Assembly (NCBI RefSeq): GCF_012641075.1
Contig: NZ_JAAXLJ010000002.1
Span: 62,001 to 126,000, forward strand
Origin: Secundilactobacillus angelensis
Lineage (GTDB): Bacteria; Bacillota; Bacilli; Lactobacillales; Lactobacillaceae
Direction: 5' to 3'
DNA: 64,000 bases
Shown here: positions 1 through 64,000 of the stretch, in pieces
How positions within the stretch are numbered: the first letter of the stretch is position 1
Layout of the letters: the number at the start of each line of letters is the position of its first letter
Translations under genes and position numbers: made by a program
Notes under the pieces: generated by a model
Databases searched by the model: none
What the model saw: the letters and a program-made list of their open reading frames with translations, nothing else
Told to the model about the DNA's origin: nothing

Positions 1-240
1 AAACCCGCGTTAATCGATCCAGACGTCCTTTACGGTGAGCGAGAATTCGATCTGGCAATGACAACCGTTTTTGGTGGTTTCAATGACCAGTTCTACAAGG
101 GATATAATGATACTTACCCACTAGAAGCCGATTTTCAGCAGCGATTGCCATGGTATCAACTTTACTATCTCATGGCTCACCTGAATTTATTTGGCGAAAG
201 CTATGGTGGATCTGTAGACCGAATCCTCAGTGCTTACTGA
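1..240 (+). CDS. Fructosamine kinase family protein, C-terminal fragment
   Basis: The reading frame is open from base 1 to the TGA at 238-240, so only the last 79 residues are present. The residues LIDPDVLYGEREFDLAMTT followed by FYKGY and the closing LFGESYGGSVDRIL match the C-terminal lobe of the fructosamine/ketosamine-3-kinase family (APH-like fold), where the aspartates of IDP and EFDLAM lie near the kinase active site. Members phosphorylate ketosamine adducts on proteins or small molecules to promote deglycation; the substrate here is unknown. The last 7 bases overlap the end of the convergent HAD gene on the other strand. No terminator is visible between the two. The start lies outside the window. 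Confidence 0.8.
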   Translation, partial: KPALIDPDVLYGEREFDLAMTTVFGGFNDQFYKGYNDTYPLEADFQQRLPWYQLYYLMAHLNLFGESYGGSVDRILSAY

Positions 241-878
241 AGTAACGCCTGCTGTAATCCCACTACGTTAGTTACATCAATTTTCGGGTGACTGGCACGC
301 GCATCAATTAACCGACCGGGGTCAAATAAAGCGCCAGCAATACCAGCGTTGTGCCCTGCATCGATGTCTAACGTCCGGTCACCAATCATAATTGCAGATC
401 CTCGTTGAATATTATGGCGTTCAATTAAAGCATTCAGAGAAGCCGGATCCGGCTTCCTGGGAAATGGCTGTTCACTGGTGACTGCATCAGTGAACAGCTT
501 TTTGATACCTGCTGTCTGCAATAACTGCATGGCACTTTGATTACGGTGAGTCAATAAGTAGTGTTGCCCACCTTGATCTGCCAGTCGTTGCAGCAATGCT
601 AACATCCCGTCAAAAGGCTGGGCCTGGGCAATATGTCGTGGTTCAATCTGACGGTAATCTTTTTCTAAACGGCCTGCATCAATACTAAACAACGCACTGA
701 ATTTCTGTAAAGCAGTTCCCATTGAATGCTGACGCATGGTCTCGTAAATTTCCTGTTCGTCCAGCTCAATTTCGGATACCCGTTGTTGAATTAGCGCCTG
801 CATGAAGGCTCGGACCATAATGGGATACGTGTCGAAAATTGTGCCATCAAAGTCCCAGAAAAATGTTTGGTATGTCAT
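234..878 (-). CDS. HAD-superfamily phosphatase, phosphoglycolate-phosphatase-like
   Basis: A 214-residue haloacid dehalogenase hydrolase. Motif I is DFDGTIFD near residue 9, with the nucleophile Asp and the acid/base Asp two residues on. Motif II is the Thr of LLTHRN, motif III the Lys of RKPDPAS, and motif IV the IGDRTLDI aspartates. A helical cap domain lies between motifs I and II. It probably removes phosphate from a small phosphorylated metabolite in the cytosol; the exact substrate cannot be read. The start is placed at the ATG at 876-878, because AAGGAG sits 7 bases upstream; a longer in-frame start at 908 would overlap dtd and has no ribosome binding site. It lies just downstream of dtd and may be cotranscribed with it. 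Confidence 0.85.
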   Translation of the reverse strand: MTYQTFFWDFDGTIFDTYPIMVRAFMQALIQQRVSEIELDEQEIYETMRQHSMGTALQKFSALFSIDAGRLEKDYRQIEPRHIAQAQPFDGMLALLQRLADQGGQHYLLTHRNQSAMQLLQTAGIKKLFTDAVTSEQPFPRKPDPASLNALIERHNIQRGSAIMIGDRTLDIDAGHNAGIAGALFDPGRLIDARASHPKIDVTNVVGLQQALLQ

Positions 879-888
879 CTTACACTCC

Positions 889-1335
889 TTATAAGTCTGC
901 ACTGTCAAAAATAATCGTCACGGGGCCATCGTTAACCAAGCTGACTTGCATATCAGCGCCAAATTCACCGGTTTCAACTTGAATACCGGCTTGCCGTAAT
1001 TTTTGATTAAACCGTTCGTAGATTTCTTTCGCGTGATCCGGTGCCCCCGCTTTAGTAAAACTTGGCCGGTTACCCTTCTTGGTATCCGCGTACAAGGTAA
1101 ACTGGGACACCGACAGAATAGCGCCACCGATATCTTCAATGGATAGATTCATTTTCCCAGCATCGTCAGAAAACACGCGTAACTTTGAGATCTTATGGAC
1201 GTAGTAATCAATCTCGTCTTCGCCATCAGTATCTGATGCGCCAAATAATATGAGGTACCCCTGCTTGATTTTTCCAACTACTTGATCTTCAATTGCGACC
1301 TGTGCTGAGGTCACCCGTTGTAATACAATTCGCAA
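889..1335 (-). CDS. dtd: D-aminoacyl-tRNA deacylase
   Basis: A 148-residue protein of usual family length. It hydrolyses D-amino acids, and glycine mischarged on tRNA-Ala, from tRNA. The two signature motifs are present: SQFTLYAD near residue 78 and NDGPVT near the C-terminus, which together form the active site across the dimer. The start codon is TTG at 1333-1335, preceded by GGAGG about 8 bases upstream. The gene follows rel in the same direction, a common pairing in Firmicutes. A strong hairpin sits in the 58-base gap, with no room for a separate promoter after it, so dtd is probably expressed by readthrough from the rel transcript. Confidence 0.95.
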
Positions 1336-1358
1336 ATTAAAACCTCCCTACTGACATC

Positions 1359-1387
1359 AAAACGACACGGCTGACCGTGTCGTTTTT
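1359..1387 (-). terminator. Hairpin between rel and dtd
   Basis: A perfect 12-bp stem (AACGACACGG with CCGTGTCGTT plus flanking A/T) closes a CTGA loop and is followed on the minus strand by a short U run. It lies after the rel stop codon and only about 10 bases before the dtd ribosome binding site. It therefore acts as a partial terminator or an RNA-processing signal rather than a complete stop, unless dtd has a promoter that I cannot see. Confidence 0.7.
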
Positions 1388-1393
1388 AAACTG

Positions 1394-3631
1394 TTATCTA
1401 AATGGTCGCTTAACAACGTAAACATCCTGAACATTCTTCAGATTATCCATCAGCCGTTCCAGTTGCTCAGCATTTCTGATTCCCAGAGAAATGGAAACGG
1501 TGACCATCTTATCATGATCGACCCGACCATTGACGAGATTCAGCTGCTTGGTGGTGCCGTTGACGATTCGTAAGACATCATTCAACAAGCCCTCACGGTT
1601 ATAGCCTTGAATTTCAAGGTCAGCGTTATACATGGTCGTCGTTTCATTAGGATTGTCCCAATAAACTTCAACAATCCGTTCGCCATTAGCTTCGGCGTGT
1701 GCCACGTTCGGACAATCTGAACGGTGGACTGAAACGCCCCGGCCCTTGGTAATATAACCAACGATCTTGTCACCGGGTACTGGTGCACAACAGTGGCTTA
1801 AACGAACGAGCAGGTTATCAACACCTTCAATGATGACCCCTTCTGACGGTTTCAGCTTCCGCTTACGCTGCGAATCGGTCTCAGACTCGGTGTTATCGAT
1901 GGTTTGATGTTCTTCAAGCAGTTCGTGTTCTTCTTGTCGCTGACGTTGTTCTTCGCGCTCTTGACGAACATCTTCAGTCAACCGGTTGGCAACCCCAACC
2001 GGTTGGAGATCACCAAAACCAACAGCAGCAAACAAATCATCGATGTGCTGATAGTGCATTTTATCAACAACTTTTTGTAGTTGATCCTTAGTCATTAATT
2101 CCTTAGGGTCAAACTTGAAGTCGCGCAACTGCTGGGCGATAATTTGCCGACCAGCTTCAATGTTTTTCTCACGGTCTTTTTGGCGGAAAAACTGCTTGAT
2201 TTTATTGCGCGCCCGCCTTGTTGAAACCAACTTCATCCAGTCACGGTTCGGCCCAGCTGAGTTAGATGACGTTTTGATATCGACAATATCGCCGTTTTTA
2301 ACTTCATAATCTAGGGGCACAATTTTCCCATTAACTGTGGCGCCAGTGGTATGGTTACCAACTTCGGTGTGAATTTGGTACGCCATGTCCAATGGTCCGG
2401 CACCCTTTGGCAGTTCCAGCACATCGCCCTTTGGTGTAAAGGCATACACGTGGTCGCCAAAGAGTTCGCCTTTGACACTGTCCATAAAGTCAGCGGCGTC
2501 ATCAGTGTCTTCTTGCAGTTCAATGATCTGCTTGAACCAGTTCAGCTTATTGCCAGTATTGGTAGTTTCAACCTTATCCGTCTTACCTTCCTTATATGCC
2601 CAGTGAGCGGCCACACCAAATTCAGCCACCCGGTGCATCTCCTCGGTCCGAATTTGGACTTCTAGCGGCCGTCCTTCTGGGCCGATCACTGTCGTATGTA
2701 AGGATTGGTACATGTTGGGCTTTGGCATCGCAATGTAATCTTTAAACCGTCCGGGCATTGGCTTCCACTTTGTATGAATGGCGCCAAGCACGGCATAACA
2801 ATCACGAATGTTATCGACAATCACCCGGATAGCCAACAAATCATAAATCTGGCTAAACTGTTTATGCTGATCACGCATCTTGCGGTAGATTGAATAAATG
2901 TGTTTTGGTCGACCATAGATTTCAGGGTCGATATGCAAATCACCAATGGCGTTTTTAATATCTTGAATCGCTTCAGCAATATAGCTTTCCCGTTGATCAC
3001 GACGAGAGTTCATCAAGTGAACGATCCGGTAATACTGTTGTGGATTCAGATAACGTAAAGAAATATCTTCTAGTTCCCACTTAATTGCACTAATACCAAG
3101 TCGATCAGCTAATGGCGCGTATATTTCCAACGTTTCATTAGCGATGCGTCGTTGTTTATCAGGCCGTAAATGCTGCAGAGTCCGCATATTGTGCAGCCGA
3201 TCCGCTAACTTCACGATCATGACACGGATATCCTTAGACATAGCTAACAGTAGTTTCCGGTGGTTTTCAGCCAACCGCTGCTTATTAGACTTGTACTTGA
3301 TCTTGCCAAGCTTAGTCACACCATCGACGATCATAGCGACATCGTCACCAAATAATTCCCGTACGTCATCTAAGGTGACACCAGTATCCTCAACGATATC
3401 GTGCAGGAAACCAGACGCCACCGTAGTCGGATCCATTTTTAAGTTGGCTAAAATCCCCGCAACTTGAATCGGGTGCATAATGTAGGGTTCACCCGATTGA
3501 CGAATTTGATCCTTATGTGCAACAGCCGCGAACTTGTAGGCCCGCTGAACAATCGCAACGTGATCCTTATTCATATATTCTGATACAGCGTCGATCACGC
3601 CTTGAGCAGTCCAAGTTTGATCTCTAGACAT
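1394..3631 (-). CDS. rel: Bifunctional (p)ppGpp synthetase/hydrolase (stringent response)
   Basis: A 745-residue long RelA/SpoT homolog. It makes and degrades the alarmone (p)ppGpp at the ribosome during amino-acid starvation. The N-terminal hydrolase has the HD pair in FLHDIVEDTG at about residue 77 and an upstream His in YIMHP. The synthetase region (about 240-350) has RFKDYIAMPKPNMYQSLHTT. A TGS domain follows (VYAFTPKGDVLELPKG), then a Cys-rich segment (LSHCCAPVPGD, HRSDCPN) and a C-terminal ACT domain (last 75 residues). As the hydrolase motif is intact, this is a bifunctional enzyme. The ATG at 3629-3631 is chosen: it has AGGGG upstream and avoids overlap with the preceding gene, whose stop is 4 bases away. 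Neighbours suggest cotranscription with that small membrane gene and dtd. Confidence 0.96.
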   Translation of the reverse strand: MSRDQTWTAQGVIDAVSEYMNKDHVAIVQRAYKFAAVAHKDQIRQSGEPYIMHPIQVAGILANLKMDPTTVASGFLHDIVEDTGVTLDDVRELFGDDVAMIVDGVTKLGKIKYKSNKQRLAENHRKLLLAMSKDIRVMIVKLADRLHNMRTLQHLRPDKQRRIANETLEIYAPLADRLGISAIKWELEDISLRYLNPQQYYRIVHLMNSRRDQRESYIAEAIQDIKNAIGDLHIDPEIYGRPKHIYSIYRKMRDQHKQFSQIYDLLAIRVIVDNIRDCYAVLGAIHTKWKPMPGRFKDYIAMPKPNMYQSLHTTVIGPEGRPLEVQIRTEEMHRVAEFGVAAHWAYKEGKTDKVETTNTGNKLNWFKQIIELQEDTDDAADFMDSVKGELFGDHVYAFTPKGDVLELPKGAGPLDMAYQIHTEVGNHTTGATVNGKIVPLDYEVKNGDIVDIKTSSNSAGPNRDWMKLVSTRRARNKIKQFFRQKDREKNIEAGRQIIAQQLRDFKFDPKELMTKDQLQKVVDKMHYQHIDDLFAAVGFGDLQPVGVANRLTEDVRQEREEQRQRQEEHELLEEHQTIDNTESETDSQRKRKLKPSEGVIIEGVDNLLVRLSHCCAPVPGDKIVGYITKGRGVSVHRSDCPNVAHAEANGERIVEVYWDNPNETTTMYNADLEIQGYNREGLLNDVLRIVNGTTKQLNLVNGRVDHDKMVTVSISLGIRNAEQLERLMDNLKNVQDVYVVKRPFR

Positions 3632-3635
3632 CCGA

Positions 3636-3965
3636 TCACTTCCCCTCTGTGGCACTAAGACCATAGGCTAAATAACTAATACATAGATAAACCAGAGCAA
3701 AATAGATGACATATTCGGGACCTGATAGTTGAATGCCTAACGCAAACAAGACCGGGAAAAGGAACAATTGCCACCAGTTATCGTCGCGGCGTTTAATAAA
3801 AGAACCAATCAATCCCGCCGCAACGGAATAAATCAAACCGTAGATGACACCGGATCGCCACATTTCGCTAATTGGAACGATACTTAAAATCATCGGTAAA
3901 ACCGCTCCCAAAATAATGCTGAGTACCCAATAAGGCCAGCCAATTCGTTTTAAAATTGTCGTCAT
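3636..3965 (-). CDS. Small integral membrane protein, unknown function
   Basis: A 109-residue hydrophobic protein with about four predicted membrane segments: WPYWVLSIILGAVLPMILSI, GVIYGLIYSVAAGLIGSFI, a WWQLFLFPVLFALGIQL segment, and YVIYFALVYLCISYLAYG. A charged loop (KRRDDN) separates segments two and three. I do not recognise a named family. The ATG at 3963-3965 is chosen, with a weak AGAGAGTG upstream; an in-frame TTG at 3986 has no ribosome binding site. The stop is 4 bases upstream of rel, implying translational coupling with it. The gene may belong to the rsmE-prmA-rel transcription block. Confidence 0.7.
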   Translation of the reverse strand: MTTILKRIGWPYWVLSIILGAVLPMILSIVPISEMWRSGVIYGLIYSVAAGLIGSFIKRRDDNWWQLFLFPVLFALGIQLSGPEYVIYFALVYLCISYLAYGLSATEGK

Positions 3966-4035
3966 TTGCTTCACTCTCTTATTCAATGAATGACTTACAT
4001 TTTAGCATTATTTTACACCAATGGATAGCATTCAA

Positions 4036-4770
4036 TCATTGTAATTCTAATATCGTCGAAACAGCGGCAAGAAAGTACAAGGGCGCCGTTTCAGTTCTTA
4101 AAATTCGTGGGCCAAGACCCGCAACTGTAGCCTGATTTTGTGCCAGCAATTCCATTTCGGCAGGTGAGATGCCACCCTCTGGACCAAATACAGCTACTAG
4201 GCGTTCATGGGGCTTCACTTGATTCAATAATTTCACCAACCGTGCTTGCTCGCCTTGTTTAGCGGCTTCTTCGTAGGCGACCAGTAAATGGTCAAAGCTT
4301 AGCTCGGCTATTGCTTGTTTTAACGTGTTAAAGTAGTTCACCGTCGGAATATGGGTTCGGTGGGCCTGCTCAGCAGCACCCTGGGCAATTTTTTGCAGCC
4401 GAGTCAGCTTTTTACCCAATTTATTAGGCTGCCATTTGGCCACCGACCAGTCAGCGCCAAAAAAGCAGATGCTATTAGCGCCCATTTCGGTGGCTTTTTG
4501 AACGATCCATTCGGCCTTGTCCTGTTTCGGCAGACCAGACAAAATAGTCACCTCTACCGGCAATTCAACGTGTGACTCCAACGCTTTGACCACCGTCACT
4601 GAATGATCGTCGTTGAGTTGACCGAGATAAAGCGCTTCTTGACTGTCCACAAACTCCGCTTGATCGCCCGCAGCACCACGCATCACTTGCAGCCAATGTT
4701 TCGATACATTACTATCTAACTGGAATTGGTCGCCCGTCTTTAAAACTGATTTGATAAAATACCGTTGCAT
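4036..4770 (-). CDS. rsmE: 16S rRNA (uracil-1498-N3)-methyltransferase
   Basis: A 244-residue SPOUT-class methyltransferase of usual family length. It methylates N3 of U1498 in 16S rRNA using S-adenosylmethionine. An N-terminal PUA-like domain (about residues 1-70) is followed by the knotted SPOUT domain, with VFGPEGGISPAEMELL and the closing LGPRILRTETAPLY motif that builds the SAM site. It starts at the base after the prmA stop codon, the standard prmA-rsmE pairing in Firmicutes, which points to translational coupling. No terminator was seen between them. Confidence 0.95.
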   Translation of the reverse strand: MQRYFIKSVLKTGDQFQLDSNVSKHWLQVMRGAAGDQAEFVDSQEALYLGQLNDDHSVTVVKALESHVELPVEVTILSGLPKQDKAEWIVQKATEMGANSICFFGADWSVAKWQPNKLGKKLTRLQKIAQGAAEQAHRTHIPTVNYFNTLKQAIAELSFDHLLVAYEEAAKQGEQARLVKLLNQVKPHERLVAVFGPEGGISPAEMELLAQNQATVAGLGPRILRTETAPLYFLAAVSTILELQ

Positions 4771-5730
4771 CTATTCATCGTCCCCTGGCTTTTGAGCAAT
4801 GACACCATACCAATCGCCCATCTTTAGTGTTTGCCGAATCTTAAAACCTTGCTTGCGTTGGGCATCAAGAATTTGGTCAACTTTTTCTGAAATGATTCCC
4901 GAAGTGATAAAGTAACCGTGAACTGGTAGTAACCCCCAGGCTTGCGGAATCAACGGGATAATAACCTCAGCCAAAATATTAGCCACGATGATGTCTGCCT
5001 CGCCAGAAATTCCCTCAAGCAGGTTGTTCGCCGCAACCTTAACATCAGCTGCAACTGGATTTAACGCCAAGTTTTTCTTGGCTGAATCCACTGCCACTTG
5101 ATCCAGGTCATAAGCTCGAATACTGCCTGCCCCCAATTGTTTAGCCGTAATGCTTAGCACACCGGACCCGGTTCCAACGTCGATCAACCGTTCGCCACCA
5201 TGAACGACTAGTTCCAAAGCCTGCATCGACAGCTTAGTTGTGGGATGCGTGCCAGTTCCAAAAGCCATTCCCGGATCCAGCTTAACAATGCATTCATCTG
5301 AGTTTTGAGGCTGATAATCCTCCCAGCTCGGAACCACCGTCAAAAAGCGGGTAACCTGCACTGGATGGTAGTATTTCTGCCACTCAGTTGCCCAATTGGC
5401 CTCGTCAACCTTATTTGTGGTAACTTCTGCTGGTGCAACTTCCAGGTTAAAAGCGGTTAACCCATCGACCTGACGTTTGATTTCTGGGACAATCTCCGGC
5501 ACGTAAATTGTTGCCGGAAAATAGGCGGTCACTTTTGCGCCACTTTGAACGTGCGGAATCTCATCCACGTTCAAAATTTCGCCCTGCTGAGCCCAATCAA
5601 CTTGACTTAATTGCTCATAATCTTTTTCGTCATCAATTTGAACCCCTGAAGCACCGTGTTCCATTAAAATATTACTAACGGCTTCTACCGCTTCGTTCGT
5701 TGTTGTCACTGTCACTGCTGTCCAATCCAT
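4771..5730 (-). CDS. prmA: Ribosomal protein L11 methyltransferase
   Basis: A 319-residue class I SAM-dependent methyltransferase that trimethylates ribosomal protein L11. An N-terminal L11-recognition domain (about residues 1-130) precedes the Rossmann fold. SAM-binding motif I is [11 protein letters not shown], preceded by [15 protein letters not shown], which is diagnostic for Prm[11 protein letters not shown] follows as the post-motif. GGAGG lies 8 bases before the ATG. The upstream gene ends in a terminator hairpin 35 bases earlier, which leaves little space for a dedicated promoter, so some readthrough is likely. Confidence 0.95.
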
Positions 5731-5768
5731 ATGATGCGCCCTCCATTTTCAGATCAAGTTTCAAAAAA

Positions 5769-5794
5769 AGAACGCCAAAGTTACTTAGCGTTCT
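5769..5794 (-). terminator. Terminator overlapping the end of the 5781-6104 gene
   Basis: AGAACGC pairs with GCGTTCT across a 12-base loop and is followed on the minus strand by seven U. The upstream arm is formed by the last codons of the 5781-6104 gene, and its stop codon lies in the loop. It separates that gene from prmA only partly, because prmA has no obvious promoter of its own. Confidence 0.7.
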
Positions 5795-6104
5795 CCTCAT
5801 CAGTCTGATGTTCCTGTTCCTCTTTTTGTTCCCGTTGCGGCAAACGAGATTCAAGATAGTCTAATAAATCTTTTTCAGTTCGGAAGATCCGTGGATGCTT
5901 TTGTTTATGCAGTCGAAGATCAATCTCATTGATCTTTCGACGACCAGTCCACGTGTGACTGTATCGGATGATTACCCGATTATTCAACGCCCCCCGACCA
6001 AACTTGAATACATAAACACTCTCAGGAGTCATCAGTGGCCGAATGTATGATTTTTCATACTGATAATTTCGGCTCTTCAAATACTGCTTAGTTTGATTTA
6101 GCAC
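5781..6104 (-). CDS. Conserved-looking hypothetical protein
   Basis: A 107-residue, basic then acidic, soluble protein. Visible features are an aromatic and Arg-rich core (RVIIRYSHTWTGRRKINEID) and a charged C-terminal tail rich in Glu and Gln. No family is recognised. A GTG at 6113 is also in frame but sits directly on the Shine-Dalgarno. The GTG at 6102-6104 is preferred because GGAGG lies 8 bases before it. A good promoter (TTGTCT, 17 bases, TATGAT) lies upstream. It precedes prmA-rsmE and may be part of that translation-related block. Confidence 0.6.
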   Translation of the reverse strand: MLNQTKQYLKSRNYQYEKSYIRPLMTPESVYVFKFGRGALNNRVIIRYSHTWTGRRKINEIDLRLHKQKHPRIFRTEKDLLDYLESRLPQREQKEEQEHQTDEENAK

Positions 6105-6163
6105 GGTAATCACCTCCCAACGATTTTTTTAATAACCCGCTAACATACTATTATTCATATCAT

Positions 6164-6192
6164 ATCATATTTCGCCCGCATGCAACAGACAA
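6164..6192 (-). promoter_or_regulatory. Promoter of the 5781-6104 gene
   Basis: On the minus strand TTGTCT at 6187-6192 is followed after 17 bases by TATGAT at 6164-6169, a close match to a sigma-A promoter with ideal spacing. It points at the small unknown gene and probably prmA and rsmE beyond it. Confidence 0.65.
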
Positions 6193-6308
6193 CGGGGTTA
6201 TTCCGCTCTTTAAAGTGAATATACTACTGGACTTTGATAAAAAAGTCAATACAATTATTAAATTATTCACATAGAAGTCTGGTTCTATTTTCATCATACT
6301 TCTGGCGC

Positions 6309-6336
6309 TTGCTTTTATAGGTAGAAATAGTATTCT
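6309..6336 (+). promoter_or_regulatory. Candidate promoter of corA
   Basis: TTGCTT at 6309-6314, 16 bases, TATTCT at 6331-6336, located 48 bases before the corA start. The rest of the 6114-6383 gap is AT-rich; apart from the divergent promoter I see no gene in it and no riboswitch fold that I recognise. Confidence 0.45.
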
Positions 6337-6383
6337 GGAATCATAACAGCTTTAAAATTAGAAAACATAGAGGAACTCATTTC

Positions 6384-7295
6384 ATGATTAAACCAACCAA
6401 ACATCTAACTGGCTTTGATTGGGTTGAAACTACGGCCTTAACAGAAGCCGAGCAACAAACACTCATGGCAGAATACGGCATCACCGATGACATCATCACT
6501 TATGTTACTGATAAAGATGAAACCGCCAATTATGTCTATGATCCGGCCAACAATCAGCAATTGATGATCGTTTTGGTCCCTTACCAGTTGAAAAATACGG
6601 CAACTCCACGATACATTACGCGACCAGTCGGTTTTTTGATCCATCAAGGCGTGTTATTTACCTTTAACGAAAGCCGCTTGAATTTTGTCGACCAAGCATT
6701 TCAAAAATCAGCAAACGATACTGACATTGAAACAACCTCTGCTTTCATTTTGGAATCCATGTTCGATTTAGTGGATAGCTACATTCCAATCGTCAAGTTC
6801 GTCACCAAACAACGTAATCAACTGGATAAAATGTTAAATAAAGACGCTAAAAATTCCAATTTGATGGCACTTTCGTATTTAGGTCAAACTCTGACCTTCT
6901 TCAATAGCGGCGTGGAATCTAACAACGATCTGTTCACCCGGATTCCGCGAACTTACTTCGGTGTCAATAATTCCAGTGTCGAAAATGATTTACTGGAAGA
7001 CGTTTCCATTGAATCTGATCAGGTTCAACACATGATTGAAAACGAGGAACAGGTGGTCAACCGGATCACCGATACTTTCGACAGTATTATCAATAATAAC
7101 TTGAACGACACGATGAAGTTCTTAACGATTTGGTCGCTAACCATGGCAGTACCAACGATTGTGACCGGATTCTTTGGGATGAACGTTAGCCTACCATTCG
7201 AACACTTTAACCTTGCGTGGATCATGGTGATTGCCTTGTCGACTGGTTTAATCGCCTGGTTATTGTTGATTTTCAAGATGCATCATCGCTTATAG
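6384..7295 (+). CDS. CorA-family divalent metal ion transporter
   Basis: A 303-residue membrane protein of the CorA family, which conducts magnesium or other divalent cations as a pentamer. A long cytosolic N-terminal domain (about 1-235) ends in a coiled helix. Two C-terminal membrane helices follow, the first closing with the selectivity motif GFFGMN and the second being WIMVIALSTGLIAWLLLIF. The short basic tail KMHHRL faces the cytosol. GAGGAA lies about 10 bases before the ATG. The gene is divergent from the 5781-6104 gene. The metal (Mg, Co or Zn) cannot be assigned, and no magnesium leader was recognised upstream. Confidence 0.9.
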   Translation: MIKPTKHLTGFDWVETTALTEAEQQTLMAEYGITDDIITYVTDKDETANYVYDPANNQQLMIVLVPYQLKNTATPRYITRPVGFLIHQGVLFTFNESRLNFVDQAFQKSANDTDIETTSAFILESMFDLVDSYIPIVKFVTKQRNQLDKMLNKDAKNSNLMALSYLGQTLTFFNSGVESNNDLFTRIPRTYFGVNNSSVENDLLEDVSIESDQVQHMIENEEQVVNRITDTFDSIINNNLNDTMKFLTIWSLTMAVPTIVTGFFGMNVSLPFEHFNLAWIMVIALSTGLIAWLLLIFKMHHRL

Positions 7296-7314
7296 TGGGC
7301 TAACGTCCTCATGA

Positions 7315-7343
7315 TTGATAAGCTGACAAGTCTTTGGTATGCT
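7315..7343 (+). promoter_or_regulatory. Promoter of degV
   Basis: TTGATA at 7315-7320, 17 bases, TATGCT at 7338-7343, ending 42 bases before the degV start. It is a good sigma-A match and suggests degV is transcribed independently of corA. Confidence 0.65.
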
Positions 7344-7385
7344 CAAAACAATTTAATGGTCTAAAAAGCTAAGGAGCGTGACTTA

Positions 7386-8267
7386 ATGAAAATTGCCGTT
7401 GTAACTGACTCAGCCAGTTATTTAACGCCTGAACAGGTAGCGGATAATGATATTCACGTGGTGCCCATCACCGTTATCTTTGGAAAAGAAACCTATTTAG
7501 ATAACGTCGAAATCACCACTAGTGAATTCTACCAGCGGTTAAAAGCCGATCCTCAGATGCCCTCAACTACTCAAGTAACCCTTGGCCAGATGCAAACGAT
7601 GTACGATCAGTTAGCTGATGAAGGTTACGATGCTGTGATTAGCATTCACTTGTCATCTGGGATCACAACTTTTTACAGTAACCTCGTTAATTATCTGCCA
7701 AACGTGACTAACATCAAGGTCTACCCATTTGACTCACGGATTGCCTCAGCTGGCGAAGCCGACTTAGTCATGCTGGCCGCGAGATTAGTCCACGCTGGCC
7801 GCTCACCCGAAGAAATTATTCAAGCGCTCACTCAACTGCGCGAAACAATTCAGGCCTACTTTGTGGTGGATGATCTCTCCCACCTCGTCCGAACTGGGCG
7901 CTTATCCAACGCTTCTAACTTTGTTGGCAGCCTATTACGCATTAAACCGATTTTAACCTTCAATGATCAGGCTCAGATTGTTGCGATTGAAAAGGAACGA
8001 ACCATGCGCCGGGCCTATCTGCGAATTAAACAAAAATTTCAATCAGCTTATGAGCAATCTGATTATCCTCTACGTCTAACCATCATTGACGCTAACAATG
8101 CGGAACTACAAAGGGAATGGTCAGCTGATTTGGAACAGCAATTTCCTAACCTATCAATCGCTCATAGTGAAATTGGCCCAGTGCTCGGCGTTCACGTTGG
8201 TGCGGGGACCATGGCGCTACTCTGGGACTATGATTGGGAACAACTACCGGATTCAGCGTTTAAGTAA
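7386..8267 (+). CDS. DegV family fatty-acid-binding protein
   Basis: A 293-residue member of the DegV/FakB family. FakB proteins carry a bound fatty acid to the kinase FakA, which makes acyl phosphate for phospholipid synthesis. Visible family features are DSASYLTPEQ at the N-terminus, the MPSTTQVTLGQ loop near residue 60, the SSGI segment near residue 95, and the DDLSHLVRTGRLS motif near residue 162. AAGGAG precedes the ATG. FakA is not in the window, so the link to a kinase is family knowledge. A 62-codon ORF begins 12 bases after the stop and is probably cotranscribed. Confidence 0.88.
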   Translation: MKIAVVTDSASYLTPEQVADNDIHVVPITVIFGKETYLDNVEITTSEFYQRLKADPQMPSTTQVTLGQMQTMYDQLADEGYDAVISIHLSSGITTFYSNLVNYLPNVTNIKVYPFDSRIASAGEADLVMLAARLVHAGRSPEEIIQALTQLRETIQAYFVVDDLSHLVRTGRLSNASNFVGSLLRIKPILTFNDQAQIVAIEKERTMRRAYLRIKQKFQSAYEQSDYPLRLTIIDANNAELQREWSADLEQQFPNLSIAHSEIGPVLGVHVGAGTMALLWDYDWEQLPDSAFK

Positions 8268-8279
8268 GGAGCACGCAAA

Positions 8280-8468
8280 ATGAACTTCTTTTCTATTGGT
8301 GGCAAAGGTGACACAACCTATATTTCCCGGCATGATTTTATTGCCCGTTTGAATCAAGATCTTGACCACCCTGACTTTGATTTTTCACAGCTGCCAACCC
8401 CTAAAAGCCAAGCGGAGTATCAGCAATTATTACTTTTTATACAAAAACAAATTCTACCCCGTCTATAA
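8280..8468 (+). CDS. Small hypothetical protein downstream of degV
   Basis: A 62-residue soluble, acidic protein with no recognised family. TAAGGAG lies 9 bases before the ATG, overlapping the degV stop codon, and a terminator follows 12 bases after the stop. This arrangement supports a real gene at the end of a degV operon. It holds no Cys pairs, signal peptide or membrane segment. Confidence 0.6.
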   Translation: MNFFSIGGKGDTTYISRHDFIARLNQDLDHPDFDFSQLPTPKSQAEYQQLLLFIQKQILPRL

Positions 8469-8479
8469 GACACATTCAA

Positions 8480-8517
8480 AGAGAAACCAGCACGCCAATT
8501 CGGCAGCTAGCTTCTCT
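8480..8517 (+). terminator. Terminator after the degV operon
   Basis: AGAGAA pairs with TTCTCT, extended by an imperfect AGC/GCT stem, and is followed by a T run on the plus strand. It sits between the convergent 62-aa ORF and the thioredoxin-like gene and probably serves the plus strand mainly. Confidence 0.6.
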
Positions 8518-8527
8518 TTTTGCAACC

Positions 8528-8851
8528 CTATAAATATTTTTTGATCAGTATTTCAAATTCCGTCGCTGATCGCGGTCCAATCACTGCATCGACAATTTGG
8601 CCATTCTTTTTCAAAATAACCGTTGGTGTGCTTTGAACTCCCAATGCTTGAGCAATCAACGGTTGTTGGTTGACCGTTAGTGATATAAATTTAACCTGCT
8701 GAGCGAAGGGTGTCACAGTTGCTAGATAATTTAACGTGCGATCCACAGCCGTACACGGTGGGCACCAATCAGAACGAAAATCAATCAGTACCAAACCATC
8801 CTGAGTTTCTACAGCATAAGCTGTGTCTTTAATTGGTTTAACTGATCCCAT
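8528..8851 (-). CDS. Thioredoxin-like thiol-disulfide protein
   Basis: A 107-residue thioredoxin-fold protein. The active-site sequence is WCPPC, with cysteines at about residues 30 and 33, and the cis-proline loop appears as STPTVIL. The standard thioredoxin motif is WCGPC, so the Pro-Pro dipeptide makes this a variant whose redox potential may differ. No signal peptide is present, so it is expected to be cytosolic. GGAGG lies 8 bases before the ATG. It is monocistronic, convergent with the degV operon. It could reduce a specific partner rather than act as the general thioredoxin. Confidence 0.85.
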   Translation of the reverse strand: MGSVKPIKDTAYAVETQDGLVLIDFRSDWCPPCTAVDRTLNYLATVTPFAQQVKFISLTVNQQPLIAQALGVQSTPTVILKKNGQIVDAVIGPRSATEFEILIKKYL

Positions 8852-9099
8852 CGATGCTCACCTCCATTTACACACATTATATAGTAAATTCTCTGGGTTG
8901 TTATCTTTTTCGCATCAACGTTGCAGCTAGCTAAATATTAAGCCTTATCATTTAGACTCTTTAGTTATTACCCAGTGTTTTCCTCGTAATACATAAAATG
9001 CTATGAATTTATGTTGGTAAAGGCCCTTCAGACTTGATATATTGGAATCAGGATAACGCGTCACTTATTCTAGTATATTTATTTGGGAGGATACATACT

Positions 9100-10308
9100 A
9101 TGTCTTCACTGGGAACTGTCATACTGCTCCTTAGCATCATCTTGTTCGTTTATTGGGGAATCCGCCGATTTAAACGGCATCCCATTAAACATTTAGGCCT
9201 CATGACACTAATTCTATTTATTGCCGGCTTCGTGATGGTTAGTTCATCTGGAAATAGTTCGGCCAGTAAATCGGCCAATGATCAATCCAACAGCCGATCT
9301 GAATTTAAGAATTCCAGCTCTGCTTCTAGCCACCACGTCAAAACCAAACACCATCGTGTTAAGCCGAAAGCACAACCAGTGGCTAGTCAAAGTCACTCCA
9401 GTGTCTTGAAAAAGTTGGTCAGCTATACGGATAAACAATCAGCTGGGCCCACTGGTGATTACTACTGGCACGTGGGGAAGGCCTGTTTAACCGGGTTTAG
9501 TCATCTTAAGGCTGGCGATTATCACTTCGCCAGTGATTCACAACAGCGTCCAGCCATGGCTCGGGCGAAACTCACCTATCAGGAATACGCTGCTTCAAAG
9601 GGTGGCCGCCAAGGTGATCCGCTAGAGCCGTATGCTTGGCCAAGTAACAACCCAATCGTGGCAATTTCATACACCGCCACGGGTCGCACTTATCATGGTT
9701 ACCTCTGGAACCGCAGTCACTCCATCGGCGATAGCCTGTTAGGCGCCAAATCATACACATCGAGCAACAACTTCACCACTGGCACCCGACCACAAAACGT
9801 TGGCGCTGATCAGGACGGCGGTATGCGGTATGGTGAAGAAACGGTGGAAGATTACTGGGCAAGTCATCCCGGCACCCGTCACACCGTTGAGTATCAAACT
9901 ACCCCGATTTATAAGGGCAACGAAAGTATCCCCCGTGGGTCACTAGTAGATATTAAATCTTCAGATGGGGCAATCAACACCGAAATTGCCGTAATTAACG
10001 ATGCTGAAGGGATTAAAATCGACTATAGTACCGGCGATAACAACGCCAAGCCATACCACCGTGCCGCCACCACAAGTTATCCAAAACACACGACAACTCA
10101 GCCAGAAAAGACAGCCCCTGCTAGCACTAAGGGCACGACTTCTGGCAAATGGCATGTTGCCAAATCTGGATACGTCTACGTTTCGGACAGTCATAAATTT
10201 TATACTCGGGTAGTTAATCCCGGAAATTATACTTACGAATCTAGATCCAAAGCGGAAAGTTCAGGTGCTACTGAGGCCCTTCGTGGTAACCAATACGCAC
10301 AACCTTAA
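9100..10308 (+). CDS. Membrane-anchored DNA/RNA non-specific endonuclease
   Basis: A 402-residue protein. Two hydrophobic helices (about residues 4-20 and 33-48) are followed by a Ser/Lys/His-rich linker and then a nuclease domain (about 120-300). The catalytic beta-beta-alpha-metal motif appears as YLWNRSHSIGDSLLG near residue 202, where His is the general base; a downstream TGTRPQN segment supplies the metal-ligand Asn. This matches the DNA-entry-nuclease-like family of lactobacilli. A separate C-terminal tail (about 345-402) has KFYTRVVNPGNYTYESRSKA; I cannot name this module. The ATG at 9100 follows GGGAGG; an in-frame start at 9034 lacks a binding site. It may degrade extracellular DNA for nutrition, uptake or defence. 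Base composition resembles that of its neighbours. Confidence 0.82.
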   Translation: MSSLGTVILLLSIILFVYWGIRRFKRHPIKHLGLMTLILFIAGFVMVSSSGNSSASKSANDQSNSRSEFKNSSSASSHHVKTKHHRVKPKAQPVASQSHSSVLKKLVSYTDKQSAGPTGDYYWHVGKACLTGFSHLKAGDYHFASDSQQRPAMARAKLTYQEYAASKGGRQGDPLEPYAWPSNNPIVAISYTATGRTYHGYLWNRSHSIGDSLLGAKSYTSSNNFTTGTRPQNVGADQDGGMRYGEETVEDYWASHPGTRHTVEYQTTPIYKGNESIPRGSLVDIKSSDGAINTEIAVINDAEGIKIDYSTGDNNAKPYHRAATTSYPKHTTTQPEKTAPASTKGTTSGKWHVAKSGYVYVSDSHKFYTRVVNPGNYTYESRSKAESSGATEALRGNQYAQP

Positions 10309-10335
10309 TGACGTAGCGATTACACGAATGCATTC

Positions 10336-10373
10336 AAAGAAGGCTCATTCCATTTACGGAATGAGCCTTCTTT
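10336..10373. terminator. Terminator between nuclease gene and lepA
   Basis: A perfect 16-bp stem, AAAGAAGGCTCATTCC with its complement, around a six-base loop. A and T runs on both sides let it stop the convergent nuclease and lepA transcripts. It lies 28 bases after the nuclease stop and 90 bases after the lepA stop in the other direction. Confidence 0.85.
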
Positions 10374-10462
10374 ACTTCGCCTGCTTAGATCATTTATTCG
10401 GCATCCTGACTTAGACGTAGGATATTGGTAGGATAACAGCAGAGGCACTACTGCATAAATGC

Positions 10463-12301
10463 CTATTTACCGGTATTTTCTTCCTCGTCCGTTTGCAATA
10501 CCGCCATAAAGGCTTCTTGGGGGATGTCAACTGTTCCAACAGACTTCATCCGCTCTTTCCCACGCTTTTGCTTTTCCAGCAACTTTGCACGCCGGTCAGG
10601 GTCACCAGTATGGATTCTAGCAGTCACGTCTTTACGATAAGCCTTGATCGTTGTCCGAGCAATAATCTTAGCACCAATGGCCGCTTGAATTGGAATTTCA
10701 AAGTTTTGACGAGGAATAATGTTCTTCAGTTTAACTGCAATGTCGCGACCACGCTTCTCAGCAAACTGACGGTGAGAAATAAAACTCAGCGCATCGACTT
10801 TATCGCCATTTAGTAAGATATCAATCTTAACCAGGTCACTTTCACGATAACCATCCAGTTCGTAATCCAATGAAGCATAGCCCTTTGTAGATGACTTCAA
10901 TTTATCGAAGAAATCAAAGATGATCTCAGAAAGCGGCATCTTATAGATCACATTAACCCGATAGTCGTCCAAATATTCCATTGTAACGAACTGGCCGCGC
11001 TTTCTTTGGCAAAGTTCCATGACTGCTCCAACATAGTCGTTAGGGGTCATAATGGTTGCCTTGACGTACGGTTCTTCAATCGTTTTAATCGCAGCAACAT
11101 CAGGCATCTCTGAGGGATTCTCCACTTCCTTGACCGTGCCATCAGCTAAATTAGCATGGTACGTTACGGAAGGCGCCGTGGTGATCAAATCAAGGTTGAA
11201 TTCACGCTCCAGCCGTTCTTGAACCACGTCCATGTGCAGCATGCCCAAGAAACCACACCGAAACCCAAAGCCCAGTGCTTGTGAAGTTTCTGGCTCGAAC
11301 TCCAATGCGGCATCGTTCAACTTCAGTTTTTCCAGGGCTTCACGTAGATCCTGATATTTGGCGTTGTCAGTGGGATACAGTCCTGCGTAAACCATTGGCG
11401 CCATCTCCCGGTACCCAGGCAGGGCCTTTTCTGCTGGATTAGCCGCGTTAGTCACTGTATCACCAACTCGAGTATCCTCAATGTCTTTAATGCTAGCGGT
11501 GATATAACCAACTTCGCCGGCAATCAGCTGATCGCGCTTGATTGGTTTAGGCGAGTTAACCCCAACTTCGGTGACTTCGTATTCCGCGCCGGAGTTCATC
11601 AGACGAATCTTATCGCCAGGTTTAACGGTACCTTCGAACAGGCGAACACTTAACACAACTCCGCGATAATCATCGTAAATTGAGTCGAAGATCAATGCTC
11701 GCAATGGTGCTTCAAGGTCGCCATCTGGTGCAGGCACTTTGTTGACGATCTGCTCCAAAAGGTCCTCAATCCCAATACCCTTCTTGGCACTGGCCATGAC
11801 GGCATCAGAAGCATCAATACCGATGACATCTTCAATTTCTTTGCGGACTTTCTCTGGTTCAGCAGACGGTAAATCAATTTTATTGATCACTGGTAAAATT
11901 TCCAGATTATCATCGATTGCCAAATAAACGTTGGCTAGCGTTTGGGCTTCAACACCCTGAGCTGCATCAACAACCAGCACTGCCCCTTCACAGGCAGCCA
12001 GACTCCGTGAGACTTCATACGAAAAGTCCACGTGTCCTGGCGTATCGATGAGGTGAAACTCATATGTGCGGCCGTCTTTGGCATCGTAAGTCAGTTCAAC
12101 AGCATTCAACTTGATCGTGATCCCGCGTTCTCGTTCCAGGTCCATATTATCGAGGATTTGGTCTTGCATATCACGCTTAGCAACGGTATCCGTCATTTCC
12201 AAAATGCGGTCAGCTAAAGTCGACTTACCGTGATCAATATGAGCGACAATTGAAAAATTCCGGATATCTCGTTGGTGCGCCTTCATTTGTTCAAGATCCA
12301 T
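10463..12301 (-). CDS. lepA: Elongation factor 4 (translational GTPase LepA)
   Basis: A 612-residue translational GTPase of normal length that acts on ribosomes and influences elongation and subunit assembly. GTPase motifs are [17 protein letters not shown] and NKIDLPSA. Domain II, the EF-G-like domains III and V, and the LepA-specific C-terminal domain with [11 protein letters not shown] follow. The ATG at 12299-12301 is chosen, because TAGGAG lies 9 bases upstream; the longer frame to 12328 overlaps that site. It follows the dnaJ terminator and has its own extended -10 promoter. Confidence 0.96.
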
Positions 12302-12339
12302 TTGTATTCTCCTACCTTTTAATTTCAAACATATTAGCT

Positions 12340-12364
12340 ATTATAACAGAAACAGACCATCCCT
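12340..12364 (-). promoter_or_regulatory. Extended -10 promoter of lepA
   Basis: On the minus strand a TG one base before TATAAT (at 12340-12345) forms an extended -10 element; a weak TTGAGT lies 19 bases further up. It lies between the dnaJ terminator and lepA. Confidence 0.5.
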
Positions 12365-12397
12365 ACTCAAACTGGTTGAAATTCACTCTGCAACATC

Positions 12398-12436
12398 AAA
12401 AAGTCGCCTGGTCAATGATCGACCATGCGGCTTTTT
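12398..12436 (-). terminator. Terminator of dnaJ
   Basis: Stem AAAGCCGCATGGTC with GACCAGGCGACTTT on the minus strand, around a short loop, followed by a T run. It lies 13 bases after the dnaJ stop. Confidence 0.8.
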
Positions 12437-12448
12437 TTGTCCGTTGAA

Positions 12449-13609
12449 CTAATTATCAAATGCATCTTTCATCTTGTCAAAAAAATTACCTTTGCCATTC
12501 CCAACTTGTTCACCGCTGGCTTCAGCGTAAGCTTTAAGAGCCACCTTTTGCTTCTTATTAAGGTTCTTTGGCGTCACAATTTTAACGGTCACCCGTTGGT
12601 CACCATTACCATTGCCACGAAGCCGTGGTGCGCCTTTACCTTTCAGACGGAACACTGAACCCGTCTGTGTACCGGCTGGAATTTTCAACTTGACGTCACC
12701 ATGAACAGTTTGAACCTTAATCTCGTCACCGAGAGCAGCTTGCGTAAAACTGATATCTTTGTCCAAATAAATGTCTGCGCCATCACGCTGAAAGACCTTG
12801 CTTGGCGTCACTCGGAACAAAATGAACAAATCACCGTAAGAGCCGCCGTTCTCACCAGCTTCGCCCTGGCCCTGAAGCCGCATTTGTTGACCATCATCCA
12901 CCCCAGCAGGGACGTTGACTTCAACCTCATGCCGCTCTTCTTCGTGACCTGAGCCACCACAGGTTGGGCACTTTTCCTTAATTTCTTTACCAGTACCATG
13001 ACATACTGGGCAGACTTGCTGGCTGCGCATCCGGCCCAGTGGAGTATTGGTTTCAGTTGTCACATAGCCAGAACCGCCACAGTTATGGCAGGTCTCTGGG
13101 CTAGTGCCTGGCTTGGCACCACTACCATGACACGTATGACATTGTGCTTGACGATTATACTTAATTTTCGTTTTCTTACCGAAAATAGCTTCCTCAAATT
13201 TCAGTGTCATCTCATACTGCAAATCACGTCCTGGTTGTGGTGCATTGGGGTTGCGACGACGACCGCCGCCAGCTCCGCCGAAGAACGAATTGAAAATATC
13301 TTCGAAACCGCCACCACCAAAACCACCAGCATCGCCGAAACCACCGAAGCCACCACCGGCTCCGCCAGCACCACCGCCGAAGCCTTGAGGGCCATCAGCT
13401 GAACCGTACTGATCATAGTTGGCACGCTTTTGTTCATCGCTTAGAACTTCATAAGCTTCAGTGATTTCCTTGAATTTCTCTTCTGCACCAGGTGCTTTAT
13501 TGATGTCGGGATGGTACTTCTTTGATAATTGGCGGTAGGCCTTTTTAATTTCAGCTTGGGAAGCATCTTTTGAAACTCCCAGCACTTCATAATAATCTTT
13601 ACCAGCCAT
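12449..13609 (-). CDS. dnaJ: Chaperone protein DnaJ (Hsp40)
   Basis: A 386-residue type I J-protein that stimulates DnaK ATPase and delivers substrates. The J domain contains the HPD tripeptide in [10 protein letters not shown] near residue 33. A Gly/Phe-rich linker (about 75-130) follows, then four CxxCxGxG zinc repeats ([32 protein letters not shown]) and two C-terminal beta domains. TAGGAGG precedes the ATG at 13607-13609; the frame extends to 13660 but without a binding site. A 219-base gap with a terminator separates it from dnaK, so it may also have its own promoter. Confidence 0.97.
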
Positions 13610-13685
13610 GTAATTCCTCCTAAAAGTAAGCATTGCATCTGTCTGCTGTCTGTTTAACATTGCAAGGCCGTTACAATGTATGTGG

Positions 13686-13714
13686 CCTATAAGAAATGAT
13701 CATTAAACTGTCAT
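13686..13714 (-). promoter_or_regulatory. Possible promoter of dnaJ
   Basis: ATGACA at 13709-13714 (minus strand), 17 bases, TATAGG at 13686-13691. The match is moderate. No CIRCE repeat is visible in this gap. It would allow dnaJ expression independent of the hrcA promoter. Confidence 0.35.
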
Positions 13715-13775
13715 TGACCATTCAAGCCAAAAATCGTTCACTCAAGTAGAATAGCATAATTCCACCAAAACAAAA

Positions 13776-13803
13776 AGCCAAAGCCCGCGTTTGAGCCTTG
13801 ACT
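13776..13803 (-). terminator. Terminator of dnaK
   Basis: AGTCAAGGCTC pairs with GGGCTTTGGCT, including G-U pairs, and is followed by a U-rich tract on the minus strand. It lies 26 bases after the dnaK stop and partly insulates dnaJ. Confidence 0.65.
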
Positions 13804-13828
13804 TCCTGTCTACTATCCTAGTTAATCA

Positions 13829-15700
13829 TTACTTTTTATCGTCATCATTAACTTCTGAGAAGTCACCGTCAAAGGTCTTACCGTCACCCTTGCCGTCATC
13901 GGTCTTGCCTGAGTCATCAGTTGCTTTTGCACCATCAGCACCGGCAGCACCCTGTTGGTCTTGAGCTTGTTGATAAAGTTTAACTGAAAGGTCTTGAACA
14001 ATCTTGTTCAAGTCGTCCTTCTTAGTCTTCATTTCTTCAACGTTGTTATCATCTTGGGCCTTCTTCAGAGCATCGCGTGCGTCCTTGGCCTTTTGAATTT
14101 CATCGTCAGAAACCTTACCCTTAACTTCATCCAAAGTCTTGTCTACCGTGAAGAGTAATTGGTCAACTTCGTTCTTCAAGTCGGCTTCTTCCTTACGCTT
14201 CTTGTCGGCAGCTTCGTTTTCTTGAGCTTCCTTCATCATCTTGTCGACTTCTTCGTCTGACAGACCACCTGAACTCTTGATGGTAATCTTCTGTTCCTTA
14301 CCAGTCCCTTTATCCTTGGCAGAAACGTTAACGATACCGTTACGGTCAATATCAAAGGTAACTTCAATCTGAGGAACCCCACGTGGTGCAGCTGGAATGT
14401 CAGTCAGTTGGAAATTACCCAAGGTCTTGTTATCAGCAGCCATTGGCCGTTCACCTTGCAGCACGTGAATATCAACGGCTGGTTGGTTGTCAGCGGCAGT
14501 ACTGAAGACTTGTGACTTGCTGGTTGGGATGGTCGTGTTACGATCAATCAACTTAGTGAAGACACCACCCATGGTTTCAATACCAAGTGAAAGTGGGGTA
14601 ACATCAAGCAAAACAACGTCCTTAACATCACCAGTTAAGACACCACCTTGAACAGCGGCACCCAAAGCAACGGCTTCGTCAGGGTTGATTGAGTGGTTAG
14701 GTTCCTTACCTGTCCACTTCTTTACAGCTTCTTGAACGGCTGGAATTCGAGTAGAACCACCGTTTAAAATAACAACATCCAAGTCATCAGCTGACAACTT
14801 AGCATCCTTCAAGGCGTTTTCAACGGGGATCCGGGTCTTTTCAACTAAGTCAGATGTTAATTCATTGAACTTAGCACGGCTCAAAGTGGTCTCCAAGTGA
14901 AGTGGGCCATTGTCGCCGGCTGAGATGAATGGCAGGCTGATTTGAGTCTCAGTCACACCCGACAAGTCCATCTTGGCTTTTTCTGAAGCTTCCTTCAGAC
15001 GTTGCATTGCCATCTTATCTTTAGAAAGATCGATACCGTTATCAGCTTTGAATTGTTCGATCAACCAGTTCATGATGCGCTTATCGAAGTCATCACCACC
15101 AAGGTGAGTATCACCGTTAGTAGAAAGAACATCAAACACACCATCACCTAAATCAAGGATGGAAACATCAAAAGTACCACCACCAAGATCGTAAACCAGG
15201 ATCTTTTCATCAGCATCCTGCTTGTCAAGACCATAGGCTAATGAAGAAGCGGTTGGTTCGTTGATGATCCGCTTAACATCCAAGCCAGCAATCTTACCGG
15301 CATCCTTAGTTGCTTGACGCTGAGAATCATTGAAGTAGGCTGGCACGGTGATAACCGCTTGGGTAACCTTGTCACCAATGTAATCTTCAGCGAAGTCTTT
15401 GATGTACTGCAAAATGTAAGCAGAAATTTGTTCTGGTGTATAATCCTTGCCTTCGATGTTAACCTTGTAGCCTGCTTCACCCATGTGGCTCTTAATAGAT
15501 GAAACCGTGTTAGGGTTGGTGATTGCCTGACGCTTAGCGACGGCACCAACGGATGGTTTACCGTCTTTGAACGCTACAACTGAAGGCGTTGTACGGCCAC
15601 CTTCAGGGTTTGGAATAATTTTAGGTTCTTTACCTTCAAGAACAGCAACTGCTGAGTTTGTAGTCCCTAAGTCAATACCAATAATTTTATTACTTGCCAT
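13829..15700 (-). CDS. dnaK: Chaperone protein DnaK (Hsp70)
   Basis: A 623-residue Hsp70. The nucleotide-binding domain opens with [13 protein letters not shown] and contains [14 protein letters not shown]. The [11 protein letters not shown] segment marks the interdomain linker region, followed by the substrate-binding beta domain and helical lid. The tail is Asp/Gly-rich and acidic. It folds and protects proteins with GrpE and DnaJ. GAAGG lies upstream of the ATG. It is the third gene of hrcA-grpE-dnaK and is therefore expected to be under HrcA control through CIRCE. Confidence 0.98.
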
Positions 15701-15745
15701 GAATAATATACCTTCTTTATTTTAAGTTTGATTCAAGCGATGACG

Positions 15746-16387
15746 TTATTGCGCGACCATTACCATTGCTGGACGTAAAACCCGATCCTTCAAGCGATAA
15801 CCCTTTTGGAGAACCTTAGTCACATGATCTTTTTGATCATCCGACTCTGCCGGTACCGTTTGAACAGCTTGATGAATATTCGGATCGAATCGTTCGCCCT
15901 CAGCCTTAATTTCAGTCACACCATTGCTGGTAAGTGCGTCCATTAAGTGCTTTTGGACCATTTCAATTCCCTTTTTTAAGGATTCGGCCTGCTCACCTTC
16001 AACTGGTGTGCTCAATGCACGTTCCAGGTTATCCAGTGCCGGTAAAATATCATGAGCTAATTGCTGTCCATCATATTTGATCAATGCAGCCTGATCCTTC
16101 TTGTTGCGATTTTGAATGTTTTGAATCTCAGCTTCAGCTCGTAGATATTGATCAGAAGTCTTGTCCAACTGCTTTTGCAAGCTGTCGACCTGTGCTAACG
16201 CCTTTGCTAAAGCATCTTTACCTGAAGCCTTCTGATCTCCTGCTGGAGCTGCTTGATCTGCTGACTTAACTGCGTCAGTATTTGGTTGTTGCTTGTCAGT
16301 CTTTGCGTTTTGCTCAGCGGACTGCTGCGTGTCTTTTTGCTTGTCCGCGTCGTTGTTTACTGCTTTGTTTTTCTTATCTTCAGCCAC
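15746..16387 (-). CDS. grpE: Nucleotide exchange factor GrpE
   Basis: A 213-residue GrpE, the ADP-release factor for DnaK. The first 60 residues are a low-complexity Gln/Lys/Asp-rich tail. A long dimeric coiled coil follows (about 60-135, with the Gln-rich DSLQKQLDKTSDQYLRAEAE), then the beta domain, ending with the GYRLKDRVLRPAMVMVAQ signature. It lies 15 bases after hrcA and 45 bases before dnaK, in one heat-shock operon. Confidence 0.97.
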   Translation of the reverse strand: MAEDKKNKAVNNDADKQKDTQQSAEQNAKTDKQQPNTDAVKSADQAAPAGDQKASGKDALAKALAQVDSLQKQLDKTSDQYLRAEAEIQNIQNRNKKDQAALIKYDGQQLAHDILPALDNLERALSTPVEGEQAESLKKGIEMVQKHLMDALTSNGVTEIKAEGERFDPNIHQAVQTVPAESDDQKDHVTKVLQKGYRLKDRVLRPAMVMVAQ

Positions 16388-16402
16388 TGTAACACCCCTT
16401 TA

Positions 16403-17446
16403 CTACTGATCAAAATAGCGATAATAATCGATGAGCCGTTGCGCTAGTTCTTGCCGAAACGCACCAACCAAGCCAATCATCCGCGAATACGGCATCCGGG
16501 TCGGTCCCAACAGAGCAATAACTCCTTTGCCATGATCACCAGCCTCATAGGTTGCAGTAATTAAACTGTAGTCCTTTAAGATATCGTTAGTCATCTCGCT
16601 ACCAATCTTCACCTGAATGTGATCAGATGGCTGGCCTAAAACGTCCGCCATATCATCACTATGATCCATTAAGGTATACAACGACTTTAATTCATCAACG
16701 TCATTACTATCAGAAAAGCTCAACAGATTGAGACGACCACCAACGTAAAACCGTTCTTGCGCGGCTTGCGTCAACACATCGCCAAACACCTTTAAGAATC
16801 CCTCGGGCTGTTGCAGATAGTTAGTAATTTGCATCGGAATCTCTGACTTCAATGCATCGAGCACTTCATCCAATGGTTTGCCGATCAACTGATCATTGAT
16901 CAAACGAACAACAGCTTCGAGTTGGTCACCAGTAATCTTGGGAGTGATATTAAAAGTCTGAGACTCAACATCCCCATTATCGGTTACCAGTACGGCCATC
17001 ACTTGACGCTTTCCCAACGGTACTAACCTAAAGCCACTCAGCCGGCTCTGTTTATGCTCCGGCTTCAGCGAAAAGGCAGTGTAAGACGTTAAATTAGATA
17101 AAATTTTCGCCGATGTTTCAATAATCTCGTCAATTTTTAGAAATTGACCTTCAAGTGAAGATTTGATGATATCAATGTCGTTGGCTTTGATTGGATCTGG
17201 CTGAACCAAATGATCCACGTAGTAACGATATCCCTTTACTGAAGGGATCCGGCCCGATGAAGAATGGGTCTTGGCAATCAAGCCCAACTCTTCCAAAGCG
17301 GCCATTTCGTTACGCACCGTCGCGGAACTGACGTGCATCGGCAACTGTGCTGCTAGCGCTTTGGAGCCCACGGGGACACCACTGCTCGTATAATCACGAA
17401 CAATCGCCTTTAAAATCATATTCTGTCTGTCCGTTAACGTGATCAT
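16403..17446 (-). CDS. hrcA: Heat-inducible transcription repressor HrcA
   Basis: A 347-residue HrcA, the repressor that binds CIRCE operators and is kept active by GroEL. The N-terminal winged helix (about 1-75) has SKALAAQLPMHVSSATVRNE, the recognition region, and ends in SGRIPSVKGYRYYVD. A GAF-like core and C-terminal segment follow, with GKGVIALLGPTRMPYSRMIG. The start is the ATG at 17444-17446; a GTG directly before it is also in frame. AGAGG is only 2-3 bases upstream, an unusually tight spacing. It is the first gene of hrcA-grpE-dnaK and carries a CIRCE operator in its 5' leader. Confidence 0.96.
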   Translation of the reverse strand: MITLTDRQNMILKAIVRDYTSSGVPVGSKALAAQLPMHVSSATVRNEMAALEELGLIAKTHSSSGRIPSVKGYRYYVDHLVQPDPIKANDIDIIKSSLEGQFLKIDEIIETSAKILSNLTSYTAFSLKPEHKQSRLSGFRLVPLGKRQVMAVLVTDNGDVESQTFNITPKITGDQLEAVVRLINDQLIGKPLDEVLDALKSEIPMQITNYLQQPEGFLKVFGDVLTQAAQERFYVGGRLNLLSFSDSNDVDELKSLYTLMDHSDDMADVLGQPSDHIQVKIGSEMTNDILKDYSLITATYEAGDHGKGVIALLGPTRMPYSRMIGLVGAFRQELAQRLIDYYRYFDQ

Positions 17447-17455
17447 CACCTCTTT

Positions 17456-17482
17456 TTAGCACTCAAACAGTTCAAGTGCTAA
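17456..17482 (-). promoter_or_regulatory. CIRCE operator in the hrcA leader
   Basis: TTAGCACTC, nine bases, AAGTGCTAA. This matches the CIRCE consensus (TTAGCACTC-N9-GAGTGCTAA) at 17 of 18 positions. It lies just downstream of the predicted transcription start and upstream of the hrcA ribosome binding site, the usual position for autorepression. Confidence 0.95.
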
Positions 17483-17493
17483 GACACATATAT

Positions 17494-17522
17494 AATGTAT
17501 CAAACGCAGATTTTTAAGTCAA
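17494..17522 (-). promoter_or_regulatory. Promoter of hrcA-grpE-dnaK
   Basis: On the minus strand TTGACT at 17517-17522, exactly 17 bases, TACATT at 17494-17499. It is a strong vegetative promoter placed between two CIRCE-type repeats. Confidence 0.8.
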
Positions 17523-17539
17523 GCATTCAGCTAACATTT

Positions 17540-17566
17540 TTAGCAATTAATTCATTCGAGTGCTAA
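17540..17566. promoter_or_regulatory. Second, imperfect CIRCE-type repeat upstream of the hrcA promoter
   Basis: TTAGCAATT, exactly nine bases, GAGTGCTAA: one arm is perfect and the other matches 6 of 9 (15 of 18 overall). It overlaps the last codons of ribF and lies about 18 bases upstream of the -35 box. The exact N9 spacing argues against chance. Whether HrcA binds it is not known. Confidence 0.6.
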
Positions 17567-18517
17567 TTTGGTGATTGGATGTGCTTCAAAATAGTTTTTG
17601 GTGTCTTCTGCATCCTGATTTAATTGTTGAATTAAGCCCTCAACGGTATCAAATTTTACTTCGCCACGCAAACGATAATCCCATTCAACGGTGACAACTT
17701 CGCCATAAATAGCTTCGTGAAAATCCAATAAAAAGGCTTCAACTGTCACTGGACGACCCTCACCAAACGTCACGTTACGACCAATCGATGTCATGGCTTG
17801 ATGCCACTTCCCGTTAACTTTAACACGGGTGACGTAAACACCGATTCCTGGCAACCAGTATTTTGCATCATGACTAATATTGGCAGTAGGAAATCCCAGT
17901 GTTCGGCCACGCGCTTCACCATGCATCACCGTACCAGTGGTCTGATAGCGATAACCCAACAGGCTGTTTACCGTTTTAATATCACCTTGGTTAAGGTTGT
18001 GACGAATTCTTGAGGACCCAATTTTTTGTGATTGTGATTCTTTCTCGCCCACCGTCACGATCTCAAAACGATCTTTCGCATACTTAGGAAGGTTAGCCAT
18101 TGTGGCAATGTTTTTTGGCCCGTATGTATGATCATAACCCGCCACAACGACCTTGGCGTGGAGCCCGATAAGATAACGATCCACAAACTGCTGTGGTGTT
18201 TGTGCAGCAAATTGACTGGCAAAATTAATTTCGTAGACAATATCTACTCCAAGCTGCTCAAAAAGTGCCATCTTTCGATCACCAACAGTTAAATAACGGT
18301 TTCGTTCTGGACTCAACTTTTCATAAACCAAGGCTGGATGATGATCATACGTCAGTACTGCCAGTGCCAAATCCCGTTCATTTGCAATGCTGCGAGCACG
18401 GTTGATCACCGCCTGATGGCCTAGATGGACACCATCAAAGAAGCCCATGGCTAAAACAACCGGCATGTCAACCACGTCGGCCGTTGTTAATGGATGATGA
18501 ATTTTAATTACTCGCAT
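17552..18517 (-). CDS. ribF: Bifunctional riboflavin kinase / FMN adenylyltransferase
   Basis: A 321-residue RibF that converts riboflavin to FMN and then FAD. The N-terminal adenylyltransferase has GFFDGVHLGHQAVI near residue 28 (GxxDxxHxGH motif) and a C-terminal SSSR-like element (GSSRIRHNL). The C-terminal kinase domain begins near residue 185 with GEARGRTLGFPTANI and ends with an EIYGEVV-like strand. It follows truB by 17 bases, the standard truB-ribF operon. No hairpin terminator follows; the gene runs into the hrcA control region, and its last codons are part of a CIRCE-like repeat. Confidence 0.97.
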   Translation of the reverse strand: MRVIKIHHPLTTADVVDMPVVLAMGFFDGVHLGHQAVINRARSIANERDLALAVLTYDHHPALVYEKLSPERNRYLTVGDRKMALFEQLGVDIVYEINFASQFAAQTPQQFVDRYLIGLHAKVVVAGYDHTYGPKNIATMANLPKYAKDRFEIVTVGEKESQSQKIGSSRIRHNLNQGDIKTVNSLLGYRYQTTGTVMHGEARGRTLGFPTANISHDAKYWLPGIGVYVTRVKVNGKWHQAMTSIGRNVTFGEGRPVTVEAFLLDFHEAIYGEVVTVEWDYRLRGEVKFDTVEGLIQQLNQDAEDTKNYFEAHPITKLALE

Positions 18518-18534
18518 TTTACTGCCCCAACTTT

Positions 18535-19434
18535 CTACTTAGTACTAAACATTTTTAACGGTTTATAGCGATTTTCAACCCGTTGATACAAACACTTGAT
18601 TTGATTTTGATATTTTAACGCAATAATCGGCGCGTCTGTGTTGACTTCATCTGGCAGCAACCAGACACCATTCTTCACCACTGCCCAAATCTCATCTGAG
18701 ATGACGATGGTGGGATATTGGCTCAAAACTCGGTCAATGGGGTAAAGAAAGTCTTCTGAGCCACTGTCGACTTGTTGCCTAAGCGTTGCCAAAGACACCG
18801 TTTCATCCATGGTAAAGCCCCCGCTTTCAATACGCGTTAAGGAAGACATCACTGCTGGCAACCCCAATTCCGTTCCAATTTGGACGGCTAAGGTTCGCAC
18901 GTAAGTTCCTTTAGAGCAAACCACCTCAAAATCAAAGCGCTGAGTACCCGTTTCAACATCAAATTGACTGGCATGGGTGCGCTTAAATGACTTGATTGTC
19001 ACGGTTCGAACCGGACGATCAACAGTTTGACCAGCACGAGCGTACTCATAGAGTTTACGGCCATTGACTTTTACCGCAGAATACATGGGCGGTACCTGCG
19101 ATAATTCACCTTCCATGCCTGCCATGATCGTGTCAATCTTATCATCGACAACCGGCTCATGCATGATCACTCGCTTAACTTCAGCGCCGTCTAAATCTTC
19201 GGTCTCAGTGGCAAATCCTAACGTCACGCTACCACGGTAAACCTTTTTATGGGTCATCAAATAATCAACGACCTTGGTAGCACTGCCCACACAAATTGGC
19301 AGCACACCGTCAACGTTTGGATCCAATGTACCCGAATGACCAACTTTTTTCATATGGAGAATCTGACGTACATGGTTCACACAGTCATGACTCGTCATGC
19401 CGCGCTCTTTATATAGTGGAATAATGCCATCCAT
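18535..19434 (-). CDS. truB: tRNA pseudouridine-55 synthase
   Basis: A 299-residue TruB that makes the universal pseudouridine at position 55 in the T-loop of tRNA. The catalytic Asp is D38 in GHSGTLDPNVDGVLPI; SAVKVNGRKLYEYAR and the CSKGTYVRTLA motif follow. A C-terminal PUA-like segment of about 70 residues is present. It is transcribed from an extended -10 promoter upstream and followed by ribF. Confidence 0.97.
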   Translation of the reverse strand: MDGIIPLYKERGMTSHDCVNHVRQILHMKKVGHSGTLDPNVDGVLPICVGSATKVVDYLMTHKKVYRGSVTLGFATETEDLDGAEVKRVIMHEPVVDDKIDTIMAGMEGELSQVPPMYSAVKVNGRKLYEYARAGQTVDRPVRTVTIKSFKRTHASQFDVETGTQRFDFEVVCSKGTYVRTLAVQIGTELGLPAVMSSLTRIESGGFTMDETVSLATLRQQVDSGSEDFLYPIDRVLSQYPTIVISDEIWAVVKNGVWLLPDEVNTDAPIIALKYQNQIKCLYQRVENRYKPLKMFSTK

Positions 19435-19473
19435 TACGATCGCTCCGTTTCGTATAAACTGTCTAACTTTGCT

Positions 19474-19482
19474 ATTATATCA
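19474..19482 (-). promoter_or_regulatory. Extended -10 promoter of truB-ribF
   Basis: On the minus strand TG, one base, TATAAT (19474-19479), located after the rbfA terminator and about 40 bases before truB. No clear -35 box was found. Confidence 0.5.
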
Positions 19483-19507
19483 CGTGTTACCACGATATCG
19501 ACACCCC

Positions 19508-19545
19508 AAAAAGCCGTCTGCAGAAATTTCTGCAGACGGCTTTTT
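19508..19545 (-). terminator. Terminator of the rimP-rbfA operon
   Basis: A perfect stem AAAAAGCCGTCTGCAG with its complement around a short AT loop, with T runs on both sides. It starts a few bases after the rbfA stop and separates the operon from truB-ribF. Confidence 0.9.
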
Positions 19546-19550
19546 TAAAC

Positions 19551-19910
19551 TTACAGATTAGAATCATCACGATGAAGCTTATTTAGCAACTCATCGATAT
19601 GACTTCCATATTGGACGGATTCATCACGTACAAATGTCAGTTCTGGCACCTTGAAAATATTCAAGCGAGAACCTAACTCACTACGGATCAACCCGGTTGC
19701 TTTTGTTAATCCCTGAGCGGTCTTTTCACCATCAGATGCCTTATCAGACAAGATACTGTAATAAATCGTTGCTTGTTGATAATCACCCGTAACTTCAACA
19801 CCCGTCACGGTAACATCTTGTACTCGTGGATCACGAACGCGTTTCAGCAAGATGTCGTTAACTTCTCGCTGGATTTCTTGTTCAAGCCGTCCTTGACGAT
19901 AATGTGCCAT
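19551..19910 (-). CDS. rbfA: 30S ribosome-binding factor A
   Basis: A 119-residue KH-fold assembly factor needed for late 16S rRNA maturation and cold adaptation. Recognisable are the N-terminal [23 protein letters not shown] and the [18 protein letters not shown] strand. It follows infB by 23 bases as last gene of the rimP-nusA-rnpM-ylxQ-infB-rbfA operon and ends at a strong terminator. Confidence 0.95.
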
Positions 19911-19933
19911 CTATCTAACACCTCGTTAGCTCT

Positions 19934-22450
19934 TTATTCTATTGGAACTTCCTTCATGATGTAAGCCTCGATCACATCACCGACTTTGACATCGTTGTAG
20001 TTCTCAATGGTCAATCCTAATTCGTGACCTTGCTTAACATCATTAACGTCATCTTTAAAGCGTTTCAAACTGCCTAATTTGCCTTCATAAACAACGACTG
20101 AATCACGAAGTAAACGAACATCACTGGTACTGGAAATGTGACCTTCAGTCACCATTCCACCAGCAATGGTACCAATCTTAGAAGCTTTGAAGATCTCACG
20201 AACTTCAACTTCACCGATCACTTCTTCTTTATAAGTTGGTTCAAGCTTACCCTTCATAGCGTGTTCAATCTCATCGATAGCATTGTAAATGACCCGGTGC
20301 AAACGAATGTCCACGTTATCTTGATCAGCTTGGGCTTTCGCTTGCGGTGTCGGCCGAACGTTAAACCCGATGATGATGGCGTTACTTGCTTCTGCCAGTG
20401 TAACATCACTTTCATTAATGGCACCAACGGCCGTATGAATGATGTTAACCCGAACGCCTTCAACTTCGATCTTCTTCAATGAGTTAGCCAGTGCTTCAAC
20501 AGAACCTTGAACGTCAGCCTTGATGATCACATCTACTTCCTTCATTTCCCCTTCTTTCATTGTATCAAAGAGGTTATCCAGAGTAACTGTGTTCTTGGTA
20601 CGACGTTCTTCCATTAAAGCATTCTTGGCCCGTTCCTCACCAGCAGCACGCGCGGTCTTCTCGTCATCAAAGACGACGAACCGGTCGCCGGCTTCAGGGA
20701 CATCGTTTAAACCAGTGATTTCAACTGGTGTCGATGGCAAGGCCTTTTTGATTTCCTTGCCATGTTCGTTTTCCATTGTCCGAACCCGACCAAAGGTATT
20801 ACCAACAACGATTGGATCACCAACGTGCATTGTCCCTTGCTGAATCAGTAAAGTGGCAACGGAACCCTTACCTTGATCCAACTTAGCTTCAATAACGGAA
20901 CCAGCAGCGTGTTGTTGTGGGTTAGCCTTTAATTCCATCACTTCGGACTGTAACAGGATCATGTCCAATAAGTCATCAATGTTCTTACCAAACTTAGCTG
21001 AGATTTGAACAAAAATGGTATCGCCGCCCCAGTCTTCAGGAATCAGACCATATTCGGTCAGTTGTTCCATGACGTGGTTCGGGTTAGCACCTGGCTTATC
21101 AATCTTGTTAACTGCCACAATAATTGGTGTTTTAGCTGCTTGAGCATGGTGAATAGCTTCAATGGTTTGAGGCATAACCCCATCATCAGCTGCAACCACT
21201 AAGATGGTGATATCAGTGATATCAGCACCACGCGCCCGCATTTCAGTAAAGGCCGCATGTCCTGGAGTATCCAAGAAAGTAATGGTCTTGCCTTGATGTT
21301 TTACTTGGTAAGCACCGATTGCTTGAGTAATCCCACCAGCTTCACCAGCAGTAATATGCGAATGGCGTAAGTGGTCAAGTAAAGTGGTCTTACCATGGTC
21401 AACGTGTCCCATGATAGTCACAACTGGAGGCCGTGATTCAAGGTGATCCGTATTGTTGGCTTCCTCTTCAAAAGTCTTATCGATATCAGCAACATCGACT
21501 TCAACCTTTTCTTGAGCCTCGATACCATAATCAGCAGCTAAGATTTCGATGGTGTCCTTATCCAATGACTGGTTTTGGTTGGCCATTACACCAAGCATGA
21601 ATAACTTCTTGACGATTTCTGATGGTTCACGGTGAAGAATTTTACCAAGGTCTTGGGCGTTCATCCCAACTTGATAAATCAACGTATCTGGCAAAGCCTT
21701 ATTCTTACGTTCAGGCGTTCCCTTTTGATGATTGGTTTCTTTGATCCGTTGGTTCTTCTTACTGTACTTCTTAGTGAAGTTGTTGCGACGCCGGTTATTA
21801 TTCCGGTTATTACGGCTGTTTCGACCGTTACCACTATTCAAGCTACCACCGAAACGACCCGATCCACCGCGGTTGGAATTGTTGTTATTGCCTTGTGAAC
21901 GATTACTATTTTGGCTACGGTTGTTCGACTGGGAACGATTATTGTTGCTTGATTGTGAACGGTTATTTGAGTTATTAGACTGTCCACGATTGCTCGACTG
22001 ACTGTGGTTAGCCGATTGGTTACGGTTGTTCGACTGACTGCGATTAGTCGACTGATTATGCGTCGTTGACTGGCTGCGGTTAGCTGTCGAATGAGCCTGA
22101 CCACTTGAATGGTTCCCATTACTAGTCGATTGTGACCGTGGATGTGCACTGTTAGTTTGGTTATTACGACTGTGTGTCGCCTGACCGTTACTGGTGTTTT
22201 GATGCTGATCACGGTTCTGAGCTGGTTTAGCAGGTTGCGCTTTTGGAGCTGACTTAGTCTGACTCGTCGAGCTCTTACTTGGCGCCTTACCCTTACTTGA
22301 GAAACTTTCTCGCAGTTGTCGTTCCTCGTTACTGCCTAATGATGACATATGATTTTTTACGTCGAAGCCTTTTTCTTGAGCTTTATCAAGAATAGCCTTA
22401 CTTGAGACGTTGAGTTCTTTAGCTAATTCATAAATTCGCTTTTTGCCCAT
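19934..22450 (-). CDS. infB: Translation initiation factor IF-2
   Basis: An 838-residue IF-2. It binds fMet-tRNA and promotes subunit joining. The N-terminal IF2N helix ([19 protein letters not shown]) is followed by an unusual low-complexity region (about residues 55-235) made mostly of Asn, Ser, Gln and Arg, with repeated NRSQS-type units. A second IF2N motif precedes the G domain, which starts near residue 346 with [13 protein letters not shown], then DTPGHAAF and NKIDKPG. Domains II to IV end with [11 protein letters not shown]. It lies between ylxQ and rbfA. The repeat region is the only oddity; the core is canonical. Confidence 0.97.
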
Positions 22451-22454
22451 ATCT

Positions 22455-22769
22455 TCACTCTCCTTTGGTATTAACTAGTTCATTTAATTTCCTAGCAAAT
22501 CCAGGATCCTTTACGCCGTAAGCTGACCGATTCATACCAGTCGCTTGGCTTAGTTGTTCCTTTGTAAATGCGGTAATTAAGTCAACGTGGTAAAACGTGG
22601 CCTTATCACTTAACTTTTTCATGCTGCTGGGACCAGCGTCACTGGCTAAAATCACCAGTGAAATACTCTGATTCCGAATCGCTTTTAAAACAAATCCTTC
22701 TCCTGTCACTAACTGATTAGCCCGGCGAACGAGTCCTAAAAGCTGTAGAAAAGGGTTAGGCTTTTCCAT
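22455..22769 (-). CDS. ylxQ: YlxQ-type L7Ae-like RNA-binding protein
   Basis: A 104-residue protein of the L7Ae/L30e family, which binds kink-turn RNA. It has [22 protein letters not shown] near the N-terminus and [17 protein letters not shown] in the RNA-binding face. The start is the ATG at 22767-22769, which overlaps the end of rnpM by 14 bases; the longer frame to 22901 lies wholly within rnpM. It sits 4 bases before infB in the nusA operon, the conserved Firmicutes position. Confidence 0.9.
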
Positions 22770-23058
22770 TTTTAAATAATTCACGACGAGCTTGTTGATG
22801 GTCCACGTATGCCACCAAATCATCGTAAAATTGAGAATCGACTTTGGTTTCAAAGACCTTATCGAAAGTTCGTTCCTTTTGAGCCCGTTTAGCAATTTCA
22901 ACGTTCAGTGAAATGTAGGCACCACGGCCTGATTTCTTTCCCGTTGGATCAACCGACACGTTATTATCCTTATCACGAACGATGCGGACCAAGTCTTTTT
23001 TCGGCGCCATTTCACCGGTCACAATGTCTTTTCTCATTGGTACCTTACGTTTCTTCAT
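22756..23058 (-). CDS. rnpM: YlxR/RnpM family RNA-binding protein (DUF448)
   Basis: A 100-residue basic protein of the YlxR family. Typical features are KVPMRKDIVTGEMAPKKDLVRIVR and SGRGAYISLN. In Bacillus the family member has been described as a modulator of RNase P, hence the newer name RnpM; that role is family knowledge. GGAGG precedes the ATG. It overlaps the start of ylxQ, which implies translational coupling. Confidence 0.9.
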   Translation of the reverse strand: MKKRKVPMRKDIVTGEMAPKKDLVRIVRDKDNNVSVDPTGKKSGRGAYISLNVEIAKRAQKERTFDKVFETKVDSQFYDDLVAYVDHQQARRELFKNGKA

Positions 23059-23072
23059 GTACGCTTACCTCC

Positions 23073-24266
23073 TTAGTCTTCAGTACCGTCATCCTCAGAA
23101 GTTTCTGGGGCATCTTGGGCTTCTGAATCTGCGGCTGAATCAGCATCTTCAATAGGTGCATCAACTGGTTCACTGGATTCTTCCGCTTGCGGTTCTTCAC
23201 TATCATCGCTGTCAGTCGTGTTAAAAATCGTCTCAGCCTCAGTTTCAGACTTAATATCGATCTTATAACCCGTTAACTTAGCAGCTAACCGTGCGTTTTG
23301 ACCACGCTTACCGATTGCCAGTGATAACTGATAATCTGGCACAATAACGGTACATGCCCGCTCATTGTTTTCATCAAAAACGACGTCGATCACTTCAGCT
23401 GGGTTCAAAGCGTTCGCAATAAACTTAGCTTCGTCATCCGTCCATTCAACAATGTCCATGTTCTCGCCATCAAGTTCTGACACAATGGACTGAACCCGTT
23501 GTCCACGGGGGCCAACTGAGGTCCCAACTGGATCAACATCTGGATTATTTGAACGAACAGCCACTTTAGCTCGGTCACCCGCTTCACGAGCAATCGACAT
23601 GATTTCAACGGTGCCATCGTAGATTTCCGGAATTTCTTCTTCAAATAACCGTTTAAGCAGGCCTGAATCAGTTCGACTGACGAACACTTGGGGTCCCTTA
23701 GCGGCATTCTCAACTCTGGTCACATACACTTTAATCCGGTCGTGCATCCGGTATGTTTCGTTAGGCATCTGATCCTGACGACTCATTACGGCTTCAACGT
23801 TACCTAGATTAACGTAAACAAACCGGTTATCCTGACGTTCAACTTCACCAGTAATAATTTCGTTTTCATACTGGCTATATTGATCAAAGATCAGTGACCG
23901 TTCTGCTTCACGAACCCGTTGCATAATGACCTGTTTAGCTGTTTGGGCAGCAATTCGGCCGAAGTTTTTGGGGGTGACTTCAAACTTGATGTCATCGCCT
24001 AGTTCATAACCGCGACTAACTTGCAGTGCGTCATCCAGACTAACTTCCAAACGGGAGTCATAGACTTGGTCGACAATCTTTTTAACCGCGAAAACGTGCA
24101 CGTCACCCTTTTTTTCGTCGAAATTAACTTCAACGTTTTGTGCTTGACCATAGTTCCGCTTGTATGCAGAAGTCAATGCGGCTTCAAGCGCATCGATCAC
24201 GATTTCCTTTTTGATACCCTTTTCTTTTTCCAGTGTATCAAGAGCACCTAATAGTTCTTTACTCAT
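23073..24266 (-). CDS. nusA: Transcription termination/antitermination factor NusA
   Basis: A 397-residue NusA. The N-terminal RNA-polymerase-binding domain, an S1 domain (near ITGEVERQDNRFVYVNLG), and two KH domains (VGPRGQRVQSIV and LAIGKRGQNARLAAKLTG) are present. It ends with an about 45-residue acidic tail rich in Glu, Asp, Ser and Ala and lacks the C-terminal repeats of proteobacterial NusA. It modulates pausing and intrinsic termination. AAGGAG lies before the ATG. It is second in the operon whose leader contains a terminator-like hairpin, so autoregulation through NusA is plausible. Confidence 0.97.
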   Translation of the reverse strand: MSKELLGALDTLEKEKGIKKEIVIDALEAALTSAYKRNYGQAQNVEVNFDEKKGDVHVFAVKKIVDQVYDSRLEVSLDDALQVSRGYELGDDIKFEVTPKNFGRIAAQTAKQVIMQRVREAERSLIFDQYSQYENEIITGEVERQDNRFVYVNLGNVEAVMSRQDQMPNETYRMHDRIKVYVTRVENAAKGPQVFVSRTDSGLLKRLFEEEIPEIYDGTVEIMSIAREAGDRAKVAVRSNNPDVDPVGTSVGPRGQRVQSIVSELDGENMDIVEWTDDEAKFIANALNPAEVIDVVFDENNERACTVIVPDYQLSLAIGKRGQNARLAAKLTGYKIDIKSETEAETIFNTTDSDDSEEPQAEESSEPVDAPIEDADSAADSEAQDAPETSEDDGTED

Positions 24267-24288
24267 TACGTATAGTCTCCTTTAGCTG

Positions 24289-24762
24289 TTAAAACTTAAT
24301 TGCTAATCTTGCTTTGGCAACGTTTGTTCTTGGTATGACCAAATCTTTCATGCGACCCTTTAGGTTGATTTTCAAACCTAACTCATCGTCATTAACCGAG
24401 GTCAACGTGCCTTCGAATGCTTTTTCACCGTTCATTTTCTGATAAAGAGAAACGTGAATGTAATGGTCGACCGCCCGTTCATAGTCAGCTTCTTTTTTCA
24501 ACGGCCGTTCAGCACCCGGTGAGGACACTTCCAAGAAATATGCTTGGGGAATTGGATCGGGATCGATATTATCCAGTTTTTCGCTTAACTCATCGCTCAC
24601 TAATGCGCATTCATCAATCGTAATGCCACCAGGTTTGTCGATGTAAAGCCGTAAATACCAACTTTTACCCTCGCGAACAAACTCAACGTCCACCAGTTCA
24701 AAATGATGAGCATCCACAATCGGTTTCGCTAGAGCCGAAACAATGTCTACGACGTTATCCAA
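24289..24762 (-). CDS. rimP: Ribosome maturation factor RimP
   Basis: A 157-residue RimP, needed for 30S assembly. Features are [20 protein letters not shown] and [20 protein letters not shown]. The start is a TTG at 24760-24762 with GGAGG 7 bases before it; a frame extending to 24816 contains the hairpin and the ribosome binding site, so it is not used. It is the first gene of the nusA-infB operon and lies about 75 bases after the predicted promoter. Confidence 0.93.
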
Positions 24763-24796
24763 TCTTTTACCTCCAATACCATTTTTCCAATAAAAA

Positions 24797-24818
24797 GAGC
24801 GAGCATCGCTGCTCACTC
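24797..24818 (-). terminator. Terminator-like hairpin in the leader of rimP-nusA-infB
   Basis: GAGTGAGCA pairs with TGCTCGCTC around a GCGA tetraloop, followed on the minus strand by five T. It lies after the polC stop but also about 18 bases downstream of the predicted rimP transcription start. It can therefore work both as the polC terminator and as an attenuator of the nusA operon. Confidence 0.75.
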
Positions 24819-24842
24819 CTTTCCGAAATATCTACAAAATGT

Positions 24843-24871
24843 ATGATAGCACAAAGTCAATACAATAGCAA
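24843..24871 (-). promoter_or_regulatory. Promoter of the rimP-nusA-infB operon
   Basis: TTGCTA at 24866-24871 (minus strand), exactly 17 bases, TATCAT at 24843-24848, preceded by TG as an extended -10. It lies between polC and the leader hairpin. Confidence 0.7.
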
Positions 24872-24911
24872 ACTTGAAAGCCCGTTGCAGTGCTGGCTCA
24901 GCATCATTTTA

Positions 24912-27900
24912 CTACATCATATCAAATAGGCTCAGTTGATTTTCGTCCGGTAAACCATCAAGAACACCATTATCAGTCATAAATTCAATCAACGTTTTAG
25001 AAACTTTACCACGTTTAGCCAGATCTTCCTTCGATAGAAACGGCTTGTCTTCACGGGCAGCAACGATTTGTTTGGCCACGTTCAAACCTAGCCCGGGGGC
25101 GGCATCAAATGGTGCAATTAAGGTGTCACCATCAATCAACCATTCACTGGCGGCCGATTTATCGATATCAATCATCTTAAACTTAAAGCCGCGCTCCAGC
25201 ATCTCATTAGCTAATTCTAGGACAGTTAATAAATTCTTGTCCTTCGCTGAGGCATCCATACCTTCATCGTTAATTTCCTTCATTTTGGCTTTCACGGAGT
25301 CCTTGCCACGAGACATCGCAACAACATCGAAATCGTCAGCCCGAACTGAGAAGTAAGCTGAGTAGTACACCAGTGGAAAGTAGACTTTGAAGTAGGCAAC
25401 CCGCAAGGCCATCAAATCATAGGCAGCCGCATGGGCACGGGGGAACATGTACTTGATTTTTAGACAAGAATCAATGTACCAGTCCGGCACCTCAGCTTCC
25501 TTCATCTTCGCTTGCCATTCATCTGGAATCCCACGGCCTTTACGAACGTGTTCCATAATCTGAAAGGCAATTTCAGAATCCATTCCCCAGTTGATTAAGT
25601 CGGTCATGATGTTATCACGACAACCGATAACGTTAGAAATGGTTGCAGTGCCGTTTTTAATTAACTCTTCAGCATTGCCCAACCACACGTCAGTCCCGTG
25701 TGATAATCCGGAAATTTGCAGCAGTTCTGAGTAGTTTTTAGGGTGGGTTTCTTCCAGCATGCCGCGAACAAACCGCGTTCCGAATTCTGGCACACCCAGT
25801 GTCCCAGTCTTGGATTGAATTTGTTCCGGCGTAACATGCAAAGACTCAGTTCCGGAGAACAGCGCCATGACACCGGGATCATCCATCGGAATGGTCTTGG
25901 GATCGATACCACTCAAATCTTGCAGCATCCGAATCATAGTGGGATCATCATGTCCCAGGATATCGATTTTTAAAATGTTGTCATGAATTGAATGGAAATC
26001 AAAGTGGGTGGTCTGCCAGGCGGCATTTTGATCATCTGCTGGGTATTGAATCGGTGTGAAATCATATATATCCATATAATCTGGCACAACGATGATTCCG
26101 GCAGGATGTTGTCCGGTAGTCCGCTTGACGCCAGTGGCACCCTTCGCTAGCCGATCGATCTCAGCGTTTCGGAAATGTTCTTCCTTATCACGTTCATAGG
26201 CTTTTACGTACCCATAAGCCGTCTTGTCAGCGACGGTCCCAATCGTTCCAGCTCGGTAAACATTCTTTTCGCCGAACAGCACTTTGGTATAGTTATGGGC
26301 AATTGGTTGATAGTCCCCGGAGAAGTTTAAATCGATATCGGGAACCTTATTCCCAGTAAAGCCTAAGAAGGTTTCAAACGGAATGTTGTGGCCATCGCCA
26401 ATCATTAACGTCCCGCACTTTGGACAATTCTGTTCCGGTAAATCAAATCCTGAACTGTATTCACCCTTTGTGTAAAACTTTGAATACTGACAATTTGGGC
26501 AACGGTAGTGTGGTGGTAACGGATTAACTTCTGTGATTCCCGTCATAGTCGCCACTAAACTGGAACCGACAGAACCACGGGAACCAACCAAATAACCATC
26601 TTTATTACTTTTTGCCACCAATCGTTGGGCAATCAGATAAATCACGGAGAACCCATTACCGATAATACTCTTCAATTCGCGGTCTAATCGGTGCTGAACC
26701 AGCTCTGGTAACGGATCACCATACCATTCGTGAGCCGTATTCATGGTTCGTTCGCGAATTTCGTCCTCTGCGCCTTCCATCCGTGGCGTGTAAAGTTTAT
26801 CTTTCAACGGGTGCACATCATCAATTTGATCGGCAATGGCATTACTGTTGGTCACCACGATTTCCTTAGCTTTGTCTTCTCCAAGAAAATTGTAATCAGC
26901 CAACAGCTCATCGGTCGTCCGGAAATGCACGTCCGGTAGTTCTTGACGGTTCAGTGGATTTGCGCCACCTTGCGAGTTAATTAAAATCTTTCGGTAAATG
27001 GCATCTTCGGGATTTAAGTAGTGAGTATCACCGGTGACCACCACCGGCTTGTCGAGTTCTTCACCCAGCTTCACCATATTTGTCAGGATCTCTTCGAGGT
27101 TTTTACGGTTTTGAATCAACCCAGAATCAATCAGTGGCTTATAAGCTGCCAATGGCTGAACTTCAAGGTAGTCATAGAACTTGGCCTTACTGCGAGCCTC
27201 AACATACCCCTTTTGCATCATGGCGGTAAAGACTTCACCAGAATCACAGGCCGAGCCAATCATCAAACCCTCTCGCAGTGCCTCAATTCGGCTTCTTGGC
27301 ATTCGTGGAACCCGGTAAAAGTAATCCACGTTTGACTCCGACACTAACTTGAACAGATTCTTCAAACCCGTTTGTGTTTGAGCCAGAATAATCGCGTGAG
27401 ATGGCCGAGCATGTTTATAGGCATCGTTTTCGCTCATATGATCATTTAACTGATCATGAAACTGGATATCATAACGATCTTCGGCATCCTTTAAGAAGAG
27501 GTAGTTCAAATGTCCCGTGGATTCAGCATCGTAAATTGCCCGGTGATGATGTTCCAGAGAAACGTGAAACTTCTTAGCCAGTGTATTCAGCCGATACCCT
27601 TTTAGGTTTGGATACAAGAATCGTGCCAGGGTTAAAGTGTCGATGATGGGATTGGTGATTTCGGGTAAATCATGCCGCTGATAACCAGCATTCATGAACC
27701 CAATATCAAACGTGACGTTGTGCCCAACAATGATGGCGTCTCCATAAAATTTTCTGAATAATTCAAAAACTTCTTTTTCAGACTTTGACCCATGAACCAT
27801 TTCGTCGGTAATACTGGTCAAATTAGTGGTTTGGTCGGACAAATGAAACCCAGGGTCAATAAATTCTTCAAACTGATCAATGACTTCTTTACCCTGCATC

Positions 27901-29240
27901 TTAACAGCCGAAAGTTCGATCACGCGATCATAGATGGCGGATAGGCCCGTTGTTTCAGTATCAAAGACAACGTAAGTGGCGTCCTTGAGTGGTCGGTGTT
28001 CATTGTTATAGCCAATTGGCACACCATCGTCAACCAAGTTTGCTTCCACACCGTAAATCATTTTGATTTCACTTGCCGATGCAGCTCTAAAAGCTTCAGG
28101 GAAACCCTGAACCCCAGAGTGATCAGTGATGGCAATCGCTTTATGTCCCCATTTTTTGGCCTGCTTAACGTAATCCGTGATGGAATTAGTGGCATCCATG
28201 GTACTCATATTGGTGTGCAGGTGCAGTTCCACCCGTTTTTCACCCTCTGGCGCTTTATCCTTACGGCCTGGAACGGTTACCTGATTGATATCATAGGCAT
28301 TCAGCACCAGATCACGCATAAAGTTGTCTTCTTGAATGCTACCACGAACCCGAATCCAGTCACCTTCGTTTAGACCTTCAAACTGGGCTTCATCACTCTC
28401 ATCACGAGAAAACTTTTTGACGGCAATTGAAGAGGTATAGTCCGTAATTTCCAAAATCATGAGTTTCCGACCCGAACGCAGGTCACGAATTTCTTTGTTA
28501 AAGACGTAACCCTGCACGATGACTGACTTTTCTTCATCTTCAATTGATGCAAGTTGAACTGGTTCTTCATCAGCCTTAATTTTCCGGCCAATGACGGTTG
28601 GTCCACTAGCAGCTGCCACCCCTTGCTTTTCTCGTTTCTGATTGGCAACTTTAATCGCTGCAACCGCCTTTTGAGCCAGCTCAGCATCCGACTGTGCCTT
28701 CTTCTGTTTAAATTCCTGGATTTTCGCCTGAGATGCTGACTCATCAATCATGGTATGAATCGCAAACTTCGGGAAACCAACTGACTGGTAGCTATCCTCA
28801 ATTGGACCAAGAGCTTGATCCACTAAGAAATTTTTCACGACTTCGTTTTCGGCCATGAAGATGACCCGGTTATCCTCAACTTTTGGGACTTGATCACGGC
28901 AAAGTTCCTGTAACAATGGCGAGGTCACGCCACTGTGCTGAACGACCCAATTCCAATAATCCCCAATCAGCCGATTATCAAGGTCGTTTTGCCCTGTATG
29001 AATTTCGAAATCAACCTTGGCAATTGACTGAAACGCTTTTTCAAGCTGTCCCTGAAACGTAGTAAAAGTTTCAAAAGGCAAGATTGTTGGTAACTCAAAG
29101 TTAAAGTGCCAACGCTTAGACTTTTCGTGTACCGTCAGTTTTTCAAGTGCTGCCCCCTTAAAGAATGGCTGGTCAGCTAAATCTGATAATTGCAGTTGCT
29201 GTAATAATTTTTCAAATAATGCCTGATGATCTAAGGCCAC
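24912..29240 (-). CDS. polC: DNA polymerase III PolC-type alpha subunit
   Basis: A 1442-residue replicative polymerase of Gram-positive PolC type. In order: N-terminal region and OB domain (about 225-320), PHP domain start ([19 protein letters not shown]), an inserted 3'-5' exonuclease with [19 protein letters not shown] near residue 425, the rest of the PHP domain, a Cys-rich zinc-binding segment ([17 protein letters not shown]), and the polymerase core with [12 protein letters not shown] and [15 protein letters not shown]-like palm residues. The start is GTG at 29238-29240, with a GGGGG site 7 bases upstream. It follows proS, from which it is separated by a long hairpin. Confidence 0.97.
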
Positions 29241-29290
29241 ACCAAACTGCCCCCTTTTTTTATGCTTAATGCCACTATTTTAACGTAAAA

Positions 29291-29334
29291 CGGGCTCGAG
29301 ACAAAACAAAAGTTGTTTTGTTTTCTCGAGCCCG
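29291..29334 (-). terminator. Long hairpin between proS and polC
   Basis: The two arms CGGGCTCGAG and CTCGAGCCCG extend through A/T-rich CAAAACAA and TTGTTTTG to a tiny loop, then a short T run on the minus strand. It is a strong terminator, though polC has no obvious separate promoter after it. Confidence 0.8.
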
Positions 29335-29348
29335 TCCCACACTTAAAT

Positions 29349-31097
<1,749 letters not shown>

Positions 31098-31126
31098 TTA
31101 AACCCCTTTTACCGTTTTAATTTAAC

Positions 31127-32401
31127 TTATCTGATGAAGTAACGCTCGATATCATTCCATGTTACCAGCAGCATTAAGACGACTAAGAAGACAACCCCAA
31201 TAAGGGTAATCACCGTTTCAACGTTTTCCGAGAGCGGTTTTCGTCGAATGCCTTCGATCACATTAATTAATATTTTACCACCATCTAAAGCTGGAATTGG
31301 CAATAAATTAACAATCCCTAAGTTTAACGACAAAAATGCCAGAAAACTGAGCACCCCAAGTACCCCTTCAGACGCAGCGGTTGATGTAGTCGCAAAGATT
31401 GCTACGGGACCACCTAGATCATTCAAGCTAAAATGTCCTGAAACCATGGACCAGATTGCGGCTAGAAGCTGAACCGTCATTTGCCAGGTCTGAGTGAAGC
31501 CGGAAACTAACATTGCACCGATATCATGATTACGGTATTGCGTAATTCCGATGACACCGATTGTTTTATTGTTGGTTTTATTCGCCGCAGGAGTCATTTT
31601 GATGGTCTTCGTCTGACTGCCGCTTTTAACTTTGAACGCCGTTGGTTTATGAGCGCGATCTTGAATCTGGGTGGCAATTTGGTTCCAATCACTCACTTTT
31701 TTACCGTTCACGGCGGTTATGTAGTCGCCGTTCTTAATCCCAGCTGAACGAGCAACCGTCACATCCGTAGTTGTGGGGCTGACCCGATTACTGTTATTGG
31801 TCACGCCACCAGCCACAAACGTCAAAATTGTATAAACAATGATCGCCAAAATAAAGTTATTCATTGGACCAGCAAAGTTGGTCATCAAACGATGGCCTAG
31901 ACTAGCAGACTGAAATTGAACGTCTCGCGGCGCGATTCTGACTTCAGTGCCATCATTTTCAATGATGGTGGCATCATGCGCAACATGATAGCGTTTAACT
32001 TCACTTTCATCGCCATTTTCGTATCCTTCAATCCAGAGTTCATCCTCCAGATCGGTAGCCGTAACAGCCATGGGAATCCCATTAAACAACGTGGACTTCT
32101 TACTCGTATTGATTCGGGTCACCTGATCATTATTACCAACATACAGGCTTACTGGTGTTCCTGGTTTCAGTTCATCTTCATCGTCTTCGGCTCCAGCCAT
32201 CCGGACATAACCCCCAACCGGTAGGAGTCGAATCGTATAGGTCGTGTCAGTTGTCCGATAATTAAACAGTTTTGGTCCCATACCAATCGAAAATTCACGA
32301 ACGAGAATTCCCGCCCGTTTCGCAAAGAAGAAATGACCAAATTCGTGGATAAAGACAATCAGGCCAAATACGATAATAAAGGTAATAATGGTCGTAATCA
32401 C
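31127..32401 (-). CDS. rseP: Site-2 (intramembrane) zinc metalloprotease RseP family
   Basis: A 424-residue multi-pass membrane protease. The zinc site is FIHEFGHFFFAKRAG, with H19, E20 and H23, and the second metal-ligand motif is NLLPIPALDGGK in a C-terminal helix. A PDZ domain lies between (about 205-275, NGDYITAVNGKKVSDW). Three to four transmembrane helices are visible. In relatives it cleaves anti-sigma factors and signal-peptide remnants. The start is GTG with AAAGGA upstream. It lies between cdsA and proS in the standard uppS-cdsA-rseP-proS order. Confidence 0.94.
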   Translation of the reverse strand: MITTIITFIIVFGLIVFIHEFGHFFFAKRAGILVREFSIGMGPKLFNYRTTDTTYTIRLLPVGGYVRMAGAEDDEDELKPGTPVSLYVGNNDQVTRINTSKKSTLFNGIPMAVTATDLEDELWIEGYENGDESEVKRYHVAHDATIIENDGTEVRIAPRDVQFQSASLGHRLMTNFAGPMNNFILAIIVYTILTFVAGGVTNNSNRVSPTTTDVTVARSAGIKNGDYITAVNGKKVSDWNQIATQIQDRAHKPTAFKVKSGSQTKTIKMTPAANKTNNKTIGVIGITQYRNHDIGAMLVSGFTQTWQMTVQLLAAIWSMVSGHFSLNDLGGPVAIFATTSTAASEGVLGVLSFLAFLSLNLGIVNLLPIPALDGGKILINVIEGIRRKPLSENVETVITLIGVVFLVVLMLLVTWNDIERYFIR

Positions 32402-32439
32402 AGACGTCGATCCTTTCGTAATAGACTAATTTACTAGTC

Positions 32440-33228
32440 TTAGATAAAGCCTAGTAAATGTAGAGCAGGTAACACCAACAAGAGACTATCAAAACGGTCT
32501 AAAATACCACCGTGTCCCGGTAGAATCCGACCCGAATCCTTCACACCATAGTAACGCTTCAAAGCTGACTCCACTAAATCACCAATTTGGCCAATGACTG
32601 ATAGAACAATGGTCAAGAGAACCGTGACTAGCCAACTGTAATCGCCTTGTGGATAGAAATGAACGTAGATAGCAACAATAATCGTCGCAACGATTGTACC
32701 GCCGATTGACCCTTCCCAGGTTTTGTTGGGACTGATATGTGGTGCCAGTTTATGGCGACCAAGCTTTCTGCCAATCATGTAGGCACCACTATCCGTGATC
32801 CAAACGATGAAAAGGGCGAAGAAAATCGTTGAAAGACTAGCTGCATCAGCCAAAATAAAGTAGTGGAAACCTGACCCAATATAGATTGCGCCTGCAGTTA
32901 GTACCGCAGCGTCATCGAAAGAGAACCGGTTTTTTGAAAAAACAGTGTACATCAAAAGTAACACGATCAGACAGTAAATCACAAATCTGACATCTAATTT
33001 TCCTGGTAGAATATCATGCCAAAAATCAGGCAAGATAATCAGTAACACAGTAATTCCTGATAACAAAGCTTCCCAAGATACCACCAGTTTTTTTCTCATA
33101 ACTAAAATTTCAGAAAGTGCAATCAAGCCAAGAACTGCAGCCGCGATATCAACCCAGATACCCCCGGCAATAATAATTGGAATGAAGATGATCAAAGCGA
33201 TCACCGCCGTAATAACCCGTTGTCTCAT
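32440..33228 (-). CDS. cdsA: Phosphatidate cytidylyltransferase
   Basis: A 262-residue polytopic membrane enzyme that makes CDP-diacylglycerol from phosphatidate and CTP. About seven to eight hydrophobic segments are seen. The family signature covers SPNKTWEGSIGGT and continues to the C-terminal DLVESALKRYYGVKDSG and LPGHGGILDRFDSLL. It is second in the uppS-cdsA-rseP-proS cluster, 22 bases after uppS. Confidence 0.96.
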   Translation of the reverse strand: MRQRVITAVIALIIFIPIIIAGGIWVDIAAAVLGLIALSEILVMRKKLVVSWEALLSGITVLLIILPDFWHDILPGKLDVRFVIYCLIVLLLMYTVFSKNRFSFDDAAVLTAGAIYIGSGFHYFILADAASLSTIFFALFIVWITDSGAYMIGRKLGRHKLAPHISPNKTWEGSIGGTIVATIIVAIYVHFYPQGDYSWLVTVLLTIVLSVIGQIGDLVESALKRYYGVKDSGRILPGHGGILDRFDSLLLVLPALHLLGFI

Positions 33229-33250
33229 TTATAAACTCCTTTTCATGAAA

Positions 33251-34027
33251 CTATTTCGTTAAACCACCAAAGCGACGTTTACGATGTTGGTACTCATAAA
33301 CTGCCTGATTCAATAAATCAGCTGTAAATTCAGGCCAGTGTGGCGCCATGAAGACAAATTCTGAATAAGCGATTTGCCATAGTAAAAAGTTAGAAATCCG
33401 TTCCTCGCCTGAGGTTCTAATCACCAAATCAGGATCCTGATATTGACCCAATGGTGCCGTCATCAAATGCGCGCTAATCATTTCAGAAGAAATATCTTCT
33501 GGCTTCAATTCTCCCTGTTGCACAGACTTAGCAATTGTCTGCACAGCGGTAGTAATTTCGGCACGACTCCCGTAATTTAAGGCAAAGTTTAACACCATGC
33601 CATCACAATCTTGAGTATCTTTAATGGCATTAGCAACAGCTGTCTGAGTCTTTTGTGGTAGCTGATCAGTGTAACCCATGACGTTTACGCGCACATTGTT
33701 AGCAATTAGTTCTGGCACAAAATCATCAAAAAAATCCACTGGCAATTTCATCAGATAATTGACTTCATCTTCCGGACGCTTCCAGTTTTCAGTGGAAAAC
33801 GCGTAAAGTGTCAATACCTTAATACCTAGATTACTCGCAGCTTTTGTGATGGTCTTGACAGTATTCATTCCCTGCTTATGACCAGCAACTCTTGGTAAAT
33901 GACGTTTTTGAGCCCAGCGACCATTACCATCCATGATAATCGCAACGTGTGCTGGAATATTATCAGGATCCAGTTCTTTTTTTTCAGGCATCTCTGACTG
34001 ATTGTTATTATTGAGCCAAGAAAACAA
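33251..34027 (-). CDS. uppS: Isoprenyl transferase (undecaprenyl diphosphate synthase)
   Basis: A 258-residue cis-prenyltransferase that makes undecaprenyl diphosphate, the lipid carrier for peptidoglycan. The catalytic Asp lies in [14 protein letters not shown] near residue 34, with [13 protein letters not shown] and the closing [20 protein letters not shown] motif. It has a slightly extended N-terminus (about 25 residues). The start is TTG at 34025-34027 with GGAGG 7 bases before it. It heads the uppS-cdsA-rseP-proS cluster and follows a terminator. Confidence 0.95.
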
Positions 34028-34073
34028 AGTGGCACCTCCAATTAAGCTTTCAAACTCTAATCATACCAAAAAA

Positions 34074-34099
34074 CAGAGTTGTCGACTATCCCAACTCTG
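34074..34099 (-). terminator. Terminator between the unknown gene and uppS
   Basis: CAGAGTTG pairs with CAACTCTG across a ten-base loop and is followed on the minus strand by a run of T. It closes the pyrH-frr-unknown transcription unit. Confidence 0.8.
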
Positions 34100-34132
34100 C
34101 TTAAAGCGATTATTTAACAGAATCTAAATCAG

Positions 34133-34543
34133 CTACTGAAGTAAACGCCATTCACCGCGATTAGCGTCAGATAACGTATTAAAATACTGTAGTAAATTAT
34201 TAGCATCATCCGGACTCACTTCACCAAGCATGTTTAACCCTTCACCCGTTGGGATGGGTTCACTTAGATCGGTAATTTCAGAGTCGTTTTCGATGGTCGC
34301 TTTTGAAAAGGCGATAATCCAATCTTCTTCAATCAACTGCGTGATGACAAAGAATAAATTAAAATCGTCATTTACAAAAGCTGGCTGAGCGTAAACACCT
34401 TCGTCAATTTGTGTCAGCTCATTGCCGTTATAATTCAAAACCGCTAAGTTTTCATCGGTCACTGCATCATTAAGTTTGAAAACCATTTTGGCAAATTGTG
34501 GAGTGCCAGGCGTGATTTCAACTGTTTCGTCGTCATTTGCCAT
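34133..34543 (-). CDS. Unknown protein cotranscribed with frr, paralog of 60587-61018
   Basis: A 136-residue acidic soluble protein with no family I can name. Its second half aligns with the product of 60587-61018: both have a DD(F/Y)N(L/I)F strand, a W-I strand, EIT followed by PTG(E/T)GLN, and a final LLxYFxTL helix. The ATG at 34541-34543 is chosen, with AAAGGA upstream; a TTG at 34567 is in frame without a site. It lies 30 bases after frr and before a terminator, so it is likely read with pyrH-frr. No signal peptide, membrane segment or catalytic motif is evident. Confidence 0.7.
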   Translation of the reverse strand: MANDDETVEITPGTPQFAKMVFKLNDAVTDENLAVLNYNGNELTQIDEGVYAQPAFVNDDFNLFFVITQLIEEDWIIAFSKATIENDSEITDLSEPIPTGEGLNMLGEVSPDDANNLLQYFNTLSDANRGEWRLLQ

Positions 34544-34573
34544 GTTTAATAATATCCTTTCATTCAAACGTGA

Positions 34574-35131
34574 CTAGCCAGAAATAATTTCCTGTTCCTT
34601 GTCATCCGTCAACTTATCGATTTGCTTAACTGCTTCGTCAGTCACATTTTGGACTTGCTTTTCAAGATCATGAATTTCATCATCGGTGAAATCGCCGTTC
34701 TTATGGCCTTTCTTCAACGCATCCATGGCTTCACGACGGACGTTACGGACAGCAACTTTCCCCTGTTCAGCAACACCTTTAACCTGTTTAGCAAGTTCTT
34801 TACGTCGTTCTTCAGTTAATTGGGGAACCACCAACCGAAGCGCCGAACCATCGTTAGCTGGTGTGATACCTAAGTCTGATTCCAAAATTCCCTTTTCAAC
34901 ATCTTCCAGAGAAGACTTATCAAAAGGAGTCACCAAGATAACCCGTGGTTCTGGAACAGAGATAGCAGCCACCTGATTGATGGGTGTCTCTACACCATAA
35001 TACTGAACGGTGACCCGGCTTAACAAACTAGCGTTAGCACGACCGGCACGAATTGTACCGAACTCGCGGCTTAACACCTCTTCAGCCTTCTTCATTTTTG
35101 TTTTTGCTTCATCAATAATTGGGTTTGCCAA
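34574..35131 (-). CDS. frr: Ribosome recycling factor
   Basis: A 185-residue RRF of usual length that splits post-termination ribosomes with EF-G. The two-domain pattern is clear: helix I with [20 protein letters not shown], the beta domain with [14 protein letters not shown], and the C-terminal helices [14 protein letters not shown] and [14 protein letters not shown]. It starts 2 bases after pyrH and is followed by an unknown gene. Confidence 0.97.
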
Positions 35132-35133
35132 TA

Positions 35134-35856
35134 CTATTTCCCCCTTACCGTTGTCCCGATGTTTTCACCGAGTACAACCTTCTTAATATTCCCAGGATGA
35201 TTGAGATTAAATACAACCAGCGGAATGTCATTATCCATTGACAGTGTGCTTGCTGTTGAATCCATCACGTGGAGACCCTTATTAATAATATCCATATGGG
35301 TCAAGTGGTCGAATTTAACGGCACTCTGGTCAACGTTTGGATCGGCCGAATAAACACCGTCAACACCATTCTTAGCCATTAAAATGGCGTCCGCATTGAT
35401 TTCAGCTGCACGTAACGCTGCGGTGGTGTCCGTCGAAAAGTATGGACTACCTGTACCACCAGCGAATATCACAACGCGATCTTTCTCTAAATGACGAATC
35501 GCTTTGCGCCGAATATAAGGTTCAGCAATGGCGCGCATTTCAATCGAAGTTTGAACCCGGGTTGGCACGCCAATGTCTTCAAGATTATCTTGGAGGGCAA
35601 GACCATTCATAATGGTTGCCAGCATACCGATATAATCGGCCTGGGCACGTTCCATACCCATCTGGGCACCTGATTCGCCCCGCCACATGTTACCGCCACC
35701 AACGACGATACCAATCTGAAGGCCTAAATCAAATACTTCCTTAACTTCCTTTGCCACAGTTTTGATGACTGGCGGGTGAATACCAAATCCTTGATCGCCT
35801 GCCAGAGCTTCACCACTCAGCTTCAAAACGATGCGCTTATACTTTAAATCGGTCAT
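35134..35856 (-). CDS. pyrH: Uridylate kinase
   Basis: A 240-residue UMP kinase of the amino-acid-kinase fold. Visible features are [14 protein letters not shown] at the N-terminus, [10 protein letters not shown], and a feedback/nucleotide region [13 protein letters not shown]. It phosphorylates UMP to UDP. Two adjacent ATG codons occur; the second (35854-35856) has better spacing to GGAGG. The open frame extends to 35937 without a site. It follows the tsf terminator and precedes frr. Confidence 0.96.
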
Positions 35857-35944
35857 CATGAACCTCCTATTAGTTTCCTCAGGTAATTCTATCATAAACC
35901 GGTATCGACCAACAGTCGTATCACCGTTAAATTCCATAAAAAAA

Positions 35945-35967
35945 GGATGTACGCTACACGTACACCC
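35945..35967 (-). terminator. Terminator of rpsB-tsf
   Basis: GGGTGTAC pairs with GTACATCC, including one G-U pair, followed on the minus strand by seven T. It lies 18 bases after the tsf stop. Confidence 0.85.
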
Positions 35968-35984
35968 CCCTTTTTAAAGTTAGT

Positions 35985-36866
35985 TTAGCCGTTAATTTGA
36001 CTATTTACTTCATCTTCAAAGTTCTTGGTTTCAACTTCGATACCTTCACCAACTTCATAACGAACAAAGCTCTTCAGCTTGCCGCCTTTTGAAGCAACGT
36101 ATTGGCTAACGGTTTGGTCGGAATCCATGACGAATTCTTGGTCTGCAAGACTGATTTCAGACAAGAACTTACGGAGACGGCCTTCAACCATTTTCTCCAC
36201 GATGTTTTCAGGCTTGCCTTCGTTTAAGGCTTCCTTCTTCAAAACTTCGCGTTCGTGGTCTAAACGATCTGCTGGAATATCGTCACGAGAAACAAATTCT
36301 GGGTTAACAGCAGCAACGTGCATGGCAACATTCTTAGCAACGCTTGCATCGGCACCATCAAGAACCACCAAGGCACCAATTTGACCACCATTATGCAGGT
36401 AGGCACCAAATACTTCACTGTCGCTCTTTTCAACAACTTGGAAACGACGAAGTGTCGTGTGCTCTGAAGTAACTTGTGTCTGTTCGATGATCATTTCTTG
36501 AATCGTCTGACCAGCATCGTTCTTCAGTGCTAATGCAGCATCCATGTCAGCAGGCTTGTTAGCAGCAATCAAATCAGAGATCGTCTGAACCAGGTTTTTA
36601 AACCGGTCGTTGGAAGCAACGAAGTCAGTTTCTGAGTTAACTTCAACGATTGCAGCCACGTTACCGTTTTCGGAGATGTGTGCTAAACCGTTAGCAGCAA
36701 CGTTGCCGCTCTTCTTTTCTGCCTTAGCAATTCCTTTTTCACGCAGAAAATCGATTGCCTTGCTCATGTCACCTTCAGTGGCAACAAGCGCCTTCTTAGC
36801 GTCCATCATACCAACGCTAGTCTTATCACGAAGTTCTTTAACCATTTTTGCAGTAATGCTTGCCAT
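35985..36866 (-). CDS. tsf: Elongation factor Ts
   Basis: A 293-residue nucleotide exchange factor for EF-Tu. The N-terminal UBA-like module has [20 protein letters not shown], followed by the TDFVA-containing core ([14 protein letters not shown]) and a dimerisation domain. It follows rpsB, the standard order; the 138-base gap contains a hairpin structure that may reduce readthrough. Confidence 0.97.
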
Positions 36867-36918
36867 TTTATGGCCTCCTTAATATTAATACAGATAAGTC
36901 GCTTAACACCAACACAAA

Positions 36919-36971
36919 AGGCTGACCTGAAAATAATCAGGCCTCGCGGGTCCACATTTTCAAGCCAGCCT
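36919..36971 (-). terminator. Hairpin structure between rpsB and tsf
   Basis: AGGCTG and CAGCCT can pair across a 41-base interval that contains a second small stem, CCTGA with TCAGG. A short T run follows on the minus strand. It resembles an intergenic attenuator that sets a lower level of tsf than of rpsB transcripts. Confidence 0.5.
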
Positions 36972-37004
36972 AAGCACTGATGGTTTTTAACAAATATTAG
37001 CTAC

Positions 37005-37766
37005 TTATTCAGCAGCGTTTTCTGAAGCATCCTTGTCATCAGCGGCGTCCTTAGCATCTGCCTTGGCGGCTTCAGCTTCGTCTTCGCCTTGACGGCCTTC
37101 GATAACGGCATCGGCCATCTTGCTTGTAATCAAGCGAACGGCACGAATAGCATCATCGTTAGAAGGAATAATCACGTCAACGTCATCTGGGTCAGTGTTA
37201 GTATCAACCATAGCGACGATCGGAATGTTCAACTTTTGAGCTTCCTTAACGGCGATTTGTTCCTTACGAGGATCAACAACAAACATAACGTCAGGCAACT
37301 TAGGCATATCTTCGATACCACCTAAGAAACGTTCCAACTTGTCAGTTTGCTTCTTCAGTAAAGAAACTTCCTTCTTTGGTAAACGGTCAAAAGTACCGTC
37401 TTCAGCCATCTTCTTAAGATCTTTCAAACGCTTGATACGAGTTTGAATAGTGTTCCAGTTGGTTAAAGTTCCACCCAACCAACGGTGGTTAACGTAAAAT
37501 TGACCAGCGCGAGTAGCTTCTTCTTCAATAGAATCTTGGGCTTGCTTCTTAGTACCAACGAAAAGCACTACAGCACCCTTAGATGCTTCATCCTTAACGA
37601 AGTTGTAGGCGGTGTCGATCAACTTAACCGTCTTTTGTAAGTCGATGATGTAGATCCCGTTACGTTCAGTGAAGATATAATCCTTCATCTTAGGGTTCCA
37701 ACGACGAGTTTGGTGACCGAAGTGGACACCTGCTTCAAGTAATTGTTTCATTGTAATAACAGCCAT
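37005..37766 (-). CDS. rpsB: 30S ribosomal protein S2
   Basis: A 253-residue S2. Family features are [50 protein letters not shown], and [15 protein letters not shown]. The tail is Ala/Asp/Glu-rich. The ATG at 37764-37766 has GGAGG about 8 bases upstream; the frame runs back to 37832 without a site. It is transcribed with tsf from a strong promoter about 110 bases upstream. Confidence 0.97.
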
Positions 37767-37881
37767 GAAATAGCCTCCATCAAAGTTTTTTCCTCCCCTG
37801 AGATCATCTATACTAAGAACTCTCCCGAGCACTGCTTAATATATCACCCAGAGTGTGAATTGTGGCAATCAGCCGAAATTT

Positions 37882-37910
37882 AGTATACCCGTTTTAAGCG
37901 TCCATAGCAA
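37882..37910 (-). promoter_or_regulatory. Promoter of rpsB-tsf
   Basis: TTGCTA at 37905-37910 (minus strand), exactly 17 bases, TATACT at 37882-37887. It leaves a 5' leader of about 110 bases, long enough for ribosomal-protein autoregulation, but no fold was recognised with confidence. Confidence 0.7.
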
Positions 37911-38001
37911 CCCTTAGAGCGCGAGAAAGTAAAAAATATTTGAAATAAATGTTACATTCATGTTACACTACATTTCACGGAACTCCGAGGAGGAATCAAT
38001 T

Positions 38002-38712
38002 ATGCTCAAAGCAATCGTTTTTGATCTTGACGATACGCTCTACGATCAACAACGACCGTTTCAGCAAGCACTATTTTCCGTTTGGAACGACCCGGCCGTT
38101 TCTGGTCACGTGCTAACCGATCTTTTTAAGACCTTTAAACACATGAATGACCGAGTCGCAAAACTTGAAACATTGACGATGAACCACGTTTTTAGTCACC
38201 TTAATGACGTGTTAACAAAATATAACCTGCCAACCTTGGCAAATTCGGTCTGGCTTGCCTTTTGGGATCGTTATCAAGCAGAAGCACAAACAATCAGTTT
38301 ATTCTCTGATATTCAAACTCAATTGCCACTGTTGAAAGATCATTACGAATTAGGTGTGATCACTAACGGCGAAAGCAATACGCAATCCGAAAAACTATCA
38401 CATCTCGATCTTCATCGTTGGGTGAATCACGACAACGTCGTTATTTCTGACGAAGTTGGTATCCGAAAACCAGACCCGAGAATCTTTACCCATTTTAACC
38501 GTAAACTAAGCTTACAGGCTAACGAAGTGGTTTACATTGGCGATAATTTTGAGAAGGACATGGTCGGTGCAAAAAAAGCCGGCTGGCACGCATTCTGGTT
38601 TAACCATCGCCACTTAGAAATGCCTAAGTCCGATTTTATTCCGGATCAAACGGTAGAATCATCAACTGAGCTAGCAGAACTTTTACAAGCCATGTCGGTG
38701 ACTAACTATTAG
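38002..38712 (+). CDS. HAD-superfamily hydrolase, YjjG/pyrimidine-nucleotidase-like
   Basis: A 236-residue haloacid dehalogenase hydrolase. Motif I is FDLDDTLYD near residue 7 (nucleophile Asp), motif II the Thr/Asn of VITNGES, motif III the Lys of IRKPDPRIF, and motif IV the acidic GDNFEKDM. A helical cap lies between. The sequence resembles noncanonical pyrimidine nucleotidases of the YjjG group, but the substrate is not certain. GGAGG lies 8 bases before the ATG. It is monocistronic and ends at a strong terminator. Confidence 0.85.
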   Translation: MLKAIVFDLDDTLYDQQRPFQQALFSVWNDPAVSGHVLTDLFKTFKHMNDRVAKLETLTMNHVFSHLNDVLTKYNLPTLANSVWLAFWDRYQAEAQTISLFSDIQTQLPLLKDHYELGVITNGESNTQSEKLSHLDLHRWVNHDNVVISDEVGIRKPDPRIFTHFNRKLSLQANEVVYIGDNFEKDMVGAKKAGWHAFWFNHRHLEMPKSDFIPDQTVESSTELAELLQAMSVTNY

Positions 38713-38732
38713 TAGATTCACAATGAATTATG

Positions 38733-38774
38733 AAAGCAGCTCATTTGGTTTTAATCAGATGAGCTGCTTTTTTA
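38733..38774. terminator. Terminator between the HAD gene and the 53-aa peptide
   Basis: A perfect 12-bp stem AAAGCAGCTCAT with its complement, followed by six T on the plus strand. It serves the HAD gene; the convergent 53-aa gene ends 31 bases away and may also use it. Confidence 0.85.
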
Positions 38775-38804
38775 GTGTGAAATTTTTCCAAGGTGACTGG
38801 CCGT

Positions 38805-38966
38805 TCATTTTCGATAACCAACGACTAATGAACCAACAGAATCAAGTAACATAATGACCGCCATCATCCACATTGCAGCCATATTGTTCATGGTAATCAG
38901 AAACCCAATTAAGATAATATTTAAAAGTAACAGTAGCCACAGCAACCATTTTGGCATCGTATTCAT
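38805..38966 (-). CDS. Small membrane peptide, 53 residues
   Basis: An ORF of 53 codons translated here by eye. It begins MNTMPKWLLWLLLLLNIIL and continues with a second hydrophobic, Met-rich helix (MAAMWMMAVIMLL) and ends VVGYRK, so it makes two membrane helices with a basic C-terminus. AAGGGA lies 8 bases before the ATG. It is convergent with the HAD gene and divergent from the multicopper oxidase. No family recognised. The remainder of 38713-39083 contains only the terminator and the oxidase promoter region. Confidence 0.55.
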   Translation of the reverse strand: MNTMPKWLLWLLLLLNIILIGFLITMNNMAAMWMMAVIMLLDSVGSLVVGYRK

Positions 38967-39049
38967 GTAATCATCCCTTCCCCAATTACATAGTATAATA
39001 CAAATTGTTTAGGTATCCCTTAATAAAGTTTCATTTTTTGAAAAAGGGG

Positions 39050-39055
39050 TATAAT
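39050..39055 (+). promoter_or_regulatory. Candidate -10 box of the multicopper oxidase gene
   Basis: A consensus TATAAT 28 bases before the ATG. No convincing -35 box lies at the right distance, so a regulator-assisted promoter is possible. Confidence 0.4.
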
Positions 39056-39083
39056 TAAATTGATTATGAGAGGAGAAAAACTT

Positions 39084-40622
39084 ATGAGTGAAGAAATCTA
39101 TCATGACTATTTTTTTGACGAACCTGCTTTTAATACTCATGACGGTGGCTATGTACCACTTGAGGTAGCTGACACACCGGAAAAGCCGCTGGCAGTTCCG
39201 CCCTTGCTAAAACCCGATAAGGAAACTGATACCGATATCTGGTATACGGTAACCGCTCAGGCGGGTGAAACTCAAATCTTACCAGGCGAAAAGACTAAAA
39301 CCTGGGGCTACAATGCCACGATTTTGGGACAAACTATCAAGTACCCAGTTGGCAAACACATCCACGTGGCACTAGAAAATCATTTACCTGAACTAACCAC
39401 TTTTCATTGGCACGGTCTGATTGTTTCTGGACCTTACGTTGACGGTGGCTGTCACGCACCCGTCTATCCCGGTGAAACCAAACACATTGATTTCACCTTG
39501 GACCAACCCGCAGCAACCACTTGGCTGCACGCCCACCCTTGCCCATCAACGGCAGAACAAGTTTGGCACGGCTTAGCTACTATGGTGCTGGTGACTGACG
39601 ATCACATCAATAGTTTGCCGCTGCCGCACAACTACGGCGTGGACGATATTCCATTGGTCTTACAGGATCGCCGTTTCCATGAAGGCAACCAATTGGATTA
39701 TCACGCGGACTACGATCCAGATGGTGTTCAGGGACCCACAGCACTCATTAATGGCACCGTTAATCCCGTCTTCGATGTGACCACTCAAAAATTGCGGTTG
39801 CGGATCTTGGATGGCGCAAACCGTCGAGAATGGCGCTTGCACTTTTCAGACGACTTAAAGTTCGCTCAAATTGCTGGCGATTCTAGCTTGTTACCAGAAC
39901 CCGTTTACATGGATCACCTGATGTTAACCTGTGCAGAACGGGCAGAAATCGTGGTTGACTTTGCTGGCTATCATGACGGGCAGACAGTCACCTTATTCAG
40001 CGACGATGTTCCAATCGTTAAATTCAAAATTCATCAATTCGCCGCTGATAACACAACCCTACCGAATCATCTGCTGACGATTAATAAACCTGAAGTGGAT
40101 CCTAAAACACCGGTTCGCAAAATTGAAATGAGTGGCATGGACGAAGCGGTCATGTTAGACGGCAAGAAATTTAGCATGCAACGAATCGATGCCACGCAAC
40201 CAGTTGGTCAAAGTCAGTATTGGGATATCACCAACTCAAACATGAAGGATTCCGGGATGGTTCACCCCTTCCACGTACATGGAACTGAATTCCTGGTTAT
40301 TTCCCGTAACGGTCACGCGCCCTATCCCAACGAACACGGCTTTAAGGATACCGTTGGGGTCAACCCAGGAGAAACCGTCCGGCTACTGGTTCGTTTTGAT
40401 TTGCCTGGCGTTTATATGTATCACTGCCACATTATTGAACACGAAGACGGCGGCATGATGGCTCAGATTCAAACTTATGATCCTGGAAAGCCAATGCCAA
40501 AATACAAATTAATGGACATGGATACTTTAATGAATGCATTTGCAAAAGAACGCGGTATCGATCCAAAAGATTTATGGATGGCAGGAATGGATTCCTATAG
40601 CAAATATGGAATGGAAATGTAA
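39084..40622 (+). CDS. Multicopper oxidase (laccase/CueO-like)
   Basis: A 512-residue three-cupredoxin oxidase. All four copper-ligand motifs are present: HWHG near residue 109, HAHP near 150, HPFHVHG near 394, and HCHIIEH near 447, the last including the Cys that links type 1 and trinuclear copper. It couples one-electron oxidation of a substrate (phenols, Cu(I) or Fe(II) in relatives) to reduction of oxygen to water. No signal peptide or Tat motif is seen, so a cytosolic location is expected. The C-terminal about 35 residues are Met-rich (MDMDTLMNAF, WMAGMDSYSKYGMEM), which may bind copper. AGAGGAG precedes the ATG. Monocistronic, followed by a strong terminator. Confidence 0.92.
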   Translation: MSEEIYHDYFFDEPAFNTHDGGYVPLEVADTPEKPLAVPPLLKPDKETDTDIWYTVTAQAGETQILPGEKTKTWGYNATILGQTIKYPVGKHIHVALENHLPELTTFHWHGLIVSGPYVDGGCHAPVYPGETKHIDFTLDQPAATTWLHAHPCPSTAEQVWHGLATMVLVTDDHINSLPLPHNYGVDDIPLVLQDRRFHEGNQLDYHADYDPDGVQGPTALINGTVNPVFDVTTQKLRLRILDGANRREWRLHFSDDLKFAQIAGDSSLLPEPVYMDHLMLTCAERAEIVVDFAGYHDGQTVTLFSDDVPIVKFKIHQFAADNTTLPNHLLTINKPEVDPKTPVRKIEMSGMDEAVMLDGKKFSMQRIDATQPVGQSQYWDITNSNMKDSGMVHPFHVHGTEFLVISRNGHAPYPNEHGFKDTVGVNPGETVRLLVRFDLPGVYMYHCHIIEHEDGGMMAQIQTYDPGKPMPKYKLMDMDTLMNAFAKERGIDPKDLWMAGMDSYSKYGMEM

Positions 40623-40644
40623 CGATTCTCTGGTACTACCATTT

Positions 40645-40700
40645 AAATAGCCAATATTAAAAGCTCTCGAATTTTTCGGGAGCTTTAATATTGGCTATTT
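40645..40700. terminator. Long bidirectional terminator
   Basis: A near-perfect stem of about 24 bp, AAATAGCCAATATTAAA then GCTCTCG, with complementary arms around a TTTTT loop. It stops the convergent oxidase and acetyltransferase genes and overlaps the last two codons of the latter. Confidence 0.9.
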
Positions 40701-41303
40701 AATTTTCGACCAATCAATCTCGCGACCCTGATGATAATAGTGACGATCGCGTTCGTTGATATTTCTCATCACGTGACACGGTGTTCCCACGGCAACGACA
40801 TTAGCTGGGATGTCCCTGGTGACAACACTGCCCGCACCAATGACTGAATTATCACCAATGGTCACACCTGGCAAAACGATGACACCGGCGCCTAACCAAC
40901 AATTACGGCCCACTCTAATAGGAAGATTATATTGGTACACTTTCTCCCTCAACTCTGGCAAAATCGGATGGGTAGCCGAATCCAAAGTGACATTGGGGCC
41001 AAACATCGTGTAATCCCCCACAAAAATATGAGTGTCATCAACCGCCGTCAAATTATAGTTAGCGTAAACATGGCTGCCAAAGTGCAAGTGTTTACCGCCA
41101 AAGTTTGCGTGCAACGTTGGTTCAATATACGTATCCACCCCAACCTCAGCAAACATTTGTTTAAGCAACTGTTGACGTTTGTCATGGTCACCCGGGCGTG
41201 TTTGATTATAGTCGTAAAGCAATTCCTGAGCGGCTTCTTGCTCCTTTAAAATGGCCTTGTCCATCGGTAGGTAAAGGTTTCCATTGTGCATATCTTCTGT
41301 CAT
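40695..41303 (-). CDS. Sugar O-acetyltransferase (maltose/galactoside type)
   Basis: A 202-residue left-handed beta-helix acetyltransferase. The N-terminal MTEDMHNGNLYLP and the hexapeptide repeat region (FGPNVTLDSATHP, IRVGRNCWLGAGVIVLPG, VTIGDNSVIGAGSVVTRD) match the maltose acetyltransferase group; the catalytic His is in SATHP. It transfers acetyl from acetyl-CoA to a sugar, probably detoxifying non-metabolised sugars. GGAGG lies about 11 bases before the ATG at 41301-41303. The frame extends further to 41420 without another site. Confidence 0.9.
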   Translation of the reverse strand: MTEDMHNGNLYLPMDKAILKEQEAAQELLYDYNQTRPGDHDKRQQLLKQMFAEVGVDTYIEPTLHANFGGKHLHFGSHVYANYNLTAVDDTHIFVGDYTMFGPNVTLDSATHPILPELREKVYQYNLPIRVGRNCWLGAGVIVLPGVTIGDNSVIGAGSVVTRDIPANVVAVGTPCHVMRNINERDRHYYHQGREIDWSKIK

Positions 41304-41503
41304 ATGAATGTTATCCTCCTTACATTCGGCCATCTCATTATAACAAACCTGAAAGCGTTTAACACGCTGTAATAGCAGTGCTTTTGTCTGAACTAAAGTT
41401 GTGGTGAAATTGCAAGCCAATTACATGTCATAGTCAAGCAAACGTGCTATTATGTCCTTGCTTTGAGAGAGTGTTTCATTTATGAGAGAAAGGATTGATT
41501 ACA

Positions 41504-44500
41504 ATGACAAAATACCATTTAAACCATTCATTTAACCGATTCCCCAGTCATTATTTTTACGTTGTTGCATTAGTTTCAACTGGCCTTTTTTTCGGTCACA
41601 CGGTCACCACCGCAAAAGCCGCAACGCCAGAAAATGCCACACCAACTTCCGATACCACGGATTCAACTGATCAATCAGCCAGCAGTACTATATTACGAAC
41701 AGCTGGCACTGTTCAGACGGAAAGTACAAAACAGCAAAGCGCTGGTAATGAGTTTTCTGAAGTTAGCACGAATTCTTCTGTTGATAATACTAGCCAAGCA
41801 TCAGCAGCAAATCCAGAAACAGTTACAGCAACTGAAGATACAACTGCATCTGGGACTGATGACCCGAGTCATTCTGACACTGATATCCCGGAAACAACGG
41901 CTAATTCTGACCCTTCAACAAGCACTTCAACCGCTACTTTAACAATCACACCTGCCAGCGGGACAATCCCGTTAGACAATGACGCAACAACGCCGACTAT
42001 TGATGAAAACGGCAATCTGACTACTACCGCAGCAACCACGGAACCCGTCACAGACATCACTATTGATCCACAAAATGCTACGGTGGTTGCACCCGATGCC
42101 TTGGGCGTCAAACCGGTTGGCGGCATTAAGTTAAACGTCCCCGTTCCCACCGATGGTAAGGACGCTATTAAGGCAACGAATGCATATTACTACACCATTG
42201 ATGGTGACATTAACATTTACAACCAGATGGCAAACTATCATGGCAGCTTAAAAGACGCTTCCGATGGCGCTTGGCAAGGTAGTGACTATGCAGCGAAAAT
42301 ACCGACAACCGCTAATGGTGTCGATCCAGCAACAAAGCAGTATTATATTGATGAATGGATGCCTGATATTTGGTTTCAGTACCTCCTTTGGACCACACAA
42401 TACTCAACTCAGTACCAAAGTTGGGGAACGTTTAAAACCACATTTTCAAAATCAAGTTTGAGTAACCTAACCAATTTCACGGTAACCGAAGCCTCACAGC
42501 AAACCAGTTCAACAGACTTAACTGCCACACCTATTTACACAGCATTGGTTCAGACTCAATCTTTGGAAGGACTTCAGTATGCTCAAAATTTAAATACCAT
42601 TAATTTTACAGTGAATTCTGACGTTTCTGAATCCCTTTATGGCGGCGACATACAAAGTCACCTATGGGACATTAGTGCCTTAGGAGAAATTTCCAGTCTA
42701 AGAAGTGTTCGGTTTATAGATACTTCTATACAAGATATTTCTGCATTGAGAGCTAACTCTCTCTTAAACAATCTCGAATTAAGTTTTAATCAAATTAGTG
42801 ACATCAGTGGCTTTACTGCCCCCTGGACACACGTTAACTCACCAGGAAACCCGCTTGGTAGTGCACGCTATAGTAGCATCAGTATGCCATTGCTGGTTCT
42901 TCAGCCTGGGACCACAAGTGTGGAAGTCAGTTATAACGTCAAAGGAGTTGATGGCTCCTTTAGCCATATGATTCCCTCAGATGGTAATGACTTCGGTAAT
43001 GAAGTATGGGGACAGTTTAAAGCGAGTACAGCAGATGCAGTGAGTGAAGATAACCACACCATCGTTTTTTATAATTTACTTACACCACCAGCAGGTAACG
43101 TTGGTTGGCTTTCGGCGGCCCATACCTTCTACATGGATGGTGATGATGGGTCAGCTTTCGACGTTTGGGTATTCATCCCCTACATTATCAGTAACAATTA
43201 CGGCACAACAAAAGTGAATTATGAGAATTTACTACCAAATGGTCAACAAGAAGAAATCGCCACTTCGACACCATTAAGCGGCCCTGTTAACAATCCGTTT
43301 GACGTTTCCACCGATCCCAACACGACTTACCCATTGGAATGGCTGACGGATAAATATGGTAGTAACTATCTCGTACTGGATGGCACCGGGAACTACTCTG
43401 ACTTTGTAGCGAATAATGGTCTTGCTAAAGCGGTGCCAGTTTCTGGCAGCTACACAGCGGATCCGCAAACTTTAACTGTTTTATTTGCGCCCACCACTCA
43501 ACTCACCGTGCAACGCGGCTATTACCAGTCAGATGGCCAGTTCATCACAATTAGTCCAGATACACAAGTGGACCAAACACTGACTACTAATTTGGTGGTA
43601 TCCGATCAAGTGACAACAATACCCAATTTCCACTTTAAGTCAGCAGAGTTGGTTGCCACTAATGGTACGTCAACCCCCGTTACCACGCCGACATTACCAT
43701 ACCTGACGGCAGACAATCAGTTACGACTCGTTTATGATCCAGATCAGGTGACCATCCCAATCACCTATGTTGATAACCTTAATCACGTCATTCATCCCGC
43801 TGCAACGTTCTCTGGCACAGTTATTGATACTGTTTCGCCATCAAGCACGACTTCACAGTTACCGATTCCAGACTATACTTTTGACCACTACGCACTCAAC
43901 GATGGCACGCCGATCACGTCAGCCGTAACCTTGGCAGAGTTAAAGGCCGGCCTGAAGCTTGTTTACACAGGCAACAGCCTAAGCATCACCGTCAATTACG
44001 TTGATGATCTTGGTCAGCCACTCCAAACATCGCAGATATCTGGTGCGGTTAACACCACGTTACCGGACACCTTCACGACTGATCAGCAAATCAATATTCC
44101 GGACTACACCTTTAGCCGAATTGAAACTCTCAATCATCAACCGATTCCAGCAGATGCTACCTATAATACGATTCGTGAAGGTATCACCGTGGTCTATCAG
44201 GGCAACGAAATTTCAGTACCAATCGATTATAAGGACGCGAACGGAAATTCAATCGCTGATGAGTCTACATTCAATCACGCTATCAACTCCCCGCTCACGG
44301 CAGCACAGCTGGCTGATCTCGTACCAACTATCAAATACTATTCTTTCGTGGAAGCCCAAGATAAAGCTAGCAACACATTAAACTTACCCGTTACTATTGC
44401 ATCAATCAGGGACGGCATTCAGCTGATTTACAGTGAAAACAGCACCTCGGTCACCATCGAATACGTCGATCCTGCTGGTAACCCTATTCAGCAACCTACT

Positions 44501-45661
44501 TTCATTGAAGGTAAGCCAAGTGAACAGCTGACTGGCGAGCAAATTGCGGTGCCCGAGTTACCAGGTTATACCTTTGATCATTTTGAAGACAACAATGGTA
44601 ATGTACTCACATTACCGATTACCATCAGTCAAGTCATCGATAACGGTTTTCAAGTTGTTTATCAGCCAGTAAAAGTCAGCATTCCCGTTTTCTACGTTGA
44701 TACTTCTGGTCAAACGATTGCTGCTACCCTGCAAGTTCCCGGAAACTATCAAGATCCGTTCACTGGTGATAGTTTGACCGCACTCCAGCAAGCCATCCCC
44801 GGGTATACTTTCTCAAGAATGCAAGGCGCCAATGGTGCAGCGATTTCATTACCAAATATTCTTGGTGAGCTTCAAAATGGTATTTACCTGATTTACACGT
44901 TAAACAGTATCAACGTGATTCCACCGGTCACCCCGCCAATTGAAACTCCTGCTGACAACAATCACGAGGTCGTCCCACCAAAAGTGATTTATGCGATGAA
45001 ACAGTTGAGCCTGCACAGCGAGGTTAACTTCACTGCAGATAACATCATCATGACTTACGTGAAGAAACCACGGATTTACCGACCACGTTTTATCGTCTTG
45101 GGTACTGCTCGTGACAGTCAAAATCGGCTCCGCTACCTGGTTCGCGATATTAACCCCAAGAGCGATACTTTCGGGTTAGTCGGTTACGTCACCGCGAACC
45201 CCGAATACGTTCGTAGTGCCTATTACCATATCGTTCCAACCACGATTACCGTCATTAATTCCAAGGGAATCAACGGTTATTCGACTCCAAATCTCACAGG
45301 AAAATTAGCCCATTATCGTCAAGGCACTGTGTTACAAGTAGCAAGCATTATTCAAGATCGCACTGCCACCCGCTTCGTGCTCAACAATGGGCAAATCGTG
45401 ACAGCTAGCAAGCTATTGGTTAAAATGGGCACTATTCCACAGCCAACAAATGCTACTAAACTTAACGCTTTAAATCGGTACAGTGACCTCAATTTAACCG
45501 TTCGAACGGCACATTTCAAAGCAGCAACAGCAAAATCCTTTCCTATTATCAGTTGGGACTACAGTAACGGAAGCAACTACCACGTTAAATCACTGAAACG
45601 CTATCAGATCAACGGTGGCTACATTACCGCTTATAGTAAACTGGTTAAAACCAATTACTGA
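41504..45661 (+). CDS. Secreted MucBP-repeat surface adhesin with LRR segment
   Basis: A 1385-residue secreted protein. A signal peptide (about residues 1-39) ends at TTAKA. A Thr/Ser-rich low-complexity spacer (40-190) is followed by a unique domain with a short leucine-rich segment near 387-435 (LWDISALG, then FNQISDISGF). Six MucBP-type beta repeats follow (a degenerate first near 666; then near 748, 825, 902, 981 and 1056), each with an I-Y-V-D strand. A Pro-rich linker (about 1138) leads to three repeated SH3-like or DUF5776-like modules that end at the C-terminus. No LPXTG sorting signal is present, so it is probably held non-covalently. ATG with AAAGG 10 bases upstream. It likely binds mucin or plant glycans. 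Confidence 0.85.
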   Translation: MTKYHLNHSFNRFPSHYFYVVALVSTGLFFGHTVTTAKAATPENATPTSDTTDSTDQSASSTILRTAGTVQTESTKQQSAGNEFSEVSTNSSVDNTSQASAANPETVTATEDTTASGTDDPSHSDTDIPETTANSDPSTSTSTATLTITPASGTIPLDNDATTPTIDENGNLTTTAATTEPVTDITIDPQNATVVAPDALGVKPVGGIKLNVPVPTDGKDAIKATNAYYYTIDGDINIYNQMANYHGSLKDASDGAWQGSDYAAKIPTTANGVDPATKQYYIDEWMPDIWFQYLLWTTQYSTQYQSWGTFKTTFSKSSLSNLTNFTVTEASQQTSSTDLTATPIYTALVQTQSLEGLQYAQNLNTINFTVNSDVSESLYGGDIQSHLWDISALGEISSLRSVRFIDTSIQDISALRANSLLNNLELSFNQISDISGFTAPWTHVNSPGNPLGSARYSSISMPLLVLQPGTTSVEVSYNVKGVDGSFSHMIPSDGNDFGNEVWGQFKASTADAVSEDNHTIVFYNLLTPPAGNVGWLSAAHTFYMDGDDGSAFDVWVFIPYIISNNYGTTKVNYENLLPNGQQEEIATSTPLSGPVNNPFDVSTDPNTTYPLEWLTDKYGSNYLVLDGTGNYSDFVANNGLAKAVPVSGSYTADPQTLTVLFAPTTQLTVQRGYYQSDGQFITISPDTQVDQTLTTNLVVSDQVTTIPNFHFKSAELVATNGTSTPVTTPTLPYLTADNQLRLVYDPDQVTIPITYVDNLNHVIHPAATFSGTVIDTVSPSSTTSQLPIPDYTFDHYALNDGTPITSAVTLAELKAGLKLVYTGNSLSITVNYVDDLGQPLQTSQISGAVNTTLPDTFTTDQQINIPDYTFSRIETLNHQPIPADATYNTIREGITVVYQGNEISVPIDYKDANGNSIADESTFNHAINSPLTAAQLADLVPTIKYYSFVEAQDKASNTLNLPVTIASIRDGIQLIYSENSTSVTIEYVDPAGNPIQQPTFIEGKPSEQLTGEQIAVPELPGYTFDHFEDNNGNVLTLPITISQVIDNGFQVVYQPVKVSIPVFYVDTSGQTIAATLQVPGNYQDPFTGDSLTALQQAIPGYTFSRMQGANGAAISLPNILGELQNGIYLIYTLNSINVIPPVTPPIETPADNNHEVVPPKVIYAMKQLSLHSEVNFTADNIIMTYVKKPRIYRPRFIVLGTARDSQNRLRYLVRDINPKSDTFGLVGYVTANPEYVRSAYYHIVPTTITVINSKGINGYSTPNLTGKLAHYRQGTVLQVASIIQDRTATRFVLNNGQIVTASKLLVKMGTIPQPTNATKLNALNRYSDLNLTVRTAHFKAATAKSFPIISWDYSNGSNYHVKSLKRYQINGGYITAYSKLVKTNY

Positions 45662-45713
45662 TGAATAGAACTTTAGCAACAGTTTTAATTAACGACACTA
45701 TTTTATAGAAAAA

Positions 45714-45753
45714 AGAACCTCAGACAATCAATAATTGATTGCCTGAGGTTCTT
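45714..45753. terminator. Bidirectional terminator after the adhesin and sufT genes
   Basis: A perfect stem AAGAACCTCAG and complement, extended by CAATCAAT with ATTGATTG around a small loop. It separates the convergent adhesin and sufT genes. Confidence 0.9.
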
Positions 45754-45765
45754 CATTGTTACCAA

Positions 45766-46098
45766 TTACCCATGAATCCCTAAAGCCACTTTAGCGAACC
45801 GGCTCATACGATCCATGCTCCAAGCGGGTTCCCAAACGAGATTGATATCGCAGGCAGTAACACCATCCACCGACAAAACCGCGTCGTTGATCTGATCTGC
45901 CAAGAGATTACCCAGTGGACAGCCCATGGTGGTCAGCGTCATGGTCACCACGCACTGACCCTGATCATCCACGTTGATATCATAGATCAACCCCAGATTA
46001 ACCATATCAATACCCAGCTCTGGGTCGATCACGTCTTCCAGTGAAGTCATGACTTTGTTTTCAATTGGTGAAAATGCTGCTCCAGCTTCTTCTGACAT
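45766..46098 (-). CDS. sufT: MIP18/PaaD-like Fe-S assembly factor (SufT type)
   Basis: A 110-residue DUF59 protein. It has SLEDVIDPELGIDMVNLGLIYD, then TMTLTTMGCPLG with the conserved Cys, and LVWEPAWSMDRMS near the C-terminus. Family members act late in Fe-S cluster maturation. The ATG at 46096-46098 has GGAGG upstream; the frame runs back to 46161. It is last in the moaE-moaD-moaA-narK-cupin operon, and the neighbouring sufCDSUB genes are 5.4 kb away. The link to maturation of MoaA clusters is inferred from position. Confidence 0.85.
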   Translation of the reverse strand: MSEEAGAAFSPIENKVMTSLEDVIDPELGIDMVNLGLIYDINVDDQGQCVVTMTLTTMGCPLGNLLADQINDAVLSVDGVTACDINLVWEPAWSMDRMSRFAKVALGIHG

Positions 46099-46114
46099 AC
46101 TTGCTTCCTCCTCG

Positions 46115-46414
46115 TTACTGTGCGAGAACGCCATGGACCACCATGACTTCGCCAGCCTCATCTGGTGCTTCCAGCCAATGGAATTCGCCAGGTTGCATCA
46201 CAACAGCCTTTCCCGGTACCAGTGTGGTAACATCGTCATCCGTATGAAACTGAATCGATCCTTTGATGGCCACCACCGTAACGGTCATCAACGATCGGTG
46301 CCGTTTAATGGTCTTACCCTTTGGCAAAACTAACCGGACGATCGACAAATGACGCTCCGACAGCATCCGATCCGGTCCTTCTGAAACTGTTGTATCTGGT
46401 GTTAAAACCTTCAT
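46115..46414 (-). CDS. Single-domain cupin protein
   Basis: A 99-residue small cupin. The fold pattern is a GKTIKRHRSLMTVTVVAIKG strand pair and a second motif with PGKAVVMQPGEFHWLEA. It retains His residues in both motifs (HRS and FHW), so metal binding is possible, but the first motif is degenerate. Function is not known; cupins of this size can be sensors or small-molecule binders. It sits between narK and sufT with 16-27 base gaps, in one operon. Confidence 0.75.
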   Translation of the reverse strand: MKVLTPDTTVSEGPDRMLSERHLSIVRLVLPKGKTIKRHRSLMTVTVVAIKGSIQFHTDDDVTTLVPGKAVVMQPGEFHWLEAPDEAGEVMVVHGVLAQ

Positions 46415-46441
46415 AACCTAGTGACCTCCAACGACAAAATT

Positions 46442-47635
46442 TTATTTAACAATGTGCACGTCGCCCTTAATGAAACGGCGACGGAGAACGTACCAGCAAA
46501 TTAGCGCGGTCAATACCAGCAACGCGATACCCAACTGATAACTGCCTGTCCAGCCTTTGATCCAGCCAACGACCAGCGGCGGGAAGAAACCACCAAGACC
46601 ACCCACTGCACCAACGAAACCAGTAACAGCACCAGTGTTACCCTTTGAAACGTAAGGAACCATTTTAAAGACAACACCGTTGCCCCAACCAGCAGCCAAG
46701 CCGGTTCCCACAATCCCCGTCACAAACAGGATCTGGGAATCAAATGAGAACATGATGACTAATGAGAATACCGCAATGAGGATGAAAATCCACTGCAGCA
46801 TCGACATTGGCCTAAACTTATCCGCAGCGGCACCACCGATTGGCCGGATGATTGTACACAGAAACGCGAACAAGGCCGCGTATAGACCCGCAGTCACCGC
46901 GTTGACCCCAAAAATATCACCCAAAAACATTGGCGTCAAATTGGTAAATGAAACAAACAGCCCGAAAGTTAAGAAGTAAAACAATGACAGGTACCATGTA
47001 CTGCTTTCCTTAGCAACGGAAAGTGCACCGCTGACAGACTTCGTTTTATCCGTCGGCATTTCCTTACAGAAAATCGCGAATAACACCATAATGATCACGG
47101 TTAAAATCATCAGAAAGTGATAAACACTGTTAAATCCGCTGGAAGCAGATATTCGTGGCAACGTCAAGGCTGCTACGGCATTCCCCATGTTACCCATGGC
47201 AACGATTCCTAACGCGAATCCCTGCTTTTCTGGCGGGAACCAAACCGAGGCGTACGAAACACCCACAGCAAATGACGTGCCGGCCATCCCGACTAACAAC
47301 GCAGCGAACAGTAACATACCGAACGTATGAACTTGAGTGATCATAAACAGTGGAATGAGAATAAAAATCATTAAAATAATGTATACTTTCTTGCCACCGT
47401 ATTTATCACTTAAAATACCAACTGGAATCCGCATAATCGATCCCAGTAAAACGGGTGTTGCCAGTAACAGCGTCTTTTGGCCAACTGATAAATGGAACAT
47501 CGTTGCCACTTGAGCAGCTAGCGGCGCAAAGTTAGACCAAGACATGAAACAAACAATCATTGCAATAGTGGACAAGGTCAACGCCATGTACGCGTTGTAC
47601 CGTGATCCATGTGCGACATCTTCTTGAGTAGCCAT
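46442..47635 (-). CDS. narK: NarK-type nitrate/nitrite transporter (MFS)
   Basis: A 397-residue 12-helix major facilitator with the nitrate-nitrite porter signatures. The segment LSVGQKTLLLATPVLLGSI and the GMAGTSFAVGVSYASVWFP motif are typical, as is the second Gly-rich AAGWGNGVVFKMVPY. An Arg in helix 2 (SIMRIPVGIL) fits the substrate-binding Arg. It imports nitrate or exports nitrite at the membrane. GGAGG lies before the ATG, 5 bases after the moaA stop. The reductase genes narGHJI are not in the window. Confidence 0.88.
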   Translation of the reverse strand: MATQEDVAHGSRYNAYMALTLSTIAMIVCFMSWSNFAPLAAQVATMFHLSVGQKTLLLATPVLLGSIMRIPVGILSDKYGGKKVYIILMIFILIPLFMITQVHTFGMLLFAALLVGMAGTSFAVGVSYASVWFPPEKQGFALGIVAMGNMGNAVAALTLPRISASSGFNSVYHFLMILTVIIMVLFAIFCKEMPTDKTKSVSGALSVAKESSTWYLSLFYFLTFGLFVSFTNLTPMFLGDIFGVNAVTAGLYAALFAFLCTIIRPIGGAAADKFRPMSMLQWIFILIAVFSLVIMFSFDSQILFVTGIVGTGLAAGWGNGVVFKMVPYVSKGNTGAVTGFVGAVGGLGGFFPPLVVGWIKGWTGSYQLGIALLVLTALICWYVLRRRFIKGDVHIVK

Positions 47636-47639
47636 AACA

Positions 47640-48638
47640 TTATCCTCCTATCTGACTCATGTGACGCCAAGTCGGCGCCTTATCGATGATGCGATCAGTT
47701 TCAGCCATTGCCATTTCATGATTCAGCGGCTTATTATCCAATGCTTTTTGAATTAATGCTCGAAAGGCTGCTTTATCAGGTATCGCTTTTCGAATATCGA
47801 TTTCTTCATTCCAGTACAGACAGGCTTTAACGTAGCCATCCGCGGTGATTCGCAACCGGTTACAATTCTCGCAGAACTTTGAACTGATTGGATGAATCAA
47901 ACCAAAACTACCCTCGTACCCTTCAATTTGGTAGTTGTCTGAGGGTCCGTTACCCTTCAACTCAATGGGATGATAAACCATCCCTGCTTCGTCGGCAGTT
48001 TCGAAAACGTTCTTGAGCCCTACATATTCTTTTTTCCAAGTTCGCATGGAATTGCCAATCGGCATAAATTCGATAAAGCGTACATTAACGTCATGGTCTT
48101 TAGTATAACGTAGAAAATCCAGGACTTCATCATCGTTTTGCCCACGAATCAGGACAATATTCAGTTTAATCTTCTTAAAATGAAGCTTACTGGCAGCAGC
48201 AATGCCTTCCAGCACCTGATTGATGTTACCGCCACGAGTAATTTTCTTGTAACGGTCGGGTTTGAAAGTGTCCAGACTGATATTTAACCGATCCAGTCCC
48301 GCGTCTTTCAAGTCCTTAGCTAACTTAGCCAGAAACAAACCGTTAGTCGTGATAGAAACGTCATTGATGCCATCGATTGCTTTGATACGCCGAACGATTT
48401 CAACAACATCCGTACGCAGCAGTGGTTCGCCACCCGTGATCCGGACCTTTGAAACACCCATGTCAGCGAAGTTCTGAATCAATTGAACAATTTCATCCTG
48501 TGAAAGCACCCGATCCGTGGGGAAAAACGGTAATCCCTCTTTTGGCATGCAGTACACACACCTCAAGTTGCAGCGGTCTGTGATTGATAATCGTACATAA
48601 TCGTGCAATCGATCGTACCTATCATAAAGTTTCTCCAT
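47640..48638 (-). CDS. moaA: GTP 3',8-cyclase (molybdopterin synthesis)
   Basis: A 332-residue radical SAM enzyme, the first step of molybdopterin synthesis from GTP, working with MoaC. The SAM cluster is DRCNLRCVYCM (C23, C27, C30), and a second C-terminal cluster has FCENCNRLR with a later Cys (KACLYW). The C-terminal tail ends in Gly-Gly as required for activity. GGAGG lies before the ATG. It follows moaD by 36 bases. No moaC or moaB is present in the window, so these must be elsewhere if the pathway is complete. Confidence 0.95.
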   Translation of the reverse strand: MEKLYDRYDRLHDYVRLSITDRCNLRCVYCMPKEGLPFFPTDRVLSQDEIVQLIQNFADMGVSKVRITGGEPLLRTDVVEIVRRIKAIDGINDVSITTNGLFLAKLAKDLKDAGLDRLNISLDTFKPDRYKKITRGGNINQVLEGIAAASKLHFKKIKLNIVLIRGQNDDEVLDFLRYTKDHDVNVRFIEFMPIGNSMRTWKKEYVGLKNVFETADEAGMVYHPIELKGNGPSDNYQIEGYEGSFGLIHPISSKFCENCNRLRITADGYVKACLYWNEEIDIRKAIPDKAAFRALIQKALDNKPLNHEMAMAETDRIIDKAPTWRHMSQIGG

Positions 48639-48674
48639 ACTTACTTCCTCCTACTCGTCAACTTAAAAATCAAC

Positions 48675-48920
48675 CTAGCCGCCACTTACCGGTGGAATCA
48701 ATGCAACTTCATCTGTCGGACTCACATCAAGTGAACCGCTGGAAGTAAACTCCTGATTCACAGCTAGCCGAGAAGTCCCAATAAGTTGCTGCAAATTCGG
48801 TGAACTGACTGAGACTGCCTGCTTAATTTGATCAGCAGTTGGCTTTTCGGGCACGTCCACCGTAACCACATTGCCAAGCTGCTCCTGGAGCATTGCAAAT
48901 AATTTGACGTTCAGTTTCAT
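48675..48920 (-). CDS. moaD: Molybdopterin synthase small subunit
   Basis: An 81-residue ubiquitin-like sulfur carrier. It begins MKLNVKLFAMLQEQLG and ends VSGG, whose Gly-Gly is thiocarboxylated to donate sulfur to precursor Z. The ATG at 48918-48920 is chosen, because a purine-rich GGGGGG lies 5 bases before it; the longer frame starts inside this site. It begins 2 bases after the moaE stop and partners with MoaE. Confidence 0.92.
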   Translation of the reverse strand: MKLNVKLFAMLQEQLGNVVTVDVPEKPTADQIKQAVSVSSPNLQQLIGTSRLAVNQEFTSSGSLDVSPTDEVALIPPVSGG

Positions 48921-48922
48921 TT

Positions 48923-49324
48923 TCAGTCCCCCCATCTTACAGCATCCGTGTCAGTTTCCTTTTTCCAAATCGGGACGTCTTTTTTCAGAGTGTCTATTAA
49001 GTACTCGCACCAACGAAAAGCATCGCCACGATGTGCAGCTGCCACACCAACAAAAACGGCTTCGTCGGTTAATTCAAGATGGCCAGTCCGATGTTCAATA
49101 ACGACTCGGGCACCTTGGGCCTCAATTGGTGCAGCTAACTTTTCAAGCTGTCTTTCAGCCATCGGATGATACGCCGAGTAATCAATAAAACGCGTCTCAA
49201 TATTACCCGTCCATTGACGAACCGTACCAATAAAGGTCACGATACCGCCATACTGAGGATCCTTTAATTTTTGATAGAGCGCGTTCACATCAATTGGTGA
49301 ATCGCTGATATTAAGGTAATACAT
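48923..49324 (-). CDS. moaE: Molybdopterin synthase catalytic subunit
   Basis: A 133-residue MoaE. Motifs are GGIVTFIGTVRQWTG, YSAYHPMAERQLEKL, IEHRTGHLELTDEAVFVGV, and the C-terminal FRWCEYLIDTLKKDVPIWKKE, including active-site Lys residues. It joins MoaD to convert precursor Z to molybdopterin. An in-frame GTG lies 9 bases further up at 49333; both have weak binding sites and the ATG (49322-49324) is preferred. It is first in the moaE-D-A-narK-cupin-sufT operon. Confidence 0.92.
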   Translation of the reverse strand: MYYLNISDSPIDVNALYQKLKDPQYGGIVTFIGTVRQWTGNIETRFIDYSAYHPMAERQLEKLAAPIEAQGARVVIEHRTGHLELTDEAVFVGVAAAHRGDAFRWCEYLIDTLKKDVPIWKKETDTDAVRWGD

Positions 49325-49383
49325 ACTGACCACCCGTTTTTCATAATGTTGATTACAGTCCCTATTATTTCAAAAGAATATTC

Positions 49384-49396
49384 CTAATTGAATTAG
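49384..49396. promoter_or_regulatory. CTAATT-G-AATTAG palindrome between moaE and the permease
   Basis: A 13-base palindrome in the 239-base divergent region, next to GAATATTC and other AT-rich repeats. It may bind a regulator of either transcript, but AT-rich palindromes arise easily by chance. Confidence 0.3.
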
Positions 49397-49434
49397 TCAA
49401 ATCCCTAATTAATTCCAAAATTCACAAAATGGTA

Positions 49435-49448
49435 TACTAATATTAGTA
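49435..49448. promoter_or_regulatory. 14-bp palindrome overlapping the -10 of the FecCD permease gene
   Basis: TACTAATATTAGTA is a perfect palindrome that overlaps a TATACT -10 box (49433-49438). This placement would suit a repressor of the metal importer. No known operator consensus is matched. Confidence 0.4.
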
Positions 49449-49560
49449 AGAAAGGCGGAGAATACCGCCATTTACGTGGGTTTCCATTCTGGAATGGCCG
49501 TACAGTAGCATCTGGTTATATCCTAAAGTAATCAGTCGTCTTGATTGAATCTAGCGAAGG
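49449..49560 (+). other. Structured leader of the FecCD permease gene
   Basis: A leader of about 110 bases with three possible hairpins: GGCGG with CCGCC (49454-49469 region); TACG plus CCATTC with GAATGG plus CGTA; and CTGGTTA with TAATCAG. GGGAG, the ribosome binding site, follows directly. I could not match it to a riboswitch family (not cobalamin, TPP, FMN or the Moco motif as I remember it). A regulatory role is inference. Confidence 0.4.
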
Positions 49561-49563
49561 GAG

Positions 49564-50586
49564 TTGAACACTATTTCGAGATCAAAGCATCAGTATCAAA
49601 TTATCTTTCTGGCATCCATTAGTCTCATTTTACTGGCACTTATTTCGCTTTGTTTTGGTAACTACCAAATTTCAATCAACCATTTGTATAATGCAATCAT
49701 TGGTCAGATCAGTCAACGGACGCTAGTGAGCCCAATCGAATCAAACATCATTTTTAGTTTGCGACTGCCCCGTATGCTGGCTGCTATTGGTATTGGCGCA
49801 GCATTGGCAATTTCGGGAACGGCATATCAAAGTATTTTTCAAAATCCGCTAGTTTCGCCAGACCTACTCGGTGTCTCGAACGGTGCTGCCGTTGGCGCTG
49901 CACTAGCAATTTTACTCAATTTACATAGTTTTGGTACTCAGGTGCTCGCACTGATTTTTGGGCTAATTGCAGTCATGTTAAGTGTCACGATTCCCCGAAT
50001 GATGGGCCGTTCAACCAATCTGACATTGGTCTTGGCTGGTGTGGTCGTGAGTGGCTTGATGCAGGCCATCCTCGGATTGATGAAGTACTTAGCTGACCCT
50101 GATTCACAACTGCAAAGTATCGTTTACTGGCAGTTAGGCAGCTTGGCTAAAGTCACCGTGGGTAATCTGGTATCGGTACTGCCAATGTTGCTCGTAGGAA
50201 TGGTAATTCTATTAGTCATGCGCTGGCGACTAACGGTGCTTGGGCTGGGTGATGCTGTCGCTCAGACTATGGGGATTAACGTTGCTCGAGAACGGCGCTT
50301 AGTTGTTTTATGTGCAACTTTATTAACCGCTGCCTCCGTCTGTCTCAGTGGCCCGATTGGGTGGATTGGACTAGTGGTACCGCACATGGCACGCATGGTC
50401 ATTGGACCTAACACGCGGTACTCTCTACCACTCTCAGGACTAATTGGTGCCATCTTTTTGTTGTTAGTCGACACCTTAGCCAGAACCCTCTCAGCGGGTG
50501 AAATTCCACTCAGCATTTTAACAGTCTTCATCGGCACACCAATCTTCATTTATATTTTGGCAACTAAGAAGGTGACTTTACGATGA
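49564..50586 (+). CDS. FecCD-family metal ABC transporter permease
   Basis: A 340-residue polytopic permease of the FecCD/BtuC family, with about ten hydrophobic helices. Family hallmarks are SLRLPRMLAAIGIGAALAIS, GTAYQSIFQNPLVSPDLLGVSNGA, and the cytoplasmic GPIGWIGLVVPHMAR coupling segment. Relatives import ferric siderophores, heme, cobalamin or, in the MolB branch, molybdate. The start is uncertain: TTG at 49564 sits directly on GGGAG, and an ATT nine bases later would be better spaced. It overlaps the ATPase gene by 4 bases. No binding-protein gene is adjacent. Confidence 0.88.
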   Translation: MNTISRSKHQYQIIFLASISLILLALISLCFGNYQISINHLYNAIIGQISQRTLVSPIESNIIFSLRLPRMLAAIGIGAALAISGTAYQSIFQNPLVSPDLLGVSNGAAVGAALAILLNLHSFGTQVLALIFGLIAVMLSVTIPRMMGRSTNLTLVLAGVVVSGLMQAILGLMKYLADPDSQLQSIVYWQLGSLAKVTVGNLVSVLPMLLVGMVILLVMRWRLTVLGLGDAVAQTMGINVARERRLVVLCATLLTAASVCLSGPIGWIGLVVPHMARMVIGPNTRYSLPLSGLIGAIFLLLVDTLARTLSAGEIPLSILTVFIGTPIFIYILATKKVTLR

Positions 50587-51356
50587 ATTTACTGAAAATT
50601 AATCAGCTAAGTTTCCACTATCCTGATCAACCAAATCTTTTTAACCATCTTAGCTGTAGTCTACAAGAAGGCGAGATTCTAACAATTCTTGGCCCTAATG
50701 GAATCGGTAAGTCAACTTTACTAAAATGCCTGATGGGCTTATTGAAGCCTACTGCTGGCAGTGTCACCGTTAATGATCAACCACTATCTAAGCTGTCACC
50801 TCGACAGTTAGCACAATGGATTGCCTACGTTCCACAACACGTGCCCGACCCTGGTAGTCTCACGGTTAGTGATTATTTAGTCACTGGTCGTACACCCTAT
50901 CTGGAATTTACACAAACACCAGGTGATAGCGATTATGAGTTAGTCCAGGATGCGCTTGCCAAACTTAGTTTAACCGCGCTGAAGGATCAGGAAGTTAACA
51001 CCTTAAGCGGCGGGCAATTTCAGATGGTCACTATTGCTAAAGCCTTAGTTCAAAGTCCAAAACTGATCATTTTAGACGAACCAACCGCCGCTCTTGACTT
51101 TGGTCGACAAAAACAAGTCATTGAACTGATTCAGTCGCTGGCAAAGCACCACTTTGCCGTGCTGCACACCACACACAATCCCAATCACGCGTTCATGTTG
51201 GGTCACCAAGTTGGTTTATTTTCACCGGATGGCCACTTTGAATCAGGTGAAGCTGATCAACTGTTGACAGAAGAGCGGCTGAAACAGACGTATGGGACCG
51301 ATTTAAAGCTGATCTATGAAGCTGAGTTGGGACGTTATGTTTGCGAACTGGTTTGA
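50583..51356 (+). CDS. ABC transporter ATP-binding protein (FecE type)
   Basis: A 257-residue ATPase. Walker A is LGPNGIGKSTLLK, the Q-loop near WIAYVPQHV, the signature is LSGGQFQMV, Walker B is LIILDEPTAALD, and a His switch follows (HTTHNPNH). It pairs with the FecCD permease and overlaps it by ATGA. A C-terminal segment of about 40 residues is typical of FecE-like subunits. The substrate is not clear: iron chelate or molybdate/tungstate are both consistent with the nearby genes. Confidence 0.92.
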   Translation: MNLLKINQLSFHYPDQPNLFNHLSCSLQEGEILTILGPNGIGKSTLLKCLMGLLKPTAGSVTVNDQPLSKLSPRQLAQWIAYVPQHVPDPGSLTVSDYLVTGRTPYLEFTQTPGDSDYELVQDALAKLSLTALKDQEVNTLSGGQFQMVTIAKALVQSPKLIILDEPTAALDFGRQKQVIELIQSLAKHHFAVLHTTHNPNHAFMLGHQVGLFSPDGHFESGEADQLLTEERLKQTYGTDLKLIYEAELGRYVCELV

Positions 51357-51359
51357 AAG

Positions 51360-51378
51360 AGCTCCCACCAGAAACCCA
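51360..51378 (+). repeat. Copy 1 of a 19-bp direct repeat (terminator arm)
   Basis: AGCTCCCACCAGAAACCCA, identical to bases 51445-51463. It begins 4 bases after the ATPase stop codon. It can pair with the complementary arm at 51470-51488 as an alternative to the local hairpin. Confidence 0.85.
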
Positions 51379-51443
51379 GGGTCGGGACTGTTCACTTTTA
51401 TATTGCCTAATCGGGCTACAGAAGGCAGTGACCTGCATACAAC

Positions 51444-51488
51444 AAGCTCCCACCAGAAACCCAAGTTCAGGGTTTCCAGTGGGAGCTT
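51444..51488. terminator. Terminator between the ABC ATPase and sufB genes
   Basis: AAGCTCCCAC, one mismatch, AGAAACCC pairs with GGGTTTC, mismatch, GTGGGAGCTT around a seven-base loop. It lies between two convergent genes; U runs are weak on both sides. Confidence 0.7.
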
Positions 51489-51529
51489 ATTGTATTACGG
51501 TCGCTTAGCGCCTTCCTTGCGCACCTTGC

Positions 51530-52954
51530 TTATCCAATTGACCCCTCCATCTCAAAACTAATCAACCGGTTCAACTCAACCGCATATTCCATTGGTAACT
51601 GCTTCGTAAATGGTTCCACGAAGCCCATAATAATCATTTCCGTCGCCTTTGATTCCGAGATTCCTCGCGACATCAGATAATACAACTGCTCCTCTGAAAT
51701 CTTGGAAACTTTGGCTTCATGTTCCATGGCGACGTTGCCATTATAAATCTCGTTGTACGGAATTGTATTTGACGATGACTGATCATCCATGATGATCGTG
51801 TCACATTCAACGTGGGCCTTTGAACCATCCGATTTCTTCGTAAACCGAACCGTCCCACGATAATCGGTAGCGCCACCCGTCTTTGCAATTGACTTTGAAA
51901 CAATTGAACTCGACGTATTAGGTGCGTTATGAATCATCCGAGCACCCGAATCTTGATGAATACCGTTCGAGGCAACAGCGATGGATAACATCGTCCCACG
52001 GGCATTTTCACCATCCAAATAAACACTAGGATACTTCATGGTAACCTTGGAGCCTAAGTTGCCATCAACCCACTCCATCGTGGCATTTTCTTGTGCAGCA
52101 GCCCGCTTGGTTTCCAAACTATACACGTTATTAGACCAGTTTTGAATGGTGGTGTAACGGCAATAAGCATCCTTTTCAACGTTAACTTCCACTACCGCCG
52201 CGTGCAGGCTGTCTGATGAATAGTTTGGTGCCGTACAGCCTTCCACGTAGTCGACCCGGGCACCCTCATCCACAATAATCAAAGTCCGTTCGAACTGACC
52301 GGAGTTTTCGGCGTTCAACCGGAAATATGACTGAATTGGGGTCTTTGTTTGAACACCCTTTGGCACGTAAATAAATGACCCGCCGGACCAAACAGCGCCG
52401 TTTAAAGCGGCAAATTTATTATCCGTTGGCTTAACCAACTTACCAAACCACTTCTTGAAGAGTTCGGGATATTCACGTAGCGCAGTATCCGTATCGGTGA
52501 AAATAATCCCCAACTTTTCGAAGTCGTTGCGCATGTTGTGGTAGACCACTTCGGATTCATACTGGGCTGATGACCCAGCCAGATAACTTCGTTCCGCTTC
52601 CGGAACACCCAACCGGTCAAAAGTTTTTTTCAAGTCTTCTGGGACGTCATTCCAATCCCGGTATTTTTTATCGGTCATTTTTTGGTAATACAACATATTC
52701 TTTAAATCAAGGTCACTCAAATCTGGACCATAATCCGGCATGGGTAACTTTTTATAAGCTTCATAAGACTTCAGCCGATAATCCAGCATCCACTTTGGTT
52801 CCTTTTTTTCTGCTGAAATTTGACGAACCGTTTCTTCTGTCAGACCCCGACCAGTTGAATAGGCTGGTTGGATATCATCATGAAAACCATATTCATAATC
52901 TCGATCGTCAGCAACAATGTCTGGGACGCCTTGTGCGCCAGTTCCTTCTGCCAT
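51530..52954 (-). CDS. sufB: Fe-S cluster assembly scaffold SufB
   Basis: A 474-residue SufB of normal length. It forms the SufBCD scaffold on which Fe-S clusters are built. The beta-helix core contains [19 protein letters not shown] and [15 protein letters not shown], which holds a likely persulfide-accepting Cys; [15 protein letters not shown] and the C-terminal [18 protein letters not shown] follow. GGAGG lies before the ATG. It is last in the sufC-D-S-U-B operon, 3 bases after sufU. Confidence 0.97.
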
Positions 52955-52957
52955 TTG

Positions 52958-55941
<2,984 letters not shown>

Positions 55942-55953
55942 AACGACCCCTCC

Positions 55954-56748
55954 TTAACGATTATCATCAACTAAGCTAACATCCAGCCCTAATTCGTCAC
56001 GTAAGCCAGCATAGCCTTCGTTTTCCAACTTCTTTGCAAGGTCTGCGTCCCCGCTTTTAACGATTCGGCCATCCATCATAACGTGAACAACGTCTGGCAC
56101 GATGTAGTTCAACAGTCGTTGATAGTGAGTGATGATCAATGAGCCAAAGTTGTCGCCACGCATTGAGTTGACACCCTTTGAAACCACTTGTAAAGCATCG
56201 ATATCCAAGCCAGAATCAATTTCATCCAGCAAGGCAAAAGACGGCTTGATCATGAGTAGTTGCAAAATTTCGTTACGCTTTTTCTCACCACCGGAGAAAC
56301 CTTCATTTAGATAACGCTCAGTCATTTCTTCGCTCATATCCAGAAGTGCTAAATTCTTATCAAGCTCCTTTAAGAAATCCATGACTGAAATTTGATCATC
56401 TTCTGGGCGACGTGCATTGATTGCCGCACGCAGGAATTCAGCGTTGGTGACTCCTTGAATTTCAGCGGGATACTGCATGGCTAAAAATAGGCCCTTACGT
56501 GCACGTTCGTCGACGGGCATGTCCAAAATACTTTCACCATTGAGCAAAATATCACCCTGAGTAACGTGATAGGCACTATTGCCCATAATCGTCTGTGACA
56601 GTGTTGATTTACCGGTCCCATTTGGTCCCATGATGGCGTGAATCTCGCCCGTATTCATGGTGAGGTTTACACCCTTTAAGATTTCTCGGGTCTGTTCTTT
56701 TTCTTCTTTGATCTCAACGTGCAGATCCTTCACTTCAAGTGTCGCCAT
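55954..56748 (-). CDS. sufC: SUF ATPase SufC
   Basis: A 264-residue ABC-type ATPase that drives the SufBCD scaffold. Walker A is IMGPNGTGKSTLSQ, the signature is EGFSGGEKKRNEI, and Walker B is FALLDEIDSGLDIDAL, typical of SufC. The ATG at 56746-56748 follows GGAGG; the frame extends to 56832 without a site. It heads the operon, with a promoter about 100 bases upstream. Confidence 0.96.
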   Translation of the reverse strand: MATLEVKDLHVEIKEEKEQTREILKGVNLTMNTGEIHAIMGPNGTGKSTLSQTIMGNSAYHVTQGDILLNGESILDMPVDERARKGLFLAMQYPAEIQGVTNAEFLRAAINARRPEDDQISVMDFLKELDKNLALLDMSEEMTERYLNEGFSGGEKKRNEILQLLMIKPSFALLDEIDSGLDIDALQVVSKGVNSMRGDNFGSLIITHYQRLLNYIVPDVVHVMMDGRIVKSGDADLAKKLENEGYAGLRDELGLDVSLVDDNR

Positions 56749-56843
56749 ATAAATCATCCTCCATTGATTAGTTATCGCTGGAATATCGTCTTGACTGAAT
56801 TCACCAATTATTCCGACGCGAATATTGTTCATTACATCTCTAG

Positions 56844-56871
56844 ATTATAGTTGTTTTCTCATGCTATTCAA
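56844..56871 (-). promoter_or_regulatory. Promoter of sufCDSUB
   Basis: TTGAAT at 56866-56871 (minus strand), 16 bases, TATAAT at 56844-56849. It yields a leader of about 90 bases. Confidence 0.6.
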
Positions 56872-56960
56872 AGTAGGCATTTCCCTTATACCTAAAAATT
56901 TCATATTATGTGATACTATATGGTAAAAGATATTCTTTGTCGACCATGAATAATTAACTG

Positions 56961-56972
56961 ATATTCGAATAT
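56961..56972. promoter_or_regulatory. ATATTCGAATAT palindrome upstream of feoA
   Basis: A perfect 12-bp palindrome 35 bases before the feoA start (TGATATTCGAATATTA, 14 of 16 symmetric), in the sufC/feoA divergent region. The half-site resembles a metalloregulator box (Fur-like), but it does not match the standard 7-1-7 consensus. Confidence 0.4.
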
Positions 56973-57006
56973 TATTGGGGAAACTTGAAAGGTAGGTTGA
57001 GCCATC

Positions 57007-57213
57007 ATGAATCACTTTATGATTAAGCAGTTTAACGGTCTCGATACTGCCACTTTGCAGCGACTGCACAGTTTGGGCTTGCAAGTGGGCAGCGATGTAC
57101 AGGCTGTGCGCTTTTATCCATTTCATGGACCAGTCATCATTCAAGTAGATCACCAAAGAATTGGTATTCGATATCAGGTATTCAAACTGCTGACGGGAGG
57201 CGATCCATCGTGA
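57007..57213 (+). CDS. feoA: FeoA-type ferrous iron transport protein
   Basis: A 68-residue SH3-like FeoA. The order of strands (LQRLHSLGLQVGSDVQAVRF) and the C-terminal RIGIRYQVFKLLTGG match FeoA. It interacts with FeoB to support ferrous iron import. AAGGTAGG lies upstream of the ATG. It overlaps the GTG of feoB by 4 bases. Confidence 0.88.
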   Translation: MNHFMIKQFNGLDTATLQRLHSLGLQVGSDVQAVRFYPFHGPVIIQVDHQRIGIRYQVFKLLTGGDPS

Positions 57214-59204
57214 CAACCGTTGCCCTACTTGGTAATCCGAATACTGGTAAAACCACTCTTTTCAATGAGTTGACCGATAAATACGCCTACGTTGGTAACT
57301 GGACTGGTGTGACCGTTGAAAAAAAGGTCGGTCAAATTCGTCATTCTCATACTGAAGTGATTGATTTACCAGGGGTTTATTCCCTAAATCCGATTACTAA
57401 AGATGAATCGGTGGTGACCAATTATTTGTTGGGAAACTCGCCGGATTTAATTTTAAACGTAACAAATGCCAGTCAACTAAAGCGCAATTTATTATTGTCT
57501 GTGGAAGTCCTAGAATTAGGCGTTCCAGTCATTATCACCCTGAATATGATTGATGATTTAAAGCGTAGCGGTCATTACTACAACTTGGACACGCTATCAA
57601 GCAAATTAGGCTGCCCCGTTCGCACCACTAATGCCCGAAATAAAGAGGGCTTGACTGAACTCAGAGCGGATTTAGTTTGCGAGCAAAGTGAAATAAAACC
57701 CAATTCACCGTTAAAACTCAATTATCCGATGATGGTGAATCAGGCCATTCGTCAGGCAGCCGATTCATTAACAAAAGATTATAAAATTGACGCTAAGTTT
57801 GCTCACTGGATTGCAATTCAATACATTAATCATAATAAAGTGGTCCGAAAATACGCGACAATCCATCAACTCAAACCACTATTATCTCAGAAAGCCTATT
57901 ACGATGCCCAAAAGTTTGAAGACCAAATCTTTGAAACTCGGCTCTCTTTCATTGAAAATACTTTAACGACTGCAACGGAACAGCTGCAATCAACGAAACA
58001 CGTTGCGCTGACTTCCAAAATCGATAAAGTGGTCACTCATCCGATCCTTGGTCTTCCCATCTTTGTGGGGATCTTTTACTTGATGTTCAAGCTTTCCTTC
58101 GACTGGATCGGGACACCATTATCAGGCTACCTTGATGGCTTTTTATCGGGTCCCGTTTCCACCTGGGCCAACCAGTTTTTAACACAAGTTGGGGCACTGC
58201 CCATGCTTCGCTCATTGATCGTCAATGGCCTGATTGCTGGTGTTGGTGGCGTTCTAGTTTTTATCCCTCAAATTTTTGTCTTGTTTGCATGTATCACCAT
58301 TTTGGAAGATTCCGGCTACATGTCTCGAGCGGCCTTAGTCACCGACCGGATCATGGAGATGATCGGTCTGAATGGGAAGGCTTTTATCCCGTTGATCATC
58401 GGTTTTGGTTGCAACGTCACTGGTATTATGGCGGCTCGAACGATTGAACAGCCTAAAGAACGCTTGATTACCACCCTCATTTCACCCTTCATGAGCTGTT
58501 CGGCTCGGTTACCGATTTACAGTTTGTTTGTGGCTGCACTGTTTCCTCGTCATCAGGCGCTAATCGTGCTATCACTTTATTTTCTGGGCATTGTGGTCGC
58601 TTTACTAATGGCCAAGGTCTATCACATTATTTTCCAAGCTGAAGAGCACTCAGTCTTTATTGTCGAATTACCGCAGTACCACATTCCTCGTCTAGACATT
58701 GTTTGGCATGGTACTTGGGATAAGGGTAAGGGCTTTATCAAAAAAGCCGGCACAATTATTTTTGCGGGTACCGTTCTGATTTGGTTGCTCTCTAACTTCG
58801 GTGTCAGCGGCTACGTTACACAAATTGACCAGAGTTTTGCCGCTAATTTGGGTCAAATCTTATTACCGATTTTTAAGCCGATGGGTATTTCAACTTGGCA
58901 ACCAATTAGTGCGCTGTTGACTGGGGTTTTAGCTAAAGAAGTGATCAGTTCCAGCATGATGGTTCTATTCCACACGAGTAATCAAGGTGCCTTAATTGCC
59001 ATGATTGGCGGCAGCTTTACCACCCTTTCTGCATATGCTTTGCTGGTCTTTATCTTGCTATATATCCCATGTTTCGCTACAATTGGGACAATTAAATCCG
59101 AGACCGGCTCAGCTAAATGGGCGGCATATTCCGTCGTGTCAGGCTTAGTCATTAGTTATACGTTAGCTTTCTTGATTTTTCAGATTGGTTCACTGTTAAT
59201 GTGA
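57210..59204 (+). CDS. feoB: Ferrous iron transporter FeoB
   Basis: A 664-residue G-protein-coupled Fe(II) transporter. The N-terminal G domain has GNPNTGKTTLFN, DLPGVYSL and the NMIDDL base-recognition motif, followed by a helical switch-like region. The membrane core (about 270-660) contains two inverted gate repeats, FGCNVTGIMAARTIE and LTGVLAKEVISSSMM. The start is GTG with GGGAGG upstream. It is in the feoA-feoB-associated peptide unit. Confidence 0.96.
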   Translation: MTTVALLGNPNTGKTTLFNELTDKYAYVGNWTGVTVEKKVGQIRHSHTEVIDLPGVYSLNPITKDESVVTNYLLGNSPDLILNVTNASQLKRNLLLSVEVLELGVPVIITLNMIDDLKRSGHYYNLDTLSSKLGCPVRTTNARNKEGLTELRADLVCEQSEIKPNSPLKLNYPMMVNQAIRQAADSLTKDYKIDAKFAHWIAIQYINHNKVVRKYATIHQLKPLLSQKAYYDAQKFEDQIFETRLSFIENTLTTATEQLQSTKHVALTSKIDKVVTHPILGLPIFVGIFYLMFKLSFDWIGTPLSGYLDGFLSGPVSTWANQFLTQVGALPMLRSLIVNGLIAGVGGVLVFIPQIFVLFACITILEDSGYMSRAALVTDRIMEMIGLNGKAFIPLIIGFGCNVTGIMAARTIEQPKERLITTLISPFMSCSARLPIYSLFVAALFPRHQALIVLSLYFLGIVVALLMAKVYHIIFQAEEHSVFIVELPQYHIPRLDIVWHGTWDKGKGFIKKAGTIIFAGTVLIWLLSNFGVSGYVTQIDQSFAANLGQILLPIFKPMGISTWQPISALLTGVLAKEVISSSMMVLFHTSNQGALIAMIGGSFTTLSAYALLVFILLYIPCFATIGTIKSETGSAKWAAYSVVSGLVISYTLAFLIFQIGSLLM

Positions 59205-59220
59205 AAAGAGGTCATGAGCA

Positions 59221-59385
59221 ATGGGATTACTCATTAATATTTTTGTTTTAGCCCTGATATTCGGTTTTGCAGGCTACCAAATTTACCGTGCTGTAAAGCG
59301 TTCTAAACAAGGTAAGTGTGCGGCCTGTGATTACGATTGCGAAGCAAAGAAAATGTTAAATCAATCAAAGAAACACCCAGTTTAA
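59221..59385 (+). CDS. FeoB-associated Cys-rich membrane peptide
   Basis: A 54-residue ORF read by eye. It has an N-terminal membrane helix (LLINIFVLALIFGFAGYQIY), a basic stop (RAVKRSKQG), and a cytosolic CxxCxxxC motif (KCAACDYDC), then a Lys-rich end. This matches the small FeoB-associated Cys-rich family seen with feoB in Firmicutes. AGAGG lies 9 bases before the ATG, 16 bases after feoB. It may deliver or sense Fe(II); the role is unproven. Confidence 0.8.
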   Translation: MGLLINIFVLALIFGFAGYQIYRAVKRSKQGKCAACDYDCEAKKMLNQSKKHPV

Positions 59386-59390
59386 ACTGA

Positions 59391-59432
59391 AAAGAGCCCT
59401 GAACCTTCGCCATAGCGTTCAAGGCCCTCTTT
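59391..59432 (+). terminator. Terminator of the feo operon
   Basis: AAAGAG, a bulge, CCTGAAC pairs with GTTCAAGG and CTCTTT around a loop, ending in T residues. It lies shortly after the Cys-rich peptide stop and before the lipoprotein gene. Confidence 0.65.
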
Positions 59433-59466
59433 GATTAGCATTAACGCTTTAGAAGGAGAACTTTTT

Positions 59467-60531
59467 ATGAAACGTGGAAATTACGTCATAACTGCCTTAA
59501 TTGGCTTGCTGTCAGTCACCCTAATTGCCTCAGGCTGCAGCAATTCCCACCAGTCTGCAAGATCCACAGCCAAACCGGCAACCAGGACAGTCACGGACAT
59601 GAGTGGTACCAAGGTTACGATTCCAAAGAAGGTCAATCGAGTCGCTGATCTTTGGCACGCCAACAACCAAACCGTCATGCTTTTAGGTGGTCAAAATAAA
59701 CTAGTGGCAACTACGCAAATGATTAAAAAACAGCCGTGGTTCAACACCATCTATCCCAGTATTAAACAGGTTAAAGCGCCCTTTTCTGGTGATACCATGC
59801 AGGTTGAGTCCTTGTTGAAAGTCAAGCCGGACGTGGTTATCTCCGCAGATCCTGGTCAAATCAAGCAAGCACGCAACGCTAAAGTTCCCGTGGTTAATGC
59901 GATGTATCAAAACTTTGACGGTTTACGCCGATCAGTCAACTTAACGGCAAATGTTCTGGGTGGCAATGCTCCCGCCGTAGCCAAGACTTATCAAAAGGAA
60001 CTTAGCGCCAACTTAGACCAAGTTAAAACCCAGCTCAACGGCGTATCGTCACGACCAAGCGTGCTGCATATCGTTAACGACACTAATTTAAACGTTGTTG
60101 ACGGTAGACAAACCATTGTTGATGAATGGATCAAAGCCGCCGGTGGACAAAACGCTCTTTCTCAGAAGGGAAATATGATTTCCGTCACGACTGAAAAACT
60201 AGCTAAGTCAAATCCAGATATCATCATCGTCGGCAATACTACTTCAAAGGAAGCGTTGAAAGCACTACAAAAAGATCCCGTATTAAGCAAACTTTCCGCC
60301 GTTAAAAAAGGCCGGGTATACGGCAATCCACAGGGCACTTTTCCGTGGGACCGGTACAGTGCAGAAGAAGCGCTGCAAGTACTCTGGGCAGCTCAAAAAT
60401 TACACCCGGCACAATTTAAGCATCTCAACATGACCAAAAAGACACAGGCATTTTATCAAAAATACTATCACTATCAATTAACAGCTAAACAAGCCAATTT
60501 AATTTTGACAGGATCAACGGCAACTCAGTAA
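59467..60531 (+). CDS. Lipoprotein metal-binding protein of an ABC importer (FecB/BtuF-like)
   Basis: A 354-residue substrate-binding protein. A lipobox (LIASGC, Cys at residue 24) follows a typical signal helix, then a short Ser/Gln/Thr linker and TVTDMSGTKVTIPKKVNRV, the canonical start of class III binding proteins. KPDVVISAD and the C-terminal DRYSAEEALQVLWAAQKLHP fit this family. It is anchored outside the membrane. The permease and ATPase at 49564-51356 lack a binding protein, so this is probably their partner, split by the suf and feo genes. AAGGAG precedes the ATG. Confidence 0.85.
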   Translation: MKRGNYVITALIGLLSVTLIASGCSNSHQSARSTAKPATRTVTDMSGTKVTIPKKVNRVADLWHANNQTVMLLGGQNKLVATTQMIKKQPWFNTIYPSIKQVKAPFSGDTMQVESLLKVKPDVVISADPGQIKQARNAKVPVVNAMYQNFDGLRRSVNLTANVLGGNAPAVAKTYQKELSANLDQVKTQLNGVSSRPSVLHIVNDTNLNVVDGRQTIVDEWIKAAGGQNALSQKGNMISVTTEKLAKSNPDIIIVGNTTSKEALKALQKDPVLSKLSAVKKGRVYGNPQGTFPWDRYSAEEALQVLWAAQKLHPAQFKHLNMTKKTQAFYQKYYHYQLTAKQANLILTGSTATQ

Positions 60532-60533
60532 AA

Positions 60534-60577
60534 AAGAGCGGCAACTATCAAGTGTTTCAGAGATAGTTACCGCTCTT
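60534..60577. terminator. Terminator after the lipoprotein gene
   Basis: AAGAGCGG, one mismatch, AACTATC pairs with GATAGTT, mismatch, CCGCTCTT around a 12-base loop. It lies between convergent genes. Confidence 0.85.
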
Positions 60578-60586
60578 ATTTTACTT

Positions 60587-61018
60587 TCAAACTTGTTTCC
60601 ACAAATTTTCATCAAAGTGTCCAAGTCCATTGGCTGCTAGTGTTTTGAAATAAGCCAATAATTCAATCGCCCCACTCTTACTAATTGAAGCAATGGCGTT
60701 CAGTCCCGTTCCGGTCGGTACCACGTTACTCATGTGGGTGATTTCATTCCCATTAACAATCTCAACTTGTGCACAAGTGATCGTCCATCTATCCAACACG
60801 TTGGGTGCAAATATCAAAAAAATATTATAATCATCCGATAAATAGCCTGGCATCGCCCAAGCGACGTCATCGAATGGCTCTGGATTGAGGTTTCCCTGCA
60901 TGGCAAACGCGTCAATATTGTCTTGGGTAGGAACTTTATCCAGCACAAACAACGTGTTCTCAAATGCTGACGTCCCCATCTTAGCTTCTGGACCACTAAG
61001 CGGTTCTTGATTCATCAT
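60587..61018 (-). CDS. Unknown protein, paralog of 34133-34543
   Basis: A 143-residue acidic soluble protein with no named family. It shares with the product of 34133-34543 an N-terminal TxxF, a DDYNIFLIF strand, a W-I strand, EITHM followed by PTGTGLN, and a final LLAYFKTLAANGLG helix. GGAGG lies 8 bases before the ATG. It lies 13 bases after the 61032-61997 gene as second gene of an operon. No signal sequence, membrane segment or catalytic motif is seen. Confidence 0.75.
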   Translation of the reverse strand: MMNQEPLSGPEAKMGTSAFENTLFVLDKVPTQDNIDAFAMQGNLNPEPFDDVAWAMPGYLSDDYNIFLIFAPNVLDRWTITCAQVEIVNGNEITHMSNVVPTGTGLNAIASISKSGAIELLAYFKTLAANGLGHFDENLWKQV

Positions 61019-61031
61019 GTTTGTTCACCTC

Positions 61032-61997
61032 CTATGCAAAGTTTTCCCGGTAATATCGATACTTATTTTTGATCTCTTCAAGTGGTCGATCCATCACGTG
61101 TTCTCGACCCTGGTCATCTAGTTTGAAATGTTCTGCTATTTTGGCAGCAAATCGAATCTTTAGTCCAGGATGCTGCGTCACCAGTGGACGCAGATCCGTT
61201 GACATAATTTCAAATGACGGCACAATATCGGACACCAAAATTTTGGTGAAATCTTGAAAGTTATCAGCCAACACTTCTGAGTAAATATGGTCGGCATACT
61301 TGAGCTCAATCGCCTCTAATTTATCAAAGTAATCCGACTGTGAAAGCCCCTTTTGATTCTTCACAATGTGTTGTTCATCATATTCATGGGTCAGATACGC
61401 ATCCCAATCCCGGTAAGCGTATGTAGTCATGCGAACTACCAGCTGGCGCCCTTCCTTCGTAACATTAGCCGGTACCATCCCACCTGCAGGATCAATTAAG
61501 TACGGCTTAACGAGCTGTTCGGTAACATAATGATAATAAGTTCCAGGAATCAACTCCTGATCCTGATCGGCACGATAGAGTTCACCTTCACCAGCTAACT
61601 CTGGCAACCCAATTAAACTTAACCGAGTCTGGTTGATGGCATAGATCATATCCTCCAACTCTTCATCAATCTCGTCAGTTCGACTGATCACTTGCAGAAT
61701 TTGAGTAAAAAGGCGAACTAATTCGTTACGTTCACCCTTTTGATTATCATGAATGCCAAGCTGACGGGCATACTTACGTGTTTCACGTTCTAATTGTTCT
61801 TCAAGGCTGGTCGTCATCCGCTCCACCTTAACTGGCAGAACTGGTTGATCAAACGCCTCGCGGGCTACAGTTCGCACAGCCTCCCGTAATTTTGGCCGCA
61901 TTTCTATAAAATCAGGAAACTCGAATACGTTTTGAAAATCATAGTGCCCGCTAGCATCTAACCGGGCTGCATTCACGTTAAAATTAAATTTGCCCAA
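61032..61997 (-). CDS. Unknown 321-residue protein, first gene of an unknown operon
   Basis: A 321-residue charged, soluble protein without a recognised family. It contains a helical region with Glu/Arg repeats (LEEQLERETRKYARQLG, DEIDEELEDMIYA) and an aromatic-rich part (LIPGTYYHYVTEQLVKPYL, YAYRDWDAYLTHEYDEQHI). The start is placed at the TTG at 61995-61997, which follows GGAGGGG and 6 bases; an ATG at 62012 would begin within this site. It is cotranscribed with the paralog gene at 60587. No catalytic residues can be claimed. Confidence 0.7.
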   Translation of the reverse strand: MGKFNFNVNAARLDASGHYDFQNVFEFPDFIEMRPKLREAVRTVAREAFDQPVLPVKVERMTTSLEEQLERETRKYARQLGIHDNQKGERNELVRLFTQILQVISRTDEIDEELEDMIYAINQTRLSLIGLPELAGEGELYRADQDQELIPGTYYHYVTEQLVKPYLIDPAGGMVPANVTKEGRQLVVRMTTYAYRDWDAYLTHEYDEQHIVKNQKGLSQSDYFDKLEAIELKYADHIYSEVLADNFQDFTKILVSDIVPSFEIMSTDLRPLVTQHPGLKIRFAAKIAEHFKLDDQGREHVMDRPLEEIKNKYRYYRENFA

Positions 61998-62061
61998 TGG
62001 TGGCCCCTCCATTCTTGCACTTTATTTCAGTGTAAGTTTTCCCGTATAAAAAAGCTATTAG

Positions 62062-62092
62062 GGAAAGGGCGCAGTTCGGAAATCCTTCCCCC
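62062..62092 (-). terminator. Weaker second hairpin after pyruvate oxidase
   Basis: GGGAAGG pairs with CCTTTCCC across a loop, followed some bases later on the minus strand by six T. It lies between the strong terminator and the unknown operon and may act as backup. Confidence 0.4.
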
Positions 62093-62100
62093 AAAAAAAT

Positions 62101-62143
62101 AAAGGGCACATCAACAATAAGAAGCATTGCTGATGTGCCCTTT
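62101..62143 (-). terminator. Terminator of pyruvate oxidase
   Basis: A 13-bp stem, AAAGGGCACATCA with its complement, around a 17-base loop, followed on the minus strand by a long T run. It lies 48 bases after the oxidase stop. Confidence 0.85.
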
Positions 62144-62190
62144 ATTTGTATACCACAAAATAGGATTAAATTTAACCCTGTAACAACAAA

Positions 62191-63945
62191 CTACTGGACA
62201 TGATACTGTTTCAGATAAGCACTTAAGGGTGCCAGTTTTTCTGCATAATACCGTTTCTTGAAGGCGTCAATCGTAGCTTCATCGAACTTATCCGGGTCAA
62301 GCGCCAACTTTTCAACTGGAATTGGCCGTTCATTTGTCATTCGGATGTCGATTAAGACGGGCTTACCAGACTGAGAAATCTTTAGTGCTTGGTCAAAAGC
62401 ATTCGGTACTTCGCTAATTTTAGTGACGGTCATACCAGTTAACCCCTGGGCTTCCGCAACTTGAGCAAAATCAGTCTTTGGCAGATCGATACCGAACCAT
62501 TCCTGCCCATCATCTTCCTGTTCATCTTCAATATAGCCTAATGCTAGATTGGTAAAGACCACGTTGATCACCGGCAAGCCATAGGTCACTTCTGTTGCCA
62601 GGTCTTGCATCACCATGGCAGCAGCCCCGTCACCCACTAAATTAAACACCTGCCGTTGCGGGTAATCCAACTGAGCAGCAATAGCACCAGGTAAGCCAAC
62701 ACCCATGGTTGCAAACAAACCCGATGTAATCCAAGGCTGCTTACCATTGACTTTTAATAATCGAACCGCGTTTTGAGTAACGTCCCCAACGTCAATTGAG
62801 AAGATCGCATCGTCTGTTGCAATCCGGTTAATTTCCTTAAAGGCCGGTTCAAACCGAAGATCACCGCTAGTACGATTCATCATATCATCATTGTATTGAT
62901 GCCAGTTGGCAACGTTTGCGACGTTGGCAGCATACCAAGGAGACACCGGTGCATCTTTCCCTAAGTCCAATAAGCGCTGCAGGGTCTGTTTTGCATCTGC
63001 CAAAATGGCGACGTCAGTATGGTGTCGCTTGCCCAAAATTTGAGGATTAGTATCCACCTGGACGAATTTAATATTTGGTTTAAACATTGCCTCAGCAAAC
63101 GGGTAATTGGACCCAACGAAGAGAATTAAATCGGTTTCTTGCAGTGCTTCGTTAGCCGGTTTAGAAGCAACCCGAGCCGCAGACCCGAGTAACGCTTCGA
63201 AATCATACGGAATGATTTCCTTTCCTAACGCCGTTGTGATAATGGGCACTTGGAATTTTTGGGCGAAAGCCATCACTTCAGAGGCGGCATTGATTGTTCC
63301 CTGGCCAACGTAGATCAGCGGTTTTTTAGCTTGCTTCAATAGTGCCAATACTTGTTTGACCTGATCATCAGCCGGTGGTGCCAATTGTGGCCGGGCAAAG
63401 TTTGCCGCTGAACTATAATACCCATCGGCCGGAATTGGCTTATTCGCTAAATCATTAGGGATCGTCACAAAGGCTGGTCCATGTTGGGCAAACGCCCGCC
63501 GAATAGCTTCGTCAATCACGTGAGGTAAACTTTCTGCAGTGGTTACCGTGCGGGCATAGACCCCAGGATCGTTAAACCACGGATCTTCATCAAATTCCTG
63601 AAAGAAGTCCTGGTTCATGAGTCCCTGCGGATTTTGACCAATCAGGAATAACACGGGCACCTTATCTGCCATGGCATCATAAGCCCCCTGGTATAAATGG
63701 GTTGCACCTGGCCCGGCTGAACCAAAGGCCACCCCAATATGCCCGGTTAACTTTGTGTCAGCCACCGCCGCCAAAGCCCCCACTTCTTCGTGGCGAACGT
63801 GGATGTACTTGATTCGTTCCTGCTCTTTGTCTAACGCATACATCAAATTATTGATCGTACCACCAGGAATCCCGTAAATATGATCAACGTGCCAACTTTC
63901 CAATGTCTTAAGGGCTGCAACACCCGAATTAATTGTCTCTGCCAT
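62191..63945 (-). CDS. pox: Pyruvate oxidase (phosphate-dependent, H2O2-forming type)
   Basis: A 584-residue ThDP/FAD enzyme of the acetohydroxyacid-synthase family. The N-terminal VDHIYGIPGGTINNLM and VRHEEVGALAAVAD (catalytic Glu at about 53) closely follow L. plantarum pyruvate oxidase, and the ThDP/Mg motif is VGDGAAAMVM with an Asn 27 residues on. It converts pyruvate, phosphate and oxygen to acetyl phosphate, CO2 and H2O2. Related acetolactate synthases are a possible alternative, but the N-terminal match favours Pox. The ATG at 63943-63945 has GGAGG upstream; the frame extends to 63984. It is followed by a strong terminator. Confidence 0.88.
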   Translation of the reverse strand: MAETINSGVAALKTLESWHVDHIYGIPGGTINNLMYALDKEQERIKYIHVRHEEVGALAAVADTKLTGHIGVAFGSAGPGATHLYQGAYDAMADKVPVLFLIGQNPQGLMNQDFFQEFDEDPWFNDPGVYARTVTTAESLPHVIDEAIRRAFAQHGPAFVTIPNDLANKPIPADGYYSSAANFARPQLAPPADDQVKQVLALLKQAKKPLIYVGQGTINAASEVMAFAQKFQVPIITTALGKEIIPYDFEALLGSAARVASKPANEALQETDLILFVGSNYPFAEAMFKPNIKFVQVDTNPQILGKRHHTDVAILADAKQTLQRLLDLGKDAPVSPWYAANVANVANWHQYNDDMMNRTSGDLRFEPAFKEINRIATDDAIFSIDVGDVTQNAVRLLKVNGKQPWITSGLFATMGVGLPGAIAAQLDYPQRQVFNLVGDGAAAMVMQDLATEVTYGLPVINVVFTNLALGYIEDEQEDDGQEWFGIDLPKTDFAQVAEAQGLTGMTVTKISEVPNAFDQALKISQSGKPVLIDIRMTNERPIPVEKLALDPDKFDEATIDAFKKRYYAEKLAPLSAYLKQYHVQ

Positions 63946-64000
63946 TGCTCTTTCCTCCTCCAAAGCAAACTGTAATTGCATCACTTATTGCTTACCAATT

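Follow-up and report, generated by a model that had tools for sequence, protein, structure and literature searches.

The window analysed here, a stretch of 64,000 nt from Secundilactobacillus angelensis, carries the operon rimP-nusA-ylxR-ylxQ-infB on its minus strand. The rimP gene (24762-24289) matches Pfam RimP_N (3.8e-28) and the RimP C-terminal domain (6e-18), and it is followed by nusA (24266-23073), which has NusA_N, S1 and KH domains, the second KH model being under its cut-off, and which matches solved NusA chains. Next come ylxR (23058-22756; Pfam YlxR, 4.4e-26), a gene for a YlxQ-like L7Ae-family protein (22799-22455; Pfam Ribosomal_L7Ae, 4.8e-9; start uncertain), presumably ylxQ, and infB (22450-19934; Pfam IF-2, IF2_N and GTP_EFTU). 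Upstream of the rimP leader, also on the minus strand, the list of open reading frames (ORFs) contains 29240-24912, presumably polC, the name used in the initial annotation. The most likely start of rimP is the TTG at 24762, behind a ribosome-binding site GGAGG (24774-24770, minus strand) that was read from the sequence and lies outside the leader hairpin, while the GTG at 24816, the rimP start according to the ORF list, falls within this hairpin.

Between putative polC and rimP, all elements of the promoter described in the initial annotation are present on the minus strand. The -35 element TTGCTA (24871-24866), identified by reading the sequence and by a consensus scan, is separated by a 17-nt spacer from an extended -10 element TGC-TATCAT (24851-24843), in which TATCAT occupies 24848-24843 and TG lies one base ahead; the whole promoter spans 24871-24843. 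The predicted 5' end of the transcript, TGTAGATATTTCGGAAAG (24836-24819, minus strand), would begin at about 24836, 7 nt past the -10 element, and this start, placed by promoter spacing, lies 17-18 nt from the stem of a terminator hairpin (24818-24797, minus strand). The hairpin has a 9-bp stem with arms GAGTGAGCA (24818-24810) and TGCTCGCTC (24805-24797) and a GNRA tetraloop, GCGA (24809-24806). Directly 3' of the second arm is TTTTTATTG, in which the U-tract UUUUU (24796-24792) is followed by A, UU and G. The 9-bp stem, GCGA loop and five U residues that had been claimed about 18 bases past the predicted start are therefore all found, again on the minus strand. The 74-nt leader RNA has a predicted fold of -21.4 kcal/mol (z -3.45), which none of 200 shuffles equalled, and the stem is strong, with a centroid of -18.7 kcal/mol. 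The U-tract and the rimP start are only about 30 nt apart, which is too short for a separate promoter 3' of the hairpin, and thus any transcript that reaches rimP from the leader promoter or from polC has to run through the hairpin. An ATG composed of the last loop base and the UG of the stem, with AAAGGAG upstream, opens a 19-codon ORF (24806-24747, minus strand) that overlaps the rimP start.

A scan of 14 kb found promoter-like sites (24 versus 24.5 expected) and terminator-like sites (15 versus 13.1 expected) in numbers no higher than chance, and a consensus match by itself is therefore weak evidence; we judged the leader element to be real because it is conserved. A match to the leader stretch was found in 20 of 40 relatives, or 21 of 41 genomes when its own is counted, and between genera it is chiefly the hairpin part that aligns. 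Scanned over 84,980 species genomes, the pattern GYGAGCANNNNTGCTCRCTCTTTTTAWTG, which leaves the loop open, gave at least 118 stretches, in which the U-tract is built in since TTTTTAWTG formed part of the pattern. Among the matches listed, all 80 titles are lactobacilli or close kin, and rimP lies downstream in 117 of the 118 family stretches listed, the remaining one (L065) ending 96 nt past the match start. Although the loop was free in the pattern, it is GNRA in 114 of the 118 stretches listed, the others being GCCA (3) and GAAG (1). The GAGTGAGCA form is present in Lactiplantibacillus, in species other than L. plantarum. The pattern GYGAGCANNNNTGCTCRCTCTTT was found in 102 of 151 family genomes (own included) and in 26 of 38 genera, a count of pattern places anywhere in these genomes; two family genomes had two hits, which were one palindromic place each. 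When 16 of the 49 family genomes without the pattern were inspected at rimP, all 16 had a hairpin followed by a T-rich stretch, the stem, loop or tail being changed (a permissive scan, without a shuffled control). The genome of the window itself has a single copy of the hairpin, even when 3 mismatches are allowed. At one family locus (L264), a tRNA-like sequence lies directly upstream of the rimP hairpin, at the place expected for polC. This order recalls that of the E. coli operon, in which metY comes first.

The hairpin was also found outside the family. We sampled 110 rimP loci from 151 genomes of the class Bacilli, 30 of them best-scoring and 80 chosen for genus spread, and a terminator-like hairpin (-12 kcal/mol or lower, followed by T residues, within 300 nt upstream of rimP) was present at 110 of 110 loci, compared to 2 of 220 shuffles. 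The regular expression RGAGYG...CRCTC matches 98 of the loci, and in the other 12 the stems are altered yet paired; the AGAGTG-type hairpin is the best-scoring one in 97 of the 98, while L179 has another that scores better. The form AGAGTGGG..CCCRCTCT, absent from the genome of the window, occurs in 127 of the 151 class genomes in counts that fit one place in most of them, and the reversed control pattern gave 5 matches. Among the places listed, those in G098, G146 and G052 sit just upstream of rimP, as compared by eye with RimP matches. One further such place each was seen in G113, G114, G159 and G170. The loop inside GG..CC is GNRA in 40 of the 98 class hairpins, and the tails have TTT in 84 of 98 and five T in a row in 1. 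Putative polC was not found within 0.28-0.9 kb upstream of 29 of the 110 loci (in some it may lie farther away), and the hairpin is present at all 110, which shows that it goes with rimP. As judged from these sequences, most lactobacilli examined have the leader hairpin, and the other Bacilli sampled have an altered form of it.

The best -35 element begins with TTG in 89 of the 118 family stretches listed, compared to a mean of 9.4 in like-treated shuffles, and TG precedes the chosen -10 element in 94 of these 118 (18.5 in shuffles given the same TG bonus) and in 93 of 98 class loci. The distance from the -10 element to the stem is 25.4 ± 3.3 nt in Lactobacillaceae (118 stretches listed; SD 6.4 in shuffles over the same range) and 33.9 ± 4.4 nt in the class (98 loci, the base before GAG counted as stem; SD 10.4 in shuffles), figures to be read with the -10 search confined to an interval that itself bounds the spread, with related sequences that are non-independent and with some -10 calls that are probably wrong. 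From the stem to the gene, the class loci have a distance of 78.2 ± 49.9 nt, and from the pattern end to rimP it ranges from 12 to 223 nt across the family stretches listed. The comparison of promoter-hairpin spacing in related genomes, which had been suggested as a check, thus gave a spacing that is narrow in family and class and tighter than in shuffles. This tight spacing, as measured on predicted elements, is possibly a new feature of the rimP leader.

A rimP-leader attenuator, a conserved terminator hairpin before rimP-nusA-infB, was described by Naville and Gautheret in 2010 (PMC2965389), with a conserved stem sequence and with NusA proposed as the regulator, RimP also being allowed. The window resembles it in having a terminator hairpin upstream of the same genes with a conserved stem sequence, but the published stem signature, GGGc...gCCC, is missing here, and GAGTGAGCA and TGCTCGCTC form a stem capped by a GNRA loop instead. 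No antiterminator was seen in the general form (PMC2965389), whereas a weak alternative 5' hairpin is suggested in Lactobacillaceae. The Rfam family RF01770 (rimP) takes its name from the rimP leader, and the window leader is below its cut-off. Searches of Rfam gave no match in window positions 24000-26000 at E values up to 1 and none in 13 rimP-leader loci, and, under stricter filters, the RF01770 cut-off was reached in none of 61 class genomes and not in the genome of the window. As a control, RF01770 matched E. coli among 14 control genomes. Since the GGG/CCC signature fails and the RF01770 score stays below the cut-off, we did not file the leader as a member of RF01770. This family appears to miss the form of the leader found in Bacilli; a single sub-threshold match, in G068, is on another contig than the rimP gene of that genome.

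In B. subtilis, NusA stimulates termination in the 5' leader of its own gene and thereby controls it, as stated in a review (PMC12288461), and the initial annotation was correct that NusA-dependent attenuation of its own operon is reported there. The window has the same kind of signal and the same proposed logic, here read from sequence only, and the layout is that of a NusA-autoregulated operon: the promoter precedes the hairpin, the gene follows it, and no room is left for a promoter between them. The primary paper on autoregulation by B. subtilis NusA is Mondal 2016. A word search of the main text of a B. subtilis Term-seq paper (PMC8060035) for ylxS, rimP and autoregulation gave no hit. 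The rimP operon of S. agalactiae gives rise to a short RNA and a long transcript from a common start, and negative feedback by NusA was suggested (PMC4448216). Termination there occurs 31 nt from the start (PMC4448216), compared to 45 nt predicted here, and four class loci from one family, presumably streptococci, have stems of the AGAGGCG- or GGGGGCG-type rather than GAGTGAGCA. The kind of control is thus already known, and its form in lactobacilli, as far as sequence can tell, differs from the published one.

We consider it quite probable that a promoter-proximal terminator attenuates rimP-nusA-ylxR-ylxQ-infB and that NusA thereby limits its own production. An intrinsic terminator would lie within the first ~45 nt of the operon transcript, and a polymerase leaving the promoter would meet the hairpin almost at once; some polymerases would stop and release a short RNA, and others would read through into the operon. 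NusA would increase the share that stops, so that less NusA would be made when it is plentiful and more when it is scarce. From the sequence, its conservation, the order of the elements, their narrow spacing and the linkage to rimP rather than polC, all of which are direct observations, we infer termination at the hairpin and NusA as the sensor. The earlier proposals that an intrinsic terminator lies in the leader of the NusA operon and that feedback by NusA is plausible both gain support, as position, conservation and the literature fit an attenuator in NusA's own leader. NusA-dependent terminators have a weak hairpin or an interrupted U-tract, and the short or broken U-tracts of the class (five T in a row in 1 of 98) fit this description. 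The terminator of the window has a tract of U5, A, UU and G but a strong stem; as NusA-dependent terminators are weak, the strong stem and the five U residues count against NusA-dependent attenuation, as do the silence of the Term-seq paper and the shorter distance to termination in S. agalactiae.

The sensor could also be another product of the operon, with RimP, YlxR or the L7Ae-like YlxQ binding the conserved stem or the GNRA loop. The stem sequence, and in the family the GNRA cap, are conserved beyond what pairing and termination need, which makes recognition by such a factor conceivable; the operon encodes proteins of RNA-binding families, and the 2010 paper also allows RimP (PMC2965389). 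We nevertheless regard this as unlikely, because the B. subtilis statement points to NusA (PMC12288461). Also unlikely is the idea that the hairpin serves as nothing more than the 3' terminator of polC, with rimP transcribed by leakage. Putative polC ends at 24912, and from there to the promoter the scan lists no further terminator-like site on the minus strand; however, a conserved promoter-like site stands between polC and the hairpin, and the hairpin persists at all 110 class loci, including the 29 without putative polC 0.28-0.9 kb upstream. The earlier suggestion that the hairpin could also end polC transcripts may hold as an additional function, but for the same reason this is not its main role.

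A role of the hairpin mainly in shielding the mRNA 5' end from degradation, rather than in control of termination, would agree with its position less than 20 nt from the predicted 5' end. It would leave the U-tract of the window and the T-rich tails of the class (TTT in 84 of 98) needless, as RNA stability does not call for them, and we consider such a role very improbable. Hardly credible is a leader peptide, in which translation of a short ORF, begun at the AUG of loop and stem, would open the hairpin. An ATG is present at that place in 117 of the 118 stretches listed, and in the window AAAGGAG precedes it; yet among 116 ORFs that could be followed, 90 stop after 7 to 42 codons, scattered, and the other 26 stay open for at least 80 codons and presumably run in frame into rimP, while a Shine-Dalgarno-like motif lies ahead of the ATG in 52 of 117. 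With its ORF length scattered and not conserved, the leader peptide was rejected. In the reading that we prefer, attenuation sensed by NusA, lactobacilli too would have a core transcription factor that limits its own synthesis, through an altered form of the known control, and 110 of 110 Bacilli regions sampled have a counterpart. As one layout is shared by different sequences, these natural variants can be compared for the feature that NusA reads, candidates being the spacing, the stem sequence, the loop and the transcript 5' end.

At the 5' end itself, GTAGATATTTCGGAA occurs in 12 of 15 same-genus sequences, own included. GGNWATACT lies between the -10 element and the hairpin in 41 of 98 class loci from 18 families (labels matched by hand), and in distinct segments it was found in 40 of 95 versus 0.3 in shuffles (maximum 2); ATACT lies 11-12 nt past the -10 element in 42 of 98 loci, and ATACT-N3..6-ATA is present in 30 of 95 distinct segments versus 0.5 in shuffles (maximum 2). 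At these 41 of the 98 class loci (among L021-L050 and L169-L248), the rimP transcript appears to begin with GGNWAUACU, often with AUA a few bases on. In Lactobacillaceae, ACTYG was found in 42 of 106 distinct segments versus 6.8 in shuffles (maximum 12), and TGTAGATATTTCGG of the window matches both GGNWATACT and ACTYG poorly. No larger conserved element is mentioned in the 2010 paper (PMC2965389), and a literature search on the rimP leader, with most subscription papers outside its scope, gave no report of a conserved 5' end. The conserved 5' end predicted for the transcript in many Bacilli is possibly new. This end may resemble boxC of the mycobacterial NusA site; a literature search on this likeness found nothing relevant, and boxC-like ACT-N0..4-AATAG occurs in 4 of 95 leaders versus 0.7 in shuffles (maximum 3), numbers too small to support a conclusion.

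Pairing between a segment such as ACTCG and the bases at and just before the 5' arm of the terminator is possible in many Lactobacillaceae leaders, and in L254 and L256 an arm GAAGT goes together with a segment ACTTC. The window leader shows a weak pairing of this kind between its 5' end and the 5' arm of the hairpin (p 0.10). When leaders were compared to shuffles, 26% of 109 Lactobacillaceae leaders had p ≤ 0.05 (mean -2.0 versus -0.97), as did 9% of 105 when a longer arm was used (-2.37 versus -1.68) and 25% of 16 exceptions (-3.43 versus -1.56). A class-wide alternative 5' hairpin was not supported, with 3% of 93 distinct leaders at p ≤ 0.05 and a gain of -1.08 kcal/mol versus -0.98 in shuffles. 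In a swap test over 47 lineages, defined as RimP clusters at 75% identity, leaders favoured their own partners (-2.45 versus -1.90 kcal/mol; permutation p median 0.0027, maximum 0.0095 over 20 draws). The arm in this test takes in 4 nt beyond the core stem, the exceptions had their arms assigned manually and L253 was excluded, so that the test does not prove pairing of the core stem itself. These mixed results suggest a weak covarying 5' hairpin in Lactobacillaceae, a lead that may be new. A tentative and rather doubtful extension is that promoter, 5' end and terminator form a compact timing device, which would gauge whether NusA joins the polymerase within ~40 nt. GGNWAUACU...AUA would then be a landing site for the KH domains of NusA, and in Lactobacillaceae a transient 5' hairpin, covarying with the terminator base, might delay folding so that mainly NusA-bound polymerase stops. 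Among divergent family members, L260-L263 have a UUUACA...UGUAAA hairpin just before the terminator and overlapping its base, and L265 has UUUAC..GUAAA.
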